Part shown: piece after piece, positions 1 through 64,000 of the stretch
Position numbering within the stretch: position 1 is the stretch's first letter
Layout of the letters: every line of letters starts with the position of its first letter
Source: an uncultured Acidobacteriota bacterium
Lineage (GTDB): Bacteria; Acidobacteriota; CAIWXX01
DNA length: 64,000 nucleotides
NCBI GenBank assembly: GCA_903916735.1
Contig: CAIWXX010000010.1
Location: forward strand, 1 to 64,000
Direction of reading: 5' to 3'
Made by a program: the position numbers and the translations under genes
The notes under the pieces: model-generated
Databases searched by the model: none
What the model saw: only the letters and a program-made list of their open reading frames with translations
What the model was told of the DNA's origin: nothing

Positions 1-278
1 AACTCCATCTCCGCCGTGCGAACATGAATCACATCGCAATCCACCGGCGCCGCCTTTCGATTCTCCGGGCATAACGCCACTTGCTTCGGCTGTGTTTGCC
101 CTTGTTCTAGTATCTCAACAGTTCGACACCAGGATTCCATCCGGCTGCCATTGATCTCGCCAAGATAGAGAACATGCCTCTGCATAACTCCTCCGCTCGC
201 CGTGCGGCGGTTCTCCACAATGCTCCAATATTGATGGAGTTTCCCATCTTTGATTCGCTTCTTAGCCCGCAAGAACAT
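1..278 (-). CDS. IS1634-type transposase, N-terminal part, cut by window edge
   Basis: Reading the minus strand from an ATG at 278 gives an open frame that runs off the left edge with no stop (about 92 codons). The N-terminus begins MFLRAKKRIKDGK, followed by a YWSIVENRR block and a RHVLYLGEIN block. These are recognisable N-terminal motifs of IS1634-family (IS4-like) DDE transposases. The catalytic DDE region would lie outside the window, so whether the copy is intact is unknown. It lies next to a decayed exporter gene, in keeping with the disturbed character of the first 5 kb. Family recognition is from memory of the motif, not from a search. Confidence 0.72.
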   Translation of the reverse strand, partial: MFLRAKKRIKDGKLHQYWSIVENRRTASGGVMQRHVLYLGEINGSRMESWCRTVEILEQGQTQPKQVALCPENRKAAPVDCDVIHVRTAEME

Positions 279-592
279 ACTCGCAGTGTCCCACTTCTGC
301 GCCACCTAATCAAGATAGCAGGTCGGCACTACAAGGGTTTTGCATTCTTCTTTGCAGTTCAATGCGCACAGGCTACCCTGATTCACCGCCCGTTACCAGA
401 AAAACTCTAAATTTTTGGCTGCCTGCCTCGCCAGTTGCGGAAGTCGGGCTATAGACCATCCGACGATCTTCGAATGTAGAGGTTGGTCCGTCGAAGACCT
501 TTTGCGCATACGAGTTTTCAGGAACTGGAACTGATTCTTCGAAGCGAATTAGCAGGCTCGCCCGCGGATCGGGGTCCGTTCTCGCGCGCAGG
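279..592. other. Flank of the transposase; no gene seen
   Basis: This stretch should contain the outer end of the insertion sequence that carries the transposase at the left edge. The other end is outside the window, so no terminal inverted repeat can be assigned. Short open frames here show no codon pattern or motif that I recognise. Confidence 0.5.
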
Positions 593-1250
593 TCACTCTT
601 TTTCCCGCGCCTTCAGCGAGAAAAATGCGGCTAGTGCGAAGATGGCGTGGGTTAATCCGATTTGAGAGGTGACCGGCCAATGGCCCGACTCACACAAAGA
701 CTAGAGAGTACGTTAGAAGCACCAAACCGGCGTGTTGCGGGTTCAGTCCTTTCACGATCATCAAGTAGAAAGGGATGATGAAATTGTTCCCCGCCAGGAA
801 AAAGTAGGCCAGGAAATTCGCCACGTTGCCGAAGCTGAATTCCCGGTTGCGGAAGAGCGCATAATCCAGGAGTGGAGAAATCGATGCGCGCTCTCGAAAG
901 AGGAATGCTGTCATGGCCGCCGCTCCAACCGCGATAGAGCTCCAGATAACCTGGGAACGCCACCCGAATTCCGCCAGCCGGTTGAGGGCATACATCAAGG
1001 CCAAAAGAGATGCGAAACAAAATAGGACCCCTGCCGGGTCGATGCCGCTGCGTTCCTCATCCATCTTTGGTACATCCTTCAGAATGACTTTCCAGCAGAC
1101 GAACATCGCGATTATGCCGACAGGAATGTTGATATGGAAGATCCACTGCCAGGAGAGATAGCCGGTGATGATCTCTCCCAAGGGGTTCCCAATCATTATG
1201 CTGAGTGCCGCCGCAGTTGCCAGAGCACCAAACGCCAGCCCGCGCCGACG
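593..1250 (-). pseudogene. DHA2-type MFS drug exporter, decayed
   Basis: The minus strand encodes a central piece of a 14-TM drug:H+ antiporter (EmrB/QacA type). It has hydrophobic segments in the typical order, including a block reading GNPLGEIITGYLSWQWIF and another reading IPVGIIAMFVCWKVI. After the segment ending YSLVFV there is an in-frame TGA near 690. The loop motif GPLAGHLSNRI follows in the same frame. The true C-terminus (HAIFALAAFFSLKAREKE, then stop at 593) follows abruptly in another frame. The N-terminal third, the stop-free reading frame and most of TM9-14 are missing. The family assignment is good; the gene is clearly dead. Confidence 0.75.
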
Positions 1251-1386
1251 CATCGGCAGGCGCGGTACTTGGGGAAACCCCCAGACCCAACGCCCCCTAA
1301 CCCCGTCGGGGTAACTCATCTCCGACCGTCAACGTTTGTCATCGTCAACAGCTGGCGGGCCACTTCAGGAAGCAGAACCAGCCCAA

Positions 1387-1713
1387 TTAATCCGCGAAAC
1401 CAACTATCAGCGACAACATACGATTGAGCGCCAGGAGTCTCACGTCATCCAATCGTCCGATGACTGGTCCACACTTCTCACGACGGACAGCCATGATCTT
1501 GTCAGCCATGACCTGCGATACATGGCGCAAGCCATTTTCTGACGATGGCTCCACGACCAAACGATAAATTGGCGCGTCGCGGATGGTGCTGGTCATCAGA
1601 CACACCAATACGCTATCAGTCTCGGATAGTGAATCGGATTGAATCACAATGGCCGGGCGAGGTTTGCCATAATCGCCTTGGACCGCCACGGTGACGAAAT
1701 CACCACGTTTCAA
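1387..1713 (-). CDS. MazF/PemK-type endoribonuclease toxin
   Basis: This is a 108-residue protein starting MKRGDFVTVAVQGDYGKPRPAIVIQSD, which is the conserved start of the PemK/MazF toxin fold (the G-D-x-G-KPRPA block holds the catalytic Arg). It also contains the second family block, ending in DKIMAVRREKCG. Members cleave mRNA and stop growth until antitoxin is restored. The start is TTG at 1713, and this codon overlaps the TGA of the antitoxin gene (TTGA), which implies translational coupling with the antitoxin made first. Length and motifs are complete, so the toxin appears functional in an otherwise decayed neighbourhood. Confidence 0.88.
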   Translation of the reverse strand: MKRGDFVTVAVQGDYGKPRPAIVIQSDSLSETDSVLVCLMTSTIRDAPIYRLVVEPSSENGLRHVSQVMADKIMAVRREKCGPVIGRLDDVRLLALNRMLSLIVGFAD

Positions 1714-1937
1714 TCAGTCCAACCTTCGGTGTTGGCAACAGCTTCGATGAACTCTACTGCCTCGATCTCTTCCGGAGCTCCGCGTAGTAACTGAGCTTGT
1801 CGGCGAGCTTCTTCGACAAAGCCTGGTGCAGCTGGATCAGGGACCCACACACGCAGCAACTTCATCCCCCTGGAGTGCTTGTTCGCACGATACCGTTGGA
1901 ACCTGTCCTGCCCATCCTTGATCGTTGGTCTTGGCAT
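1710..1937 (-). CDS. MazE-like antitoxin (DUF3018-type)
   Basis: This 75-residue acidic C-terminal protein immediately precedes and overlaps the MazF-type toxin gene. It begins MPRPTIKDGQDRFQRYR, continues with a basic stretch ending LLRVWVPDP, and ends in an acidic segment. This is the architecture of the small DUF3018 antitoxins paired with MazF toxins: N-terminal DNA binding and a C-terminal toxin-blocking tail. The ATG at 1937 fits the family start; the frame is open further upstream, but that extension looks like random sequence. The upstream region to 2028 should carry the autoregulated promoter. Pairing and order (antitoxin first) are seen directly; function is by family. Confidence 0.82.
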   Translation of the reverse strand: MPRPTIKDGQDRFQRYRANKHSRGMKLLRVWVPDPAAPGFVEEARRQAQLLRGAPEEIEAVEFIEAVANTEGWTD

Positions 1938-2028
1938 GTCTATTACTTCATTACAAATGTAGCGCACTACAAAATAAAAGTCAACACACAAGTTGTATTC
2001 GGCCTCAGACGAATGGTTTTCGACGGGC

Positions 2029-2421
2029 TTAATGGCAAGAGGGCTCTTGCCAGTAATGGGCCTCCACGCTAATCGAGAACCAGAACGATTCCGTCGTCGG
2101 CAACTGATGTGCGACCATCTTGGAAGCTTCGGATGCCATCTGCTTCGTGACACCCTGAAAGGTATTAAAGATCTACAGGACATAGCGAGCCATGTCATGG
2201 CACTCGTTGTCGATCATGATATCTGCGGTGTGCCGGCCATTTGTGTCGAATAGCAGGACCGGGATGTGATCCTGGATAGACAGGTACTCCGGCGATTCAC
2301 GATCCGCCTCACGAAAACGGTCCGGGAAGTCCGGTGGGATGCGTCTGTTTTCACAGAGATTTTCACATGCAGGCCCATCAGATGCTTGGATGCGAAATTC
2401 TACGGTAGCGCATTTACGCAA
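2029..2421 (-). pseudogene. Hypothetical frame interrupted by an in-frame TAG
   Basis: From an ATG at 2421 the minus strand is open for 82 codons to a TAG at 2173-2175. The same frame then continues open for a further 47 codons to a TAA at 2029. Both halves have a protein-like composition (the second half reads GVTKQMASEASKMV). I do not recognise the family. A decayed gene with a premature stop is the simplest reading; chance is not excluded. Confidence 0.3.
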
Positions 2422-2454
2422 GATTGATCCCCGACATCGCGTGATCAGAATGTG

Positions 2455-2967
2455 TCAGGGTGCTTCACCGGATGCAAGCCGCTGAGCAAATTCCTTGAGT
2501 GCCTTTATCTGCTGACCACTCAGTCGAAATGGAAACCCGAGCGCATCGCCCTCCACAGTTGACGCATTGGAAATCTCCAAGAAGGTTGCCCATGGAAGTT
2601 GAGCAACTACCCCATCGCATGTACTGTTATCCGAGCAATTGAGCGTGAAAGAACGGTTCGGTTCGGTCAAATTGAGTACCGTCTTTGGGGTGGCTTTCAG
2701 GTGGTGTCTGTTGTAAACAACCCTGAAGTAGAGCATGGTTGGGTTAGGTCCTGTTAGACCTTGCTCCAATTGCGGCGGGATCGTCAGCCACATTTCGGTC
2801 TGGTCGTAATCCTCCCAGTAAAGCTCATGAATCTCACAATCACTGGAGGAGATCATGGCCCATCCACGGTCCGGCGCATCTGTCAGCTGATTATTTGCCA
2901 TCAAGGCGGTGTGAATCATGGTCAGGAGCACCAACAGGATTGCGAGAGCGATCAGAGGCCTTTTCAT
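2455..2967 (-). CDS. Secreted hypothetical protein, 170 aa
   Basis: The product starts MKRPLIALAILLVLLTMIHTALMA, a clear Sec signal peptide (basic n-region, long hydrophobic core), followed by an acidic, aromatic mature domain with Cys residues at about 44, 131 and 138 that could form disulfides. A good ribosome binding site (AGGAGAAG) sits just before the ATG. No known domain is recognised. It lies 78 bp downstream of the PKD-domain protein on the same strand and both have a similar N-terminus (MKR-hydrophobic), so the two may form a small operon of exported proteins. Confidence 0.7.
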   Translation of the reverse strand: MKRPLIALAILLVLLTMIHTALMANNQLTDAPDRGWAMISSSDCEIHELYWEDYDQTEMWLTIPPQLEQGLTGPNPTMLYFRVVYNRHHLKATPKTVLNLTEPNRSFTLNCSDNSTCDGVVAQLPWATFLEISNASTVEGDALGFPFRLSGQQIKALKEFAQRLASGEAP

Positions 2968-3045
2968 GACATTCTTCTCCTACTGGGGTCACCTCACTAA
3001 ACGGAAAAAATAGTACGCCAAGACGAACCGACCAGCATCTGGCTT

Positions 3046-3678
3046 CTATTCGAGAGAGCCTGTAACGCGGATCTGACGTACACAGACTCCTATCAGTCCG
3101 TTTGAATCAGTGACAGTGACGACGGCCAGATAGACCCCAGGATTCTTGTATGTGTGTTGGATGCTGGATCCTTTGATCGTGCCATTTTTGTCGCCGGTAT
3201 TCCACAGATAAGTGTATGGCTTCATCCCACGCATGGCCATGGCTGACAACTTCACGGTGTAGGGTGCCGCGCCACTGTTACCCGACGAGGTACAGGCAAC
3301 CTCGGGTGGGTTCATATTCCCTAACTGCAAAATTCCTTGGCAAACATCCTTCGAGCCATCCTCGTATCTCATCCAGAGGGTGAGTATGTATACACCAGGG
3401 CTCTTATATGTGTGCTTTGGATTGAGACGTGTGGATGTCGCACCATCGCCGAAGTCCCAGAAGTACTTGCAGGTTCCCACACAATCATTGTCTCCGACAT
3501 GGAACTGAACTACATACGACTTACCTTTCATGGACACCGTAAGCCACCAGCAGTCAGAAGGTTGTACCGTACTATTCACCCCGATCATGGACTGTGCCGA
3601 ATCCGTCATATATGGGGCATCAGTGGCGAGGACGGGGACCGCGAACAGGATTGTTAAGACGATCAGAAACCTTTTCAC
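3046..3678 (-). CDS. Secreted protein with two PKD domains
   Basis: This 210-residue protein has a signal peptide (MKRFLIVLTILFAVPVLA) and two PKD-like beta-sandwich repeats. The first contains YFWDFGDGATST and ends KHTYKSPGVYILTLW; the second contains YLWNTGDKNG and ends QHTYKNPGVYLAVVTV. The WDFGDG and HTY-x(3)-PGVY motifs are diagnostic for PKD domains, which mediate protein or polysaccharide contacts at the cell surface. No catalytic domain is attached, so it is probably a binding or structural exported protein. The start is GTG at 3678, preceded by a strong GAGGAGG ribosome binding site. It is upstream of another exported protein on the same strand. Confidence 0.85.
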   Translation of the reverse strand: MKRFLIVLTILFAVPVLATDAPYMTDSAQSMIGVNSTVQPSDCWWLTVSMKGKSYVVQFHVGDNDCVGTCKYFWDFGDGATSTRLNPKHTYKSPGVYILTLWMRYEDGSKDVCQGILQLGNMNPPEVACTSSGNSGAAPYTVKLSAMAMRGMKPYTYLWNTGDKNGTIKGSSIQHTYKNPGVYLAVVTVTDSNGLIGVCVRQIRVTGSLE

Positions 3679-4103
3679 AATTTCCTCCTCATCAGGACAT
3701 CAGAGATGGCGGTAGGTGGCCACATTACACGCAATGCCAACCCCCGAGATAATTGACATTTCCGTATGCCTTGAATGCAAGTATATAACGCAGCTCGGGC
3801 CGGACGGCAAGCCTTTCCACCCACGAAAATGCGAAAACCTGCGCGAAGGGCGGGTTTCAGAGGCCTCTGATGGGGTGTCTCTAAATATGTTTTCGCACTT
3901 TATGCCGAGTACCGGATTACTCCGAGTAGACCGATACCACCTTCGGGAAATCAACGAGCTCGTTTGCAGAATCGCTATCGCAACTCTGCAAACAAGCCTA
4001 TTAATTACGGACAACGCTGCATATTTCCGAAACATCCCGGGGCTTATTGTGGAGGCTTATTGAAGAATTGCTAATGGAGCGGCTTCATATGCTTGCATGC
4101 GGG
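3679..4103. other. Intergenic, with a 9-bp inverted repeat; no gene
   Basis: No convincing gene lies here. A perfect inverted repeat (GTTTGCAGA ... TCTGCAAAC, positions 3962-3993, 14-nt loop) is preceded by the palindrome CGAGCTCG. It could form a hairpin but has no T-tract on either side, so I do not call it a terminator. Confidence 0.5.
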
Positions 4104-4199
4104 TCACTCTCGTTCCCGCGCCTTCAGTGAGAAAAATGCGGCTGCTGCGAAGATGGCGCAGCCGGCCATGAAGTCCGGTTGGCCGCGGTGCCGGAAGAT
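4104..4199 (-). pseudogene. C-terminal scrap of a second DHA2 MFS exporter
   Basis: The minus strand encodes the last 31 residues of an EmrB-type exporter, ending CAIFAAAAFFSLKARERE and a TGA at 4104-4106. The rest of the gene is absent. The nucleotide sequence is nearly identical over about 55 bp to the C-terminal scrap at 593-650, in the same orientation, which shows that two related exporter genes, or two copies of one, once flanked this zone. Confidence 0.65.
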
Positions 4200-4818
4200 T
4201 GTTGTGCCTGCCTTTGCCCAGGAAACCTACATGCAAGCGATCATCAGCCATGGGGGAAAGGGACAGATCGTCGTGTTCAACCCCGGCAAGTTCGGCTCAC
4301 TGGCCTTCGCCAAGCTCCTGGCTGAAGCGGGGAGGAGCGATGACTTCATCATCGGTGAAACCAGCTCGCTGATTTACGCAGCCAAAACCAAAGGACTCGG
4401 GCATGTCAACATCAAAGCGGTGAAGAGCGAGCTCCCCTTTGCCGCCATGCCATCGATCAAGACCGCCACGGCCCACTGGACGCTGACAGATCTTTATTTG
4501 TGTGATGTACAAGGTCAAGGCGGACACCGTTTATGACACAATGTACCAGGTTTTCTGCTCACAACGTTCAGATGTCGCCGGGCGATCTGAAACATCGTTA
4601 CGTCACTGAAGACATTCCTTTCGGGGTTTGTCACGCTCGCGTCAGTCGGCAAAGCACTGGGAATACCGGTTCCTGGGATAGAGGCCATCGTCAATATCGC
4701 ACGCATGGCGAACGGCGAGGACTACTGGACGACCGGGAGAACTTTTGAAAAATTGGGGCTGACCGGCAAGTCACTCGAAAGCCTGCTCCGTTATGTGAAA
4801 AACGGGAAGATGCAGTAA
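4192..4818 (+). pseudogene. NAD/NADP octopine/nopaline dehydrogenase-like, decayed
   Basis: The plus strand carries pieces of an opine-dehydrogenase-type protein in three frames. The first piece (PAFAQETYMQ, then VVFNPGKFGSLAFAKLLAEA, then GETSSLIYAAKTKG) is the end of the N-terminal Rossmann domain. A middle piece in another frame contains SPGDLKHRYVTEDIPFG, and the final piece returns to the first frame (GKALGIPVPGIEAIVNIAR and a C-terminus at 4816-4818). At least two frameshifts and a loss of roughly 100 internal residues separate them. The N-terminal nucleotide-binding loop is missing too. The gene is dead; the family assignment rests on motif recollection. Confidence 0.62.
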
Positions 4819-4860
4819 GCGGTGTGGGTACGATGTGGCTCGGATAGGGGCAGACATTTA

Positions 4861-7800
4861 CTACACGGCGCCATCCGGCTTCATTTGTAGAATCTTCTGT
4901 ACGTAGTCCAGAACGACTCTGGCCCGGTAAGGCTTTTGGATGAATCCCACAGGTCGGGCGCCGCTGAAGGCGGAGGTGGTTTCTTCTTCGGTGTAGCCCG
5001 AGCACAACAAGACCCACACGTTCTCGTCAATCTTTCTCAACTCCTCGAACGCCGCCCTTCCGTCCAGGCCGGGCATCGAATAGTCCAGGATAACCACGAC
5101 GATGCGGTCGTGATGCAGGCGATAGAGCTCAATTCCATCCAATGGATTCAATGCCCCCAGCACCACAAACCCCGCCTCTGTGAAGATATCGGTCACGAGG
5201 TCCAGGACGAACAATTCATCGTCAATGACAAGAACAGTCCTTCCTTTTCCTTCGACCACGCGTTGGTCGGATGCTGCCTGCACATGTGAGATTGTTTCCG
5301 CCTTCACCATCGGGAAAACGATATCGAATTGTGTCCCTTTCCCGACCTCACTGACGATCCGAATCCCGCCTAGATGCCCTCGCACGATGCCAAGCACGGC
5401 GGCAAGTCCGAGCCCTCGCCCTGTGAACTTCGTCGAGTAGAATGGGTCAAAGATGCAGGAGAGCTTCTCCTTGGCGATTCCATGTCCGGTATCGGCCACC
5501 TGGATGAGGATGTATTCACCGGGGCTGAGGGGATCGTGAGTGTATCTCCAGAACTCCGTGTCCGTCTCCATGAGAGTGATCTGCGCCGTTCGAACCGTAA
5601 TCCGGCCGGGATTTGCTTCCAGTGCCTCGCCGGCGTTGATGATAAGGTTCATGACTACTTGCTGAATCTGTCCGGCATCTCCCCGGATATTCGGCGCCGT
5701 GGAATTAAGCTCGAATCGCAGGTTAGCCGTCTTGGGAACCGAAACTTCAAGAATCTGGACGTTGTCTTTTACGAGCCGGTTCAGGTTGATATCCTCCATC
5801 ACGAACTTCCCTTTGCCGGAGTAGGCAAGCAACTGCCGCGTGAGGTCCGCAGCCCGCATGGCGGCTTTGATGGCTTTGTTCAGGTTGTTTTCAGCTGGGC
5901 TGCCATGCGGCAATTTATTCAGAGCAAGCTCGGATTGGCCGAGAATGGCATTCAGAAGATTGTTGAAGTCGTGAGCGATTCCACCGGCGAGAGTTCCAAT
6001 GCTTTCAAGTTTCTGTGCATGGCGAAGGGATTCTTCTGCATGCCGCCGTTCGGTGATATCCTGACTTATTCCCGTCACTCTGACCGGGTTCCCCTCTTCG
6101 AAGATTGGTCCACTGAGGGAGCGGATCCAACGGACATCACCACCGGGTGTCGTGATCCTGTATTCGACGGCCTCTCCGACGCCCGGTTCCAGACTTCGCT
6201 GTATCGCTCTCTTGGCCATTTGGCGCTCTTCCGGATGGATGGATGATCCAAGCATCCAGGTGAGGGTACCGGCAAACTGTTGCCGATCGATCCCGAAAAT
6301 TTTCAGTAACTCGTTGGAGCACGTCATTCGGTCGGTGGCAGGATCCCACTCCCAACTCCCCAGTCCGGCCATCTCCTGTGCGCGCCGCAGTTTGGATTCA
6401 TTCTCCTTGAGCGCTTCCTCTGCGCGCCGCAGGTTATTGGATATCAAGCGCTCTTGCGCAAGCTGATGTTCGCGGTTCTCCAATTCAATTCGGTGATGCG
6501 CACGTTCTTCCTCTTGTTGGCGCATTCGCCGACGCGTGACCCACAGGATGCTCGCCACCACAGCGAGTGAATAGAATAGGTATGCCCACCACCTTCTCCA
6601 AGGAGGAGGAACGATGATAAGGCGAATCTGTGACCCGTTCCAGTTCCAGGTGCCATCGCTGTTGGAAACGGCTGTGCGGATCGTGTAATTCCCCGGTGGG
6701 ACGTTTGTGTAAGTGGCACGATGCTGTGTGCCGGTTTGGATCCAGGACGCGTCGAACCCTTCAAGCTTGTGAGCGTACTTGTTCCGACGAGAATCGGTGT
6801 AGTCGAGTGCCGCTAAATCGAAAGAGAAGAAATTCTGGTCGTAGCGCAGGCGGATCTCCGGAGCGCCAAAAGCGACACGGCCTCCGTGCGATGGACCCAT
6901 GACCTCGAACGATGTGAGCTCAACGGGAGGCGGTATCAGATTATCTTCCACGTTGTCAGGGTAAAACCGGCTGAATCCGTTAATCCCTCCGAATAGTAAC
7001 TCCCCGTTTCGCAGCCTGAGGTGTGCCCCTTGGTTGAACTCGTCGTGCTGCAGTCCGTCGATCCGATGATATGTGCGGAAGGTTCGAGCCGTGACATTGA
7101 AGAGCACGAGGCCGTTGTTCGTACTGAGCCAAAGCCGGCCGCGCTCGTCGGCTTCAATGCCGTAAATTGTGGAGTTCGGCAGGCCATCTTTCTGCGTGAA
7201 GTGTGTGAATGTACCCTTGGAGGGATCAAAGCGATTCAATCCTCCACCCCACGTTCCGATCCAAAGAACCCCCGCCGTGTCTTCGTACAGACTAATAACC
7301 CGGTCATTGCTCAGGCTGCCGGGGTCCGACGGAACATTTCGATAGTGGGTGAAGGTGTTTCCGTCAAAGCGATCAAGCCCATTGGAGTAGGTGCCAAGCC
7401 AGAGGGTGCCATTTCGTGACTGTCGTATGGCCATAACGGTGTTCTGGCCGATGCCATCGGACTTCTTTTCATCGTGTTGATAGACGGTACATCGTCCCGT
7501 CTTCTTATCGAACAAATGGAGGCCGGCGCCATAGGTACCTATCCATAATGATCCGGCACGATCCTCATACATACACGTTACGAAGTTGGAACGTAGAGAG
7601 GTCGCATCGGCGGGATTGTGGGCAAAGTGCGCAAACTTGCTTCTCGCCGGATCGAAACGAAAAACGCCGGCGTCCTCACTGCCGAACCAGAGCATCCCCT
7701 CCTGGTCTTCAATCGCGGCAACGATTTTGCTGCTCAACAATCCATTGGGGTTATTCATGGATCCGCCATAGTGGGTTACATGGTCCTCCCCCCAAACGAT

Positions 7801-9006
7801 CTCATCGACCCCTCCGCCATTCATTCCGATCCAAATGTTTCCGCGCCGGTCTTCAGCGAATGCCCAGACGTTGTTATGAGCCAACGAACTCGCATCAGTC
7901 TTAATGTGCCGGTATGTGCAAAATCCCTTTCGTCCGGATGAGTACATGCAGACGCCGCCGCTATTCGTGCCGATCCACACGTCGCCGGTTCTGTCGGTGA
8001 ACATCGACAGGATCGCATCGTCGCTCAAACTCCTCGAATCACCCTCATCATAATGGAAGGGCGTCATGGTCTTGCCGTCGTATTGGAGAATGCCTGAGTT
8101 CCAGGTTCCGATCCACAGGTTTCCGGATGGATCTTCGGATAATGCCATGATCCCCTGCAATAATGATTTCTGATCTTTTTCGATTGCCCAGTTGACAGGA
8201 AGAAACCGTCCACTCGTAGGATCGAATGTGTACAGGCCACGCTTCCACATTCCGCACCAAAGAAATCCGGAATGATCGACCATCATCGCGAAGCAGTTGG
8301 TGAGGCTGTTTTGAGGGCTGTTCGCCTCGAGATGATATCGGATGAAGAGGTCGCTCTCAGGATCATATCGACATAAGCCGTCATAAGTCCCTATCCAAAT
8401 AATTCCCGACCTGTCTTTCTGTATTGTCCAGACCGTGTTATGGCTGAGAGAGTTTGAATCGGACGCCTGAGAGGTATAGTTCTTGAACTGCCCGTTGACG
8501 AGATTGAAGCGCCATAATCCGCCGCCGCCTGTTCCAATCCAAAGCCGATGTGCGTCGTCCTCCACAACGGAAGTGACGATGTTCTTTTCATTTGGATTGT
8601 TCCCCATAATTGATCGGCCGTAGTGTGTAAACGATCCGTCGTTCTTATTGAGCCTATCGAGACCTCCGATGTTCGTCCCGACCCAGATCGTTCCTTTGCT
8701 GTCTTCGCACAATGCGGTGACAAAGTTGTCACACAAGGAATTTGTATCCTCGGCATCATTGTGGTACACGACGAAGGTGTGCCCGTCATACCGATTGAGT
8801 CCGTCTTGTGTCCCAAGCCAGATGAATCCTTGGCGATCCTGCAGTATCTGCGTAACCCCACTCTGGGATAGCCCTTCATCAACAGAGAGGCGATTGAAAT
8901 CTATCGAAAAAGCCTGCGCGGATCTCGTCGAACTCATTAGCAGAAAAATGAGTAAGGGGATGACCTCAGGGCGCCAGCTTTTCCGCGTCGGGCCTCGCCG
9001 CATCAT
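4861..9006 (-). CDS. Hybrid two-component sensor: Reg_prop propeller, histidine kinase, receiver
   Basis: The 1381-residue protein is a giant one-component-like sensor kinase. After a signal peptide come about fourteen two-component propeller (Reg_prop) repeats, each with the W(I/L)GT-x(3)-G core, to about residue 715. Next are a Y_Y_Y domain (about 730-795), one TM helix (about 800-820), a coiled coil, a PAS domain (about 873-990), a HisKA with the phospho-acceptor His near 1012 (IAHDFNNLLNAI), a HATPase (N box NLIINAGEAL, G1 DTGHGI, G2 GRGLGLA) and a C-terminal receiver with Asp near 1308. There is no DNA-binding output, unlike the classic Bacteroides hybrids, so the receiver must relay or self-regulate. 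The ATG at 9006 starts the signal peptide; a longer frame upstream is noncoding in character. Confidence 0.93.
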   Translation of the reverse strand: MMRRGPTRKSWRPEVIPLLIFLLMSSTRSAQAFSIDFNRLSVDEGLSQSGVTQILQDRQGFIWLGTQDGLNRYDGHTFVVYHNDAEDTNSLCDNFVTALCEDSKGTIWVGTNIGGLDRLNKNDGSFTHYGRSIMGNNPNEKNIVTSVVEDDAHRLWIGTGGGGLWRFNLVNGQFKNYTSQASDSNSLSHNTVWTIQKDRSGIIWIGTYDGLCRYDPESDLFIRYHLEANSPQNSLTNCFAMMVDHSGFLWCGMWKRGLYTFDPTSGRFLPVNWAIEKDQKSLLQGIMALSEDPSGNLWIGTWNSGILQYDGKTMTPFHYDEGDSRSLSDDAILSMFTDRTGDVWIGTNSGGVCMYSSGRKGFCTYRHIKTDASSLAHNNVWAFAEDRRGNIWIGMNGGGVDEIVWGEDHVTHYGGSMNNPNGLLSSKIVAAIEDQEGMLWFGSEDAGVFRFDPARSKFAHFAHNPADATSLRSNFVTCMYEDRAGSLWIGTYGAGLHLFDKKTGRCTVYQHDEKKSDGIGQNTVMAIRQSRNGTLWLGTYSNGLDRFDGNTFTHYRNVPSDPGSLSNDRVISLYEDTAGVLWIGTWGGGLNRFDPSKGTFTHFTQKDGLPNSTIYGIEADERGRLWLSTNNGLVLFNVTARTFRTYHRIDGLQHDEFNQGAHLRLRNGELLFGGINGFSRFYPDNVEDNLIPPPVELTSFEVMGPSHGGRVAFGAPEIRLRYDQNFFSFDLAALDYTDSRRNKYAHKLEGFDASWIQTGTQHRATYTNVPPGNYTIRTAVSNSDGTWNWNGSQIRLIIVPPPWRRWWAYLFYSLAVVASILWVTRRRMRQQEEERAHHRIELENREHQLAQERLISNNLRRAEEALKENESKLRRAQEMAGLGSWEWDPATDRMTCSNELLKIFGIDRQQFAGTLTWMLGSSIHPEERQMAKRAIQRSLEPGVGEAVEYRITTPGGDVRWIRSLSGPIFEEGNPVRVTGISQDITERRHAEESLRHAQKLESIGTLAGGIAHDFNNLLNAILGQSELALNKLPHGSPAENNLNKAIKAAMRAADLTRQLLAYSGKGKFVMEDINLNRLVKDNVQILEVSVPKTANLRFELNSTAPNIRGDAGQIQQVVMNLIINAGEALEANPGRITVRTAQITLMETDTEFWRYTHDPLSPGEYILIQVADTGHGIAKEKLSCIFDPFYSTKFTGRGLGLAAVLGIVRGHLGGIRIVSEVGKGTQFDIVFPMVKAETISHVQAASDQRVVEGKGRTVLVIDDELFVLDLVTDIFTEAGFVVLGALNPLDGIELYRLHHDRIVVVILDYSMPGLDGRAAFEELRKIDENVWVLLCSGYTEEETTSAFSGARPVGFIQKPYRARVVLDYVQKILQMKPDGAV

Positions 9007-9518
9007 CGCTGCCTCATTCCGTCTTCTCTGATACCAATGGAGAATGGAAGATACGGCGCCAGCTGGAGATTCTTTTTGATGGCAGAGCCGGGATCCCGCG
9101 GAAGGGACTCGGTTTGCAGACAGATCCAAGACCGTGTGTTCTGCCAGAAAATGGGGGCGCGAACTACGGATCGGAAGCCCCCCCTTTATTTTCAGGATGT
9201 AACCACGAGTTCCGCAAGCCCCTGTCACATCCCCATCCTTTGACCCAAGCAATAAGTGGTTGGAAGTCAATAAAACAGTAGGGGGTTTTAACCCTCGTGT
9301 CAAGCAAACGGGATGCGTGGATGTTAATTGAGTCCTCCAGTCCTATTCCATGATCATCGAATTGCCGACCAATCGCATACCCGACGGTGCGCCATGCCTT
9401 GTGATCCGGCAACAGCTTTCTTCGGGCATCGTTCATCCCGCCAACAAGCTGCTTGAATATCGGGTGGCCTTCCCTCATAATTGCACCATATTCTGGTCTT
9501 GTTGAAGGGGTATTTTTT
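9007..9518. other. Divergent intergenic region upstream of the sensor kinase
   Basis: No gene is supported. The region separates the sensor kinase (minus) from a secreted protein (plus). It contains a good minus-strand promoter (separate entry) and the ribosome binding site GAAGGGG before the plus-strand ATG at 9519. Confidence 0.5.
9275..9303 (-). promoter_or_regulatory. Sigma-70-type promoter of the sensor kinase
   Basis: On the minus strand TTGACA (9303-9298) is followed after exactly 17 bp by TACTGT (9280-9275). The spacer holds the imperfect palindrome GGGTTAAAACCC, a possible operator. The start codon lies about 265 bp downstream, leaving a long leader. Confidence 0.55.
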
Positions 9519-10445
9519 ATGCGTCACATGCGGGGTCGAATCTGGATCGGGAGATGGTTGTTCACGATCGCTTTATCGTTTTGGTGCACATGCTGCCTGA
9601 TGGCAGCCGGTCAATCCCCCGCACTAGAAACGCAGGCCGATGACTCTTCACTCGTGGAATTGCTCAAGCGCGCCGGCACCGCCATCGTCTCTTACACAAA
9701 GCAATTGACCAATATTGTTGCCGAAGAGAGATATGTACAGAAGTACCATACGATCGTCGATGCAGGTATGGTGGGCAGCCTATACTATGAGCCGGTTCGA
9801 GTACTCGAATCTGATTTTCTCCTGATCTGGCTTCCCCAATCGAATTCCTGGATTGAATTCCGGGACGTTTATCTTGTAGACGGAAAGCCCGTCCGGGAAC
9901 GCCGGAATCGCCTCGAAGCTCTCTTCCTGAAACCATCTTCCGATTCCGTCATCAGGGCGCGCGACATTATGGCCGAAAGCGCCCGGTACAACATCGGTGG
10001 AATGGAGCGCGATTTTAATACGCCGACATTCGCCCTCCGCGTCCTCAACCCTTCGAATCTCGGGCGCTTTCGATTCAGGTTAAACGGGGAAGAGACGATC
10101 GCCGGCGTCAACACCTGCAAAATTGAATTCCAGGAATTCCAGAAGCCGACTCTTGTAAGAAATGTCGAAACTGGCAGCGATTTATTTTCTACTGGGAATT
10201 TGTGGATCGAACCGAAAAGCGGCCAGATTATCCAGACCTTCTTCTGCATCAGCTCTGAACGCTCGAATATGCGGACGAAAATTACGGTTCTTTTCAAGAT
10301 GGATGCAAAACTTGGCATTTGGGCTCCCGCGGAAATGACGGAGATATACGATCGACCCAGATCGCCAGGTGTTGGTGGCATCGAATGCGTCGCGACCTAT
10401 TCCAACTACCGGCAGTTCCAGGTGACAACCGAAGCGAAGTGGTAG
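9519..10445 (+). CDS. Secreted hypothetical protein, 308 aa
   Basis: The ATG at 9519 is preceded by GAAGGGG at a good distance and opens a signal peptide (basic start MRHMRGR, hydrophobic core ending near ALSFWCTCCLMAAGQS). The mature part begins with an amphipathic segment containing SYTKQLTNIVAEERYVQ, then alternates beta-rich segments, and ends with a stretch describing a folded domain with charged turns. I have seen this VAEERY-type N-terminus in secreted proteins of Acidobacteriota, often of unknown function with loose similarity to lipoprotein-sorting folds, but I cannot name a family. It stands alone: divergent from the kinase and convergent with the remnant downstream. Confidence 0.72.
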   Translation: MRHMRGRIWIGRWLFTIALSFWCTCCLMAAGQSPALETQADDSSLVELLKRAGTAIVSYTKQLTNIVAEERYVQKYHTIVDAGMVGSLYYEPVRVLESDFLLIWLPQSNSWIEFRDVYLVDGKPVRERRNRLEALFLKPSSDSVIRARDIMAESARYNIGGMERDFNTPTFALRVLNPSNLGRFRFRLNGEETIAGVNTCKIEFQEFQKPTLVRNVETGSDLFSTGNLWIEPKSGQIIQTFFCISSERSNMRTKITVLFKMDAKLGIWAPAEMTEIYDRPRSPGVGGIECVATYSNYRQFQVTTEAKW

Positions 10446-10485
10446 CCTCGATTGATGATGAAAGCCGCCGGATCACTTGGCGACT

Positions 10486-10671
10486 TTCGCCGGATCTTGA
10501 GACTCCGTTGCCTCCCGTACCTAAATAGAGAATGTGAGGATCCGATGGGTGAATGATGAGTGACAGGCCCTCCACATCCTCAGTCTTATTGTTCCATTTG
10601 ATACCACCATCCGTGCTTTTGTCAATGCCCCACACTCCAATGTAAATATTGGATGTAGATTCATTTCTCAT
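10486..10671 (-). pseudogene. BNR/sortilin-type propeller protein, fragment
   Basis: The minus strand encodes about 60 residues with GVWGIDKSTDGGIKWNNKT and IHPSDPHILYLGTGGNGV. The Ser-x-Asp-x-Gly-x-x-x-Trp box and the DP-x-x-LYLGT repeat are typical of BNR (Asp-box) and sortilin/VPS10-like beta-propellers. The parent proteins are hundreds of residues long; here the frame degrades immediately after this stretch and has no signal peptide, so it is a relic. Confidence 0.6.
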
Positions 10672-10711
10672 AGTGCTATCCGGAGGAAAGTTCCGGGCCT
10701 GGGCAACCCTC

Positions 10712-12499
10712 CTACTCCATCAGCGTTTTCCACCCGCGGCGGTTGAGATCCCAGTACACTATCCATGCTCCCACTCCGGCCACGCCGAGCAGCAGCAAGC
10801 CGACACCGGGCTGGCCGAAGAGGATCTTGCCCACGCCGAAGAGTGTCGCGTAGACGAGGACGCAACCGGCCACCCAGTCGAGCAGGTTGTGGAGCCCGTC
10901 ATGCACCGGCGTGATGTCCACCGCACGTGCGGCGATGGGTCCCCAGAGAGCGGCGCTCGGCCGGACACGCCGATAGAAAGCCAGGAGCGTCGCCTCCGAC
11001 TCCGGCGCGGTCAGCAGCGTCGCGGCGAGCCATGTCACGGTGGAGCACGCTACGGTGATGAGCACGATCCAGGCGAACTGCCGCGGGTCGTTGCTGCTCA
11101 GGCCCAGCCCGAACTGCAGCGTCAGTGACACGACGAACGAAGCCGCCATGGCCGCGACCTCGCTCCAGGCATTGATGCGCCACCAGAACCAGCGCAGGAT
11201 GAAAACGCTGCCAGTACCCGCGCCCACCGCGATGAGCAGCTTCCAGGCACCGGAGATTGAGTCCTGGTAATATGTCACCACGCACGAGACGATCATGATG
11301 AAGATCGTTGCAAACTGCGAGATGCGTACATAGTGCTTCTCACTCGCGGAGCGCACCAGGAAGCGCTTGTAGAAATCGTTTATCAGATACGATGCGCCCC
11401 AATTGAGCTGTGTGCCGATGGTGGACATGTAGGCCGCGGCGAAGGCGGCAATTATTAGGCCGCGCAGCGCTACGGGGAACACCGCAGGATCTATGATTGC
11501 CTTGATGAAACCTGACTCCTTGTCGGCCAGGCTCGGGTAGAGCACGAGCGAGCATAGCGCGGTCAGAATCCACGGCCAAGGCCTGATGGCGTAGTGTGCG
11601 ATGTTGAACCATAGCGTCGCCAGGAGCGAATGCTTCTCGTCCTTGGCGCAAAACATGCGCTGCGCGATGTAGCCACCGCCGCCGGGCTCTGCGCCTGGGT
11701 ACCAGGTGGCCCACCAGTTGACGGCGATGTAGACGAAAAAGGTGAGCATCGGCATCCACAGCGAACCGATGTCGGGCGTGAACGATAGTATCGATCCCGT
11801 CCCGCCAGTTTCTGCCGCGCGCGCGGCATCGAGGGCATGGAGCTTCACCTTGAGCGCCTCCATGCCGCCGACTGCGCGTACCGCGCATACCGCCAGCACA
11901 ATCACCATGCCCATCTTCAAGGCGAATTGAAACAGGTCCATCACCAGCACACCCCACAGGCCGGAGAGTGTTGAGATCATTGAAGTGATCAGCATTATGC
12001 CGAAAACCATCAGGAGCGCCTCTATCTTCGTCACGCTGAAGATCATCATCAGGATCTTGACCATCGCCAAGTTAACCCAGCCCATGATGATGCAGTTGAT
12101 GGGCAGGCCCAGGTATAACGAGCGGAAGCCGCGCAGGAAAGCGGCCGGGCGCCCACCGTATCGGATCTCGGCGAACTCGACGTCGGTGAGCACCCGGGCG
12201 CGCCGCCACAGCCGTGCATAGAAGAAGACGGTGAGCATGCCGCTCATCAGCATGCTCCACCACAGCCAATTCCCGGCGATGCCGAACGAGGCCACGAGGC
12301 CGGTCACGGCCAGCGGCGTGTCTGCCGCGAAGGTGGTGGCAACCATCGATGTCCCGGCTAGCCACCAACTGACGTTGCGGCCGCTGACAAAGTAGTCCTC
12401 TGTCGAGCCTGTAGCGCGTTTACGATAGTACAGGCCGATCCCGATGTTCGCTGCGAAGTACAGGGCAATGGCGAGCCAGTCGAGAAGCGTGAGTTGCAT
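10712..12499 (-). CDS. Sodium:solute symporter family transporter
   Basis: A 595-residue, strongly hydrophobic protein of about 13 TM helices. It starts LTLLDWLAIALYFAANIGIG and has the SSS family block TEDYFVSGRNVSWWLAGTSM near residue 35, followed by AADTPLAVTGLV. This N-terminal pattern is diagnostic of the SSSF (SGLT/PutP) family, which imports sugars, amino acids or organic acids with sodium. The substrate cannot be told. It follows a small protein gene with a 5-bp gap, so the two are co-transcribed. The base composition here is visibly richer in G+C than the neighbours, which may point to transfer from another lineage. Confidence 0.88.
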   Translation of the reverse strand: MQLTLLDWLAIALYFAANIGIGLYYRKRATGSTEDYFVSGRNVSWWLAGTSMVATTFAADTPLAVTGLVASFGIAGNWLWWSMLMSGMLTVFFYARLWRRARVLTDVEFAEIRYGGRPAAFLRGFRSLYLGLPINCIIMGWVNLAMVKILMMIFSVTKIEALLMVFGIMLITSMISTLSGLWGVLVMDLFQFALKMGMVIVLAVCAVRAVGGMEALKVKLHALDAARAAETGGTGSILSFTPDIGSLWMPMLTFFVYIAVNWWATWYPGAEPGGGGYIAQRMFCAKDEKHSLLATLWFNIAHYAIRPWPWILTALCSLVLYPSLADKESGFIKAIIDPAVFPVALRGLIIAAFAAAYMSTIGTQLNWGASYLINDFYKRFLVRSASEKHYVRISQFATIFIMIVSCVVTYYQDSISGAWKLLIAVGAGTGSVFILRWFWWRINAWSEVAAMAASFVVSLTLQFGLGLSSNDPRQFAWIVLITVACSTVTWLAATLLTAPESEATLLAFYRRVRPSAALWGPIAARAVDITPVHDGLHNLLDWVAGCVLVYATLFGVGKILFGQPGVGLLLLGVAGVGAWIVYWDLNRRGWKTLME

Positions 12500-12504
12500 G
12501 AGAC

Positions 12505-12762
12505 TTATCCTTCCATCCTTCGCAGGCGGTCTTGCATGTCCGGTGCGAAGCGGTTGATGCGTTCCTGTACGAAAGCGGTCACGTCGCGCGTTTCATCCCA
12601 GATGAGAGGTGTTAGGTCCATGGCGAATGCCACGCCCGTGGCGACGTCCGTCATGTGCGAGGCATGGTAGGTCGCGTGCGCGCGCCGGGCGGCCCCCAGT
12701 GCCGCCTCCACCGCCAAGCCGTCGGACAAGAACAGCTCTGCTGTCTTGCGCCGTAATTGCAT
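12505..12762 (-). CDS. Small hypothetical protein upstream of the symporter
   Basis: An 85-residue soluble protein (start ATG 12762, preceded by AAGGGAGAAG) with alternating charged and hydrophobic helices and no membrane segment. The frame has a protein-like composition and shares the high G+C of the symporter. It ends 5 bp before the symporter ATG. I do not recognise a family; its position suggests an accessory or regulatory role in transport, which is inference only. Confidence 0.62.
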   Translation of the reverse strand: MQLRRKTAELFLSDGLAVEAALGAARRAHATYHASHMTDVATGVAFAMDLTPLIWDETRDVTAFVQERINRFAPDMQDRLRRMEG

Positions 12763-12860
12763 CTCACTTCTCCCTTCAGATCTCCGGCAAACCAATCGCC
12801 GTGATTGATTGACTCACTTGGCGCGTCTTCTTGTCCGGAAAGGCCGGAATTTTAGAGAGG

Positions 12861-15227
12861 CTATTCCACGATGATTTCATCGGCCTCCAGCCATGCCTTT
12901 TCACCGGCGTTGATATGGTTGGTCGGACAGACACCGATATTTCGTGCGTGAATGCGAATGAACCGGGCATCGACGGCGGCGAATTCGGTCTTGAAGTCAT
13001 GAACGTTGATGTCGGCATAGTTGTCGGGGATGGTATTATTCACAATGGCAACGGGTTTGAAATTCCGGCCGTCGGTTGATACAGCGAACTCGACATACGA
13101 CGGCAAGAGGATAGCCGATGGTGGGCGTTGCAGAAAGCCTGCGCAGATACGTCGTACCTCCATCGACTTGCCGAGATCGATGATGGCATACAAGTCATTG
13201 CCTTCGATCCCGAGCCAATGGCTGTCTGTTTCGCAAAGAGAACCACGTAATCCATCCGTCAGGAGGCTCGCATCTCCCTCCGGCAGGTCCATATTGGGGA
13301 GAGATAATTTCACGGGCTTGAAAGCAGCTTTATGACGCCGCATTATTTTTACCAGCATCAAACCCAGCGATCGCCCGTTGCGGAAAAGGCCGGCCTTCAG
13401 CACCGTTTCGCGCCGCACATGAAAAGCCTTTATGAATTCCTTGGCTTTGCTGTCCGGATCCCGGCCATCCAGAGTGTATCGAATGTGAGCGGCAGGCACA
13501 TCGCTCTTGAGCGTGATTTCCCATCTCTCTTTTCCGCGGGGCACGGCGATGGTCGCAATAGGACGGTACAAGCTGGCGGCAATGTGGGTCGACATCTGTT
13601 CCAGGCGCCGTTGATGGACTTCGAGTCGGAGAATGAATGAGCCCCAATCGCGGGCTGCCGACTCGCTCCACAACGCCTCAGCCAGAGCGCACAATCGCGG
13701 AAACATCATGTATTCGGCATGGTCTGGATCGGCGATATATTCAGTCCAGAGATTGGCCTGGCCGCCCAGAATATGACGAGCCTCGTCGGCACTCAATTCG
13801 GCCGGCGTCGGCTCGAATGTGTAGACATAGGAAAGCGGCAAGTCACCGCCTATGGCCAGCGGTTCGAACTCCGGCCGGCCCTGATAATAATCGAAGTAGC
13901 AATGCGATGTAGGCGACATGATCACATCATGTCCCTGGCGTGCGGCGGCGATCCCGCCATCCTTGCCGCGCCAGGATTGGACGGTAGCACGAGGCGCCAG
14001 CCCACCTTCCAAGATCTCGTCCCAGCCGATAAGCTGCCTATTGCGGGACGTCAGAAAAGCTTCAATGCGGCGCGTGAACCAGCTCTGAAGTTCGACGCCG
14101 TCCTTGAGCCCTTCGGCGGCCATGCGAGCGCGGCAACGCGGGCAGGCTTCCCAACGCTCCTTGGGGCACTCATCCCCGCCGATGTGCAGGTACGGCGATG
14201 GAAACAGACTGATCACTTCGTCGAGAACATTTTCCAGAAATTCAAGCGTGTGATCGTTGCCGACGCAATAGACATCTTTGAAGACACCCCACTGAGGCGA
14301 GACTTCGAACGGGCCACCCGTGCAAGAAAGTTCAGGATAAGCAGCGATAGCCGCCGTCGAATGGCCCGGCATTTCGATTTCCGGGATGACCATGATGTGA
14401 CGCTCGGCGGCGTAGGCCACGATGTCACGCACATCGTCCTGCGTGTAGAAACCACCAGAGCGGTTGCCGGCCACTTCCGTGCGAAAGGCTCCAATTCGAG
14501 TCAGTTCCGGATATTTCTTAATTTCAATCCGCCAGCCTTGATCTTCGGTCAGGTGCCAGTGAAAGCGGTTGAGTTTGTGCAGGGCCATGAGGTCAAGGCA
14601 TTTCTTGATGAATTCCTTCGGGAAGAAATGGCGACAACAATCGAGCATGAAGCCGCGCCAGGAGTAGCGCGGTTTGTCGACAATACGAAGACATGGCAGG
14701 GCGATGTGATCCACACTTTTTGATGACGGCTGATCGGCGAAAACATCGGCAGGCATGAGTTGTAGCAGTGTCTGCAGCCCGTAGAAAAGCCCAGCCGGAT
14801 GCGCGGCGGAGATTTCCACAGAAGATGGGTCGATGCTCAGTTCGTAGCCTTCCGCACCCACACCACTGAACAGACTCCTATTGAGTCGAAGAATGATCAG
14901 ATTGTTTTTTTCGAGAGAGCCAGAGCCGGCAAGACCTGGCTGCACCGTGACCGCCAACCCTGCTGCTTTCATATGCCGGGACAGAGACTCGGCGATTCGC
15001 ATAACTCCAGCATCATCCTCACCCCCCTCGCCTGTGGCTATGACTCGTGTCCCGGCAGTCATATAGAACTGGCCGGGCTGTGGTTCGATGTGCGCCGGCA
15101 TGGGGATAACCGATACCGCAACGACAGGTCGAAGTGAAGGATGCTCGACTCGCTCCCGACATCCGGTCAGTGTCAGGAGGATCAAAAGTACAAAGAAGCC
15201 ACAGGGATTCAACATTTTTTCAGGCAT
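12861..15227 (-). CDS. Beta-N-acetylhexosaminidase lipoprotein (GH20)
   Basis: A 788-residue exo-enzyme that removes terminal GlcNAc/GalNAc from chitin or glycan fragments. The start MPEKMLNPCG... leads to the lipobox LTGC, so it is a lipoprotein. A GH20b domain (about 40-180) precedes the TIM barrel (about 188-520) with LHIGGDE, the catalytic Asp-Glu pair near residues 352-353, and the MLDCCRHFF and WHLTEDQGWR blocks. A CHB_HEX_C-like Ig domain (YTLDGRDPDS) and a C-terminal F5/8 (discoidin)-like binding domain follow. An ATG at 15311 in the same frame is an alternative start that would add 28 residues before the signal. It follows a ROK gene closely, which fits amino-sugar use. Confidence 0.9.
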   Translation of the reverse strand: MPEKMLNPCGFFVLLILLTLTGCRERVEHPSLRPVVAVSVIPMPAHIEPQPGQFYMTAGTRVIATGEGGEDDAGVMRIAESLSRHMKAAGLAVTVQPGLAGSGSLEKNNLIILRLNRSLFSGVGAEGYELSIDPSSVEISAAHPAGLFYGLQTLLQLMPADVFADQPSSKSVDHIALPCLRIVDKPRYSWRGFMLDCCRHFFPKEFIKKCLDLMALHKLNRFHWHLTEDQGWRIEIKKYPELTRIGAFRTEVAGNRSGGFYTQDDVRDIVAYAAERHIMVIPEIEMPGHSTAAIAAYPELSCTGGPFEVSPQWGVFKDVYCVGNDHTLEFLENVLDEVISLFPSPYLHIGGDECPKERWEACPRCRARMAAEGLKDGVELQSWFTRRIEAFLTSRNRQLIGWDEILEGGLAPRATVQSWRGKDGGIAAARQGHDVIMSPTSHCYFDYYQGRPEFEPLAIGGDLPLSYVYTFEPTPAELSADEARHILGGQANLWTEYIADPDHAEYMMFPRLCALAEALWSESAARDWGSFILRLEVHQRRLEQMSTHIAASLYRPIATIAVPRGKERWEITLKSDVPAAHIRYTLDGRDPDSKAKEFIKAFHVRRETVLKAGLFRNGRSLGLMLVKIMRRHKAAFKPVKLSLPNMDLPEGDASLLTDGLRGSLCETDSHWLGIEGNDLYAIIDLGKSMEVRRICAGFLQRPPSAILLPSYVEFAVSTDGRNFKPVAIVNNTIPDNYADINVHDFKTEFAAVDARFIRIHARNIGVCPTNHINAGEKAWLEADEIIVE

Positions 15228-15316
15228 ACTTTTTTTTACATGCCATGACGATGCATCGATGGACCGTTCATCGGGCACGAAATTTTCGGCTGTCGTAAGA
15301 TAGAATTTCATAATTA

Positions 15317-16528
15317 TCAATTCCCTGTATTGATGCCTTCACTTGCAACTGTTTCGATCTCGGGCAAACTTGCGGCCGCGATGGATTGTCCGACGCGACG
15401 GCTCTTTTCATCTCCGGCTTCCAGCTTTTCCTGGACGAACCTTAACTTTTCCGTGTCCGTAAGATTTGCCGGGATCTCAATTTCGGCTTTGGGAGCCAGA
15501 TGGAAGATACATTGTTGTGAAAAATACAGAGCGCCGCATCCGCGATCTCCTGACCATTCATCCACGGGAGCATCGGGATTGTAATCCACCGGTGCGAAAG
15601 CCAGCTCGTTCAGCCACCCCGATATCTTTCCTTCCAGTGTGACGTATCCTGCTGCCTCACTTGAACCCAATGCGATACCCAGAACTCCGTTGTCTTCCAG
15701 CGAAATGGATCCGGCCAGCGCCGTGACATCCCCGTCATTCACGATCTCGAAAGGCACGCCCATCTCGTCCCGGATCCGCAGGAACAAGTTCCTTATCTTA
15801 TCGTACTGGTCTTTGGGAACGCCACGGAACAGGGATGCGACCCGAACCTTGTTATCCACATAGATCCCCGCCGCGCTGCCCCCGATGGCGTCGACGCGAG
15901 GCATCTTTGAAGCGGCCTTCTTCAGCGCGTTCATGATCTCCCGGTAGTGGTACTCCGGATCGCTCTGCGATCGAGGCTGCCATGCGACTTCTTCGCTGAA
16001 AACTGCCCGGCCGTCGATCACCGCTGAGGCTTTGCGATCCGATGCACCCAGGTCAAATCCGATGCGACATCCATTCAGATGCCGCCCTAGCGATCTTCCT
16101 GTTTCTCTTTCGACTGGGACATCGGACGGCGTGCAAGAGATGACTGTGAAGGGCCTTTCGTAAACGTCTCGGCCCATGAAATGGCAATCGAATTCACGAG
16201 CACCGCCAGAGGCATAGCAGTTCTTGATATATTCCCCAATGCTTGCCGGACCACCGATCCACGCTTTCCAACCTCCTCGCTGCCAGAGTAGAAACTTGAA
16301 GATGCGCTCGATACAAAAAAAGTTACCACCTGCTTGAGAATGCGATTCGGGAAAGACTTGCATCTCGTAGCGCGAGATCGATCCGTCAGAGCGTTCGAGA
16401 CCGATCACAAGTGGCACTCCGCCGCATGAATCAGCCACGTTTTTCCGGAATTGGCGATTTGTTAATGATGCTGGTCGAAAGTCCGGGTCGAGTGGGGGGA
16501 TACATTTCGGTTCAACGAGCATCGGCAT
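15317..16528 (-). CDS. ROK family protein (putative sugar kinase or repressor-like)
   Basis: A 403-residue protein whose second half contains the ROK ATP-binding start GFDLGASDRKASAVIDG (about 153-170) and NDGDVTALAG, the family block with the catalytic-type Asp. The first 150 residues are an unrelated extension with no helix-turn-helix that I recognise. The typical ROK zinc motif (CGCGxxGC) is absent, so activity as a classic glucokinase is uncertain. The stop overlaps the region just before the GH20 lipoprotein gene, so the pair is likely an operon for hexosamine uptake and use. A dead ribokinase piece lies upstream, consistent with a former larger sugar cluster. Confidence 0.78.
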   Translation of the reverse strand: MPMLVEPKCIPPLDPDFRPASLTNRQFRKNVADSCGGVPLVIGLERSDGSISRYEMQVFPESHSQAGGNFFCIERIFKFLLWQRGGWKAWIGGPASIGEYIKNCYASGGAREFDCHFMGRDVYERPFTVISCTPSDVPVERETGRSLGRHLNGCRIGFDLGASDRKASAVIDGRAVFSEEVAWQPRSQSDPEYHYREIMNALKKAASKMPRVDAIGGSAAGIYVDNKVRVASLFRGVPKDQYDKIRNLFLRIRDEMGVPFEIVNDGDVTALAGSISLEDNGVLGIALGSSEAAGYVTLEGKISGWLNELAFAPVDYNPDAPVDEWSGDRGCGALYFSQQCIFHLAPKAEIEIPANLTDTEKLRFVQEKLEAGDEKSRRVGQSIAAASLPEIETVASEGINTGN

Positions 16529-16580
16529 AAGGGCTCTCTTCTCCTTTTTCGGCTGGTACAGGAATTGATACTATTCGTAA

Positions 16581-16846
16581 CTAGCCATTGAATGTGTATT
16601 TCGCCATCCTCTCAATGTCCGATAAACAGGCCTCAACTTCCACACGGGTAGGGATGGAAGTTTGAGCTCCCAGCCGTGTGACTGAAATCGTGGCAGCCGT
16701 ATTCGCGAAGCGAATAGCACTTTCCATGGATTGTCCTTCCGCCAAAGCCACAGCCAGAGCGCCATTAAATGTGTCGCCCGCGGCGGTTGCATCGATCGCC
16801 TCTACTTGGCGGACAGGATAATGACAACTTGCCATCCCATCACTCC
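16581..16846 (-). pseudogene. Ribokinase-type PfkB carbohydrate kinase, C-terminal remnant
   Basis: The minus strand encodes the PfkB signature 2 region, DATAAGDTFNGALAVAL, with the anion-hole and catalytic Asp block, followed by the family C-terminus (AIRFANTAATISVTRLGAQ). A short upstream scrap in another frame reads WQVVIILSAK, which matches the beta-strand preceding this region in ribokinases. The N-terminal two thirds are lost and a frameshift separates the two pieces. It is a relic of the sugar-use cluster downstream. Confidence 0.72.
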
Positions 16847-17247
16847 ACCATACAACGGCGAACACCTGAGAGAAAAGGGCCAGCAGTGTTTCTTCACAGT
16901 TGCACCTCCTTCCAATGAATTTCCTAACCTGGCGGAGCCAGAACCAAAGACGGTGGCCGCATCACAGAGCGACTCCAGACCTCTCAGGAAGTCAGGAAGT
17001 GAAGAATGCAGGAACGGAAGGTAGCGTGCCGGCAATGGTCCGTTCGTTCCTGGTTTCCTTACTTCCTGCATTCCTGAGAGGTTCGGGAGCAATAGTTGAC
17101 GAAGCCGGCTTGTTTGGTTGCGGCTATGCCGCGTTGGGGGCTATGACAATTGTTATTTTTCGCCTTGTGATGCATCGTGAAGGGGGATCTTTTCATTCCT
17201 CTCTATGGCGTAATCTTTTGTCGGCTTCCGCTTGAGCGCGATCAAAC
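16847..17247. other. Intergenic region with a long imperfect inverted repeat
   Basis: No gene is supported. The interval is mostly taken up by a long inverted repeat (separate entry) and a GC-rich stretch with no coding pattern. Confidence 0.5.
16980..17081. repeat. Long imperfect inverted repeat
   Basis: The left arm starts CCTCTCAGGAAGTCAGGAAG and the right arm is its near complement, ending CTTCCTGCATTCCTGAGAGG, so the two arms of about 45 bp can fold into one long hairpin. Both arms are built from AGGAAG/CAGGAA units. There is no T-tract, so it is not a simple terminator; it resembles a small palindromic repeat of the REP/MITE kind. Confidence 0.6.
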
Positions 17248-17769
17248 CTATTTCTTGACCGCGGCAGCTTCAGCCCGAACCAGGTCGGCTGCGAACGAAA
17301 AGTGCATCTGGACGATGATCCATTTCCTGTCCCGCTTCTCGATCACGCCGGTCCAACGCGTATCCTTCCACCCGATAGGCTTGCCGTCCCATTCTCCGAG
17401 ATCGTCGAGTATACAGGACCACCATGCGATATCACCCGAACGCGACAAATTGATCCTCAATTCTCGGATGTCGAATTTGGTGGCCTTGAACCGCGGATCC
17501 ATCCAAAAGTCGAACTGCTTCGCAAATTGATCCCAGCCGGCAATCGTGCTCTTGGAATCGGGCTGGAACATGAAGAGGTGGTCATCATGGGCCAGCACGC
17601 TTTCCAGGAGTGGCCGATCTTTGGTCAAGGCCCAGCCAATAGATGCGCGAATGTTTTTTTCGATGACGGCTTTCTCGTTCGCTTGGGTGGCCTTGGCCGA
17701 AGTTGTCGGACACAATAATGCGCCAAGGGCAAGACATATGGGAATAATGGCGATCGCTGGTTTTTTCAT
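17248..17769 (-). CDS. Secreted SnoaL/NTF2-like protein
   Basis: 173 residues with an AGGAG ribosome binding site before the ATG at 17769 and a signal peptide (MKKPAIAIIPICLALGALLC, then a Ser/Ala cleavage region). The mature domain has the NTF2-like cone order: an N-terminal helix, a strand with HDDHLFMFQPD, a WDQFAKQFDF helix and a C-terminal sheet ending RKWIIVQMHFSFA. This fits the SnoaL_3 / DUF4440-type fold, in which small ligands bind in a pocket. No catalytic role can be claimed. It is followed by another exported protein gene upstream on the same strand (gap 122 bp). Confidence 0.75.
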   Translation of the reverse strand: MKKPAIAIIPICLALGALLCPTTSAKATQANEKAVIEKNIRASIGWALTKDRPLLESVLAHDDHLFMFQPDSKSTIAGWDQFAKQFDFWMDPRFKATKFDIRELRINLSRSGDIAWWSCILDDLGEWDGKPIGWKDTRWTGVIEKRDRKWIIVQMHFSFAADLVRAEAAAVKK

Positions 17770-17891
17770 CAGTTTTCTCCTGGCTTTATTTCTCATGATG
17801 ATTCTCATTCTGTGCGTTTGGCTACATCTTTTCTCTTGGCTGGTTCGTGGACTATGCCGTTCGATCGACGTGGCTTCTTCATCTGAATCCA

Positions 17892-18935
17892 TCACTTCGA
17901 TGCCGCCGGCCGTAGCTTCTTAAGAAAAGATGCTTCTATCCAATAGATATCGGAGTCGCCGTTCTGCGGCCCGGTGAAATATTCCAAGAGCATCTGCGAC
18001 GTTACAGGGTTCGTGGAGAAATTGAATGGCTTGGTCTTTGTCGACCCGAAGAAAAAATATTTCGCGTCCCGCGCTACATAGGGCGCATTGGCCGCCGCCC
18101 CGGGGAAATTGATATCGGCCCCAAGATTAATGCCCTCGCTCCAGCGATCGTTCGCACTGCGAAAGAAGATATAATAATTTGGGAGTCCCGGGGCTAAACT
18201 ATCCTCCCGGCCGTCCACGCAGGCGATGAGGTAGCTTTCGTCGGGCGCGATGCAGGCATTGTAAAGCGATCCCTTACCGTTTACGGTGTCCGGCAAAGCC
18301 TCGGGAAGCTGATATTTTCCTCCGACACAACGAGATCTCCAGATCATTGGTTTTTCTCCGGAAGGTGTCGAACGGGTGAAATACAAAGTGTCGTCGTCGG
18401 CGAGTGATGGGAAAAATTCGGCCTGGCCGCTATTGATCGGATCGCCAAGGTCATACGGCTCGCCCCATTGCCCGCCCTCTTTGCGGTCCGCAGCCCATAT
18501 GTGCTGATACGCCCAGCCCGGCTTGGGCTTGTCGTCCTGCCGGGGACGGTTGGAGAGAAAAAGAATTTTCCGGCCATCGGCCGAAAGACAGGGTTCGAAG
18601 TGAAAATATTTCAAATCCGACGCGAACGGCGCAATCGCGGGTTCCGTCCATCGGCCGTTCTCCACTTTCGTCATCATGATCGTGACGATGCGTCCGAACG
18701 CCAGTTCGAAATAAATTTCCCGGCCATCGGGTGTGGTCGCGATCGTCCGCTCGGTCATGCCGGTCGAAACGATCCCGGGTGCGAACAGCTCAGCCTTCAT
18801 CCCCGGTAGCGTCTGACCCAGATAGGGGCCTTTCAGAACGGGGAAGATCACTGGAGATTCTTGAGGATTCCCTTGGACCAACGGTCCTAATCCGGATAGG
18901 AACATCCAGCCCAAAACCATGGTTCTTAATTTCAC
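17892..18935 (-). CDS. Secreted PD40 (WD40-like) propeller protein
   Basis: 347 residues. The GTG start at 18935 is chosen because GGAGG lies 7 bp upstream; a longer frame would extend into the regulatory region. A signal peptide (TMVLGWMFLSGLGPLVQG) is followed by PD40 blades: DGREIYFELAFG, SADGRKILFLSNRP, ADDDTLYFTR, APDESYLIACV and ARDAKYFFFGS. These are the TolB-type beta-propeller repeats, in which each blade carries an Asp-x-x-x-hydrophobic stretch. Proteins of this kind bind partners or peptides in the periplasm. It resembles the PD40 protein at 45040, but is a different gene. Confidence 0.82.
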   Translation of the reverse strand: MKLRTMVLGWMFLSGLGPLVQGNPQESPVIFPVLKGPYLGQTLPGMKAELFAPGIVSTGMTERTIATTPDGREIYFELAFGRIVTIMMTKVENGRWTEPAIAPFASDLKYFHFEPCLSADGRKILFLSNRPRQDDKPKPGWAYQHIWAADRKEGGQWGEPYDLGDPINSGQAEFFPSLADDDTLYFTRSTPSGEKPMIWRSRCVGGKYQLPEALPDTVNGKGSLYNACIAPDESYLIACVDGREDSLAPGLPNYYIFFRSANDRWSEGINLGADINFPGAAANAPYVARDAKYFFFGSTKTKPFNFSTNPVTSQMLLEYFTGPQNGDSDIYWIEASFLKKLRPAASK

Positions 18936-19158
18936 CGCATGTCCTCCATAATCCAAATATTTTTCATCAGGGACCTCTCTAAAGGCCTCCCTTATTTCTA
19001 AGGAGAAAGCTATATCTTTCTCTGCCGACATCATAGACCTTCTTTCGCTCAGAAAAAATGGTTTGTGGCGAAAGGGATTGGCGCGTGGTGAAACAGCTCG
19101 TCCGCACGACGATCTGTCGGGATGGAATATCCCGCGAGCGCCCTTGGCAGCCATTACC

Positions 19159-19187
19159 TTGACAAAAAGAGTACTATTTTCTATACT
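19159..19187 (+). promoter_or_regulatory. Sigma-70 promoter of the tetR efflux operon
   Basis: TTGACA (19159-19164) is followed after exactly 17 bp by TATACT (19182-19187), a near-consensus promoter pointing towards tetR. The -10 box runs into a 16-bp palindrome, so a bound repressor would block polymerase. The transcript would start near 19194, about 280 bp before the tetR ATG. Confidence 0.72.
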
Positions 19188-19201
19188 TACCGGTGAGTAA
19201 G
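19186..19201. promoter_or_regulatory. Putative TetR operator 1
   Basis: CTTACCGGTGAGTAAG is a near-perfect palindrome (CTTAC/GTAAG arms, 6-bp core) overlapping the -10 box of the operon promoter. Size, symmetry and position fit the 15-17 bp operators of TetR regulators. Confidence 0.62.
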
Positions 19202-19416
19202 ATGATTTAAGGATGGCTAGACGGTAAATGATTAACACTAATTTACATTTCAGACAAACCACAGAAAAAGAGCGGCGGTATCTTCCAAGCTTTAGATCGT
19301 AAAGGATCGCTTGATTAATCAATAGGATATGGAGGGAACTTCGTGCTGAGATTCGATGATCAACCAACATCCCCACGAAACGGGAACTTTTTAGATTTTC
19401 TTTCGTCTTTAATGTA

Positions 19417-19432
19417 CCTACCAGTAAGTAGG
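19417..19432. promoter_or_regulatory. Putative TetR operator 2
   Basis: CCTACCAGTAAGTAGG repeats the pattern of operator 1 (CyTACC-x-GTrAGTArG) with 12 of 16 bases identical. It lies 44 bp before the tetR ATG. The two sites are 231 bp apart (start to start), close to 22 helical turns, which would allow looping. Confidence 0.58.
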
Positions 19433-19476
19433 CTGGAAAAGAGCTCCAATCAATTTACTGAGGCTTGGAGGTTGAA

Positions 19477-20115
19477 ATGGAAATAAAGGCCAAGACCGGC
19501 TCCAACGAATGCGATATAACCGTGCGTGATCGCCTGCTCATGGCCGCCGCTCAGATTTTTAACAGCAATGGTTATTCTGCGACGACGGTGCGAGAGATCG
19601 TCGCTGCAGCCGGCGTCACCAAGCCGGTCCTTTATTACTACTTCCACAATAAGGAAGGGATTTACATTGCCATCATGGAACGTGCGCAAGAGGAGTTGAA
19701 CAGGCTATTCGTAACTCTTCGTGAAAGCCAAGGGAGCGCGCGAGAGAAGATCTATCGAGTGCTCGATGAACTCTTCAAGTGCATGCAGCAGCACCGTGAA
19801 ATCGTGCGACTCATCCATGCCGGGTATTATGGGCCGCCGAACAGCGCTCCTCCGTTCAACTTCGATGCCTTTGATCACACTTTCCACGATACCCTTCGTG
19901 CATTGGCGGAGGAGGGCGTTCGGATGGGCGAGTTTCGAACGGCGGATCCTCAGGATTTGGCTTTGGCGATCGGAGGCATTTTTGCGATTTGTCACGATAT
20001 TGAGCTCATACATCCAGAGATGGCCGTCGGCCCGAATGGGCTCAGGCGGATCTTGGACCTAATTCTTAATGGGATTGCAGTTGATGGTGTATCTGGTAAG
20101 GAGGACCAGCGATGA
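19477..20115 (+). CDS. TetR-family transcriptional regulator of the efflux operon
   Basis: 212 residues. The ATG at 19477 follows GGAGG; the upstream TTG in frame is rejected. The N-terminal helix-turn-helix reads TTVREIVAAAGVTKPVLYYYFHNKEGIY, with the family's YYYF signature split here as recognition helix plus helix 4. The variable C-terminal ligand domain (50-205) would bind exported toxic compounds. Its TGA overlaps the ATG of the membrane-fusion gene by four bases (ATGA), so regulator and pump are translated together and the operon is probably autoregulated through the two palindromes upstream. Confidence 0.93.
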   Translation: MEIKAKTGSNECDITVRDRLLMAAAQIFNSNGYSATTVREIVAAAGVTKPVLYYYFHNKEGIYIAIMERAQEELNRLFVTLRESQGSAREKIYRVLDELFKCMQQHREIVRLIHAGYYGPPNSAPPFNFDAFDHTFHDTLRALAEEGVRMGEFRTADPQDLALAIGGIFAICHDIELIHPEMAVGPNGLRRILDLILNGIAVDGVSGKEDQR

Positions 20116-21224
20116 ATACAAAATATGTTTTTGGAATTGCCGGCGCCGGCCTGCTGATTGCCACTGTCGGCTTTTCGGCTTTCAGAAGTGAAAACAACAA
20201 TCCAAAGGCGGCTGGACGACCGCCGATAGCCGTGGAAGCCGCGCCTGTCCAATCGGCGAATTTTGATGAAACGATTGAAGTCGTTGGATCGCTGACCCCC
20301 AAATTCCAGGCTGATGTTAAATCGGAGTACTCGGGAATCGTTTCGGAAGTTTATGTTACGGAATGGGTGCGGGTAAAGAAGGGCATGCCCTTGGCTAAAC
20401 TCGACACAAGTGAAATTGTCGCCGCCGTCGAAGGGATCCGCGCGGGGGCGTTGCAGGCTGATGTTGGTGAAATTCGTGCCAACCGGGAATTGGAACGCGC
20501 GCTAAAGCTCAAGGAGTATGGCCTCGTCACCCAGCAGAATCTCGATGATGCGCGTTCCTCCAAAGACGCTGCTGCGGCCGCGACATCGGTAGCGAAGGCA
20601 CAACTGCAGGCAGCCGAGACCCGTCTCGCGAAAGCCTTCATCCGTTCGCCCATGGACGGGGTGATTGCCTATCGAGGCGTCAATGCCGGTGATTACGTCG
20701 AAAACATGGGCTCGCCCAAACCCATGTTTCGCATCGTCGATAACCGCCTGCTCGATCTGACGGTGACGGTTCCCTCCACAAAAATCGGCATGGTCATGCT
20801 CGGTCAGCCGCTGGATTTTTCGACTGATGCCGTTCCCGGCAGGACTTTTTCCGGGAAGGTCATGTACATCAATCCGGCGGCCGATGAAACGAGTCGTTCG
20901 GTGAAAGTGACCGCGGAAGTTCCGAATGATCGAGGCGAATTGCGGGGCGGGTTCTTCCTGAAAGGCGTCATCAGGACCGGTTCGAGAGCGGATGTTCTGC
21001 GGGTTCAGCGGGCGGCTCTCATGACCTGGGATGTGGCGGCGCGAACGGGCGAAGTCTACGTTGTCGATGGCCAGGTGGCGCATCGTCGCCCGGTCCAGAC
21101 AGGCGGCATCGCTGGTTCGGATGTCGAGATCGTCTCGGGACTCGGAGTCGGGGATGTCGTCATTACGCGCGGGGCATTCAATGTGAAGGACGGCGACAAG
21201 ATCAGCGTCGTCGCCGGAAAGTAG
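20112..21224 (+). CDS. RND efflux periplasmic adaptor (membrane fusion protein)
   Basis: 370 residues, HlyD/AcrA family. An N-terminal signal anchor (KYVFGIAGAGLLIATVGFSA) is followed by a lipoyl-like half (SEYSGIVSEVYVTEWVRVKKGMPLAKL), a short alpha-hairpin (about 100-170, coiled coil rich in Ala, Glu and Lys), the second lipoyl half (KAFIRSPMDGVIAYRGVNAGDYV) and beta-barrel domains. It links the inner-membrane pump to the outer-membrane channel. Start and order are fixed by the 4-bp overlap with tetR and the 10-bp gap to the pump gene. No lipobox Cys is seen, so it is anchored by its N-terminal helix. Confidence 0.93.
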   Translation: MNTKYVFGIAGAGLLIATVGFSAFRSENNNPKAAGRPPIAVEAAPVQSANFDETIEVVGSLTPKFQADVKSEYSGIVSEVYVTEWVRVKKGMPLAKLDTSEIVAAVEGIRAGALQADVGEIRANRELERALKLKEYGLVTQQNLDDARSSKDAAAAATSVAKAQLQAAETRLAKAFIRSPMDGVIAYRGVNAGDYVENMGSPKPMFRIVDNRLLDLTVTVPSTKIGMVMLGQPLDFSTDAVPGRTFSGKVMYINPAADETSRSVKVTAEVPNDRGELRGGFFLKGVIRTGSRADVLRVQRAALMTWDVAARTGEVYVVDGQVAHRRPVQTGGIAGSDVEIVSGLGVGDVVITRGAFNVKDGDKISVVAGK

Positions 21225-21234
21225 GTCGGCAGCG

Positions 21235-24200
21235 ATGTTTCTCTCAGACCTTTCGATAAAAAGACCCGTTGTGGCCTCGGTCATGATGCTGGCACTGGTG
21301 ACCCTCGGCATCTTCTCCTATCGGCGCCTGGCCATCGACATGTATCCCAACGTGGAGTTCCCCTTCATTTCGATTGTCACCGTTTATCCAGGGGCTTCTC
21401 CTGAAACAATCGAACGTGAAGTTTCAAAGCGTATTGAAGAGGCTGTGAACCCGATTTCCGGGGTTCGACATGTGATGTCATTTTCCCGCGAAGGTGTTTC
21501 AATCATCTGGATTGAATTCCAGTTGAACGTGAAAGCCAATGATGCGGCGCAGGAGACTCGCGCCAAAGTTGCGGGAATCCGGGGAGATCTGCCGAGGGAC
21601 ATTGAAGAGCCTATCATCCAAAAGGCGGATGTTTCCGCGCTGCCCATCGTTTCGATCGCCATCCGTTCCAACAGCCTTTCGCCGCGTGATCTGACAAAAC
21701 TGGTCGAGAAAAAGATCAAGCAGCGGCTTGAAAACATACAGGGTGTGGGCAAGGCGGATCTCGTCGGTCCGGTCAAGCGTGAAGTGAGCGTCGACCTGGA
21801 TCCAGCGAAACTGGAATCCCTCGGGCTCGGTATCGATGAAGTCATCGGCGGCCTGCAATCGGAAAACGTCAACATTCCCGTCGGGCGGCTCACCAAGGGC
21901 ACGGCTGAATACCCGATTCGGGTTTCCGGAAAGCCGGAAATCGTCGACGGGTTCAAGACGATGGTCATCTCTCAACGTAATGATTCACCAATCAGCCTCG
22001 GGGATGTGGCCGATGTGCGGGACGGAGCCGAAGAGCAGCGCTCTCTGGCGCTCATCAACGGCCAGCCTGCCGTGGCGCTTGACATCATCAAGCAGACAGG
22101 CGCCAACACGGTCAGCGTTGTCGATGCGGTGAAAAAGGAAATCGGCGTCCTCCAGAATGAATTGCCTGCCGGCATTTCTCTTGACCTCGTCCGCGATGGA
22201 TCGATTTCAATTCGGGATTCAGTGCGTGATGTTCAGGAGACGCTCATTCTTGGGGCGATTCTGACGATCCTGATAGTCTTCTGCTTTCTGAATTCATGGA
22301 GATCCACCGTCATTACCGGGCTCACACTCCCCATTTCGGTCATTTCATCTTTTATCATCATGAACTTCATGGGAATGACGCTCAACATGATGACCTTGAT
22401 GGCTCTCTCACTTGCGATCGGGCTCCTCATCGACGACGCCATTGTTGTTCGCGAAAACATTGTCCGCCATCTTGAGCACGGGCAGGATCACTTCACCGCG
22501 GCGCGTGAAGGGACCTCGGAAATCGGCCTGGCCGTCCTCGCGACGACCTTTTCGATTGTGGCCGTGTTTGTGCCGGTGGCCTACATGAAGGGGATTGTCG
22601 GACAGTTTTTCTTCCAGTTTGGAATCACGGTCACATTCGCAGTGCTGATTTCGCTTTTCGTTTCATTCACACTCGACCCGATGCTCTCCTCGCGCTGGGT
22701 CGATCCCGACATCGACCGGTCGCACAAACGACATGCGATCGCACGGGTGCTGGATCGTTTCAACGACTGGTTCGATCGCATGGCTGATCAGTATAAGATT
22801 GTGATTGGATGGGCCCTGGATCATCGAACCGTTGTGGTCGCTGCGGCTGGTGTGACATTCATCGGCGGACTGCTTGTCTTCGGGACTCTCAAGAGCGAAT
22901 TCATCCCATCCACCGACCAGGGTGAGGCGCAGATTAATTTCACGACCGCGCCGGATGCATCGATCGAGGAAACGCGCGGCCGGATTGATTCCGTCCTGGA
23001 GATGCTCCATGGAGTCCCTGAAGTGTCGCGCACCTATGCCACGATCGGCGCCGGTGATTCCGGCACTGTGCGCAACGCCATGGTGTATCTCAAGCTTGTT
23101 GATCGCTCCGATCGAAAGCGCCATCAGGCGGACATCATGAAGGATGTTCGCGCCCGCCTGCAGAGCATTCCGGGAATCATCCCCTCGGTGATGGAAGTCA
23201 ACCAGATGGATGACCGGAAGAAGCTGCTGATCAACGTCCGAGGCCAGGATCTAAAGCTTCTCAAGCACTATGCCGCGCAGCTGAAAAACGAACTCTACAC
23301 CGTTTCGGGAATTGTGGATCTGGAATCTTCGCTGGATCTGGATACTCCCGAATATCGCATCCGGGTGGACCGAGAACGTGCTATGGATGCAGGTGTACGG
23401 ACTGCTGATATCGTGCAGACAGTGGGCGCGCTGGTGGGTGGCCGAGTCGTTTCCACTTATGAGGATGAGGATGGTGATGCGGTGAATGTGCGAGTGAGGC
23501 TCCCGAAAGGGCTTCGCGAAAACATGTCGCAGGTTTCCAATCTCAGGCTCAGTGTGCAGAAGCTAGGCGCCGCGCCGGCGCTCGTTCCTCTCGCAGACCT
23601 GGTGCACCATGATGTCAGCGCCGTGCCGACAGAAATCAGCCGGCAGGATCTCAGCCGTCAGGCGGTTGTTTCGGCCAATCTGGAAGGCGTGCCTCTCGGC
23701 CAGGCTGTCGCCGATGCCAAGAAGGCGGCGCAACGAGTGAAGCTGGCGCCTGGTTATCAGATCCTTTTTTCGGGCGAAACTGAACAAATGGATGAATCCT
23801 TTGGCTATATGGCCGAGGCGATGCTGCTGGCTGTTATTTTTGTGTACCTGATTCTGGCGGCACAGTTCGAATCCTTCATTGATCCATTCGCGATCATGCT
23901 GTCACTACCGCTGTCCATCGTTGGAATGGCAGGAATGCTCTTCTTGACGGGGGATACAATCAACATCGTTTCTTTGATCGGTCTCATCATGCTCATGGGG
24001 CTTGTCACGAAAAACGCAATCCTGCTTGTGGACTATGCAAAAGTGCTGCAGACGAAAGGGCTCGGCAGGCGCGAGGCGCTCATACAGGCAGGCCGTACGA
24101 GGCTTAGGCCGATTATCATGACAACGCTGGCCATGATCTTCGGAATGATCCCTCTGGCTCTTGGGATCGGATCGGGCGCCGAGTTCCGGGCGTCGATGGG

Positions 24201-24336
24201 CCGCGGTGTCATCGGCGGCCTCATCACTTCCACCATGCTCACGCTGATTGTCGTTCCCGTAGCGTACACAATATTGGATGATTTCGGAAAAACGATTCGC
24301 CGTCGATGGGCTGGTATGAAGGAGGTGCAGTCATGA
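21235..24336 (+). CDS. RND multidrug efflux transporter (AcrB/MexB-like)
   Basis: 1033 residues, the usual length of RND pumps. The order is TM1 (KRPVVASVMMLALVTLGIFSYRR), a large periplasmic loop, TM2-7, a second loop and TM8-12. The proton-relay pair Asp-Asp is present in TM4 (LAIGLLIDDAIVVRENI), and the TM10 Lys in GLVTKNAILLVDYA. The motif GASPETIEREV at the N-terminal porter domain and the C-terminal GSGAEFRASMGRGVIGG block are typical. With the adaptor and the TolC protein it forms a three-part pump that exports drugs or other toxic compounds across both membranes. It may resemble the HAE1 group. Confidence 0.95.
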   Translation: MFLSDLSIKRPVVASVMMLALVTLGIFSYRRLAIDMYPNVEFPFISIVTVYPGASPETIEREVSKRIEEAVNPISGVRHVMSFSREGVSIIWIEFQLNVKANDAAQETRAKVAGIRGDLPRDIEEPIIQKADVSALPIVSIAIRSNSLSPRDLTKLVEKKIKQRLENIQGVGKADLVGPVKREVSVDLDPAKLESLGLGIDEVIGGLQSENVNIPVGRLTKGTAEYPIRVSGKPEIVDGFKTMVISQRNDSPISLGDVADVRDGAEEQRSLALINGQPAVALDIIKQTGANTVSVVDAVKKEIGVLQNELPAGISLDLVRDGSISIRDSVRDVQETLILGAILTILIVFCFLNSWRSTVITGLTLPISVISSFIIMNFMGMTLNMMTLMALSLAIGLLIDDAIVVRENIVRHLEHGQDHFTAAREGTSEIGLAVLATTFSIVAVFVPVAYMKGIVGQFFFQFGITVTFAVLISLFVSFTLDPMLSSRWVDPDIDRSHKRHAIARVLDRFNDWFDRMADQYKIVIGWALDHRTVVVAAAGVTFIGGLLVFGTLKSEFIPSTDQGEAQINFTTAPDASIEETRGRIDSVLEMLHGVPEVSRTYATIGAGDSGTVRNAMVYLKLVDRSDRKRHQADIMKDVRARLQSIPGIIPSVMEVNQMDDRKKLLINVRGQDLKLLKHYAAQLKNELYTVSGIVDLESSLDLDTPEYRIRVDRERAMDAGVRTADIVQTVGALVGGRVVSTYEDEDGDAVNVRVRLPKGLRENMSQVSNLRLSVQKLGAAPALVPLADLVHHDVSAVPTEISRQDLSRQAVVSANLEGVPLGQAVADAKKAAQRVKLAPGYQILFSGETEQMDESFGYMAEAMLLAVIFVYLILAAQFESFIDPFAIMLSLPLSIVGMAGMLFLTGDTINIVSLIGLIMLMGLVTKNAILLVDYAKVLQTKGLGRREALIQAGRTRLRPIIMTTLAMIFGMIPLALGIGSGAEFRASMGRGVIGGLITSTMLTLIVVPVAYTILDDFGKTIRRRWAGMKEVQS

Positions 24337-25712
24337 GAGTGAGAGAATTGATAGGGAGGCTCAATCGAGCGGGTCTTGTTGCATGGATAACCGCGATTCT
24401 GATCGCGGTGTTGCCGCTCCAGCTTCGTGGTCAAGCTTCATCTGTTTCCCAGACGATGCCGGCTTCTTCCGGTACGGTGGTGCTGACATTGGATCGGGCG
24501 CTGGCAATCGCCGCCGAGAAAAACCGGGACATCCAGAAGGCCATCGAATATAAGCGCTGGGTTCAGGGGCGTTATCTTGAGGAGAGGGCCGCGGCCCTCC
24601 CGCAACTCGTGCTGACCTCAGGCGCCCTGCGGCAGAGGGATGATATTCAGGCAAAATTCCTTCCGGATTTCCCGGCTCTACAGGACGCGCTTTCCGGTCA
24701 GGTGGGGATCACCCAAGTGATATTCACCTGGGGGCAGGTTGGAGCTGCGATTCGAGCCGCCAAGATTGCTATCGATTCCACCGACGACCAGCTCCACACA
24801 TATCAGCAAGCCGTCGCTCGCGATGTCTCATCCACCTTCTACGATATTTTGCTGGCGAAGGAACTGCATGCGATCGCCATAGAAAATCTGGAGCTGAAGA
24901 AGAGGCATCTGGAGGAGGCTCAGCGGAAAGGCACGGCCGGAACGGCCACCGATTACGATGTGCTTGCAGCCGATGTCGCGGTGCAGAATGCGATGCCTGA
25001 GGTCATTCAAACGGAAAACCTTATTTTCACGATGCGCGAAAAACTGGCATTTCTGCTCGCCCAGGATAATGCCGATTTTGAAGTGGCAGGCGCTTTGGGC
25101 ATGGAATTGTCTGCTCGACCGCAATACGACGAGGTCCTGCAGACGGCGTTGACTCACCGGCCTGAGCTTTCCGAACTTTCCCATCTGCATGGCATCGCCG
25201 ATGAGCTCGTCAAGATCGCCAAAGCCGGCGACAAGCCGCGGCTGGATTTTTCCGGCTACTTCAATAGACGAAATCTGCGGGCGGGAGATTTCGGGATTGC
25301 AGGAAATTCATGGAGCACCGGGGTCTATCTGACATTTCCGCTCTTTGACGGCTTTCGAACCAAGGGCAAGGTGATTTCGGCGAAGAGCGATGTGAGGTCA
25401 CTTGAAATCGAACTGGCCAAACTCCGCGACGGCATCTCGCTGGAGGTACGAACAGCCCTCAATTCCGTGCGTGAAGCCGAGGAGATTGTGAAGGCCCTCT
25501 CCGGCACTGTCTCACAAGCCGAACAACTCCTCCGCATGGCCGAGAAGGGTTATGAATACGGCGTCAAAACACACCTCGATGTCAAAGACGCGCAGGTCAA
25601 CCTGATGTCGGCGAAAGGCCAACTTGCGAAGGCTCAACGGGATTATCGCGTCGCCCTGGTGACACTCAAGTGGGTAAATGGAACGCTGGATGGCGGACAA
25701 AGCAGTTCGTAA
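24333..25712 (+). CDS. TolC-type outer-membrane efflux protein
   Basis: 459 residues from the ATG at 24333, which overlaps the pump's stop by four bases and has GGAGG upstream. A signal peptide (AGLVAWITAILIAVLPLQLRG) precedes two OEP repeats: long amphipathic helices (the first about 60-210, the second about 260-450) separated by strands, with the NPEL-like block replaced by THRPELSEL. The protein should trimerise into a channel-tunnel. It completes the tetR-adaptor-pump-channel operon. Confidence 0.93.
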   Translation: MRVRELIGRLNRAGLVAWITAILIAVLPLQLRGQASSVSQTMPASSGTVVLTLDRALAIAAEKNRDIQKAIEYKRWVQGRYLEERAAALPQLVLTSGALRQRDDIQAKFLPDFPALQDALSGQVGITQVIFTWGQVGAAIRAAKIAIDSTDDQLHTYQQAVARDVSSTFYDILLAKELHAIAIENLELKKRHLEEAQRKGTAGTATDYDVLAADVAVQNAMPEVIQTENLIFTMREKLAFLLAQDNADFEVAGALGMELSARPQYDEVLQTALTHRPELSELSHLHGIADELVKIAKAGDKPRLDFSGYFNRRNLRAGDFGIAGNSWSTGVYLTFPLFDGFRTKGKVISAKSDVRSLEIELAKLRDGISLEVRTALNSVREAEEIVKALSGTVSQAEQLLRMAEKGYEYGVKTHLDVKDAQVNLMSAKGQLAKAQRDYRVALVTLKWVNGTLDGGQSSS

Positions 25713-25773
25713 AGAAGAATGGAAGACGTCTTAAAGGTGATATTGGTACTGAGGATATGGATGTATGGAGGCG

Positions 25774-25799
25774 GAGGAGCCGGCGAGTGCCGGCTCCTC
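25774..25799 (+). terminator. Strong hairpin after the efflux operon
   Basis: GAGGAGCCGGC-GAGT-GCCGGCTCCTC is a perfect 11-bp stem with a 4-nt loop, 61 bp after the TolC stop codon. No T-tract follows, so it is more likely a 3' end-stabilising hairpin or a rho-assisted terminator than a classic intrinsic one. Confidence 0.5.
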
Positions 25800-25814
25800 T
25801 GCACTCACCTATGC

Positions 25815-26119
25815 CTAAATACCGCGCATCCTTAAATTGTACGCGACGCGCTGCATGAGTTTTTCGATGTAAATACCGTTCATGGTCACGATGCCGCCAT
25901 CGATGCAGGAGACACCGATGATTTTTGCCCCTTGTGCATGGATCAATTCAGTGCCGGTGGAACCGACATTGCCGAACCCCTAGATGACGGTCTTGGCGCC
26001 ATTGAGCTTAAGCTTCAGGCGCTTTGCCGCTTCATGTGCGATAATCACGACTCCACGTCCGGTTGCTTTCTCGCCTGCCACGGCTGCCGCTCAACGCCAC
26101 TGGCTTCCCCGTAACCACG
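25815..26119 (-). pseudogene. Glu/Leu/Phe/Val-type dehydrogenase, remnant
   Basis: The minus strand reads VTGKPVALSGSRGR, then after a frameshift EKATGRGVVIIAHEAAKRLKL and, after an in-frame TAG, GFGNVGSTGTELIHAQGAKI and a C-terminus ending RMRGI. These are the hallmark blocks of hexameric glutamate-type dehydrogenases (ATGRGV, GFGNVGS). A large part of the coenzyme domain is deleted before the C-terminus, which resembles the family end RVRGIYP. It belongs to the GudB/RocG type, unlike the intact gdhA at 29115, so a second dehydrogenase was lost here. Confidence 0.72.
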
Positions 26120-26260
26120 TTTCACTCTCCAAATGCCGGTTCCCGGATATCCGCATGCATCGGCGCCGGTGTTATCAACTGCGATTGCGTGCTATGAGAG
26201 AATTCGCGGGCATACGCCGACGATTGTGCGGCATGGATCGTGGATATTCGTCAGTTTCAA

Positions 26261-26437
26261 TCAAGCGTAGACGCTGACGCGTCCGCCGCCTACGCTTCCG
26301 GCCGCTTCGATCAGCTGAACCAGTCCTTCCCCAATTTGCTTCTGCGTCACAATCTGTTGGTGCATCACGGCGATTGCAATCTTCTCGCCGATGGCTGCCT
26401 GTTGCATCGCTGTGATTGATTCTGCAGTCACATCCAT
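26261..26437 (-). CDS. YjfB-like small protein, 58 aa
   Basis: A short protein starting MDVTAESITAMQQAAIGEKI, a helical stretch with an Ile/Ala/Gln pattern, then VMHQQIVTQKQIGEGLVQLIEAAG. Its pattern and length resemble the YjfB family (PF14070, annotated as putative motility protein), whose members start MDI and carry two such helices. I am not certain. The ATG at 26437 is preceded by a weak AGAGAAG; a longer frame exists upstream but has no coding pattern. No flagellar or chemotaxis gene is near. Confidence 0.5.
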   Translation of the reverse strand: MDVTAESITAMQQAAIGEKIAIAVMHQQIVTQKQIGEGLVQLIEAAGSVGGGRVSVYA

Positions 26438-26783
26438 ATCTTCTCTATCGACCAATGACAGGCCTGACATTAGCCGGCTGATGGAACTTACCGAGAACTT
26501 AATCTCTGGGGAGATGACCACAAGATTTAGTGGTGATGATCGCATTGATACGGGCCATATTAGGCCGGTAAGCGGCCTAATTGCCTGATTTATATTAATC
26601 ACAAGACCACAAGATCTTGTAGTGACAAATTGGATTCTCTGTGTGATGATACTGATGAAGGTATCTGAGACAGTGAACTCAATAATGCCAAAGGCAGTCA
26701 GATTCATTGGAATCCCTGAGTATTCTGAGTGCCGAGTCAAGACAACCAAACAATAGTCTCATTCAATGAGTGGAGAAGAACAA
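26438..26783. other. AT-rich intergenic region with two palindromes
   Basis: No gene is supported. An almost perfect hairpin with 9-bp arms lies at 26559-26581 (TTAGGCCG-GTAAG-CGGCCTAA core), and the 12-bp palindrome ACAAGATCTTGT at 26609-26620. Two related stretches, CACAAGATTTAGTGGTGA near 26519 and CACAAGATCTTGTAGTGA near 26608, form an imperfect direct repeat. The base composition is poorer in G+C than the rest of the window. Confidence 0.5.
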
Positions 26784-27188
26784 ATGGTGCAGCGCGTTTT
26801 CAAAGCCGTGTTGGTATGTGCATGTTTAGTTTGCGTCATTCAGCCTGCTTGGGCAGGGGATCTCAATCAGTCAGCGAACGTGAACAAAAAGAAAGCATAC
26901 TGGGGAGTACTAGACACTCAGTGTTGTGGCGGTGGGCAGCATTTTGTCAATGTTAAGATTAAGAATGTGACCCTCCAAGGATGGGTATTACCGAGCTGTC
27001 AGCCTATTCCTCAAATGGGCGTGCCGATTAATCCAGGCAGTTACAAAGCTAGGTATACAATTGCAGGCTCTTGTTCGTCACCGTCCAGCGGGAAAATGTC
27101 CGTCAATTTCAAAGGCGGCTACTCCTATATTTTTGAATGGAATGGCAGCGGCGCTCTTATATTGGTCAAGCAAAAAATTGCTCGTTAA
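26784..27188 (+). CDS. Secreted hypothetical protein, 134 aa
   Basis: The ATG at 26784 follows GGAGAAG and opens a signal peptide (MVQRVFKAVLVCACLVCV, cleavage after AWA). The mature protein has Cys residues in a CCGGG cluster, then two more (PSCQPIPQ and GSCSSP), suggesting disulfides. It is rich in Gly, Ser and Val with alternating strand pattern, ending in a sheet-like SYIFEWNG segment. I do not recognise the family. Confidence 0.7.
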   Translation: MVQRVFKAVLVCACLVCVIQPAWAGDLNQSANVNKKKAYWGVLDTQCCGGGQHFVNVKIKNVTLQGWVLPSCQPIPQMGVPINPGSYKARYTIAGSCSSPSSGKMSVNFKGGYSYIFEWNGSGALILVKQKIAR

Positions 27189-27585
27189 ACCGATCATTCC
27201 ATTGATGCGGCCGGACATACTGATGACCTGTCGGTGAATGGAACATAGTCACATGAGTGACAGCAGACAAAGACCATCAAATTGTTTGCTTCCATTGCCC
27301 GTCCCCGTAGGCGTTCCTAACACTTGCATTGGGCCCTCCAAATCGAGTCGGGAAAGGGGATTAGGTGCGAGTACTGGTTTCTCATTGCAAAATTGAGTGA
27401 GATAAGGCAGCAATTCGCGGATCAGAGAAATTTGGACTCGCATGGACTCATGGCGTATTATCTGAGAAGTGATTTCGTAAATCCTGTCGCGCCGGCTATT
27501 TTCGGGGTATATGAGCAACAATTATATTCCCGTTGGATTTGGGGTAAAATGGGTCATGGATGGCATTTTTGAAAAGGAGTCGTTT
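27189..27585. other. Intergenic; small shared repeat fragment, no gene
   Basis: No gene is supported. A 21-bp stretch at 27334-27354 (starting CCCTCCAAATCGAGTCGGG) recurs with one mismatch at 46167-46187 in the same orientation, suggesting a worn dispersed sequence. Confidence 0.45.
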
Positions 27586-28863
27586 ATGAAAATGAGATTC
27601 GCCCTGATGGTTTTCGCTTTCACAGCGGCATCTGGTATTCAGCATGCAGCAGCAACTCAGTCCAGAACAACATATTATTACCAATCCGGCGTTCTGATAT
27701 CATCGGACAGTGCGTTTAATGCCACCCTTCCCGACGGCTATTTCCTGACGGGCACCGTCACCAACTCGACAGGCACTCCGCTGAAAGGTGCTTATGTCGG
27801 TTCAATGATCAAAGGCCATGTTGCCAGCTCCTCAATCCGAACCGATTCCAGCGGCAAATTTTCTCTGCCGTTACCCTCCGGCAGCTACTCTCTGGATTTC
27901 GAACCGCCGGCATCCAGCGGCGTGAATCCAGCAACGTATTCGCGACTCATCAGCATGATGCGTGATGGTATTGCGGTGAGCGGCGACACGACGATCGGTT
28001 CCACAGCCCTGCAGAATGGTTTCATCCTGAGTGGTCATGTGAATCCTCCGGCCGGCAGCGGAACTGCCATTGCCTGGTCCAGCGCTCTTTTGGTGATTGC
28101 GACCTCTCCAAATAACCCGTCCAACTTCGCCAATTTCGGCTCTGGCCCTGATATGATGAAATACATCACGGCAGTTCCATCAGGTAAGTACAACCTCGTT
28201 CTGGTCCCTATTTTCGCCATTTCTTCCACAGGTCAGCCGATCCCCGCGGCAGCGGCACAGTCCAAAATAACGTTGACCAAAGACACCGTTAAAAACATCA
28301 CCGCTTCGAAGGGCTATCCACTGACAGGTTCCGTCTCCGATTCATCCGGTGCGAAACTGTCGGGATTGATTTATTTCTTTTCGAAGGGTCACGCCATTAG
28401 TCCGGAATTCCTGTTTCAATACCTGGTCGGCGTCGGCATGGTGACGAATGGAAAATATTCAACGTTTTTAATGCCTGGTGGCTATACAGCGGTATTCATC
28501 CCGGTCGCCGATAAAAATTACAAAGGAAGAGCTGTCCAAACGACATTCGACATCACCATGACGGCGGCGGCGAAGACATACAATTTCCCAGCGGCAAATG
28601 GCGTGATTGTCACAGGCAAGGTGACGGATGCTCGGAACAAAGCATCAAAGAGTGCGATAGTGGAGTTCAGTCAAGCCAGTGCTATCGATGCCGAACAAGC
28701 AGGCGGCGCGATCATACTCGTCAGCACAGCGACGGATGTCAAGGGTCAATACCGAGTCCTCCTGCCCGCAGGGACATATGATTTCACGGTTGAGCCACCG
28801 ACGAAAAATCCGACTCAGAGGAGCCACATTCATTTCCCGGCGGGATATCTTTTTCGACAATAA
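27586..28863 (+). CDS. Secreted protein with four carboxypeptidase-regulatory-like repeats
   Basis: 425 residues from the ATG at 27586 (AAGGAG 6 bp upstream). After a signal peptide ending near HAAA there are four beta-sandwich repeats of the CarboxypepD_reg type. Each opens with a glycine plus a GTVTNSTGTPLKGA-like, GHVNPPAG-, GSVSDSSGAKLSG- or GKVTDARNKASKS-like strand and closes with a P-x-G-x-Y turn (SGSYSLDFEPP, GGYTAVFIPV, AGTYDFTVEPP). Such domains form pre-albumin-like folds found in surface-exposed and adhesive proteins. The last repeat is followed by only a short tail. No transmembrane anchor or catalytic domain is present. Confidence 0.8.
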   Translation: MKMRFALMVFAFTAASGIQHAAATQSRTTYYYQSGVLISSDSAFNATLPDGYFLTGTVTNSTGTPLKGAYVGSMIKGHVASSSIRTDSSGKFSLPLPSGSYSLDFEPPASSGVNPATYSRLISMMRDGIAVSGDTTIGSTALQNGFILSGHVNPPAGSGTAIAWSSALLVIATSPNNPSNFANFGSGPDMMKYITAVPSGKYNLVLVPIFAISSTGQPIPAAAAQSKITLTKDTVKNITASKGYPLTGSVSDSSGAKLSGLIYFFSKGHAISPEFLFQYLVGVGMVTNGKYSTFLMPGGYTAVFIPVADKNYKGRAVQTTFDITMTAAAKTYNFPAANGVIVTGKVTDARNKASKSAIVEFSQASAIDAEQAGGAIILVSTATDVKGQYRVLLPAGTYDFTVEPPTKNPTQRSHIHFPAGYLFRQ

Positions 28864-29052
28864 GATATGATCGAACGAACAGCATAGCCGGTTGTCCGAC
28901 AATTTCTTTACGAGTAGGGCATCACGCGGCCGACAAAAAAATCCTGACGACTCAGATCAGTCTGTTCAGATATGACGACTCCTGAATTTCGGTGTGCCGT
29001 CTTCTATTTTATCTCGGACCTTGTGCGATTGCATCGTGATATCCCACGGAGA

Positions 29053-29086
29053 TAAAAAACGGGGGAACGCCGGAAGCGTTCCCCCG
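29053..29086 (-). terminator. Intrinsic terminator of gdhA
   Basis: On the minus strand a perfect 11-bp stem (CGGGGGAACGC / GCGTTCCCCCG, 5-nt loop) is followed by TTTTTT. It lies 28 bp after the gdhA stop, a textbook rho-independent terminator. Confidence 0.9.
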
Positions 29087-29114
29087 CAACAGGTTTCAGT
29101 AAAGGCCGTTCTTC

Positions 29115-30473
<1,359 letters not shown>

Positions 30474-30542
30474 TTATAGTGTGGGTTGTAAAATGACTGC
30501 AAACCACTGGGCCTGCAGCTCGTTACTCCAATTCTCAACATC

Positions 30543-30561
30543 AAAAAAGCGCGCCTGCGCA
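30543..30561 (-). terminator. Terminator-like hairpin in the gdhA leader
   Basis: On the minus strand GTGCG-CAGG-CGCGC is followed by TTTTTT, 82 bp before the gdhA ATG and about 145 bp after a candidate promoter. It could stop transcription early (attenuation). The stem is only five pairs, one of them G-U, so this is a hypothesis. Confidence 0.38.
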
Positions 30562-30711
30562 CATCGAAGAATGGACACGTGAGCTCAGGTCGGTTTTCGC
30601 GATATGACACTCCTCCTGCCAGGTCGACACGCGATCCCAGCGGTTTTGGAAAAATATCGTCACCACTGTTGTTACCGTTGTAGGCGCCCCTTCCGCCGAC
30701 TCACGGAGCCT

Positions 30712-30740
30712 TGTTTACCATAGGGTCATAGGCCTGTCAA
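30712..30740 (-). promoter_or_regulatory. Candidate gdhA promoter
   Basis: On the minus strand TTGACA (30740-30735) and TAAACA (30717-30712) are 17 bp apart. The -35 box is perfect and the -10 box weak. It would produce a leader of about 245 nt. Confidence 0.42.
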
Positions 30741-30810
30741 ACCTGAAGAGCGCTTTCTGGAGCCGGCCGGAACCACATCAGCGGCACTTTGTCAACTTGG
30801 TCATTTGAAC

Positions 30811-31022
30811 CCGAAATCCGCGGATAAGGAATGGCGGCAAGCCATCAGATAGTCTCGATAGACCCGGCATGACGGCTCGGCAGGAGCCTCGCCCTCCCAA
30901 ACCATCGATCAGGGGAATGCTGATTTACGGAGAGGAGGGCTCGGCATCCTCGCGAGGGCCGTGCCGCAGAGGCTCCGACGCCATTTTGTCGCAATAGGCG
31001 TGTGCTTACTCGCGGATAGGGG
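30811..31022 (+). repeat. Dispersed 212-bp repeat, copy 1
   Basis: This block starts CCGAAATCCGCGG and ends ACTCGCGGATAGGGG. It is about 95% identical to 41331-41541 in the same orientation. A GC-rich core (GGCTCGGCAGGAGCC ... GGAGGGCTCGGCATCC) can fold into an imperfect hairpin, and both ends carry CGCGGATA in direct orientation. It holds no gene. It resembles the palindromic dispersed repeats seen in several environmental phyla; a mobilising transposase is not in the window. Confidence 0.85.
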
Positions 31023-31195
31023 TTGAACCTGAATCCCGCAGTACTAAAACCGCCCAAGATAATATTCGATCCCGAAAAAAGATCGGAATTGGGGCATGGC
31101 GCCCATTCGAACTATCAATCGGGTCGCGGGCCTTCCACTGGAAAGCTGTTTGCTCTCCGTGTACAATCGCATCGTTTGAGCAAAGGAGGGCGATA

Positions 31196-31639
31196 ATGGA
31201 AATTGACATCGGTCGCAAGAATGTTGCGTTCGGGTGGATGTGGTTGGCGCTCAGCATGCTTTTTGGATTTTTCCTGCAAATCAAGATGCGTGATCCGAAC
31301 TGGGCCGGCAGCTATTTCGAATCCGCCAACTGGGTGAACCACGCGGCCATTGCCGCTTATTCCTTTCCACGCGCGCCCTGGAGGCTCGCCCATGCTCACT
31401 GGGGAGCGCTTTCCCTCGTCAACATTTTTTATGGAATGCTCATCGACAGGATCGGTATTTCGCCTTTCTGGAAACACTCAGGGAGCATCCTCTGTATCGT
31501 CGGAACGATCGTCTTCTCCGGCGGCCTCTTCGCGGTCGGGTTCAATCCCTCCTATTCAGCAATCGCCGTCGTCGGATTTGTGCTGGTTGGATTGTCCGTC
31601 ATGGTACAGCTCGCCGGTTGGCTGGCAACATTAAAATAG
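31196..31639 (+). CDS. Small integral membrane protein, 147 aa
   Basis: Four likely TM helices (about 11-29, 68-82, 95-115 and 122-142) follow a short hydrophilic start. A histidine pair in RLAHAHWGALSLVNIFYG at the start of the second helix stands out and is a possible metal or heme ligand, as in some small membrane redox proteins; this is conjecture. AAAGGAGGG precedes the ATG at 31196. No family is recognised. It stands alone, 170 bp after a dispersed repeat. Confidence 0.75.
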   Translation: MEIDIGRKNVAFGWMWLALSMLFGFFLQIKMRDPNWAGSYFESANWVNHAAIAAYSFPRAPWRLAHAHWGALSLVNIFYGMLIDRIGISPFWKHSGSILCIVGTIVFSGGLFAVGFNPSYSAIAVVGFVLVGLSVMVQLAGWLATLK

Positions 31640-31739
31640 CACAGGCCGTCGCTTTCTTCTGGTGCACGGATACCCTGTTTGATCGGAAAAGCCGCCAAAG
31701 TGAGAATCGGCGGAGATTTTCCGCGGACTCGCGACGCGG

Positions 31740-32363
31740 CTATTGAGCATAGCGTTCTCGGAAGAGCGTTATGTTCTGAGCCAGCGTGGCGATCTCAGCT
31801 GCGTCACGCGTGAAATCCACTTTCATATTCGATCCGTTGAAGGTGATCTGAGAGCGGCTAAAGAGATCGGCATCGGCAATTTCACCGGCGAAGAATCGAC
31901 GCAGTTCGGCGGTGGTGAAAAAATAGGTGATGACCTCATTGCCTCCGGGTCGAGTCAGCGGCATGCGGCTGTCGGTGGATGATGTCCGAATCTGGATCTT
32001 GACTCCATCCACTTGCTGGATCGAGCCACCGAGCTTCCAGAAAATTTGAGCCACCGGTTTGGCGACCGCTACCCATAACGCACCGGCCCGCACCGAATCC
32101 CGTTGCCGAAGTGGATCAAACACATAAGGAAGTGTGCCGGTAAAGGAGTAATAGGCTAACCCCTTATTTTCTTCAAAGTTGGAATACACCTCCGGAAGTC
32201 CTGATCCGAAAAGTCGCATCGCAGACGCTTCCTGTGCTACGCGCGTGACGACATCCTTGTAGTTGGATTTCAGGTAGGCGACACGCTCTCGAAGGTCCTC
32301 CGCCGCGGCTAGAATCGAAGTGGAAACGACCATCACACAGAGAACGAGTGGCAGCCTTTTCAT
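31740..32363 (-). CDS. Secreted hypothetical protein, 207 aa
   Basis: The ATG at 32363 has GGGAGGGAAAG upstream and opens a signal peptide (MKRLPLVLCVMVVSTSILA, cleavage near AAA). The mature part begins with a helix (ERVAYLKSNYKDVVTRVAQEA) and then an alpha/beta stretch with VYSNFEENKGLAYYSFTG. I do not recognise a domain. It is divergent from a truncated oxidoreductase gene. Confidence 0.72.
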   Translation of the reverse strand: MKRLPLVLCVMVVSTSILAAAEDLRERVAYLKSNYKDVVTRVAQEASAMRLFGSGLPEVYSNFEENKGLAYYSFTGTLPYVFDPLRQRDSVRAGALWVAVAKPVAQIFWKLGGSIQQVDGVKIQIRTSSTDSRMPLTRPGGNEVITYFFTTAELRRFFAGEIADADLFSRSQITFNGSNMKVDFTRDAAEIATLAQNITLFRERYAQ

Positions 32364-32555
32364 TTCTTTCCCTCCCATAATTTAACAATATACCCTGGAA
32401 TAGCCTCAGTGCCAGTGGGATCGGTTGATTTGGTCAATTGGTTTCCAGTTGAGCTTAATCTGTTCTGAGCTGATCTTCATTGCGAGAAGGCTTAAAAGAT
32501 GGGTGACAAAATTGCGGGTTACTGGAAGGCCTCTGGATTCGTTACAATAGCATGC

Positions 32556-33050
32556 ATGGAAGAGCGGGATATTCTGATCATCGGCGCCGGCCCGGCGGGC
32601 TTGAGTACGGCATTCCATCTCTGCGCGATAAATCCCTCCTATAGCGAACGTCTTTTCGTCATTGACAAGCAGATTGGGACGCGAAGCAAAGTATGTTGCG
32701 CCGCGCTCGGGGTTGACCCATTGCCTAGGGGCGAGGGCATCTCAGAAGCGCTCCTTGGGAGCAAGCTCGCTGCCTCGGAAATTAACGATGGATTCCGGCG
32801 CGACGATGTGCGGTTTACAGGGTATCGCCATCGCATCCTCACTTCCGAACTTGGTTCATCACTCCGCACCACTCAACTCCTCGCCCGCCTCTTTTACAGC
32901 CGTATGAATATGTTCTGGATGAATATGATTCTTGAGAGCCGGACGCTGCGTCGATACATTGAGGAAAAACGTCCGGTCTATCCGGCTTTTTACCGTGACA
33001 AACGCGATCTGCTGGATGCGCTTATCCGGTATGCACTGTTTCGAGGATGA
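32556..33050 (+). pseudogene. Geranylgeranyl-reductase-type FAD oxidoreductase, internally deleted
   Basis: 165 residues in an uninterrupted frame. The start is a good FAD dinucleotide-binding fold (DILIIGAGPAGLSTAFHL), followed by a Cys pair (RSKVCCAALG) resembling the substrate side of the GG-reductase family. The protein then jumps to what looks like the family's C-terminal helices (LLARLFYSRMNMFWMN ... KRDLLDALIRYA). Normal members have 350-400 residues, so about 200 internal residues have gone. The frame stays open, which suggests a recent deletion; the short protein could bind FAD but is unlikely to be an enzyme. No ribosome binding site is evident before the ATG. Confidence 0.6.
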
Positions 33051-33095
33051 GACGCCATTGATGGCGCGTGGTCTTGAACAGATCTGGAGAATGTA

Positions 33096-33824
33096 ATGCA
33101 CGAACCTCATTTTTATATCGATGATGCCGGCGAATCCGGCGGGGAATTGACACTCGTCGGTGAAAATCTCCATCATTTGCGTCATGTCCTCTGCCTTCGG
33201 CCCGGCGAAAATGTCGTCCTTTTTGATCGCGACGGCCGGCGTGCTCTGTGCGAAATCAAGGAAGTCCTCAAGACTCATGCCTCACTTCAGGTGAAAGATC
33301 GATTTTGTGTTGACCCGCCGCCGCTCGCTCTTCAGATCGGCATGGCATTTCTTCAACCCCACAAAGTCGATCTCACCATTCAGAAATGCGCAGAATGGGC
33401 GGCGGCCTCTTTGACACCCCTGATCACACGCCGTTCGCGAGCGTTCGCCGGTGATAAGAGGCCTCGCTGGCAGAAAATCGCCGTCGATGCGGCATGCCAG
33501 TCTGAATCGCCGATTGTGCTTGAGGTGAAAGAACCCATGCCTCTGGCGCAATTCATCGGCACATCTCCCGAAGGACGTAGGCTTATTTTGGACGAGGAAG
33601 AGGGTGGAGCTCCTCTTCGTACTATTCTAGAATCGTCGCCTCCCACCACAGCCACAATCCTCATCGGTCCCGAAGGCGGGTGGGAAAGATCGGAAGTCGA
33701 ACAGGCTCAAAAAACCGGCTTCGAACGTGCCAGCCTGGGGAGGAGGAACTTCCGTTCCGAGACCGCTGTGATTTCAGCGGTCACTCTCATCATGCACTAT
33801 TGGGGCATGGCCTGGAAGAAATAA
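33096..33824 (+). CDS. rsmE: 16S rRNA m3U1498 methyltransferase
   Basis: 242 residues, normal for RsmE, which methylates U1498 of 16S rRNA. The N-terminal PUA-like part includes NLHHLRHVLCLRPGENVVLFD, and the C-terminal SPOUT knot carries LIGPEGGWERSEVEQA and the final SLGRRNFRSETAV (usually LG-x-x-ILR-x-ETA) that binds SAM. GGAGA precedes the ATG at 33096. The knot domain is intact. It is separated from its downstream convergent neighbour by a hairpin. Confidence 0.94.
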   Translation: MHEPHFYIDDAGESGGELTLVGENLHHLRHVLCLRPGENVVLFDRDGRRALCEIKEVLKTHASLQVKDRFCVDPPPLALQIGMAFLQPHKVDLTIQKCAEWAAASLTPLITRRSRAFAGDKRPRWQKIAVDAACQSESPIVLEVKEPMPLAQFIGTSPEGRRLILDEEEGGAPLRTILESSPPTTATILIGPEGGWERSEVEQAQKTGFERASLGRRNFRSETAVISAVTLIMHYWGMAWKK

Positions 33825-33875
33825 GAAGGATCGGATTTCATGCGATGCAACATTGGCCGACCTCACCACAGTGAC

Positions 33876-33898
33876 GATGAAAAGCGACGCTTTTCATC
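33876..33898. terminator. Hairpin between convergent genes
   Basis: GATGAAAAG-CGACG-CTTTTCATC is a 9-bp perfect stem 52 bp after rsmE and overlapping the stop codon of the convergent gene. No U-tract follows on either strand, so terminator function is only possible. Confidence 0.4.
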
Positions 33899-35549
33899 AA
33901 AGTGAATTTGCTTGCGACTGCAGCTTCATACGACGAGGTGATGGTAGCGGTATCGAGGAGGAAACTCGAGCCGCGAATCCCGCCCGGCGCCAATGCATGA
34001 CCTCGCCGGATCGGACTCGCCGATAAACCGTCAGGTTACTCAATCGCAGCACCTGTTTGAACCTCCTGAGAAAACGGGGATTTTGCACCGCGGCTTGCGC
34101 CAGCGGGTCACCGTCCTCGGCGACGATCCAGCCTACGATTTTATCAGGGCGTGCCAGAGCTTGATCCCACGTTCCATAAATTCCCTCATGAACCACATTA
34201 TGAAGGGGTAGTCCCCAATCGTGCAGGAAAGGGGAAATCCATCCCATAGAGGCCAGAACAAGCTGGCTATCATAGTTCTTTTCAAAGTAGTGAATGGCCT
34301 GCTCCCTCTCCTTAATCTCCGGCATGTGGTAGCGCGCCTCATCCAGCATTGCATGACGGTTGGCACGGGGAAATAGCACGTTGATCATGATGAGACAGGC
34401 CAGGGCGATTTTGGCCCACCGTTTTGCGGGCCACCAAACAACGGCGAACAGAGCAACGGCGGGCAGGAGTACAATACTATACCGGACGCGAAAAGGGTGA
34501 CCATCGAAATAGGCCATGGCGAACAAAGGTATGGGATGAAGAAGGGCATAAGCCATCAGAAAAGGCCGGCGGAATCGCCGATGAATAAGAAAAATGAGGA
34601 AGCCGAGTATCGCCGTGTCGAAGGCCGGCTTTCCTGCGATGTCCCGCGTGCATTGTAGAAAAATCAGGAAACTCTTCAATGCCTGGCCTTTGGAGTAAGG
34701 ATCGAGAGGCCGTTCATCCTTTTGAGGCGGCAGGAATTCACCAGTGACAAAGGTGCAATATGCCTGGAAAGCGAAGATCCCCGCGAGAGAAATCAGAAGA
34801 AATGCCGCAATATATTTGCGTTTCACCTTCCAGCGAGCCTTTGCCTGAAGAAGCCCGATCAGTAAAAGAATATTCATGCCGGCGCAGAGCGACCAGCCAT
34901 CATGCCGAACAAGGGTTGACAGTGCCACGAGTATGCTCGCTGCCAGAAGATCGCGCGTTTCTTCGGTATACAGAAACCGTGTCAGATAATAGATGCCTCC
35001 AATTGAAAGCGCCAGATAAAGAGACTCGGTGAGTGGGGTCGACTGCACGTAGAGGATGGAGGAGTTCGTGGCGAAGATCAACACGGCCGCGACGGAAAGG
35101 GCATGGTCGGTCCGCAGAAGATAGACAAGCCGGTAAAGAAAATACCCGGATACCGCAAAACAGATGACGGAGATCAATGATGCCGCTATGCCATTGTGAT
35201 AGAGAGTCCTGCTGAGGACCGCCGGGATATCAATCAGTGCGGGAAGGGGAAGCCAGTACATACCCATCTGATCGATCCCCGGACTGAGGTTATCAAAAAT
35301 GCGCCGCGCAACCAGAAGCCGGGCCTTGGCATCGTAATGGATCAGCGTCAGGCCCTGAGAATAATAGTAGATGAAAAAAGCAGCGCCCCAGAGCCCGATG
35401 ACCATGGCTGTCAATACGGGGACGGCTCTCAGCAACCAATCGCGGAAGGAGTCATGTGAATGGGTTTCAGAATTCAGTGATCCTTCCGTATTCCTCTCCC
35501 CTATCGCTTCCGCTCGTGTATGCCCTGATCTCTGATCTGCCAATTCCAT
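33897..35549 (-). CDS. GT-C membrane glycosyltransferase (GT39/ArnT-like)
   Basis: 550 residues with about 11-12 TM helices. The first periplasmic loop holds IHYDAKARLLVARRIFDNLSPGIDQMG, with the acidic residue and basic cluster typical of GT-C enzymes that use lipid-linked sugars (dolichyl- or undecaprenyl-phosphate sugars). The C-terminal third is a soluble periplasmic part. Such enzymes glycosylate envelope lipids or proteins. The ATG at 35549 has no strong ribosome binding site; a start is also possible a few codons on. The first 35 residues are hydrophilic. It is not in an operon with der. Confidence 0.8.
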   Translation of the reverse strand: MELADQRSGHTRAEAIGERNTEGSLNSETHSHDSFRDWLLRAVPVLTAMVIGLWGAAFFIYYYSQGLTLIHYDAKARLLVARRIFDNLSPGIDQMGMYWLPLPALIDIPAVLSRTLYHNGIAASLISVICFAVSGYFLYRLVYLLRTDHALSVAAVLIFATNSSILYVQSTPLTESLYLALSIGGIYYLTRFLYTEETRDLLAASILVALSTLVRHDGWSLCAGMNILLLIGLLQAKARWKVKRKYIAAFLLISLAGIFAFQAYCTFVTGEFLPPQKDERPLDPYSKGQALKSFLIFLQCTRDIAGKPAFDTAILGFLIFLIHRRFRRPFLMAYALLHPIPLFAMAYFDGHPFRVRYSIVLLPAVALFAVVWWPAKRWAKIALACLIMINVLFPRANRHAMLDEARYHMPEIKEREQAIHYFEKNYDSQLVLASMGWISPFLHDWGLPLHNVVHEGIYGTWDQALARPDKIVGWIVAEDGDPLAQAAVQNPRFLRRFKQVLRLSNLTVYRRVRSGEVMHWRRAGFAARVSSSIPLPSPRRMKLQSQANSL

Positions 35550-35750
35550 AGCAAAGTCAAGCAGTATACATCAAGACCCACGACGGCGGCAAAGTTTGCG
35601 TAGAGGGGCCTGTCAGAAAATCGTACTTCAAATATCCAGCGCACCGAATGGAACCACAGATGAACTCAGATGAAAATAAATTCCCGATTTTTTTGCTACC
35701 GATCTGCGGGGGAATCAACCATCGGCCGGATCCATCAGCCTTGCCGTCAG

Positions 35751-37064
35751 TCAGACTCTTTTGTCGCGTCCTGACTTCAACTGAATCCTGATCGGTGAGT
35801 GCTTCAATCCAAATTCTCCGCGGATGTGCGTAGCAAGCATTTTTTCATAAGAGGGGAGAAATCGAGTCTGGCGGGTCGTGAACAGTCGAATCGTCACCGG
35901 AAGGCGGCTGATCTGGACACCGTATTTAATCGGAGCCCTGATTCCATCCTGAAATATCGGCGATCGAGATTCGAAAAATTCTTCCAGGAATTTATTAAGA
36001 TCCGACGTGGAGATTGTGGTCCGGCCTTCTGCGATCGTCTCTTCAACGGCGGGCAGCACCCGTTCGGTTCCCCGGCCGGCTAATGCGGAGATGAAAAGAA
36101 TACGGGCCCATTGCAGCTCATTCAGCTCCTCGCGCAATTTTTTCGTCGCTCTGTGTGGATCGTATTGAGTGGCAAGATCGAGTTTGTTGACAAGGACAAC
36201 TGTGGATTTAGCGGAGGATGCGATTTCGGTGGCGAGGAAGCGATCCTGAGCGCCGACCCCGGCCTCGCCGTCGAGAAGCAGGATTGCACAATCGGCTTGT
36301 TGGATGGTCCGGCGTGCAGCCAGGACAGCGAAGATTTCTTGCGAATCGTCGATACGCGCCTTACGCCGGATTCCGGCCGTGTCGAGTATTCGGAAAAGGG
36401 TTCCGCCGGAGACCACTTCTGCATCAACGCAATCACGTGTTGTCCCTGGAATTTCACTGACCGATGCGCGTTCATATCCGACCAGCCTGTTCAGGAGCGT
36501 CGATTTGCCGGCGTTGGGCTTACCGACGATGGTGAGCGCCAAGGCGTTCGAGTTGACGGCCTCGGATGCGTCATCTCCGGGAAGAAGAGCAAGAATCTGA
36601 TCGAGCAGATCGTCGATGCAACGCCCGTGTTCGGCCGATACCCCCACGGGGTTGATTCCCAGCCGGGTGAAATCGGCAAGGCGCATTTCGTGTTGCTCAG
36701 CGTCCACCTTGTTGACCGCAGCCAGAAAGGGCTTTTTCTTCCGGATGGCCCTTAGGAGCGATTCATCGCCGGGTCGTAATCCATCGGTTGCATCAAAGAG
36801 AATGAGCACGAGATCGGCTTCGGCCACGGCAAAATCCACCTGCCGCAGAATCGCGTGTTGCAGTGAGTCCTTGGCCTCGTCGACGCCACCCGTGTCGATC
36901 ACGATGAATTGGCGGCCTTCCCATTCAACAGTGCCATAGATCCGGTCGCGGGTCATTCCAGAGCGCCGGTGGACGAGGGCTCTCCTCTTCCGCGTCAAAC
37001 GGTTGAACAGGGTCGACTTGCCGCTGTTCGGCAAACCTACAATGGCGACTTTTCTCATCTCCAC
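35751..37064 (-). CDS. der: Ribosome biogenesis GTPase Der (EngA)
   Basis: 437 residues with the tandem GTPase domains unique to Der, needed for 50S assembly. The first P-loop is GLPNSGKST (residues 10-18) and the second GKPNAGKST (about 182). Both have G2/G3 blocks (DTGGVDE and DTAGIRRKARI) and the G4 NKVD/NKLD motifs. The C-terminal KH-like domain ends in the family's basic tail (IRIQLKSGRDKRV). The start could be GTG at 37064 or ATG at 37058; neither has a well-placed ribosome binding site. The gene is divergent from the selenoprotein gene. Confidence 0.95.
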   Translation of the reverse strand: MEMRKVAIVGLPNSGKSTLFNRLTRKRRALVHRRSGMTRDRIYGTVEWEGRQFIVIDTGGVDEAKDSLQHAILRQVDFAVAEADLVLILFDATDGLRPGDESLLRAIRKKKPFLAAVNKVDAEQHEMRLADFTRLGINPVGVSAEHGRCIDDLLDQILALLPGDDASEAVNSNALALTIVGKPNAGKSTLLNRLVGYERASVSEIPGTTRDCVDAEVVSGGTLFRILDTAGIRRKARIDDSQEIFAVLAARRTIQQADCAILLLDGEAGVGAQDRFLATEIASSAKSTVVLVNKLDLATQYDPHRATKKLREELNELQWARILFISALAGRGTERVLPAVEETIAEGRTTISTSDLNKFLEEFFESRSPIFQDGIRAPIKYGVQISRLPVTIRLFTTRQTRFLPSYEKMLATHIRGEFGLKHSPIRIQLKSGRDKRV

Positions 37065-37240
37065 TGTAAGATATCACATGCGGGGCCGGTTTGATCCAGC
37101 TGCGTCCCTGGAATTCATTGGATTTCACCGATATGATCGCTTTTCTTCTGCAATTCGATTGCCCCGGGACAAGGAATTTACCTGGTCTCTTTACTGCCCA
37201 TAGCTGAAGCTGTAGAATTTCCATTCAAGGAGTGCATATC

Positions 37241-37456
37241 ATGTCTGATGACATTCTCATTTTCGGGAAGGATACCTGACCCTATACATCGAAGGCCCGT
37301 GAGGACTTCGCCAAGACTGATACTGTTCGCTACATCAATGTGCAAGCGGAACCTGGGGGTCTTGATCAGATGCTGAAATTCAGCAAGGGTGCTCGAACGG
37401 TGCCCGTGATCGTCAAAGGCGGCAAAGTGACGATCGGTTGGGATGGAGGCACCTGA
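37241..37456 (+). CDS. Glutaredoxin-like selenoprotein (UXX-star type), Sec at codon 13
   Basis: 71 residues if the TGA at 37277-37279 is read as selenocysteine. The frame then runs MSDDILIFGKDT-U-PYTSKA, with no other stop until the TGA at 37454. It has the thioredoxin order beta-alpha-beta-alpha-beta-beta. In place of the CxxC active site it has U-P-Y-T, and the cis-Pro strand TVPVIVKGGKVTIG is intact. This matches the glutaredoxin-like UXX-star selenoprotein family. No Cys occurs, so Sec13 would be the only redox residue. AAGGAG lies 9 bp before the ATG, and a SECIS-like hairpin follows the TGA. The exact substrate is unknown. A conventional reading would give a 12-residue peptide. Confidence 0.85.
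37290..37310 (+). promoter_or_regulatory. Bacterial SECIS-like hairpin
   Basis: Starting 10 nt after the TGA, CGAAG pairs with CTTCG (5 bp). Inside it CC pairs with GG around the apical loop GTGA, with a small internal bulge (GC/A). The loop's first G is 20 nt from the UGA, within the range known for SelB-bound bacterial SECIS elements, which need a G/GU in the apical loop. The hairpin lies inside the coding sequence, as expected in bacteria. Confidence 0.7.
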
Positions 37457-37811
37457 GGGGTCTAGCTGAGTGCGGCAGTTCGCCGCATGCACTGACGTGC
37501 CATCATTTTTCTACAGTTGTAGAATCAAAAAACGATCCAACTGCAGAGGAGAATCCGTTATCAAAAATCGTGGTGGAAACGGAGATTGCTGGAGTGCATC
37601 CTGCTGTAGATAGGGATGAGTCGATTATCCGAGGACCCCTGTTGAATTTTGTTGATAGGAGCGGATTTCATCGGGGACGGAATTCGTCTGCGTTGACGTC
37701 CCTGTTTGCAGAGGGAGATGTACAGAGTTGGACAACGGGAACCCCTAACGCGGCAACACGAGAAAATGGCGTGGACTGTTTTCAGGGAAATGACCCCCAA
37801 GACATCCCACA
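37457..37811. other. Intergenic between selenoprotein and glycosyltransferase genes
   Basis: A short hairpin (TGCGGC-AGTTC-GCCGCA) near 37471 may end the selenoprotein transcript. A frame is open through 37510-37800 but has no good start codon and no motif that I recognise, so I call no gene. A 16-bp palindrome is listed separately. Confidence 0.45.
37509..37524. promoter_or_regulatory. 16-bp perfect palindrome, possible operator
   Basis: TTCTACAGTTGTAGAA is perfectly symmetric apart from its 2-bp centre and contains TACA-n2-TGTA, the core bound by BlaI/MecI/CopY-type repressors. No such repressor gene is in the window and no clear promoter can be assigned, so this is only a candidate. Confidence 0.35.
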
Positions 37812-39431
37812 ATGAATTCCGAAAGGCGGACTCCATCATTGCCTGATTCTAATGACATCCCACCACAACCAGCGCAATGGATGACGGCGCTTCCAGGCAG
37901 AACGTCCTGTCCGGAATCGTCGATGAAACAAAGCCGCCGTCTGGATCTTCCTTTGCGCTTTCTGACGGCTGTTGCCGGCCTGTGTGCGGCAGGATATCTC
38001 TGTTGCTACTTCATCCTCGCCTGGATCAGGATGAGGTACCCATATGAGTTGGAATGGATGGAGGGAGGCTGTGTCGACCACGTCGTCAGGCTTCTCAAAG
38101 GCGCCTCGCTTTATGGCGAGCCGTCTCTGGAATTCACACCATTCATCTATACGCCCTTTTACTACTATGTGTCCGCCGTATTCTCAAAGGTGTTCGGTAT
38201 CGGCTTCTTCCCTTTGCGGCTCGTATCCTTCCTTGCGTCGATCGGTTGTTTTTTCATCATTTTCAAATTCGTGAAGAGGGAGACGGGATCCTCTTTTTAC
38301 GGCCTGCTATCCACAGGCCTTTTCGCGGCGGCATACAGATTCAGCGGCGCCTGGCTGGATCTGGCTCGTCTCGATTCGCTTTTTCTTTTTCTTCTTCTTG
38401 GCAGTGCTTATCTGCTGTTTTTTCACAAAAGTGGCATCGGCCTGTTTTTTTCCGGAGTTCTGATCTCTCTGTCCTTTTTGACAAAGCAAACCGCATTGTT
38501 CCTGGCAGTCGTCATGTGCCTCTATTCGATGATTTTCCTGGACAGATGGTTGAAGATCATAATTCCATTGATCTTTGCAGGGCTTATTGGATTGAGCACG
38601 CTCTTCTTTAATTGGTTAAGCCATGGATGGTACTCTTATTATGTATTTGAGCTCCCGCGACAGCATCGTATCTTCACTCTCATGGTGGCAGGATTCTGGA
38701 TCCAGGATATGCCGTTTCTCTCACTCGCATTATTGGCATCATTGACATATTTGGGAAATCGCCTCTTGTGCCATCGGAATAAAGAGACCGTGTTTCACCT
38801 CTCCTTCTTTTTTAGCATGATTCTTGTCTCTTGGTTTTCGAGAATGCATTATGGCGGGTACGATAATGTCCTGTTGCTTGCAACTGCCGCTCTTTCGATT
38901 TATGCGGGAATGGGATGGCATCATGTGACATCTTTTGCAAGCAGGGCGAGGCATGCATCACTGTGGCAGTATCTGGCCGTTCTCACCTGCCTCTTGCAGT
39001 TTTTCCTCTTGAAATATGATCCCGCCGCCCAGCTCCCATCAACAAGGGACCTCCTCGCAGGCAATGCCCTGGTTGAATTAATGAAAGGCATAGATGGTGA
39101 CATTTTCATGCCGAACCATGGCTATCTGCCTTCATTAGCCGGCAAAAAAACGAGTGCTCATGCCATGGCCCTGTTTGATGTTTTGCGAAGCACCGACAGG
39201 GAGAAACGCGGAAATCTGGTCTATCAAATTGATCACGCGCTGCAGAATGGCTATTACAAAACCATCATCTTGGATGGCCCATTCTATGGAATCCAGCGTG
39301 AAGTCGATGCCTCATACACGCCCAAAGCCAGAGTGTTTCAGTGCACCGATTGCTTCTGGCCTGTCACCGGCAAGAGGACCAGACCGGAGATGCTGCTCGT
39401 GCTGAAAGCAGCCCCGGGATACACGCCCTGA
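37812..39431 (+). CDS. GT-C membrane glycosyltransferase, second
   Basis: 539 residues, about 11 TM helices. The first periplasmic loop contains the acidic pair in YELEWMEGGCVDHVVRLLKG followed by EFTPFIYTPFYYYVSAVFSK, a block typical of ArnT/PMT_2-like glycosyltransferases of several environmental phyla. The C-terminal soluble portion (about 400-539) contains a Cys pair (FQCTDCFWPV). The N-terminal 37 residues are hydrophilic, so the real start might be the ATG at 37923. It is different in sequence from the GT-C gene at 33897. The lipid-linked donor and the target are unknown. Confidence 0.8.
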   Translation: MNSERRTPSLPDSNDIPPQPAQWMTALPGRTSCPESSMKQSRRLDLPLRFLTAVAGLCAAGYLCCYFILAWIRMRYPYELEWMEGGCVDHVVRLLKGASLYGEPSLEFTPFIYTPFYYYVSAVFSKVFGIGFFPLRLVSFLASIGCFFIIFKFVKRETGSSFYGLLSTGLFAAAYRFSGAWLDLARLDSLFLFLLLGSAYLLFFHKSGIGLFFSGVLISLSFLTKQTALFLAVVMCLYSMIFLDRWLKIIIPLIFAGLIGLSTLFFNWLSHGWYSYYVFELPRQHRIFTLMVAGFWIQDMPFLSLALLASLTYLGNRLLCHRNKETVFHLSFFFSMILVSWFSRMHYGGYDNVLLLATAALSIYAGMGWHHVTSFASRARHASLWQYLAVLTCLLQFFLLKYDPAAQLPSTRDLLAGNALVELMKGIDGDIFMPNHGYLPSLAGKKTSAHAMALFDVLRSTDREKRGNLVYQIDHALQNGYYKTIILDGPFYGIQREVDASYTPKARVFQCTDCFWPVTGKRTRPEMLLVLKAAPGYTP

Positions 39432-39552
39432 GGCGTTATCGCCTGCGACCGCTTTTCTCAGAGTGACTCCACCTGCGAGCCTGTTCTAGATCAGAAACAC
39501 CTTTTCGGCCAGAGAAGGCGTACCGACTCTGCAGCATTCAGCGCTGTCGTGT

Positions 39553-41187
39553 CTAGTGTTTCTTCCAGACGACCTTTCCGTTCACTACCGTCATCCAGTT
39601 TTTCACATCCTTGAGTGCCTTCGGGGCGATGTCGAATGGACTTTCAACAGTGATGATCAGATCAGCGAGCTTTCCGGGTTCGATCGATCCGAGATGCTTC
39701 TCCATGAAACATGCATATGCGGAACCCATTGTGTATTCATGAAGGGCGTCGGCTAGCGGCATTTTTTCTTCCGGAAACCAGCCTCCTTCAGGCTGACCGT
39801 CCAGGTCCATCCGCGTGACGGCGGCATAGATTCCAAACCATGGGTTAAGCGATTCCACAGGCCAGTCAGTCCCGAAAGCTTGTGGGATGCCCGCTTTCAG
39901 GAGGGATTCATAGACATATCCGTCTTTGCACCGCTGAGCGACGCGCTTCTCGCACCAGTGCATATCATCGAGCAGGTGGCATGGTTGAACAGAAGCGATC
40001 GTACCGGTTTTCTTGAACAGCTCGAAGTCCTGCCGGCGGATCACCTGCACATGTTCCAATTTGGCGCGTCTGTCGCGTGACGGCAAACGGGAGATATCGT
40101 CGAGCGCCATCCAGACAGCCTTATCACCGATGGCGTGGATCTGGAGTTGCAGCCCGGCTTCATCGACTTGACGTATTCGTGAATCGAGATCCGTTTCGGA
40201 CATCACTGCCAGGCCGCTGGTATTGGGCCGGTCGTGGTAGGGTTCGAAAAAGAGAGCGGTTCCGGCACCCATGCTGCCGTCCACGTAGAGCTTGGCACCT
40301 TCGATGCGGAGCATGTCGCTGCCGAACCCCGTTGTGATGCCGAGACCTGACATTTTTTCCAGTGATGATGCGTCCGGGCAGGCATAGACCCTTGTGGTCA
40401 GCATTGCCTGTTTCTCAAGTTCAGTATAGATAGCGAGAGAATCCGGTGTGGTTTCCATCTCGAGAACCGTCGTCACCCCATACTGCCCGGCTTTATCAAG
40501 CGCGGCATGAATCGCCTTTTCAACCTGCAAACGCGTCGGTGGAGGGATCACAATATCGATGAGATTCATAGCATTGTCGCGCAGAGTGCCATCAGGTTCA
40601 CCGGCCGCGTCATGTCCAATCTCCCCGCCGGAAGGGCTTTTCGTGTTTCGGTCGATGCCGGCGAGCTTCAGCGCGAGTGAATTCGCAACGCCTATATGTC
40701 CGTCAAGGCGAGTCAACCAGACGGGGTTTTTCGGAACGGCGCGATCCAGTAGAGCGGCAGTCGGGAGTTTTTTATCCGGCCATCTTTCATGATCCCAGCC
40801 TCCGCCTGTCATCCATTCGCCGGACTTGAATTGCTGGGCATAACCGGCGACACGCTTTTCGAATTCCATTTCGTCGTTACAGTCCTTGAGTTCAACCTCA
40901 AGCGACCTTTGCCCGCCCTGCGCAAAATGCGTATGCGCATCAATGAATCCGGGCATGGCGAATCGCCCGCCCAGGTCGATGACCTCGGCGTCGGGAGCCG
41001 CCAGCCGCCGCATCTCGGCGGATGTCCCTGTCTTCCAGATTCGTTCGCATCGGACGATGAGTGCTTCTTTCCAGGATCTCTCGCCATCGATCGTATAGAT
41101 ACGACCGTTTATGAAAAGCTTCTCGTCGTTATCCGCCATGAGTAACCCTGCGGAAAAGAGCAGTGAAAAAAAAATTCTTATCATCAT
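39553..41187 (-). CDS. Amidohydrolase family protein (YtcJ-like), secreted
   Basis: 544 residues with a signal peptide (IRIFFSLLFSAGLLMA). The metal-dependent TIM-barrel hydrolase has its HxH metal site in GFIDAHTHFAQGG, the later His blocks (LQIHAIGDKAV and KLEHVQVI) and the catalytic Asp in FGTDWPVE. This is the amidohydrolase_3 subgroup, whose members act on N-acyl amides, imides and similar compounds; the substrate cannot be told. The ATG at 41187 is followed by a second ATG. The export signal is unusual for the family, although it is common in environmental lineages. Confidence 0.87.
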   Translation of the reverse strand: MMIRIFFSLLFSAGLLMADNDEKLFINGRIYTIDGERSWKEALIVRCERIWKTGTSAEMRRLAAPDAEVIDLGGRFAMPGFIDAHTHFAQGGQRSLEVELKDCNDEMEFEKRVAGYAQQFKSGEWMTGGGWDHERWPDKKLPTAALLDRAVPKNPVWLTRLDGHIGVANSLALKLAGIDRNTKSPSGGEIGHDAAGEPDGTLRDNAMNLIDIVIPPPTRLQVEKAIHAALDKAGQYGVTTVLEMETTPDSLAIYTELEKQAMLTTRVYACPDASSLEKMSGLGITTGFGSDMLRIEGAKLYVDGSMGAGTALFFEPYHDRPNTSGLAVMSETDLDSRIRQVDEAGLQLQIHAIGDKAVWMALDDISRLPSRDRRAKLEHVQVIRRQDFELFKKTGTIASVQPCHLLDDMHWCEKRVAQRCKDGYVYESLLKAGIPQAFGTDWPVESLNPWFGIYAAVTRMDLDGQPEGGWFPEEKMPLADALHEYTMGSAYACFMEKHLGSIEPGKLADLIITVESPFDIAPKALKDVKNWMTVVNGKVVWKKH

Positions 41188-41702
41188 GGCGTCACTATAA
41201 AGAAGAACAACCGCCGAGCGCAAGCGGGATCAGATTACAGAATCGTCGAAGTCAGACTGGTGATAAATCAGGAAATTGTTGGACTGGTGGGATTTAGGCA
41301 AAAAGTAAAAAGGAAACCCTCAATCAATGTCCGAAATCCGCGGATAAGGAATGGCGGCAAGCCATCAGATAGTCTCGATAGACCCGGCATTACGGCTCGG
41401 CAGGAGCCTCGCCCTCCCAAACCATCGATCAGGGGAATGCTTGATATACGGAGGGGAGGGCTCGGCATCCTCGCGAGCCGAGCCGCAGATGCTCCGAAGC
41501 CATTTTGTCGCAATAGGCGTGTGCTTACTCGCGGATAGGGGAACGCGTTTTCACGAATTTTTGCTTTTCACTTTTTACTTCACGCCATCAACGCGTGATT
41601 GCCGATTTTGGCGGGGCGGCATACGGGCATCTCATTCTGGTTTCCATTTCCGTTGCTCTTTTGTTATTCTGAAAGTAAGCGAATTAACCGAAGGAGGAGA
41701 TC
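41188..41702. other. Intergenic region with dispersed repeat upstream of gap
   Basis: No gene. Copy 2 of the 212-bp repeat fills 41331-41541. The 160 bp between the repeat and gap should carry the promoter of the glycolytic operon; I see no strong consensus boxes. CGAAGGAGGAGATC is the ribosome binding site of gap. Confidence 0.5.
41331..41541 (+). repeat. Dispersed 212-bp repeat, copy 2
   Basis: This is about 95% identical to 30811-31022. The differences are scattered substitutions and a few small indels; the central inverted core (GAGCCGAGCC here) is closer to a perfect hairpin than in copy 1, which suggests compensated or selected base pairing. Confidence 0.85.
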
Positions 41703-42701
41703 ATGGCCATCAGAATCGGCATTAATGGATTCGGTCGAATTGGAAGAAACGTGCTTCGTGCATCGTTGAAAGAAAAGGGATTCGAATTCGTCGCGGTGAA
41801 CGACATCACTGATGCAAAAACTCTGGCTCATCTTTTGAAGTACGATTCGGTACTGGGTAACCTGGAATGCGATGTCAAAGCAGGTGACGGTACTATCACC
41901 GTGGCCGGCCGCGAGATTAAGGTTCTCTCGGTGAAAGATCCTGCCGGTCTCCCGTGGAAAGACCTGGGTGTGGATTATGTCATCGAATCCACGGGACTCT
42001 TCACAAAACGCGACGGCGCTTCCAAGCACATGACCGCCGGCGCCAAAAAAGTTCTCATCACGGCTCCAGCCACCGACGAGGACATCACCATCTGCCTGGG
42101 CGTCAATGAAAAATCCTACGACCCGGCCAAGCATCACATTGTCAGTAACGCCAGCTGCACAACCAACTGCCTGGCTCCCGTCGCCAAGGTCATTCATGAC
42201 ACCTTCGGCATCAAGCGCGGCCAGATGACGACCATACATTCCTACACGAACGATCAGCGGATACTCGATCTGCCTCACAAAGACCTGCGGCGCGCGCGTG
42301 CGGCGGCGTTATCAATGATTCCAACGACGACCGGAGCCGCCAAAGCGGTGTCTCTCGTCATCCCGGAATTGAAAGGCAAGATGGACGGTATCTCGGTTCG
42401 TGTGCCGACTCCGAATGTTTCTCTTGTCGACGTCGTCTTCTTGATCGAGAAGCCCGCAAAGAAAGAGGATGTCAATGCCGCTCTGAAAGCGGCCGCTGAC
42501 GGCCCGATGAAAGGGATTTTGCAATTCTGCACTGAGGAACTTGTGTCGATTGATTTCCGCGGCAACCCGCATTCGTCGATCGTCGACGCCGCCTACACGA
42601 AGGTGGTCGGCGATGACTTGCTGAAGATCCTTTCCTGGTATGACAATGAGTGGGGGTATTCCTGCCGAGTCGTGGATCTGCTCAAGTACATGACCCGCTG
42701 A
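41703..42701 (+). CDS. gap: Glyceraldehyde-3-phosphate dehydrogenase
   Basis: 332 residues. It oxidises glyceraldehyde-3-phosphate to 1,3-bisphosphoglycerate. The Rossmann start [14 protein letters not shown], the catalytic Cys152 in [15 protein letters not shown] and the C-terminal [15 protein letters not shown] block are all present. It heads the gap-pgk-tpiA-secG operon, with a very good GGAGGAG ribosome binding site. The gap to pgk is 25 bp. Confidence 0.97.
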
Positions 42702-42726
42702 AAAAGCGAAATTTTCTGGAGGCAAC

Positions 42727-43911
42727 ATGAAGCGCTCGATCACCGACGTCGAACTGCGCGGACGCACCATCTTCATGCGTGTCGATTTCAATGTGCCTCT
42801 CGATGATTCTCAGCGAATCACCGACGACACGCGAATCCGCGCCTCCTTGCCATCGATCCGTCTGGCGCTCGACCAAGGCGCCCGGCTCCTGCTGGCGTCT
42901 CATCTCGGCCGCCCCAAGGGAAAACGCAATCCCGCAATGAGCCTGCGACCCGCGGCTGTCCGTCTTTCGGAGCTGCTCGGCGGCGAGGTTATCATGGCCC
43001 CCGACTGCATCGGCGCCGATGTGGCGAGGATGCGCGCGGGCCTCCGCGATGGCCAGGCCATGATGCTTGAAAACGTCCGCTTCTACAAAGAGGAGGAGGC
43101 CAACGATCCGGGCTTCTCGGCTCAGCTCGCCGAAGGCATTGACATTTACGTCGATGATGCTTTTGGCTCGGCCCATCGCGCTCATGCATCGACCGCCGGC
43201 ATCACGGCTTATGTGAAAACCGCCGTCTCCGGGCTCCTGATGGAGAAGGAGCTGCGTTATCTCGGAGGCGCCCTGGAAAATCCAGCGTGCCCTTTCGTGG
43301 CGATCCTCGGCGGCGCCAAAGTCTCCGATAAAATCGAAGTCATCGATAATCTGCTCGGCAAGGTCAACACACTACTGATTGGCGGCGCCATGGCCTACAC
43401 GTTTTTCAAAGCCAAGGGCTATGGCACAGGCACATCGCTGGTCGAAGCCGACAAGGTGGATGTTGCGGCGCGCGTTCTCAAGGACGCCGATCTAAAAAAG
43501 GTTGAACTGCTTTTGCCTGTCGACCACGTGACGGCGCCGGAAAGGAAAGCCGGGGTCTCGACGAAGACGTGTGATGTGACATCAATCGATCCCGAATGGA
43601 TGGGGCTAGACATCGGGCCGCGCAGCGTCGCACTCTTCGGAGATCGACTCCGCGCTGCCAAAACAATCGTCTGGAACGGCCCCATGGGCGTCTTCGAAAT
43701 CGACGCGTTTGCTGCCGGGACGGTCGGGATCGCTCGCGCCGTGGCTCAATCAGGGGCGATATCGATCGTTGGCGGAGGCGATTCGGTTTCGGCGATTGAA
43801 AAGGCCGGTGTCACCGATAAGATCACTCACATTTCGACCGGTGGCGGGGCCAGCCTGGAATTTCTAGGCGGTTTGAAACTGCCCGGTGTCGAGGCTTTGA
43901 ACGACAAATGA
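42727..43911 (+). CDS. pgk: Phosphoglycerate kinase
   Basis: 394 residues, normal length. It makes ATP from 1,3-bisphosphoglycerate. The N-domain has the substrate loop [11 protein letters not shown] and the basic-patch block [12 protein letters not shown]. The C-domain has the nucleotide site [13 protein letters not shown] and the end [22 protein letters not shown] precedes the ATG at 42727. It overlaps tpiA by four bases (ATGA), showing tight coupling of the glycolytic genes. Confidence 0.97.
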
Positions 43912-44660
43912 GAAAACCATTTATCGCCGGCAATTGGAAAATGTACTGCACGAAGCCGGAGGCGACGAAACTCGCCTCCGGCCTTGCGGCATCCATCGGG
44001 TCCCTCGAAGAAATCGATGTCGCACTCTGCCCGCCATATACGGCGCTTGAAACTGTTCACAACGTCATCGCCGGTACTCGCCTGCGCCTCGGTGCTCAGG
44101 ATCTAGCCTGGGAAAAGGAGGGCGCCTTCACCGGTGAAGTCTCGGCCCTCATGCTGATCGACGTTGGTTGCGAATTCGTCATCATCGGCCATTCCGAACG
44201 GCGGCAGTTTTTCGGGGAGACTGATCAGAGCGTCAACCGGAAACTCAAGGCGGCCATTTCCGGGGGGCTGGATCCCATCATGTGCGTCGGCGAGACATTG
44301 CCGGAACGGGAAAGCGGCAGCACACTCGATGTCATCCGCCGACAGCTTGATGGAGGCCTCACTGGTATCGCCTGCGAGAAACTGACAATCGCCTACGAAC
44401 CTGTCTGGGCGATCGGGACAGGCAGGGTGGCCACTCCAGAACAGGCACAGGATGTTCACGCCTTCATTCGTGGCTGGTTGAATCACGCTTACGGGCCGGC
44501 AGCCGGCGGCATTCGAATTCAGTACGGCGGAAGCGTCAAGCCGGATAACGTTGCCGGATTGATGGTTCAGCCGGATATTGACGGGGCGCTCGTCGGTGGA
44601 GCCAGCTTGAAGATTGAAAGTTTTTCGGATATTGTACGAGGTTCAACGAAGAGGAAGTAG
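43908..44660 (+). CDS. tpiA: Triosephosphate isomerase
   Basis: 250 residues. The active site Lys11 (AGNWKM), His95 (IIGHSERR) and Glu164 ([11 protein letters not shown]) are in the expected places, and the phosphate loop reads [10 protein letters not shown]. It interconverts dihydroxyacetone phosphate and glyceraldehyde-3-phosphate. It starts inside the pgk stop and is followed after 11 bp by secG, the usual order in many bacteria. Confidence 0.97.
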
Positions 44661-44671
44661 GTAGCAAGTAG

Positions 44672-44959
44672 ATGGAAATCGTCGTCACAATCCTTCACGT
44701 CATAGTCTGCCTGATGCTGATCCTGATCGTGCTTCTGCAGTCAGGCAAGGGAGCGGATCTGGCGAGCGCCTTCGGCGGCGGCAGCAGCCAGACAACCTTC
44801 GGCGCGCGCGGCGCCGCAACTTTTCTTTCGAAGGCAACGACAATTGCAGCCATTCTGTTCATGCTGACTTCGCTGACGCTCTATTACTACGGGGGCAAGC
44901 CGTCGTCATCGGTTTTGAAGGATCTCCCATCAAGCTCAGCCCCAGCCAAGAAGAAGTAA
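44672..44959 (+). CDS. secG: Protein-export membrane protein SecG
   Basis: 95 residues with two TM helices. The first ([24 protein letters not shown]) and the loop [27 protein letters not shown] are diagnostic of SecG, an accessory subunit of the SecYEG translocon. The short Ser/Pro/Lys tail is typical. Its place at the end of the glycolytic operon is widespread. An intrinsic terminator follows. Confidence 0.95.
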
Positions 44960-45016
44960 AAGGGCAACGACCAGAACCCGGAGAGCTGGAGGGAGAGGAG
45001 GCCGCATGCCTCCGAT

Positions 45017-45037
45017 CGCCAAAGTTGGCGTTTTTTT
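45017..45037 (+). terminator. Intrinsic terminator of gap-pgk-tpiA-secG
   Basis: CGCCA-AAGT-TGGCG is followed directly by seven T residues, 57 bp after secG. The opposite strand's gene (PD40 protein) ends 3 bp further on. Confidence 0.88.
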
Positions 45038-45039
45038 AA

Positions 45040-45933
45040 CTACCGGAAATCCGGATTGACGTCTTCGTCGTTGTTGCTGGTTATTCGGATCGGCGGCGAG
45101 AGCGGCGTTGATGACATGATATAGAGTTCCCAAAGGTTGGGTTTCTTCTTGTCCGGAGTCATCGCGAATATGATCCATTTGCCATTGCGTGTGAATCGCG
45201 GGCAGTAAGGATATCCTTTGACCGCTGTCATGCGCTGGTTTTGACCGGTTGCCATGTCATACATCCGGATTGTGCTGTGCCCGGATCCTCTGGGCAGGTG
45301 CACGTAGAGGAGCTTGGTTCCGTCGGCTGAGAAAGCGGGTTCGCATCCCGAATCCACGACAGTCTGTGTTCCAGTGGCTCGATCCACCAGCGTAACGTAC
45401 CACCCTCGAGGGAGCGGCCCGCCGGGCCGCCGGTAATTATTCACAACCAGAGTCAGACCGTCGGGGGTTAAATGTCCCCATTCGCATCGTTCGTTCGGTA
45501 TGCCAATAGGTCCGCTCACCTGCCATGTCGCGCGATCGAAAAGAAAAATATTGTTGCGGGTTTGTGAATACGGTTCGGTGAAAACGATGAGCTTCCCGTC
45601 GCCCGAAAAATGCCCGTAGGTGACAGGTCCGCCCGGATTCGAAACAAGCGGGGCGAGGTTGGTGCCGTCGATATTCATGATGTAAAGGCTCTCGATGCCG
45701 TCACGTGTCGACGTAAAAACGACCCTCTTGCCGTCACGCGAAATCGACGGGAAGGCATCATCGGAGGGATTGTTCGTGAGATTGGTTTCGACCCCATTTT
45801 CATCACGAAGATAAATTTCCTCGTTCCCATCGCGATTGGTTTGAAAAACCAGTTTCCCTTTGGGAAGGGCAGAATCAGCTGCGGAACAGGACAATGGGAA
45901 GAGCCAGATTGCCGCTAGTGCTTTCCAATTCAT
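45040..45933 (-). CDS. Secreted PD40 / TolB-like propeller protein
   Basis: 297 residues with a signal peptide (MNWKALAAIWLFPLSCSAAD; a lipobox-like LSCS might make it a lipoprotein). At least five PD40 blades follow, each with a block like GKLVFQTNRDGNEEIYLRD, ISRDGKRVVFTSTRDG, FSGDGKLIVFTEP, FSADGTKLLYVHL and FTRNGKWIIFAMTPD. These resemble TolB's C-terminal propeller, but the N-terminal TolB domain is missing. It likely binds a partner in the periplasm or at the surface. The GGGGGTC upstream of the ATG is the weak ribosome site. Confidence 0.82.
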   Translation of the reverse strand: MNWKALAAIWLFPLSCSAADSALPKGKLVFQTNRDGNEEIYLRDENGVETNLTNNPSDDAFPSISRDGKRVVFTSTRDGIESLYIMNIDGTNLAPLVSNPGGPVTYGHFSGDGKLIVFTEPYSQTRNNIFLFDRATWQVSGPIGIPNERCEWGHLTPDGLTLVVNNYRRPGGPLPRGWYVTLVDRATGTQTVVDSGCEPAFSADGTKLLYVHLPRGSGHSTIRMYDMATGQNQRMTAVKGYPYCPRFTRNGKWIIFAMTPDKKKPNLWELYIMSSTPLSPPIRITSNNDEDVNPDFR

Positions 45934-46256
45934 GATTGACCCCCGGGGCCTATTGTAGTGAAAGGGGTCCCGTCGATGCAATCCATTGTGTGTCTCGTGA
46001 ATCTGCGGATAAACATCACCACATCAAGGCACGAACGGGCGGCGTCTATGCCTGTGCTGTTCGAAACGCAAATCCAGCCCCGTGACAGAGGGCAAGTGCC
46101 ACTCGATCTCATTCTTGTTTTTCGTCGTTCCAGTACCCGTACCCGTTTCCGAAAATATATGTCATGCCCTCCAAGTCGAGTCGGGAACGTAAGTGGGGGC
46201 GGATTTCTTGATACAAATTTGTGCACGATAAGACTCCTGCTCGCGGATCGGTCTGC
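45934..46256. other. Intergenic; no gene seen
   Basis: Nothing coding is supported. It contains the second copy of a 21-bp shared fragment (46167-46187; see 27334-27354) and a CAGTACCCGTACCCG tract that looks like a worn dispersed sequence. Confidence 0.5.
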
Positions 46257-47225
46257 CTACGGAATCAGCAACACCTTGCCCGTTGTCCGCCGCTCTTCCA
46301 GAGCGCGATGGGCATCGGCGGCCTGGTCGAGGCTGAAGGTAGCGCCGATTGCAATCTTCAAGGTGCCGTCCTTGATCCAGTTGAAGAGTTCGTGAGATCT
46401 CTCCAGCAATTCATCGCGAGTGGCGATGTAGTGAAAAAGACTTGGGCGCGTCAAGTAAAGCGATCCCTTGGTGTTCAAGATAGACGGATCGAAAGCCGGC
46501 ACCGGGCCGCTCGATTGCCCGAACAAGACGAGCATCCCGCGCCTCGACAGGCAGTTGAGGCTCCGTTCGAATGTCGATTTACCAACCGAGTCGTAGACGA
46601 CCTGCACTCCCTTGCCGTCGGTCAGCCGCCTGACTTCAACCTCAAAATCAACTTTTTCGTAATTGATGACTTCGTGGGCGCCGGCCTCTCTAGCTCGGGC
46701 AGTCTTCTCATCCGTGCCGGCAGTTCCGATGACGCGAGCGCCGACCTTTCTGGCAATCTGGCAGAGGAGCAAGCCGACTCCACCTGCTGCCGCATGGATC
46801 AGGCACGTATCGCCTTTGCGGAGGCGATAGGTCGAGCGGGCCAGGTAATGCGCCGCCATCCCCTGCAGCATGCTCGCAGCCGCCGTGCGATCGTCAACCC
46901 ATTTGGGAACTTTCAACAGGCGATCGGCAGGCACCAGATTCATATCGCAGTAGGAGCCGGGGATTCCAGTCCAAGCCACGCGGTCGCCGGGAGCGACGGA
47001 CCTGACGCCGTCGCCAACACTTTCAACGACACCGGCGCCTTCCAGGCCGATCGGGTAAGGCAGTGGGTTCTTATAAAGTCCCGTCCTCTGATAAATATCG
47101 ATGAAGTTAACTCCACAAGCCGTGACTCGAACGAGCGCCATACGTTCGGTACATGGCGGCGCCGGCATCTCTTTCAATTTCATGACCTCTGGCCCGCCGA
47201 ATTCATGGATCATGATTCTTTTCAT
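46257..47225 (-). CDS. Quinone oxidoreductase (zinc-free MDR family)
   Basis: 322 residues, NADPH:quinone reductase type. The GroES-like domain contains ACGVNFIDIYQRTGLY (the zinc Cys/His ligands of alcohol dehydrogenases are absent), followed by GLEGAGVV-SVGDGV and the Rossmann block LIHAAAGGVGLLLCQIARKVGA, which holds the QOR signature AAGGVG. The C-terminal AHRALEERRTTGKVLLIP end is typical for Qor. The ATG at 47225 follows AAGGGAA. It may be co-transcribed with the P1 peptidase and pyr genes upstream (gap 22 bp). Confidence 0.92.
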   Translation of the reverse strand: MKRIMIHEFGGPEVMKLKEMPAPPCTERMALVRVTACGVNFIDIYQRTGLYKNPLPYPIGLEGAGVVESVGDGVRSVAPGDRVAWTGIPGSYCDMNLVPADRLLKVPKWVDDRTAAASMLQGMAAHYLARSTYRLRKGDTCLIHAAAGGVGLLLCQIARKVGARVIGTAGTDEKTARAREAGAHEVINYEKVDFEVEVRRLTDGKGVQVVYDSVGKSTFERSLNCLSRRGMLVLFGQSSGPVPAFDPSILNTKGSLYLTRPSLFHYIATRDELLERSHELFNWIKDGTLKIAIGATFSLDQAADAHRALEERRTTGKVLLIP

Positions 47226-47247
47226 TATAGTGTTTCCCTTTTTGAAA

Positions 47248-48525
47248 TTATTGCCGAAAAAGAGCTTTCCTCTGCGATAGGACAATCCTTTTCAGGCGAT
47301 CGAGCGGCAACGCGTAAGCTGTGTTGCCGTCCCTTCCAACCGTTGTCTGCGCCATACAGACAGCGTTAAGAACGGCTTCTTCCACCGCTTCCTCGGTGGC
47401 TTCAAAAAGCGGCGTGATGTGTCCGTCCGAAAGGAGTCTCACGTCATAAAAAAGCTCTTTCGGGTAGTGTGGGATGCGATAGGCCGTGGAAAACACGATG
47501 GCGAAGTCGCCACTCGAATGCCTCACCGTCGATCCTGTTCTAGCGAGCCCAACGACGGCACGCTTCGCCAGCCGCAGGCACTGGCGGGAATCCAGAGGAG
47601 CATCGGTGCCGATGATGATGATGACGGAACCGTCATTCTGTCCGCGCGGTTGCAGATCGGGGATCCACCGCCCTACCGGGATGCCGTCCACCATCAGATC
47701 CTTGCGCGCGCCGAAATTCGCATTTACCAGAGCGCCAACTGTGAAACCGCCCTCCTCTTTCGAAAGAACCCGTGAAGCCGTGCCGATCCCGCCCTTAAAA
47801 TCAAATGCCATCATTCCGGCGCCGGCGCCCACGGCACCTTCCGGCACGGGGCCCGATCGAGCCGAATCGAGCGCCTGGACGACTTCTGATTCGCCGACCG
47901 CGCGTGCCTGTGCGTCATTGAGAAAAGAGTCATCGCACTCACCAACAACAGGCAGGACGACATCGTCGGTGATTCCCAGATCCGGGTATTTGCGGATCAT
48001 CCAGGCAATGCACGCATCGCTGACTCGGCCCACATTCATCGTATTGGTCAAGAGGATCGGGACTTCAAGCGCTCCGGCTTCGTTGACCCAGTGAAGGCCG
48101 GTCACTTCGCCATTCCCATTGATCACAAAGGCCGCAGCTGGAACTTTTTCGCGCCACAGATCGCCTCCATGAGGGATGACGGCTGTAACCCCTGTGCGAA
48201 TGGGGCCTTTGCCGGGAATGAGCAACCCCTCGCCGCGGATGATGGTTGAATGCCCGACGAGCACGCCATTGACATCGGTGATCGCGTTGAAAGGGCCTGG
48301 CGCGTATTGACCAACCGTAATTCCGAGATCTCGGAGTCTTGTGCGCTGATCGGTTTCGCGGGCCTGGATATGCATCGTGAAAAGACCCACGTGCCATGCC
48401 ATGAGGAAAAGCGTCAACGGCCAATTTCGAAGACATGAAGATCTGAATGCACTCTTGGAAGTCGATGTCCTGTGATGCTCTTGCAGTTGATCCGCTACGG
48501 GCTCATGGCACGCCGATGTCTTCAT
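47248..48525 (-). CDS. P1-family (DmpA-like) peptidase
   Basis: 425 residues, an N-terminal-nucleophile hydrolase of the DmpA/BapA group, which are L-aminopeptidase/D-esterases. The first 50 residues carry a hydrophobic segment (LRNWPLTLFLMAWHVGLFTM) that may be a signal or anchor. The family order is ITDVNGVLVGHST, INGNGEVTGLHWVNEAG, the GAGAGMMAFDFKGGIGTASR block, and NDGSVIIIIGTDAPL, where autoprocessing before Ser300 would expose the nucleophile. It lies 36 bp from the pyrD end and on the same strand. The substrate (short peptides or esters) is unknown. Confidence 0.88.
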   Translation of the reverse strand: MKTSACHEPVADQLQEHHRTSTSKSAFRSSCLRNWPLTLFLMAWHVGLFTMHIQARETDQRTRLRDLGITVGQYAPGPFNAITDVNGVLVGHSTIIRGEGLLIPGKGPIRTGVTAVIPHGGDLWREKVPAAAFVINGNGEVTGLHWVNEAGALEVPILLTNTMNVGRVSDACIAWMIRKYPDLGITDDVVLPVVGECDDSFLNDAQARAVGESEVVQALDSARSGPVPEGAVGAGAGMMAFDFKGGIGTASRVLSKEEGGFTVGALVNANFGARKDLMVDGIPVGRWIPDLQPRGQNDGSVIIIIGTDAPLDSRQCLRLAKRAVVGLARTGSTVRHSSGDFAIVFSTAYRIPHYPKELFYDVRLLSDGHITPLFEATEEAVEEAVLNAVCMAQTTVGRDGNTAYALPLDRLKRIVLSQRKALFRQ

Positions 48526-48561
48526 GTTCTCGCCACCTGTCTTTCAATATGTCTCACTGGG

Positions 48562-49482
48562 TTATCGCCTGGGTCCGATATGACAGCACCCGATGATATC
48601 GGCGAGCTTCTGTCGACGAGATACCAGATAGTCCTGAATTCCATTCAGGATTTCGATTGAAACATGGGGATTAATGAAGTTAGTGGTGCCGATTTGGATA
48701 GCGCCGGCCCCTGCCATGAAGAATTCAATGGCATCCCGCCACGTGCTGATGCCGCCCATCCCAATGACGGGGATGCTGACAGTGCGCGCGACCTGGTAGA
48801 CCATGCGTACAGCAACAGGCCGGATGGCAGGACCGGATAGCCCTCCCATGCCGGTGGCTGTGCGCGTTTCGCCGGTTTCGATGTCGATGGCCATTCCGAG
48901 CAGCGTATTGATCAGCGAGACGGCGTCGGCTCCTGCTTCTTCAGCACTCTGCGCGATCGACGCGATGTCGGTGATGTTGGGCGAGAGTTTGGCGATGAGG
49001 GGCTTTTTGGTTGCCTTGCGAATACGGCTCACAAGCGAAAAAGTGGCATCGCGGTTCATGCCGGGGCAGCGTCCGTTCTCTTTGATATTGGGGCAGGAGA
49101 TATTGAGTTCGAGAGCGTGGATTCCATCCGTCGCGTCGCACACACGGCTCACTTCTTCGTACTCATTTTCTGTTTCGCCGCAGACGTTGACGATGACGGT
49201 CGCACCAGTCTCGCGCAGCAACGGCAGCTTCTCCTGGATAAAAGCATGAATGCCGATGCCTGAGAGCCCGATTGAATTCAGCATTCCGGATGGGGTTTCC
49301 CAAATGCGCGGCGGCGGGTTGCCGATTCGCGGCTTCATGTAGAGGCCTTTGACGACAATCCCTCCGATCGCCGAAAGATCGATAAATCGACCGATCTCTT
49401 CACCGTAACCGACACAGCCGCTGGCGAGAAGAACAGGATTCTTCAGTGACAACGAGCCGATTCTTACGTCAAGTCCTTCCAT
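48562..49482 (-). CDS. pyrD: Dihydroorotate dehydrogenase, class 1B catalytic subunit
   Basis: 306 residues, TIM barrel with FMN, makes orotate in pyrimidine synthesis. It starts MEGLDVRIGSLSLKNPVLLAS, carries the catalytic Cys in ELNISCPNIKENG, Lys in PLIAKLSPNITDI, and the phosphate loop PVIGMGGISTWRDAIEFFMAGA. The start overlaps the end of pyrK by 19 bp, as in pyrK-pyrD operons, and class 1B is confirmed by that partner. The start at 49482 is the ATG that gives the family N-terminus. Confidence 0.94.
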   Translation of the reverse strand: MEGLDVRIGSLSLKNPVLLASGCVGYGEEIGRFIDLSAIGGIVVKGLYMKPRIGNPPPRIWETPSGMLNSIGLSGIGIHAFIQEKLPLLRETGATVIVNVCGETENEYEEVSRVCDATDGIHALELNISCPNIKENGRCPGMNRDATFSLVSRIRKATKKPLIAKLSPNITDIASIAQSAEEAGADAVSLINTLLGMAIDIETGETRTATGMGGLSGPAIRPVAVRMVYQVARTVSIPVIGMGGISTWRDAIEFFMAGAGAIQIGTTNFINPHVSIEILNGIQDYLVSRRQKLADIIGCCHIGPRR

Positions 49483-50222
49483 CGAATGTCCTTTGCGCCG
49501 AAGATGGGGCCATCGATGCAGACGCGCCTGTATCCGCTCTCTCCCGCTGGAATGACACAACCGATGCAGATGCCGAACCCGCAGGCCATGCGGGCCTCCA
49601 TCGAAAATTCCGTTCGGATACCGTCGGCCAATTCAGCGACGCGGTGCAGCATGGCATGCGGTCCGCAGCCATAGATGACGGGAGGAGTATTCTTCTGGAG
49701 GTAGTCGGCGAGTGGATCAGTGAGAAACCCCTGGCGACCGGCACTGCCGTCTTCGGTCGTGATGACGAGGCGATCACAAAACCTCTCGAAATATTCAGGT
49801 TCAACAATCTGCTCCTTCGTGCGTCCTCCGTAAAAGAGGACGGGTGAAAGATGGCTGATTCGTCGAACTAGATCATAGAAAGGAGCGATCCCGCGGCCTC
49901 CGGCCACGATCACAGGATGATCGCCGTCGCCGAGGCAAAAGCCGTTGCCGAGTGGGCCAAGGACTTTGGTTGTGTTGCCGGGGCGCAATGCGACAAGCCA
50001 GTCAGTGCCGCACCCGACCGCTTGAAAAACAATTGAAATTCTATCGCCGTCGACATGGGCGATTGAAAAAGGCCGTGCAAGAAATGCCTCCGGACTTGCC
50101 GACACCATCACAAACTGCCCGGGTCTCATTTCGGCAGCGATTGAAGGCGCTTCGAGAGTCAACCTGACATAACTCTTGAGAGGCTCCACGGAGATCACGC
50201 GTGCGGCTAAATAGTGGGCCAT
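49464..50222 (-). CDS. pyrK: Dihydroorotate dehydrogenase electron transfer subunit
   Basis: 252 residues. FAD-binding domain (RPFSIAHVDGDRISIVFQAVGCGTDWL), NAD domain starting VIVAGGRGIAPFYDLVRRI, and a C-terminal Cys cluster ACGFGICIGCVIPAGESGYRRVC holding the [2Fe-2S] centre (four Cys, C-x4-C-x2-C-x11-C). It passes electrons from PyrD's FMN to NAD. The ATG at 50222 gives the family N-terminus; the frame is open further upstream into an unrelated gap. It overlaps pyrD. Confidence 0.93.
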   Translation of the reverse strand: MAHYLAARVISVEPLKSYVRLTLEAPSIAAEMRPGQFVMVSASPEAFLARPFSIAHVDGDRISIVFQAVGCGTDWLVALRPGNTTKVLGPLGNGFCLGDGDHPVIVAGGRGIAPFYDLVRRISHLSPVLFYGGRTKEQIVEPEYFERFCDRLVITTEDGSAGRQGFLTDPLADYLQKNTPPVIYGCGPHAMLHRVAELADGIRTEFSMEARMACGFGICIGCVIPAGESGYRRVCIDGPIFGAKDIRWKDLT

Positions 50223-50310
50223 TCCTCGTTCACCCTTTGCGGCATTGATTCTATCATGAGCGGGGCGAAGGATCCGTGCGCGCTGGTAATGGCGAAGGCG
50301 GCGACGGCTT

Positions 50311-51027
50311 TCAAGCAGTGCGAATCCTATAACAGCGCCATGTGAATTCGAGAAATTGAAGGGGAAGGCGCAATAGAAGTCTGGGCGGTATCCTTGCGTG
50401 TGGACCTGCATGCCTTGGATAATGTTCAATCTCGACCTGATGAATCCGCTTTTTTTGGCGGAGAGACCGAAGAACGATTTCCACCGGTATGAAGGGTTGC
50501 CGTGGATCGACACGCGGGGCGATCTCCCGTATCAATTCCCGCCGGTAAATCGTCGCCCCATCCACATCCTTCAGCTGGATTCCGAAGAATAATCGAATGG
50601 CGCGGCCATAAAGGCCGGTGAGGGCTTGTTTCAAGGCATGGTCCGTCCGATCACGACGGACACCGATCACCATGTCATTCCCATCGATGGCTCTGACCAT
50701 CGGGAGGATCGACGATGGGTGAATCTGAAGATCAACCGGCAGGAAAACAAGAAGGTTTTTTGTCGCCGAAAGAAGCCCGACCAAAGCCGATGGGTGGCTT
50801 CCGATTTTTCGACGGTTGCGAATGAGATGGATTCGGCCGTTGCGACGTGTCGCGTGTTCGACGATATCGGCTGTTTTATCGGCGCTGTGATCATCGACAA
50901 CTATGATCTCGTAGTCATCGCAGAGCCCTTCACAAAAGTGGATAGCATGATCAAGCACTTCCGCGATGAAATCGGCCTCGTTGTATGTCGGAATCACGAT
51001 GGATATGGTTGGCTTCGTTGTGTCCAT
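50311..51027 (-). CDS. Family 2 glycosyltransferase (DPM-synthase-like)
   Basis: 238 residues. GT-A fold with SIVIPTYNEADFIAEVLD, the UDP/GDP-sugar block EIIVVDDHSADKTADI and an LPVDLQIHPSSI stretch where family members carry the DxD-like metal site. It resembles dolichol-phosphate/polyprenyl-phosphate mannosyltransferases that charge lipid carriers for GT-C enzymes, two of which lie in this window. The C-terminus is a basic amphipathic helix. The start at 51027 follows GAGGGA. Its gene overlaps a small Cys-rich frame upstream. Confidence 0.85.
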   Translation of the reverse strand: MDTTKPTISIVIPTYNEADFIAEVLDHAIHFCEGLCDDYEIIVVDDHSADKTADIVEHATRRNGRIHLIRNRRKIGSHPSALVGLLSATKNLLVFLPVDLQIHPSSILPMVRAIDGNDMVIGVRRDRTDHALKQALTGLYGRAIRLFFGIQLKDVDGATIYRRELIREIAPRVDPRQPFIPVEIVLRSLRQKKRIHQVEIEHYPRHAGPHARIPPRLLLRLPLQFLEFTWRCYRIRTA

Positions 51028-51253
51028 AGAATGCTTCCCTCTCAGATACGTCCCCATAATCTCGGCATCCCGCACAGCCGATGCGCTTCACATCAGACTG
51101 GTATCTCTCCTCCAGAACCTCCCGCTGCATCCACCGCGTGGAGATCGAGCCGACTCCATCCCGGCAATCCGGCCGTTGAATGCATTCCCAAGATAAAGGG
51201 CAAGGGGATTTGCGGCGCAGAGGATTGGTTGCGATGATGTTCTCTACTTTCAT
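50951..51253 (-). CDS. Small Cys-rich hypothetical protein
   Basis: 100 codons. The ATG at 51253 has GGGAG upstream. It encodes SPCPLSWECIQRPDCRD and, later, RIGCAGCRDY: five cysteines in two clusters, which suggests a zinc or iron-sulfur site. The frame overlaps the glycosyltransferase start by 77 bp in a different frame, and its last 30 residues lie in that overlap, so its natural end may have been altered by a frameshift. The family is unknown. Confidence 0.45.
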   Translation of the reverse strand: MKVENIIATNPLRRKSPCPLSWECIQRPDCRDGVGSISTRWMQREVLEERYQSDVKRIGCAGCRDYGDVSEREAFYGHNEANHIHRDSDIQRGRFHRGSA

Positions 51254-51650
51254 TTAACTCCCATGAAAGGAGTTATTTTATCCTGTCGAGCGTCTTCGAT
51301 GAAAGGAAAATATTTCGTTCATTGAGTGGTCTGAATGAGATGGGGTGCTCAGGAAAGTGGGGCAAGAGAGTAGGACAGGGCTGCGGCATCGCCGACGTTA
51401 GCGATTGAGAAGGCGATGTAAAAAGGAAAAAGCAGAAATCTTTCGTGATCCTCGTGCTGGAATTGACTTGTTTTCCTTGCAATCAGCGGACAGACAATCG
51501 GGGAAACAACCGCCAGTGCGGCCTACGAGGAGCATCGCCATCCTGTCCATTTTGCCAGTGCCTGGTTGTTTGGAGGGCGAGTGCCGTGGAATTATGTGCA
51601 GGAGGCTGCGCCTGTCATGGCCCCTCATCCCTTCTCCCTGGCCTCCCCTC
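51254..51650. other. Intergenic; no gene seen
   Basis: No convincing gene. An inverted pair (CATCGCC near 51387 and GGCGATG near 51412) could form a hairpin followed by TAAAAAGG. Codon pattern is absent. Confidence 0.5.
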
Positions 51651-53507
51651 CTATTGTTGCTGAAGCCAAAGTTCCATGACAAGGAGTGAGTAGACGACGA
51701 GTGCCCAGTTGTGATCCGTCAGGCAACGCTTTTCGAGAACCTTTTTGATGAAGGATTGATCCAGATAGGCGAGGATCTTTGCTGAAGGTGAGAGAAGGCT
51801 ATCCAGCACAACCTCGCGCAACTCTCCTTCCAACCACTTCTGAAGTGGGATTTCGAATCCTCGCTTCGGCCCTCTCAAGACCTCTTCCGGAAGGCAGTTC
51901 CGGTAGGCGTCTCGGAGCAGAGGCTTGAGGCGCCCGTAACGCACTTTGAAATGAGACGGCAGTCGGGCGGTGAACTCGGCAATGCGATGATCCAACAGCG
52001 GAGACCGCGCTTCAAGTGATGCCGCCATCGTGGCCATGTCCATCTTCACAAGTAGAGCGCTGGGCAGAATGATTTGAATGTCGGTGGAGAGCTGTGTATC
52101 GAGCGGCCCCGGATTTTTCTGGGCCATGCTTTCAATCAAGTCCTCAGTCGACCGTTGAGGTGGGGCTCTCCATGCACGAGCCTTATCCTTTTCGAGAAGG
52201 AGATCGGTCGTCCATGTGATGTATCGCTCAGGTGGTGTTAATTCGAGCCCACGCGTGAAACGCGCCCAGAAGCCGGCAGGTGTCCTGCGCTCGTGCCGTC
52301 CGGCAAGCCGGCTGGACGGTTGGATGCATGCAAGCATCCTGGCGATGCGCGATGGCAACAATTCAGCGGCTCGCACGGCGAGGTATCGCCGATAGCCCGC
52401 GAACACCTCGTCCCCGCCATCTCCGTTCAATACGACAGTGACATGTTGACGCGCCAGTCGTGCGATCGCCATCGATGGAATGGCACTGGGATCAGCGAAC
52501 GGCTGATCATATTGGCGAACAAGGCGTTCCAATTCGGCGCGAGGCGTTACTTCGAGTCGCAGCACCGTGCTCTGAACGCCGAAATGCGCCGCCGTTCGGC
52601 GGGCGATGGGTGATTCGTCGAAGGCATCGTCGCCGGCTTGAATTGTAAATGTTTGAAGCTTTGTTCCGATGTGTTGAGCCGCTTCCCAGGTGACGATGGA
52701 CGAGTCGATGCCTCCTGATAGAAACACGCCGAGCGGCACGTCACTCTCCAGGCGTGCCTGTACGGCTTCAGCCACGAGCTCGCGCACGTGCCTGAGAGCG
52801 TCGCCGTATCCGATTCGCAATTTTGGCTGGTAGTCCAGTGACCAGTAGGATTTCAATTCAAGATTCGTGCCGTCGAAGCGGAGCCACGAGGCAGCCGGCA
52901 GGGCCGAGACCCCTTTCCAGATTGTCGACGGCTGCGGCACAACTCCAATTGACAGAAAGTCATAGATCGCCTGAGGATCGATGGCGGGATCGTATCCGCA
53001 GCCTCGAGCCAGCGGCTGTAATGCTTTCAACTCAGAGGCAAAAATTAATCCGCCGCCGGGCGTGCGCGAATAATAGAGGGGCTTCTTCCCGAAACGATCC
53101 CGACCCAGCACAAGAATTCGTTGCCGGCTGTCCCAAATGGCAAAGGCGAACATTCCGACCAGCCGGCGGCAGAGATCCGGGCCGGCTTCCTCATAAAGAT
53201 GCACGAGCACTTCGGTGTCGCATCGGGTTCGAAAAGTGTGTCCTCGCCGTATGAGGTCTTTCCGCAGCTCGACATGATTATAAATTTCCCCGTTAAAAAC
53301 GACGACGATCGTGCCATCTTCATTTGTGAGCGGCTGCTTTCCACCATCAATGTCGATGATGGAGAGGCGGCGGATGCCAAGAAAAACAGGTGGACTCGAG
53401 AAGTGACCCTGGTCGTCCGGTCCGCGGTGAATCAGAGCGCGGAGCGCTTCAGACAGAGATTCCCGATCCATTTCGGGTTCAACCCATCCTCCGGTTATGC
53501 CGCACAT
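51651..53507 (-). CDS. asnB: Asparagine synthetase, glutamine-hydrolysing (paralog 1)
   Basis: 618 residues. The N-terminal nucleophile Cys2 (MCGITGGWV) starts a class II glutaminase domain, with RGPDDQGHF and FNGEIYNHVELR. The C-terminal synthetase domain has the ATP P-loop LSGGIDSS (about 265) and GDGGDEVFAGYRRY. In this lineage such enzymes often sit in glycan or lipid biosynthesis loci and may use other acceptors. It shares a neighbourhood with glycosyltransferases, but the intergenic gaps leave it as a single unit. A paralog lies at 57036. Confidence 0.9.
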   Translation of the reverse strand: MCGITGGWVEPEMDRESLSEALRALIHRGPDDQGHFSSPPVFLGIRRLSIIDIDGGKQPLTNEDGTIVVVFNGEIYNHVELRKDLIRRGHTFRTRCDTEVLVHLYEEAGPDLCRRLVGMFAFAIWDSRQRILVLGRDRFGKKPLYYSRTPGGGLIFASELKALQPLARGCGYDPAIDPQAIYDFLSIGVVPQPSTIWKGVSALPAASWLRFDGTNLELKSYWSLDYQPKLRIGYGDALRHVRELVAEAVQARLESDVPLGVFLSGGIDSSIVTWEAAQHIGTKLQTFTIQAGDDAFDESPIARRTAAHFGVQSTVLRLEVTPRAELERLVRQYDQPFADPSAIPSMAIARLARQHVTVVLNGDGGDEVFAGYRRYLAVRAAELLPSRIARMLACIQPSSRLAGRHERRTPAGFWARFTRGLELTPPERYITWTTDLLLEKDKARAWRAPPQRSTEDLIESMAQKNPGPLDTQLSTDIQIILPSALLVKMDMATMAASLEARSPLLDHRIAEFTARLPSHFKVRYGRLKPLLRDAYRNCLPEEVLRGPKRGFEIPLQKWLEGELREVVLDSLLSPSAKILAYLDQSFIKKVLEKRCLTDHNWALVVYSLLVMELWLQQQ

Positions 53508-54227
53508 GATATGCCGGTCGATACCGTTGACGGTAAACCAAGAGACATAATGTGCGAGATGCTGACCATCTCTGTGACGACGTGATGCTGCAGCATGAAC
53601 ATACTCATGTTACTCTTACCATTCCCACAGACTGAGGGCAAGCAAAACACCAGGTTCATTTCGAAAATCGATGGCGTTTCCCATTCGCCAAGGCACGGGT
53701 TCTATGGCTTTCGCATCTGGTGAATTTCAAAAACGGCACTGTCTATGAACCCCGATGCCGCAGCATCCATAAGATCCATCGGATTTCTCGGGACTCGCCA
53801 ATCCGATTGGGTGTGACAGTGTTCGCTAAAGCGTCACAACTGACACAGATGATGGACAGGGGTTGCTCTATACGACCCTTCATCCAAACGGGAAGACAAC
53901 CGAGTTTCCACGTTGGACGTCGCCGTGATCGATTTGTGTCAGGAGGGTTCCCCCTGGGCCAAGTTTCGTCGGACGAAGGGGCGGGCTCTCCTCATGGATC
54001 GGAGCTACAATGGCAAAGGGTTGTTCGGAAGGCTCTGCGAAGAAGAGGGTTTTATCACCGGGGAATCTGCGCTAAAACTCACGATAGTCGGCGGTCGATG
54101 CCGTGATATGGAATGATGAGCCGAGGTACGCATTTGTTATCCACCAGGCGTTCGCGCCTCCCCTCGAGATTCTGCGAGGACGCGGCTCTCTCTGAGCCGC
54201 GCCCCGCTTTGGTTCTTGAATTCGCGA
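53508..54227. other. Long gap, no gene recognised; hairpin near the right end
   Basis: 720 bp without a supported gene. Short open frames exist on both strands but show neither a family motif nor a good ribosome site. GCGGCTC-TCTCT-GAGCCGC near 54184 is a 7-bp hairpin 30-45 bp after the end of hcp; no T-tract follows, so terminator function is uncertain. The stretch may be an old, fully decayed gene. Confidence 0.5.
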
Positions 54228-55883
54228 TTAGTGCCCTTCCATCGCAGCCTTGAGATCTGCGTCGACTGTTGTGATGGGCTTGATGTTGAATTTGTCAACG
54301 AGTACTTGCAGAACGGCCGGCGTCACGAAGGCGGGGAGGCTTGGCCCGAGGCGAATGTTTTTTATTCCGAGAGACAGCAGGGTGAGGAGAATACACACGG
54401 CCTTCTGTTCGTACCAGGAGAGGATGAACGATAGCGGCAGATCGTTGACACCGCACTCGAAAGCTTGCGCCAGCGCGCTCGCGACCTTGATGGCCGAGTA
54501 GGCGTCGTTGCACTGGCCGACATCGAGCAGCCGCGGGATGCCGTTGATATCGCCGAAGTCGAGCTTGTTGAACCGGTATTTGCCGCATGCGAGTGTCAGG
54601 ATAATCGCATCGTCGGGCACGGCTTCAGCGAACTCGGTGTAGTAATTCCGTCCCGGCTTGGCGCCGTCGCACCCCCCGATGAGGAAGAAGCGACGAATGG
54701 CGCCTTTTTTCACAGCATCGATCACTTTATCCGCGACTCCCAGGACGGCATTGTGCCCGAATCCGACGAGGATGGTTTTCTCCGGCTCGTCCGCGGGGAA
54801 ACCGACGGCTGCGAGTGCCGCGTCGATGACCGGCTTGAAATTGAAATCTGCAATGTGCTTCACGCCCGGCCATGCGACAAGACCACTCGTGAAGATGCGT
54901 GTCTTGTAAGTCTCGCGCGGAGCTTGGATGCAGTTGGTCGTCATGAGGATGGCGCCAGGGAAGGCGTCGAATTCCTTTGCCTGATCTTGCCAGGCGCCGC
55001 CGTAGTTGCCGGCGAGGTGCTTGTATTTCTTGAGCCCGGGATAGCCGTGAGCCGGCAGCATCTCGCTGTGCGTGTATACATTGATTCCAGTTCCAGCCGT
55101 CTGTTTGAGCAATTCCTCGAGATCCTTCAAATCGTGGCCGGAAACAAGGATTGCCTTGCCCTTCAGCGGTGTGATGCGCACAGGGGTCGGCACCGGCTGT
55201 CCATAGGCGCCTGTGTTGGCGGCATCGAGTAACTCCATCACACGCAGATTGACCGTGCCGCATTCCAGAACCAGGGCCAATAGATCGTCGATTGTCTGCT
55301 TCGGCCGCGTGAGGTACTCCAACGCTCGATGCATGAATGCAAAGACGGCGTCGTCTTCATGCCCGAGAATGTGCGCGTGATGAGCGTAAGCCGCCGTGCC
55401 CTTCAGCCCATAGACGAGCAGTTCCTGGAGGCCGGTGAGATCGGCGCCCTGTGATGCGTACCGGCCGGAAATACCGACGTTTTGGGCTTGTTCGAGCAGC
55501 CCGGCGTTCGAACCTGCCGGTCGCCATTCAGCCGGGCCGGCGACGGCATCGACCTTCTGCCCCGCGGCGAGAGCGGCGGTTTCATAGAGCTTCTGAGCCT
55601 TGTTGCGGATGTCGGCAGCCTTGTGGAGCTCGGCTTCCACGCGCTGAGGATCAAAGTTAACGTTGGTAATGGTCGTGAACAGAGCCTCGAAGAGGAAGAG
55701 ATCAACGGCTGGATCTTTCGCTCCGAGCTGCCGTGCGCGATGCGCGTATTGGCTGATGCCTTTCGCAGCGTGGACTAAGAGGTCCTGTAACGCTGCAGTC
55801 TCAGCGTCCTTGCCGCAGACGCCGATCTTTTCGCAGCCCGTGCCTCGCGAAGTTTGTTCACATTGCCAGCAGAACATATTCAT
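54228..55883 (-). CDS. hcp: Hybrid-cluster protein (hydroxylamine reductase)
   Basis: 551 residues, normal for Hcp. Cys5, 8, 17 and 23 (C-x2-C-x8-C-x5-C) hold a [4Fe-4S] cluster as in class I members, and later blocks supply the ligands of the hybrid Fe-S-O cluster ([37 protein letters not shown] and [16 protein letters not shown]). The protein reduces hydroxylamine and NO-related compounds and is a marker of nitrosative stress and anaerobic life. GAAGGAGATGACCT precedes the ATG at 55883. It is divergent from a Crp/Fnr regulator, a pairing known for HcpR-type control. No hcr reductase gene is near. Confidence 0.96.
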
Positions 55884-55919
55884 AGGTCATCTCCTTCAGA
55901 CGGTTGAATTTTTCTTTTC

Positions 55920-55941
55920 CCATGGCATGATTTTGCCATGG
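55920..55941. promoter_or_regulatory. 22-bp palindrome in the hcp promoter
   Basis: CCATGGCA ... TGCCATGG, perfect 8-bp arms around TGATTT. Together with the Crp/Fnr box it fills the short divergent control region. On the minus strand CAAAAT at 55935-55930 sits where the -10 box of hcp would be, inside the palindrome. It could be a second operator. Confidence 0.5.
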
Positions 55942-55956
55942 ATGAAAAGCAATATC

Positions 55957-55972
55957 CTTGATGTGAGTCAAG
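55957..55972. promoter_or_regulatory. Crp/Fnr-type operator of hcp
   Basis: CTTGATGTGAGTCAAG is a near-perfect palindrome of the TTGA-n6-TCAA type, close to Fnr, DNR and HcpR boxes. Its centre (55964.5) lies 41.5 bp before the position where hcp transcription should start if the -10 box is at 55935-55930, the classic class II activation geometry. It is probably recognised by the regulator encoded next to it. Confidence 0.68.
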
Positions 55973-56024
55973 AAAGCAAATATTTTTGCCGGCAACGCCC
56001 GGTTTCGGGTATCCTCATCTGGAA

Positions 56025-56669
56025 ATGGATATTGATCGTCTCATTGAAGAGGCAGGCTTTTTCGAGGGTGTTTCGCCCGAGAGCAAACGGATTCTGGCTC
56101 AGGTCTGCCTTCCGGCGGAATACCGGCGCAAGGCGGCTATTTTTTTTGAAGGCACTCCGGGCGACGCTATGTTCCTGTTGGTGCGTGGCCGGATTCGCCT
56201 TCACAAGACATCTCCTGACGGCCATGACATCGTCATCAAGGTCATCAAACCCGGAGAGGTTTTTGCGGAAATCATTCTCTTCGAAGAAAAGCACTATCCT
56301 GTTACGGCAGTTGCCTTGACTCCTGTTCTCGTTCTAAAGCTGCTTCGTCGCGACCTCCTGGGACTGCTCGGCCGGCAGGATTTTCGCAACGATTTCATCA
56401 CGATGCTTCTCCGGAAGCAGAGATATCTGGCCGAACGAATTCGCGAGCTGACCAGCCAGGATGTCGAGGAGCGGCTACGGGGATTCTTGCGCGAGCAATA
56501 TGGCGAGTGTGAGATCATCACGCCGGAGATCAACAAGAAACAACTGGCTGCAGCGGTCGGAGCGACGCCGGAAACTCTATCGCGCCTGCTTCAGAACCTG
56601 CGTCGAGCGAAGCAATTGGTTTGGCGCGGCAAAACTATCAGAACGACTCGAGACTTCTGGCTCGGATGA
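56025..56669 (+). CDS. Crp/Fnr-family regulator (HcpR-like)
   Basis: 214 residues from the ATG at 56025. The sensor half is a cNMP-binding-type jelly roll with the blocks EGTPGDAMFLLVRGRIRLHKTS and GEVFAEIILF, the latter a fair match to PGE-x-FGE. The C-terminal winged helix contains INKKQLAAAVGATPETLSRLL, whose recognition helix fits regulators that read TTGA-n6-TCAA boxes. No N-terminal Cys cluster is present, so it is not an Fe-S Fnr; a heme or nucleotide sensor is more likely. It is divergent from hcp and shares the 141-bp control region. Confidence 0.9.
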   Translation: MDIDRLIEEAGFFEGVSPESKRILAQVCLPAEYRRKAAIFFEGTPGDAMFLLVRGRIRLHKTSPDGHDIVIKVIKPGEVFAEIILFEEKHYPVTAVALTPVLVLKLLRRDLLGLLGRQDFRNDFITMLLRKQRYLAERIRELTSQDVEERLRGFLREQYGECEIITPEINKKQLAAAVGATPETLSRLLQNLRRAKQLVWRGKTIRTTRDFWLG

Positions 56670-56735
56670 AGCCCGTTCGCAGGAGCCATAGGCAGCAGCC
56701 ATTGGTTCGACTTGTTTCATCTGCTCAGGTCGAAT

Positions 56736-56811
56736 TGGTGGACGGTAAGGGATTCGAACCCTCGACCTCAGCGTTGCGAACGCCGTGCTCTCCCAGCTGA
56801 GCTAACCGCCC
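56736..56811 (-). tRNA. tRNA-Ala (anticodon CGC)
   Basis: On the minus strand the 76-nt gene folds into a full cloverleaf. The acceptor stem is GGGCGGT/ACCGTCC with the G3-U70 pair that marks alanine tRNAs; the anticodon loop is TTCGCAA (CGC, reads GCG codons); the T loop is GTTCGAATC and the CCA end is encoded. It stands alone between the regulator and the second asparagine synthetase. Confidence 0.96.
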
Positions 56812-57035
56812 ACCGAAGGGATAACCAATATTAGTCGGAAATAAAAAGGGATGCAAACGTGCCGACACACTAACGCCAAAGCCGGATCGGCGCTTCCCTG
56901 GGAGATCGTCGAACAGGCGGAGCTGTAAGTAAACAGTTGAAAGCAAAGCCTTAATAAATTTCCTTTGGGACGTCATGCCAGAGGCACTCATCCCCATCAT
57001 CAGCGACGATCGATTTTGCCCCAGCTTCCGGGCTT

Positions 57036-58934
57036 CTATGGCATCATCGCCCACTTTTCGTGCCAGAGCTCGAAGGCGAGAAGTGTCCAGAGGAGCTTCC
57101 GGTGATCGCAGCGGCCGGAGAAATGCTCGTCGAGCAGCGTTCGAACATAGGCCGGATTGAAGAATCCAATCCTCTTAAGACGTTGCTCAGCGAATATGTC
57201 TTCCACCATGGGCCTCAGCGGACCGGCCAGCCACTTGGCAACCGGCATGTTGAATCCCTTCTTGCTGCGCTTGAGGATTTCAACCGGCAGAACTCCGCGC
57301 ATGGCACGCCTCAGGAGATATTTCGTCGTCATCCCGTGCAACTTCAACTCATGTGGCACCTTTGCGACGAAGCGAACCAGCGCCTGGTTGAGGAGGGGGA
57401 CGCGCACTTCCAGCGAATTGGCCATGCTGGCTCGATCCACCTTCGGCAACATACCGCCTTCCAAATAGAGTTTCATATCACAGTAGAGAAGCTGATTGAC
57501 CGTGGCTCGCGCCCGGCACTCACTGAGATGCCGGTATGCGATGTCGTAAGTGTCCTTTTCGCTGAGATGCGCCCATGATTGCAAAAGATGTTGCTTCTGT
57601 TCAGGCCGAAAAGATCCGAGCCAATAATGATGACGCACGACGGGCGGTACGCCGCGAGCCAACAGAAATCGCCGGATTTTGAAATCCATACTGATGTTGT
57701 TGAAGGATGTCGGAAGCATTTCCGCGAGTTTCGGCGCGATTCTCTGCCGGACAACCGCCGGCAGAAATGTTTCATAGTACTCGACCAGCCGGTGAGCCTG
57801 AAGAGTTGAGTATCCACCCAGAAGCTCGTCGCCGCCATCGCCGCCAAGAGCCACCGTCACCTGTTGCCGCGCAAATTGCGCGAGCAGGTATGTCGGCACG
57901 ATTGAGGAATCGCCAAGAGGCTCATCGATGATGGAGGCAATGCGGGGAAGAAGGTCGAGTGTCAGCTCAGGCGTCAGCCGGCTGTCATGGTGCTCAGTGC
58001 CGACATGCTGTGCAACAAGCCGCGCGTATCGTGATTCATCGAAAGTCGGATCTTCAAAAGAGATGGAAAAACTCTTGATCCGTCCGGGTGAAACTCTGGT
58101 CATATAGGCGGCAATGGAACTCGAATCAAGCCCTCCGCTCAGCAACACACCGACCGGCACGTCGCTGATCATCTCTTTTTGAACAACATCCCTCAGAACC
58201 TGTCGTAGCTCATTCTCATAATCATCAAGGCGCCGGCGTTGAACACCTTCACTGCTGCCCAGGTTGATATCCCAATACCTCCAGACTCGCAGATCATCAC
58301 CGGAGAAAGACATCGCATGACCAGGAGGCAGCTTCGAAATGCGTTGGAAGATGCTGCGAGGAGTCGGCACATATTCAAAGCTGAGATATTCATTAAGCGC
58401 CACGAGATCGATGGACCGTGGCATTCCGGGAAAGGCCAGAATCGCCTTGAGTTCCGACCCGAAAATCAGGGCGCCGTTATGTTGTGTGTAGTACAGCGGC
58501 TTGATGCCGGTGTGATCGCGGGCAAGCAGAAGCCTCTGTCGGCGTGAATCCCAGAGTGCGAATGCGAACATGCCGTTCAGATGATCCAGGCATTCGTCTC
58601 CAAATTCTTCATATGCATGGACGATGGCTTCGGTGTCGCTCTTCGTATAAAAACGATGCCCGCGGCGGTCGAGAAGCCTGGTTAAGTCGGCAAAATTGTA
58701 GATTTCGCCGTTGAGTACCAGCCAGATCGTCCCGTCTTCGTTGTGAATAGGCTGATGCCCTGTTTGCAGATCGATGATCGATAGCCGGCTGTTTCCCAGA
58801 CCGACGTGGCCATTGATGTAGGTTCCCCGGTCATCAGGGCCTCGATGCGCCAATGTCGCGCACATTTCCTCGATCAGGCCGTGAGGAATCGTATGCTCTT
58901 TTTCACCGTAGACAACGCCACATATGCCGCACAT
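57036..58934 (-). CDS. Asparagine synthetase, glutamine-hydrolysing (paralog 2)
   Basis: 632 residues. Cys2 (MCGICGVVY), the glutaminase blocks HRGPDDRGTYI and LNGEIYNFADL, and the synthetase P-loop LSGGLDSSSIAAYM and GGDGGDELLGGYSTL are intact, so both domains look active. It differs clearly from the paralog at 51651; similar asnB copies often sit in exopolysaccharide or glycan clusters. Two asn synthetases within 8 kb suggests separate roles: asparagine for protein, and amidation of a sugar or peptide acceptor. Confidence 0.9.
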   Translation of the reverse strand: MCGICGVVYGEKEHTIPHGLIEEMCATLAHRGPDDRGTYINGHVGLGNSRLSIIDLQTGHQPIHNEDGTIWLVLNGEIYNFADLTRLLDRRGHRFYTKSDTEAIVHAYEEFGDECLDHLNGMFAFALWDSRRQRLLLARDHTGIKPLYYTQHNGALIFGSELKAILAFPGMPRSIDLVALNEYLSFEYVPTPRSIFQRISKLPPGHAMSFSGDDLRVWRYWDINLGSSEGVQRRRLDDYENELRQVLRDVVQKEMISDVPVGVLLSGGLDSSSIAAYMTRVSPGRIKSFSISFEDPTFDESRYARLVAQHVGTEHHDSRLTPELTLDLLPRIASIIDEPLGDSSIVPTYLLAQFARQQVTVALGGDGGDELLGGYSTLQAHRLVEYYETFLPAVVRQRIAPKLAEMLPTSFNNISMDFKIRRFLLARGVPPVVRHHYWLGSFRPEQKQHLLQSWAHLSEKDTYDIAYRHLSECRARATVNQLLYCDMKLYLEGGMLPKVDRASMANSLEVRVPLLNQALVRFVAKVPHELKLHGMTTKYLLRRAMRGVLPVEILKRSKKGFNMPVAKWLAGPLRPMVEDIFAEQRLKRIGFFNPAYVRTLLDEHFSGRCDHRKLLWTLLAFELWHEKWAMMP

Positions 58935-59241
58935 AGGATGCGCATTGTAACATGATCAGATCCTCGAATGCTTCACTTCGTGTCGTCGCCCTGCCCTCCC
59001 CGGAAAAACTCCCTCATGCAATATCATGGATGCGGATGTCATGACTGAAGGTGTTGAACTGAAATCTGCGGCCACAGAGCCGTGAGTCCGCTTTGGCAAG
59101 GGGAGTGGTGTCTTGCTAAGCCATAGGCGCCTGCTTAATGGGATGCGATGGCGTTTCAAACTTAATTGTGTGGGAGGACATTTGAATTCGTCAGTCACGA
59201 AATCGAAACCCTCCAGGTTCATGTGGCAGCTTCAATTGATT
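58935..59241. other. Intergenic; no gene seen
   Basis: No coding pattern and no clear promoter or terminator signature. It lies between two minus-strand genes; the upstream of asnB paralog 2 must be here. Confidence 0.5.
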
Positions 59242-61092
59242 TCACCCACCACAGCCATGCGCTGTTCCAGGGTAGATCTCTTCTTCCCATTCTAGCTTTT
59301 GGTCGTTTGAATAGCAGAGGCGGCCGAGCATGAAGGATATGACGAAGTAGAAATACATCGCCACGAAACTCCCGATGATGCCGCCGACATAGGGAATGAG
59401 CCCGATGAAAGTGGTTGCGAGCCATCCGATGCCGCTGAAAATTGCAAGAAAGGCAAGGAAGATGACATAGTCAAGAGCAATTCTTCTGATCAGTTTGAAG
59501 ATGAAAGGCGGATTCCAAAGAGGGCGAATTACATTCCAGACAGCGGTGACGGCGAGTGCCATCGGATAGTAGATGCAGCCGATGACTCCCAGTAGAATGG
59601 CGATGATGACGAAGATGATCTGTTTTTGGAGGAACTCGGAAGATTGCACCGCCTGCCTTCGTGCAATTTCTTCATGTGCCTTATTCTGTATTGCGATTTT
59701 CTCCTGAAACTTACGTCGAGCGTCCGGAGACATGTCCTCCACCGACCCGCCGCCTTGTTGCACCGCCATCTGTTCCACAAAAGATGTATCAGGCACAGCG
59801 CCGCTTTCAGCGTCGGGAGAAGGCGGTCGTGCGTTTTCCATGATCTGTGAGGTTGATGGATACTGCTCCGGCTGCTGCTGATTCACCAGTTGGCTGGCAA
59901 TCATCGATTCCTTGAGGATGGCCGGCTTCATGAAATTCAGAACCGGCGTGAATAAGTACAGAGAGGCGAATGCAATGAGCGGCAGAAAAGAAATGAACGT
60001 TGCAAGTGAGGCGCGTCCACCAATCCGAGTCAGTTCGAAGATGTCGCTTGTATCGGGCCAGTCCGGGACTGTTTCCCGCCCGCGCGCAGCGTACTTGACA
60101 ATCCAGAGCAAGTAGGCGAGAGACATAAGGTAGAAAACTCCGAATACAACAGGATAGAGGGAGATTTTCCCGAGCTTGGAAAGCAAAACCAGCAACGCAT
60201 TTATGAGGATCATGAAAGGCCCCCAGCCTTGCAACGGAGCGGTGAAAAGCTGCGGGAGCATCCGATAGAAAGGGACAATGGCATACGTCTTATCGACTTT
60301 CTTGCAAAGATCCTGGCAACTCTTGCATGCCATGTATCTGTTTGTTCCAGCCTGCTTCTCGACGACACAGTGAATGCACAGATAGTGGCCGCATTTGGTG
60401 CATTTGTAATCGGCTTCCCATTGCGGGTGATTGGCACAAGGGCTCTGGGAACTCACCGGAGCGCCGACCGAAATCTTGGGCGCCTCTGCTTTTTTCTTGA
60501 CGAGCATCTCCTTGAGTTCAAAGAAGCGCCTGAATTCAGCGATCTGTTCCGCTTCCACCCAATCGGCATTGCCGACTTTCATGACACGGTCACCCGGAAA
60601 GAGCCCTCCATCGCGCACGAGGTTGCGAATTTCCCCGAGTGTGAAAGTGTATTCGGCGTATTCAGGGACATCCAGGCGCCATTGAATGGCATCGGCTGAC
60701 TGTATCAGTGGCGTCGGGGCGGCACGAGCTGCGGCTGCCACGGCCGGCGCCGCTGGTGCCTGTTCAGCTGGGGCGACGGGTTCTGTGGCAACAGTTTTAC
60801 TTTTTTCTACATTTGTAGTTATTTCTATTTTTACAGACTGCGGCTCGGCGGCCGGTGGCGGGCTCGTAATCGCCGGCGGCTGCGTCACCGGTGGTGGAGA
60901 TGGCGGCGCCACGGCTTCCTGAACCGGGGCTGTCACCGCCTGCCCTTCTCTGATAGTAGTTATGAATGGACTCCCGCACTTCGGACAGCGGAATTTGCTG
61001 CCCTGCGGAGCAATTTTAGACGCGGCGACCTTGAATCGCGATGGGCAAGCCGGGCACGCAACGGAGTATTTGATGTCTTCACCGTTGGCCAT
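59242..61092 (-). CDS. Zinc-ribbon / GYF_2 / B-box-like / Yip1-like membrane protein
   Basis: 616 residues with an unusual domain set. Residues about 10-45 form an MJ0042-type zinc ribbon (CPACPSRFK ... RCPKCGSPF). A Pro/Ala/Val-rich linker (about 50-140) follows. A GYF_2-type domain (about 150-195) contains EYTFTLGEIRNLVRDGG and GNADWVEAEQI. Then comes a B-box-like zinc region (CANHPQWEADYKCTKCGHYLCIHC ... CKSCQDLCKK). The C-terminal half (about 270-616) is a Yip1-like membrane region of about 8 TM helices broken by a Gln/Pro-rich cytoplasmic loop. The start at 61092 follows GGGGGGG. Its role is unknown; it probably binds partners at the inner membrane. Confidence 0.78.
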   Translation of the reverse strand: MANGEDIKYSVACPACPSRFKVAASKIAPQGSKFRCPKCGSPFITTIREGQAVTAPVQEAVAPPSPPPVTQPPAITSPPPAAEPQSVKIEITTNVEKSKTVATEPVAPAEQAPAAPAVAAAARAAPTPLIQSADAIQWRLDVPEYAEYTFTLGEIRNLVRDGGLFPGDRVMKVGNADWVEAEQIAEFRRFFELKEMLVKKKAEAPKISVGAPVSSQSPCANHPQWEADYKCTKCGHYLCIHCVVEKQAGTNRYMACKSCQDLCKKVDKTYAIVPFYRMLPQLFTAPLQGWGPFMILINALLVLLSKLGKISLYPVVFGVFYLMSLAYLLWIVKYAARGRETVPDWPDTSDIFELTRIGGRASLATFISFLPLIAFASLYLFTPVLNFMKPAILKESMIASQLVNQQQPEQYPSTSQIMENARPPSPDAESGAVPDTSFVEQMAVQQGGGSVEDMSPDARRKFQEKIAIQNKAHEEIARRQAVQSSEFLQKQIIFVIIAILLGVIGCIYYPMALAVTAVWNVIRPLWNPPFIFKLIRRIALDYVIFLAFLAIFSGIGWLATTFIGLIPYVGGIIGSFVAMYFYFVISFMLGRLCYSNDQKLEWEEEIYPGTAHGCGG

Positions 61093-61443
61093 TTTCCCCC
61101 CCATGACCCCAAAATAATATTAAGATTATTTACATTTTCCCAGAGTGACGCAAGCCGCTGATGAAGGCTGCCGCTCACAGCCCTTCGACATGTCGCCTTC
61201 ATTGCAATGATCACACGCCGTCGACAATGAAGCGGCAACGGTCATCGGCGATTCTTTTCATGCTTATTCCCGCCGAAATTGCCTCGCGTCGGGATTGACC
61301 AGAACCAAATTACCGGAAAATACGTATTGAATGCCGGTCATTGTAAAATGCATTTTGAGTAAACGTGTTGACTTCGTTTCCCATCATGCGGTACAAATGC
61401 GCGACTCTCAATCAAGCGGCAAATAACCCAAGGAGGTTCATTG
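61093..61443. other. Divergent intergenic region before the FadL-like gene
   Basis: No gene. The plus-strand promoter is given separately; AAGGAGGTTCATTG before 61444 is the ribosome binding site of the porin gene. Confidence 0.5.
61368..61397 (+). promoter_or_regulatory. Sigma-70-type promoter of the FadL-like gene
   Basis: TTGACT (61368-61373) and TACAAA (61392-61397) are 18 bp apart, about 45 bp before the ATG. Confidence 0.55.
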
Positions 61444-62736
61444 ATGGCTGCACGGAATCTTCTCCTGGCAACGGGATTCATAGCCCTGCTGCCGATGGCG
61501 GCGGGCGCGGCCGGATTCGCATTTTACGAGGCCGGGGCCAAAGCGGTAGGCATGAGCGGCGCCTTCACGGCCACTGCGGACGACCCATCGGCCATATACT
61601 ACAACCCCGCCGGGCTGGCATTCCAGAAGGGCACCATGATCATGGCCGGCGGAACTTTCGTCGTCCCGACATACAGCTTCAAAGGCGCCAATCCATTTCC
61701 GGGACAAGGGGTCTCCGAGCACGGTAAAAACAAACTGCATCTCGTGCCGGGGGTTTATTATCGTCACCCCATCAACGATCAGATCATGGTCGGAATCGGG
61801 ACATTCCTGCCATTCGGACTCGGCACCGAATGGGAAAATCCCACTCGCTTTACGGGTCGCTTCATTTCCCAAAAGGCCGATCTGAAATCGCTGAGTATCC
61901 AACCAACAATTGCTTACAAGGTGAACGATTGGATGGGTGTCGGGTTTGGACTCGATATCCGTGAATCGGTGGTGAATTTCCAAAGGAACCGCGCTTTTCT
62001 CAATCCGTTCACACAACATGTGGTGGATCTGGCCAAGATCGATATGCAATCGAATTGGAAGACATCCGTCGGCTTCTCGTTTGGGGTTCTCGTGAAACCG
62101 ATCCAAGACTGGCGCGTCGGCTTTTCATACCGCCATTCCGTCAAGACCGATTTCGATGGGACAGCCACTTTTGAGTTCATCCCGACAGGTAACCCTCTGA
62201 TTGACCCAATCCTCAAAGCCCAGGTGCCACAAGGGGATCGGAAGGTGGCCACGTCAATTAATTTCCCGAAAGAGATGAGTCTCGGCATCGCGACAACGAT
62301 GATTTCGAAAATGACCATCGAGGTTGATGTCAACTATACGGGATGGAGCACATTCGATGAATTGGTTATCGATTTCAAAGACCTCGGTCAGAAAACCGTC
62401 TTCCCGGAAAAATACAAGGATTGCTTCAATTTTCGCTTCGGCATCGAGCGAGTGCTGAACGAGAAGCTGGCTCTGAGAGGCGGATATTATTATGATGAGA
62501 GCCCGCAGCCGCTGGAAAGCACTGGGCCGCTCCTTCCCGATTCCGATCGCCAGGGGATCAATTTCGGCGCCGGCTACAAGATGGGAAGATGGAGTGTCGA
62601 TGGTTCAGCTATTCTAACGTTGTTCAACGAACGGTCGACCGTCTTTGAAGGCCTTCCACAGAACCGGGATAATTACAATGGCACCTACAGAAACCATGCG
62701 ATATTAGCGAGCGCGTCGCTCAGCTACGCTTTCTAA
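61444..62736 (+). CDS. FadL/OmpP1/TodX-type outer-membrane channel
   Basis: 430 residues, 14-strand barrel family that lets hydrophobic compounds (fatty acids, aromatics) cross the outer membrane. Signal peptide (ARNLLLATGFIALLPMAAGA) precedes AGFAFYEAGAKAVGMSGAFTATADDPSAIYYNPAGLAF, the FadL hallmark with the N-terminal hatch and NPA motif. Barrel strands with alternating pattern and a final aromatic residue (SLSYAF) follow. The ATG at 61444 is right after AAGGAGG. It is followed after 11 bp by a GDSL hydrolase, so uptake and ester cleavage may be coupled. Confidence 0.93.
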   Translation: MAARNLLLATGFIALLPMAAGAAGFAFYEAGAKAVGMSGAFTATADDPSAIYYNPAGLAFQKGTMIMAGGTFVVPTYSFKGANPFPGQGVSEHGKNKLHLVPGVYYRHPINDQIMVGIGTFLPFGLGTEWENPTRFTGRFISQKADLKSLSIQPTIAYKVNDWMGVGFGLDIRESVVNFQRNRAFLNPFTQHVVDLAKIDMQSNWKTSVGFSFGVLVKPIQDWRVGFSYRHSVKTDFDGTATFEFIPTGNPLIDPILKAQVPQGDRKVATSINFPKEMSLGIATTMISKMTIEVDVNYTGWSTFDELVIDFKDLGQKTVFPEKYKDCFNFRFGIERVLNEKLALRGGYYYDESPQPLESTGPLLPDSDRQGINFGAGYKMGRWSVDGSAILTLFNERSTVFEGLPQNRDNYNGTYRNHAILASASLSYAF

Positions 62737-62747
62737 GGGATGGCATT

Positions 62748-64000
62748 ATGAGAGAGTATTTCTTTTCCACAATGATTCTCGCCGTCTGCGTTGCGGCGGC
62801 GCTGCCGATGAGCGCCAACGCCGTCGATCTTTCCCGCTATGTCGCCATCGGCGACAGCCTGACTGCCGGCTACCAGTCCGATGGATTGGTCACCACCACC
62901 CAGCTGCGTGATTTCCCAGCTCTGCTCGCGCGGCAGGCCGGCATTTCCGCCGATGCTTTCCAGCAGCCGCTCATCTCCGAACCCGGCATCCCACCTCAGC
63001 TCTATCTGAAATCCCTCCTCCCGCTTGTCGTCGACAGAAAGCCCGGTATGGGACAGCCGCTGAATTTGAACCTGCCCAGGCCCTACAATAATCTCGGTAT
63101 TACCGGCGCCACGTCAATCGATGTTCTGCAAACAAAAACAAGCGCCGACAACCCGTTCTTCGATCTCGTGCTGCGCAAGCAAGGGACCGTCATGGAAGAG
63201 GCCGTGGCTCTGAGCCCGACATTCATCACATTCTGGGTCGGTAATAACGATGTGCTGGCCGCGGTTCTGAACGGCAAGGCCATCGACGGAGTCACAATGA
63301 CTCCGGTTGAGGCTTTTGGCCAGGCCATGTCGCAACTTTTCGAAATCCTCGGCGCCTACCAGGGCCGGGTCGTCGTTTGTAATATCCCGAGTGCCACGAA
63401 CATTGCCTTCACGACGGCGGTCTCGATTTATGTCACGAATCCCAGCACCAAACAGCCGGTTCTGATCAACGGCCAGAAGGTGCCCCTCATCGGGCCCGAT
63501 GGACCTCTGACGCCGGGCAACTATGTGACCCTCTACGCCATTGACTATCTCAACCAGGGCTATGGGATTCCGGAGTCACTCGGTGGCAACGGGAAGCCGC
63601 TTCCTGATGAAGTTGTTCTCAACCCGCAAGAAATCCTTGCCATCGAAGGCCACATCAACTCCTATAACTCCATCATCGCCTACTTAGCCGCCAATAACAG
63701 CATCCCTGTCGTGGATGCCTACAGCTTCATGACGAAACTCACGACCGATGGCTACGCGGTTGGAGGAGTATCCATCACGAAGGATTACCTGACAGGCGGG
63801 TTCTTCAGTCTCGATGGGATCCATCCAACTGATCTGGGGTACGCGATTATTGCCAATTTGTGGATTGAAAAAATCAACGGCGCCTTCAGTTCGCAGATCC
63901 CACTCGTCAATCTCAATGATTATGTGCAGATCGGATTGACGTCCTCCCAGCCGAAAGCCGATTGGAGATATGGGGTTTCTTCGGATATTTTCGACAATCT
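62748..64000 (+). CDS. Exported SGNH/GDSL hydrolase, cut by window edge
   Basis: 417 codons are visible and the frame continues off the right edge. A signal peptide (STMILAVCVAAALPMSANA) precedes YVAIGDSLTAGYQ (block I, Ser37 nucleophile), VGNNDVL (block III, Asn) and DGIHPTDLGYAIIAN (block V, Asp-x-x-His catalytic pair). The catalytic triad is complete. Such enzymes hydrolyse lipids or acyl esters; it follows the FadL-like porin at 11 bp in one operon. AAGGGATGGC before the ATG at 62748 is the ribosome site. The C-terminal extension past block V is uncommon and may continue outside the window. Confidence 0.9.
   Translation, partial: MREYFFSTMILAVCVAAALPMSANAVDLSRYVAIGDSLTAGYQSDGLVTTTQLRDFPALLARQAGISADAFQQPLISEPGIPPQLYLKSLLPLVVDRKPGMGQPLNLNLPRPYNNLGITGATSIDVLQTKTSADNPFFDLVLRKQGTVMEEAVALSPTFITFWVGNNDVLAAVLNGKAIDGVTMTPVEAFGQAMSQLFEILGAYQGRVVVCNIPSATNIAFTTAVSIYVTNPSTKQPVLINGQKVPLIGPDGPLTPGNYVTLYAIDYLNQGYGIPESLGGNGKPLPDEVVLNPQEILAIEGHINSYNSIIAYLAANNSIPVVDAYSFMTKLTTDGYAVGGVSITKDYLTGGFFSLDGIHPTDLGYAIIANLWIEKINGAFSSQIPLVNLNDYVQIGLTSSQPKADWRYGVSSDIFDN

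Follow-up and report, generated by a model that had tools for sequence, protein, structure and literature searches.

A short selenoprotein gene with two in-frame UGA codons

The 64,000-nucleotide stretch of DNA analysed here (the window) carries a short gene on its forward strand that, judging from its translation and its homologues, very probably encodes a UXX-star family 1 selenoprotein of 74 residues, two of which are selenocysteines (Sec-13 and Sec-72; Table 1). The predicted protein, MSDDILIFGKDTUPYTSKAREDFAKTDTVRYINVQAEPGGLDQMLKFSKGARTVPVIVKGGKVTIGWDGGTUGV, lacks Cys, shows UxxT at the glutaredoxin active site (U13-P-Y-T16), and contains a TVPVIV cis-Pro block. A preliminary description of this DNA had already recognised the UPYT motif and the cis-Pro block, as well as a good ribosome site ahead of the ATG, and all three are indeed present. 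It had also reported a frame from 37241 to 37456 interrupted by a TGA at codon 13. The in-frame TGA stands, but the end of the frame does not, because the last codon is a second predicted Sec UGA and the stop follows further on: positions 37454-37465 read TGA-GGG-GTC-TAG, which gives a C-terminal U-X-X-stop. Promoter-like matches near the gene constitute a weak signal, with two found in the region versus 0.4 expected.

Table 1. Coordinates of the gene and of its associated features in the window
Feature	Position	Strand	Description	Basis
UXX-star family 1 selenoprotein gene (predicted)	37241..37465	+	74 aa, stop TAG	translation and profile match
UGA, putative Sec-13	37277..37279	+	U-P-Y-T; takes the place of the first Cys in the glutaredoxin CxxC
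UGA, putative Sec-72	37454..37456	+	G-G-T-U-G-V-stop; stop codon of the preliminary description	TGA in 64/66 homologues
True stop codon TAG	37463..37465	+		homologues have TGA, TAG, or TAA there
Ribosome-binding site AAGGAG	37227..37232	+	8 nt before ATG	sequence
Candidate sigma-70-type promoter	37190..37218	+	TTTACT-17-TAGAAT	consensus match only
SECIS-like hairpin 1	37290..37310	+	CGAAGGCC-CGTGA-GGACTTCG, one mismatch; within coding region
SECIS-like hairpin 2	37467..37491	+	core GTGCGGC-AGTTC-GCCGCAT (37470-37488); 3' untranslated region

Family assignment and predicted fold

The family name UXX-star, proposed in the preliminary description together with a search against the family models, turned out to be the correct one. 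With U written as C, the 72-codon frame scores 102.7 bits against NF041114 (UXX-star selenoprotein family 1, equivalog; cut-off 72) and 78.7 bits against the parent model NF041212 (cut-off 66). The 74-residue form reaches 106.8 bits against NF041114, covering positions 1-70 of 70; NF041211 and NF047338, the models of UXX-star families 2 and 3, give 53-55 bits, well under their cut-offs of 100 and 97. A profile search of the genome with the same model returns a match at 37253-37462 that contains two TGA. Since residue 72, encoded by the second TGA, aligns with profile position 68 of 70, the family extends two residues past that codon. The name UXX-star evidently refers to a C-terminal Sec separated from the stop by two residues, which fits both the profile and the homologues. 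The architecture proposed earlier was thus right in predicting a selenoprotein with a glutaredoxin fold and a SECIS element, but the signature of the family, the C-terminal U-X-X-stop, had been mistaken for the end of the gene.

The gene had been presented as hidden, but its family is already catalogued. A 2026 review lists NF041114 as "distant Grx-like protein 1", UxxT, with 2 Sec (PMC13188914, Table 1), so the two-Sec state is already published as well. The gene is a genuine member of this double-selenoprotein family and is ordinary for it; what is new here is another member. We found no biochemical function assigned to UXX-star family 1.

A thioredoxin-like pattern had been noticed in the translation, and structure prediction bears this out. 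The AlphaFold2 model (18 sequences) is a confident glutaredoxin fold, with a mean pLDDT of 88.6 and a pTM of 0.76, in which secondary structure elements are ordered beta-alpha-beta-alpha-beta-beta and the chain ends past the fourth strand in the GGTUGV tail. Among solved structures, the best Foldseek match is an Archaeoglobus glutaredoxin (3ic4, E 7e-5), followed by cGrx1 and other glutaredoxins. A Pfam search with the frame likewise returned Glutaredoxin. With 30.0 bits against the Grx3 model TIGR02181 (cut-off 90) and the motif UPYT, the protein nevertheless falls outside classical glutaredoxins. Within its own genome, the UXX-star gene is the sole PF00462 glutaredoxin match that we found.

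Codons 13 and 72 in homologues

Matches over the family cut-off occur in 43 of 396 genomes of the phylum, nearly all with one or two in-frame TGA and mostly with exactly two. Our phylum set consists of 39 homologues extracted with both positions and selected by a TGA lying in the range expected for codon 72; another locus, L066, was left out because its contig ends before that codon. Codon 13 is TGA in 35 of these homologues and Cys in 4, and codon 72 is TGA in 39/39, as the selection dictates. All 39 have two residues (GV in 33/39) between codon 72 and a stop, which is TGA in 33, TAG in 5, and TAA in 1. A scan of GTDB genomes added 27 family members, including Acidobacteria, Deltaproteobacteria, Planctomycetes, Pelotomaculum, and Anaeromyxobacter; all are Cys-13 forms because the scan used a Cys-13 pattern, a sampling bias that says nothing of how frequent Sec-13 is. 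Their codon 72 is TGA in 25, TGC in one, and TCA in one; Anaeromyxobacter oryzae (L082), a cultured relative, is a C13/U72 form. The second Sec has therefore been lost in two relatives, being replaced by Ser in L078, one base away from TGA, and by Cys in L086. A search of a plasmid collection for the gene gave no match.

Pooling both sets yields 66 homologues, 35 with UGA-13 and 31 with Cys-13, which answers the suggestion in the preliminary description that relatives with Cys at codon 13 be sought. U72 is found in 64/66, a stop exactly two residues beyond codon 72 in 66/66, and Thr-16 is invariant (66/66). U/C exchange is seen at both UGA positions, with 31 Cys at codon 13 and one at codon 72 (L086). 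In this comparison, the predicted Sec-72 is more constant than the predicted Sec-13, which is swapped for Cys in many relatives. The absence of Cys, correctly noted at the outset, had been regarded as odd, but 33 of the 35 Sec-13 homologues have no Cys either, and the oddity vanishes when the second UGA, too, is taken to encode Sec. The view that all redox chemistry would rest on one Sec with a Thr partner gives way to two predicted Sec residues and two SECIS-like hairpins.

SECIS-like hairpins after the two UGA codons

Each Sec UGA is followed, with appropriate spacing, by a candidate SECIS hairpin, on comparative evidence that is strong for hairpin 2 and comes from codon choice for hairpin 1. 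Hairpin 1 begins 10 nt after UGA-13, as had been described, and its loop, CGTGA, lies 18 nt after that codon. Folding the stretch behind the first TGA, a check put forward earlier, does produce the hairpin, but its free energy is no lower than that of shuffles in the window to any significant extent (z = -0.18), and an unconstrained search for hairpins behind codon 13 in the homologues gives a score close to that of shuffles (11.1 versus 9.0). The comparison of codon choice is what proved decisive for this hairpin. Codon 19 is GCC in 35/35 U13 forms versus 20/31 C13 forms, and codon 20 is CGT in 30/35 versus 2/31. Restricting the comparison to Arg-20 encoded by CGN, CGT is used in 30/33 Sec-13 forms versus 2/21 Cys-13 forms (Fisher p = 1.5e-9, a value inflated by kinship since the Fisher tests count related genomes as independent). 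The GCC-CGT codons are thus kept with Sec-13 and mostly lost with Cys-13, which is the direction predicted for loss of a SECIS element.

Hairpin 2, whose loop lies 20 nt after UGA-72, is supported by its conservation. A stem with 5 or more pairs is present in 38/39 phylum homologues, and a G is found within the first two loop bases in 39/39. Since there are 36 different 5' arms among these 39 homologues, pairing is conserved while the sequence varies. The mean hairpin score is 19.3 versus 11.6 (sd 4.6) in shuffles, and the same scan at eight other offsets gives mean scores of 10.2-13.1; a score of at least 15 is reached by 36/39 homologues at the true place versus 4-16 of 39 at the other offsets. 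The putative hairpin after UGA-72 is thus position-specific in nearly all of the 39 homologues. At gathering thresholds, the only Rfam match in the window is a tRNA; no SECIS family was matched.

In 33/39 homologues, UGA is also used as the terminator three codons past the Sec-72 UGA, which places a Sec-UGA and a stop-UGA nine bases apart. In the homologues with such paired UGAs, the hairpin loop lies 14-24 nt from the Sec-72 UGA and nine less from the stop-UGA.

Selenocysteine machinery in the source genome

The preliminary description had proposed looking for selA, selB, selC, and selD in the rest of the genome (5.37 Mb, 98.7% complete). All four are present, each over its cut-off: selA with 404.6 bits, selB with 328 bits (cut-off 242), selC (tRNA-Sec) with 76.2 bits (cut-off 47), and selD with 317.6 bits (cut-off 125). 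The Sec machinery is therefore complete. We dismissed an alternative genetic code for UGA because of this complete machinery and the U/C exchange observed. The SelD of this genome (L018, G000:C55:140576-141499) has an in-frame TGA itself (SDCAGUASKLGPEDL) and is a predicted selenoprotein.

Proposed mechanism and alternative readings

We propose that SelB and tRNA-Sec would decode each UGA with the help of its own SECIS-like hairpin, the loop of which lies 18-20 nt downstream. UGA-13 would be served by the hairpin inside the coding region and UGA-72 by the one in the 3' untranslated region. The protein would most likely be a small cytosolic selenol reagent. Sec-13 would attack the substrate, since it is placed where glutaredoxins have their nucleophilic Cys, while Sec-72 might take over the resolving role of the missing second Cys of CxxC, which Thr-16 cannot perform, with a diselenide or mixed intermediate as the outcome. 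A redox role is moderately favoured over metal binding, and is much less certain than the two-Sec gene itself.

Both seleniums might instead jointly hold a soft metal or metalloid, in which case the protein would mainly be a binder of mercury, arsenic, or copper rather than a redox enzyme. Metal binding has been suggested for the Sec residues of UXX-star proteins (PMC13188914), the fold bears a weak, Foldseek-level similarity to the ArsD metallochaperone, and position 16 provides no second catalytic Cys in any of the 66 homologues. Since glutaredoxins are the best matches in both fold and sequence, the cis-Pro block is retained, and no metal-resistance genes were recognised alongside the gene in the window, we consider metal binding a credible but less probable function. 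Upstream of the gene lies a Der GTPase-like gene in the opposite orientation, and downstream of it one for a membrane protein. Neighbourhood clustering of some 65 loci, in which the clusters contain spurious reverse-frame ORFs, revealed local synteny among near relatives only and no functional partner; neighbours are not conserved in distant homologues, so the surroundings point to no substrate.

A 71-residue protein with a single Sec, ending at the second TGA and relying on monoselenol chemistry by Sec-13 with a Thr partner, would agree with TGA being a normal stop codon, and the frame to 37456 is already over the NF041114 cut-off. We consider this very improbable, because two residues and a stop lie past the second TGA in every one of the pooled homologues, the NF041114 profile includes residues beyond that codon, one homologue has a Cys codon at position 72, and a position-specific hairpin follows. 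A pseudogene or a sequencing error, with TGA codons marking a decayed ordinary glutaredoxin, would also show in-frame TGA, but it is refuted for practical purposes by the same two TGA at the same codons in tens of genomes, and sits badly with complete Sec machinery, which leaves it a negligible probability.

The two-Sec gene is a clean example of how the last Sec UGA of a short gene can be mistaken for a stop, even after a first Sec UGA had been spotted. The preliminary description had made a correct and difficult selenoprotein call from raw sequence, but cut the gene short. The 35 UGA-13 and 31 Cys-13 homologues with the same short tail make it directly testable 1) how the two hairpins act on their respective UGAs, and 2) what keeps a Sec-UGA distinct from a stop-UGA nine bases away. 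We tentatively suggest, as a possibility that we would not yet bet on, that this Cys-free glutaredoxin-fold protein places all of its chemistry on the Sec pair, as an intramolecular diselenide or a two-selenium metal site, and that in most relatives nothing but the place of the second hairpin might tell the Sec-UGA from the stop-UGA.

Comparison with known systems

The closest known system is the NF041114 family, whose model this gene matches at full length and above the equivalog cut-off; UxxT, two predicted Sec, and a C-terminal U-G-V-stop are common to both. Unlike most of its members, it has a one-residue insertion in the tail (GWDGGT versus GFGGT or GYGGT), which a few relatives share, and its final stop is TAG, where TGA is commoner. 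UXX-star families 2 and 3 (NF041211 and NF047338) have fold and tail region in common with it. Glutaredoxin 3 and other PF00462 proteins (E. coli Grx3; cGrx1, PDB 7c12) share the beta-alpha-beta-alpha-beta-beta order, the active-site position, and the cis-Pro, whereas the protein described here has no CxxC and passes from the fourth strand directly into a Sec tail, where they have a C-terminal helix. Finally, Sec-containing glutaredoxins of the UxxC type (PMC13188914, Table 1) have Sec at the first active-site position, as here, but this protein differs from them in displaying UxxT and a second, C-terminal Sec.
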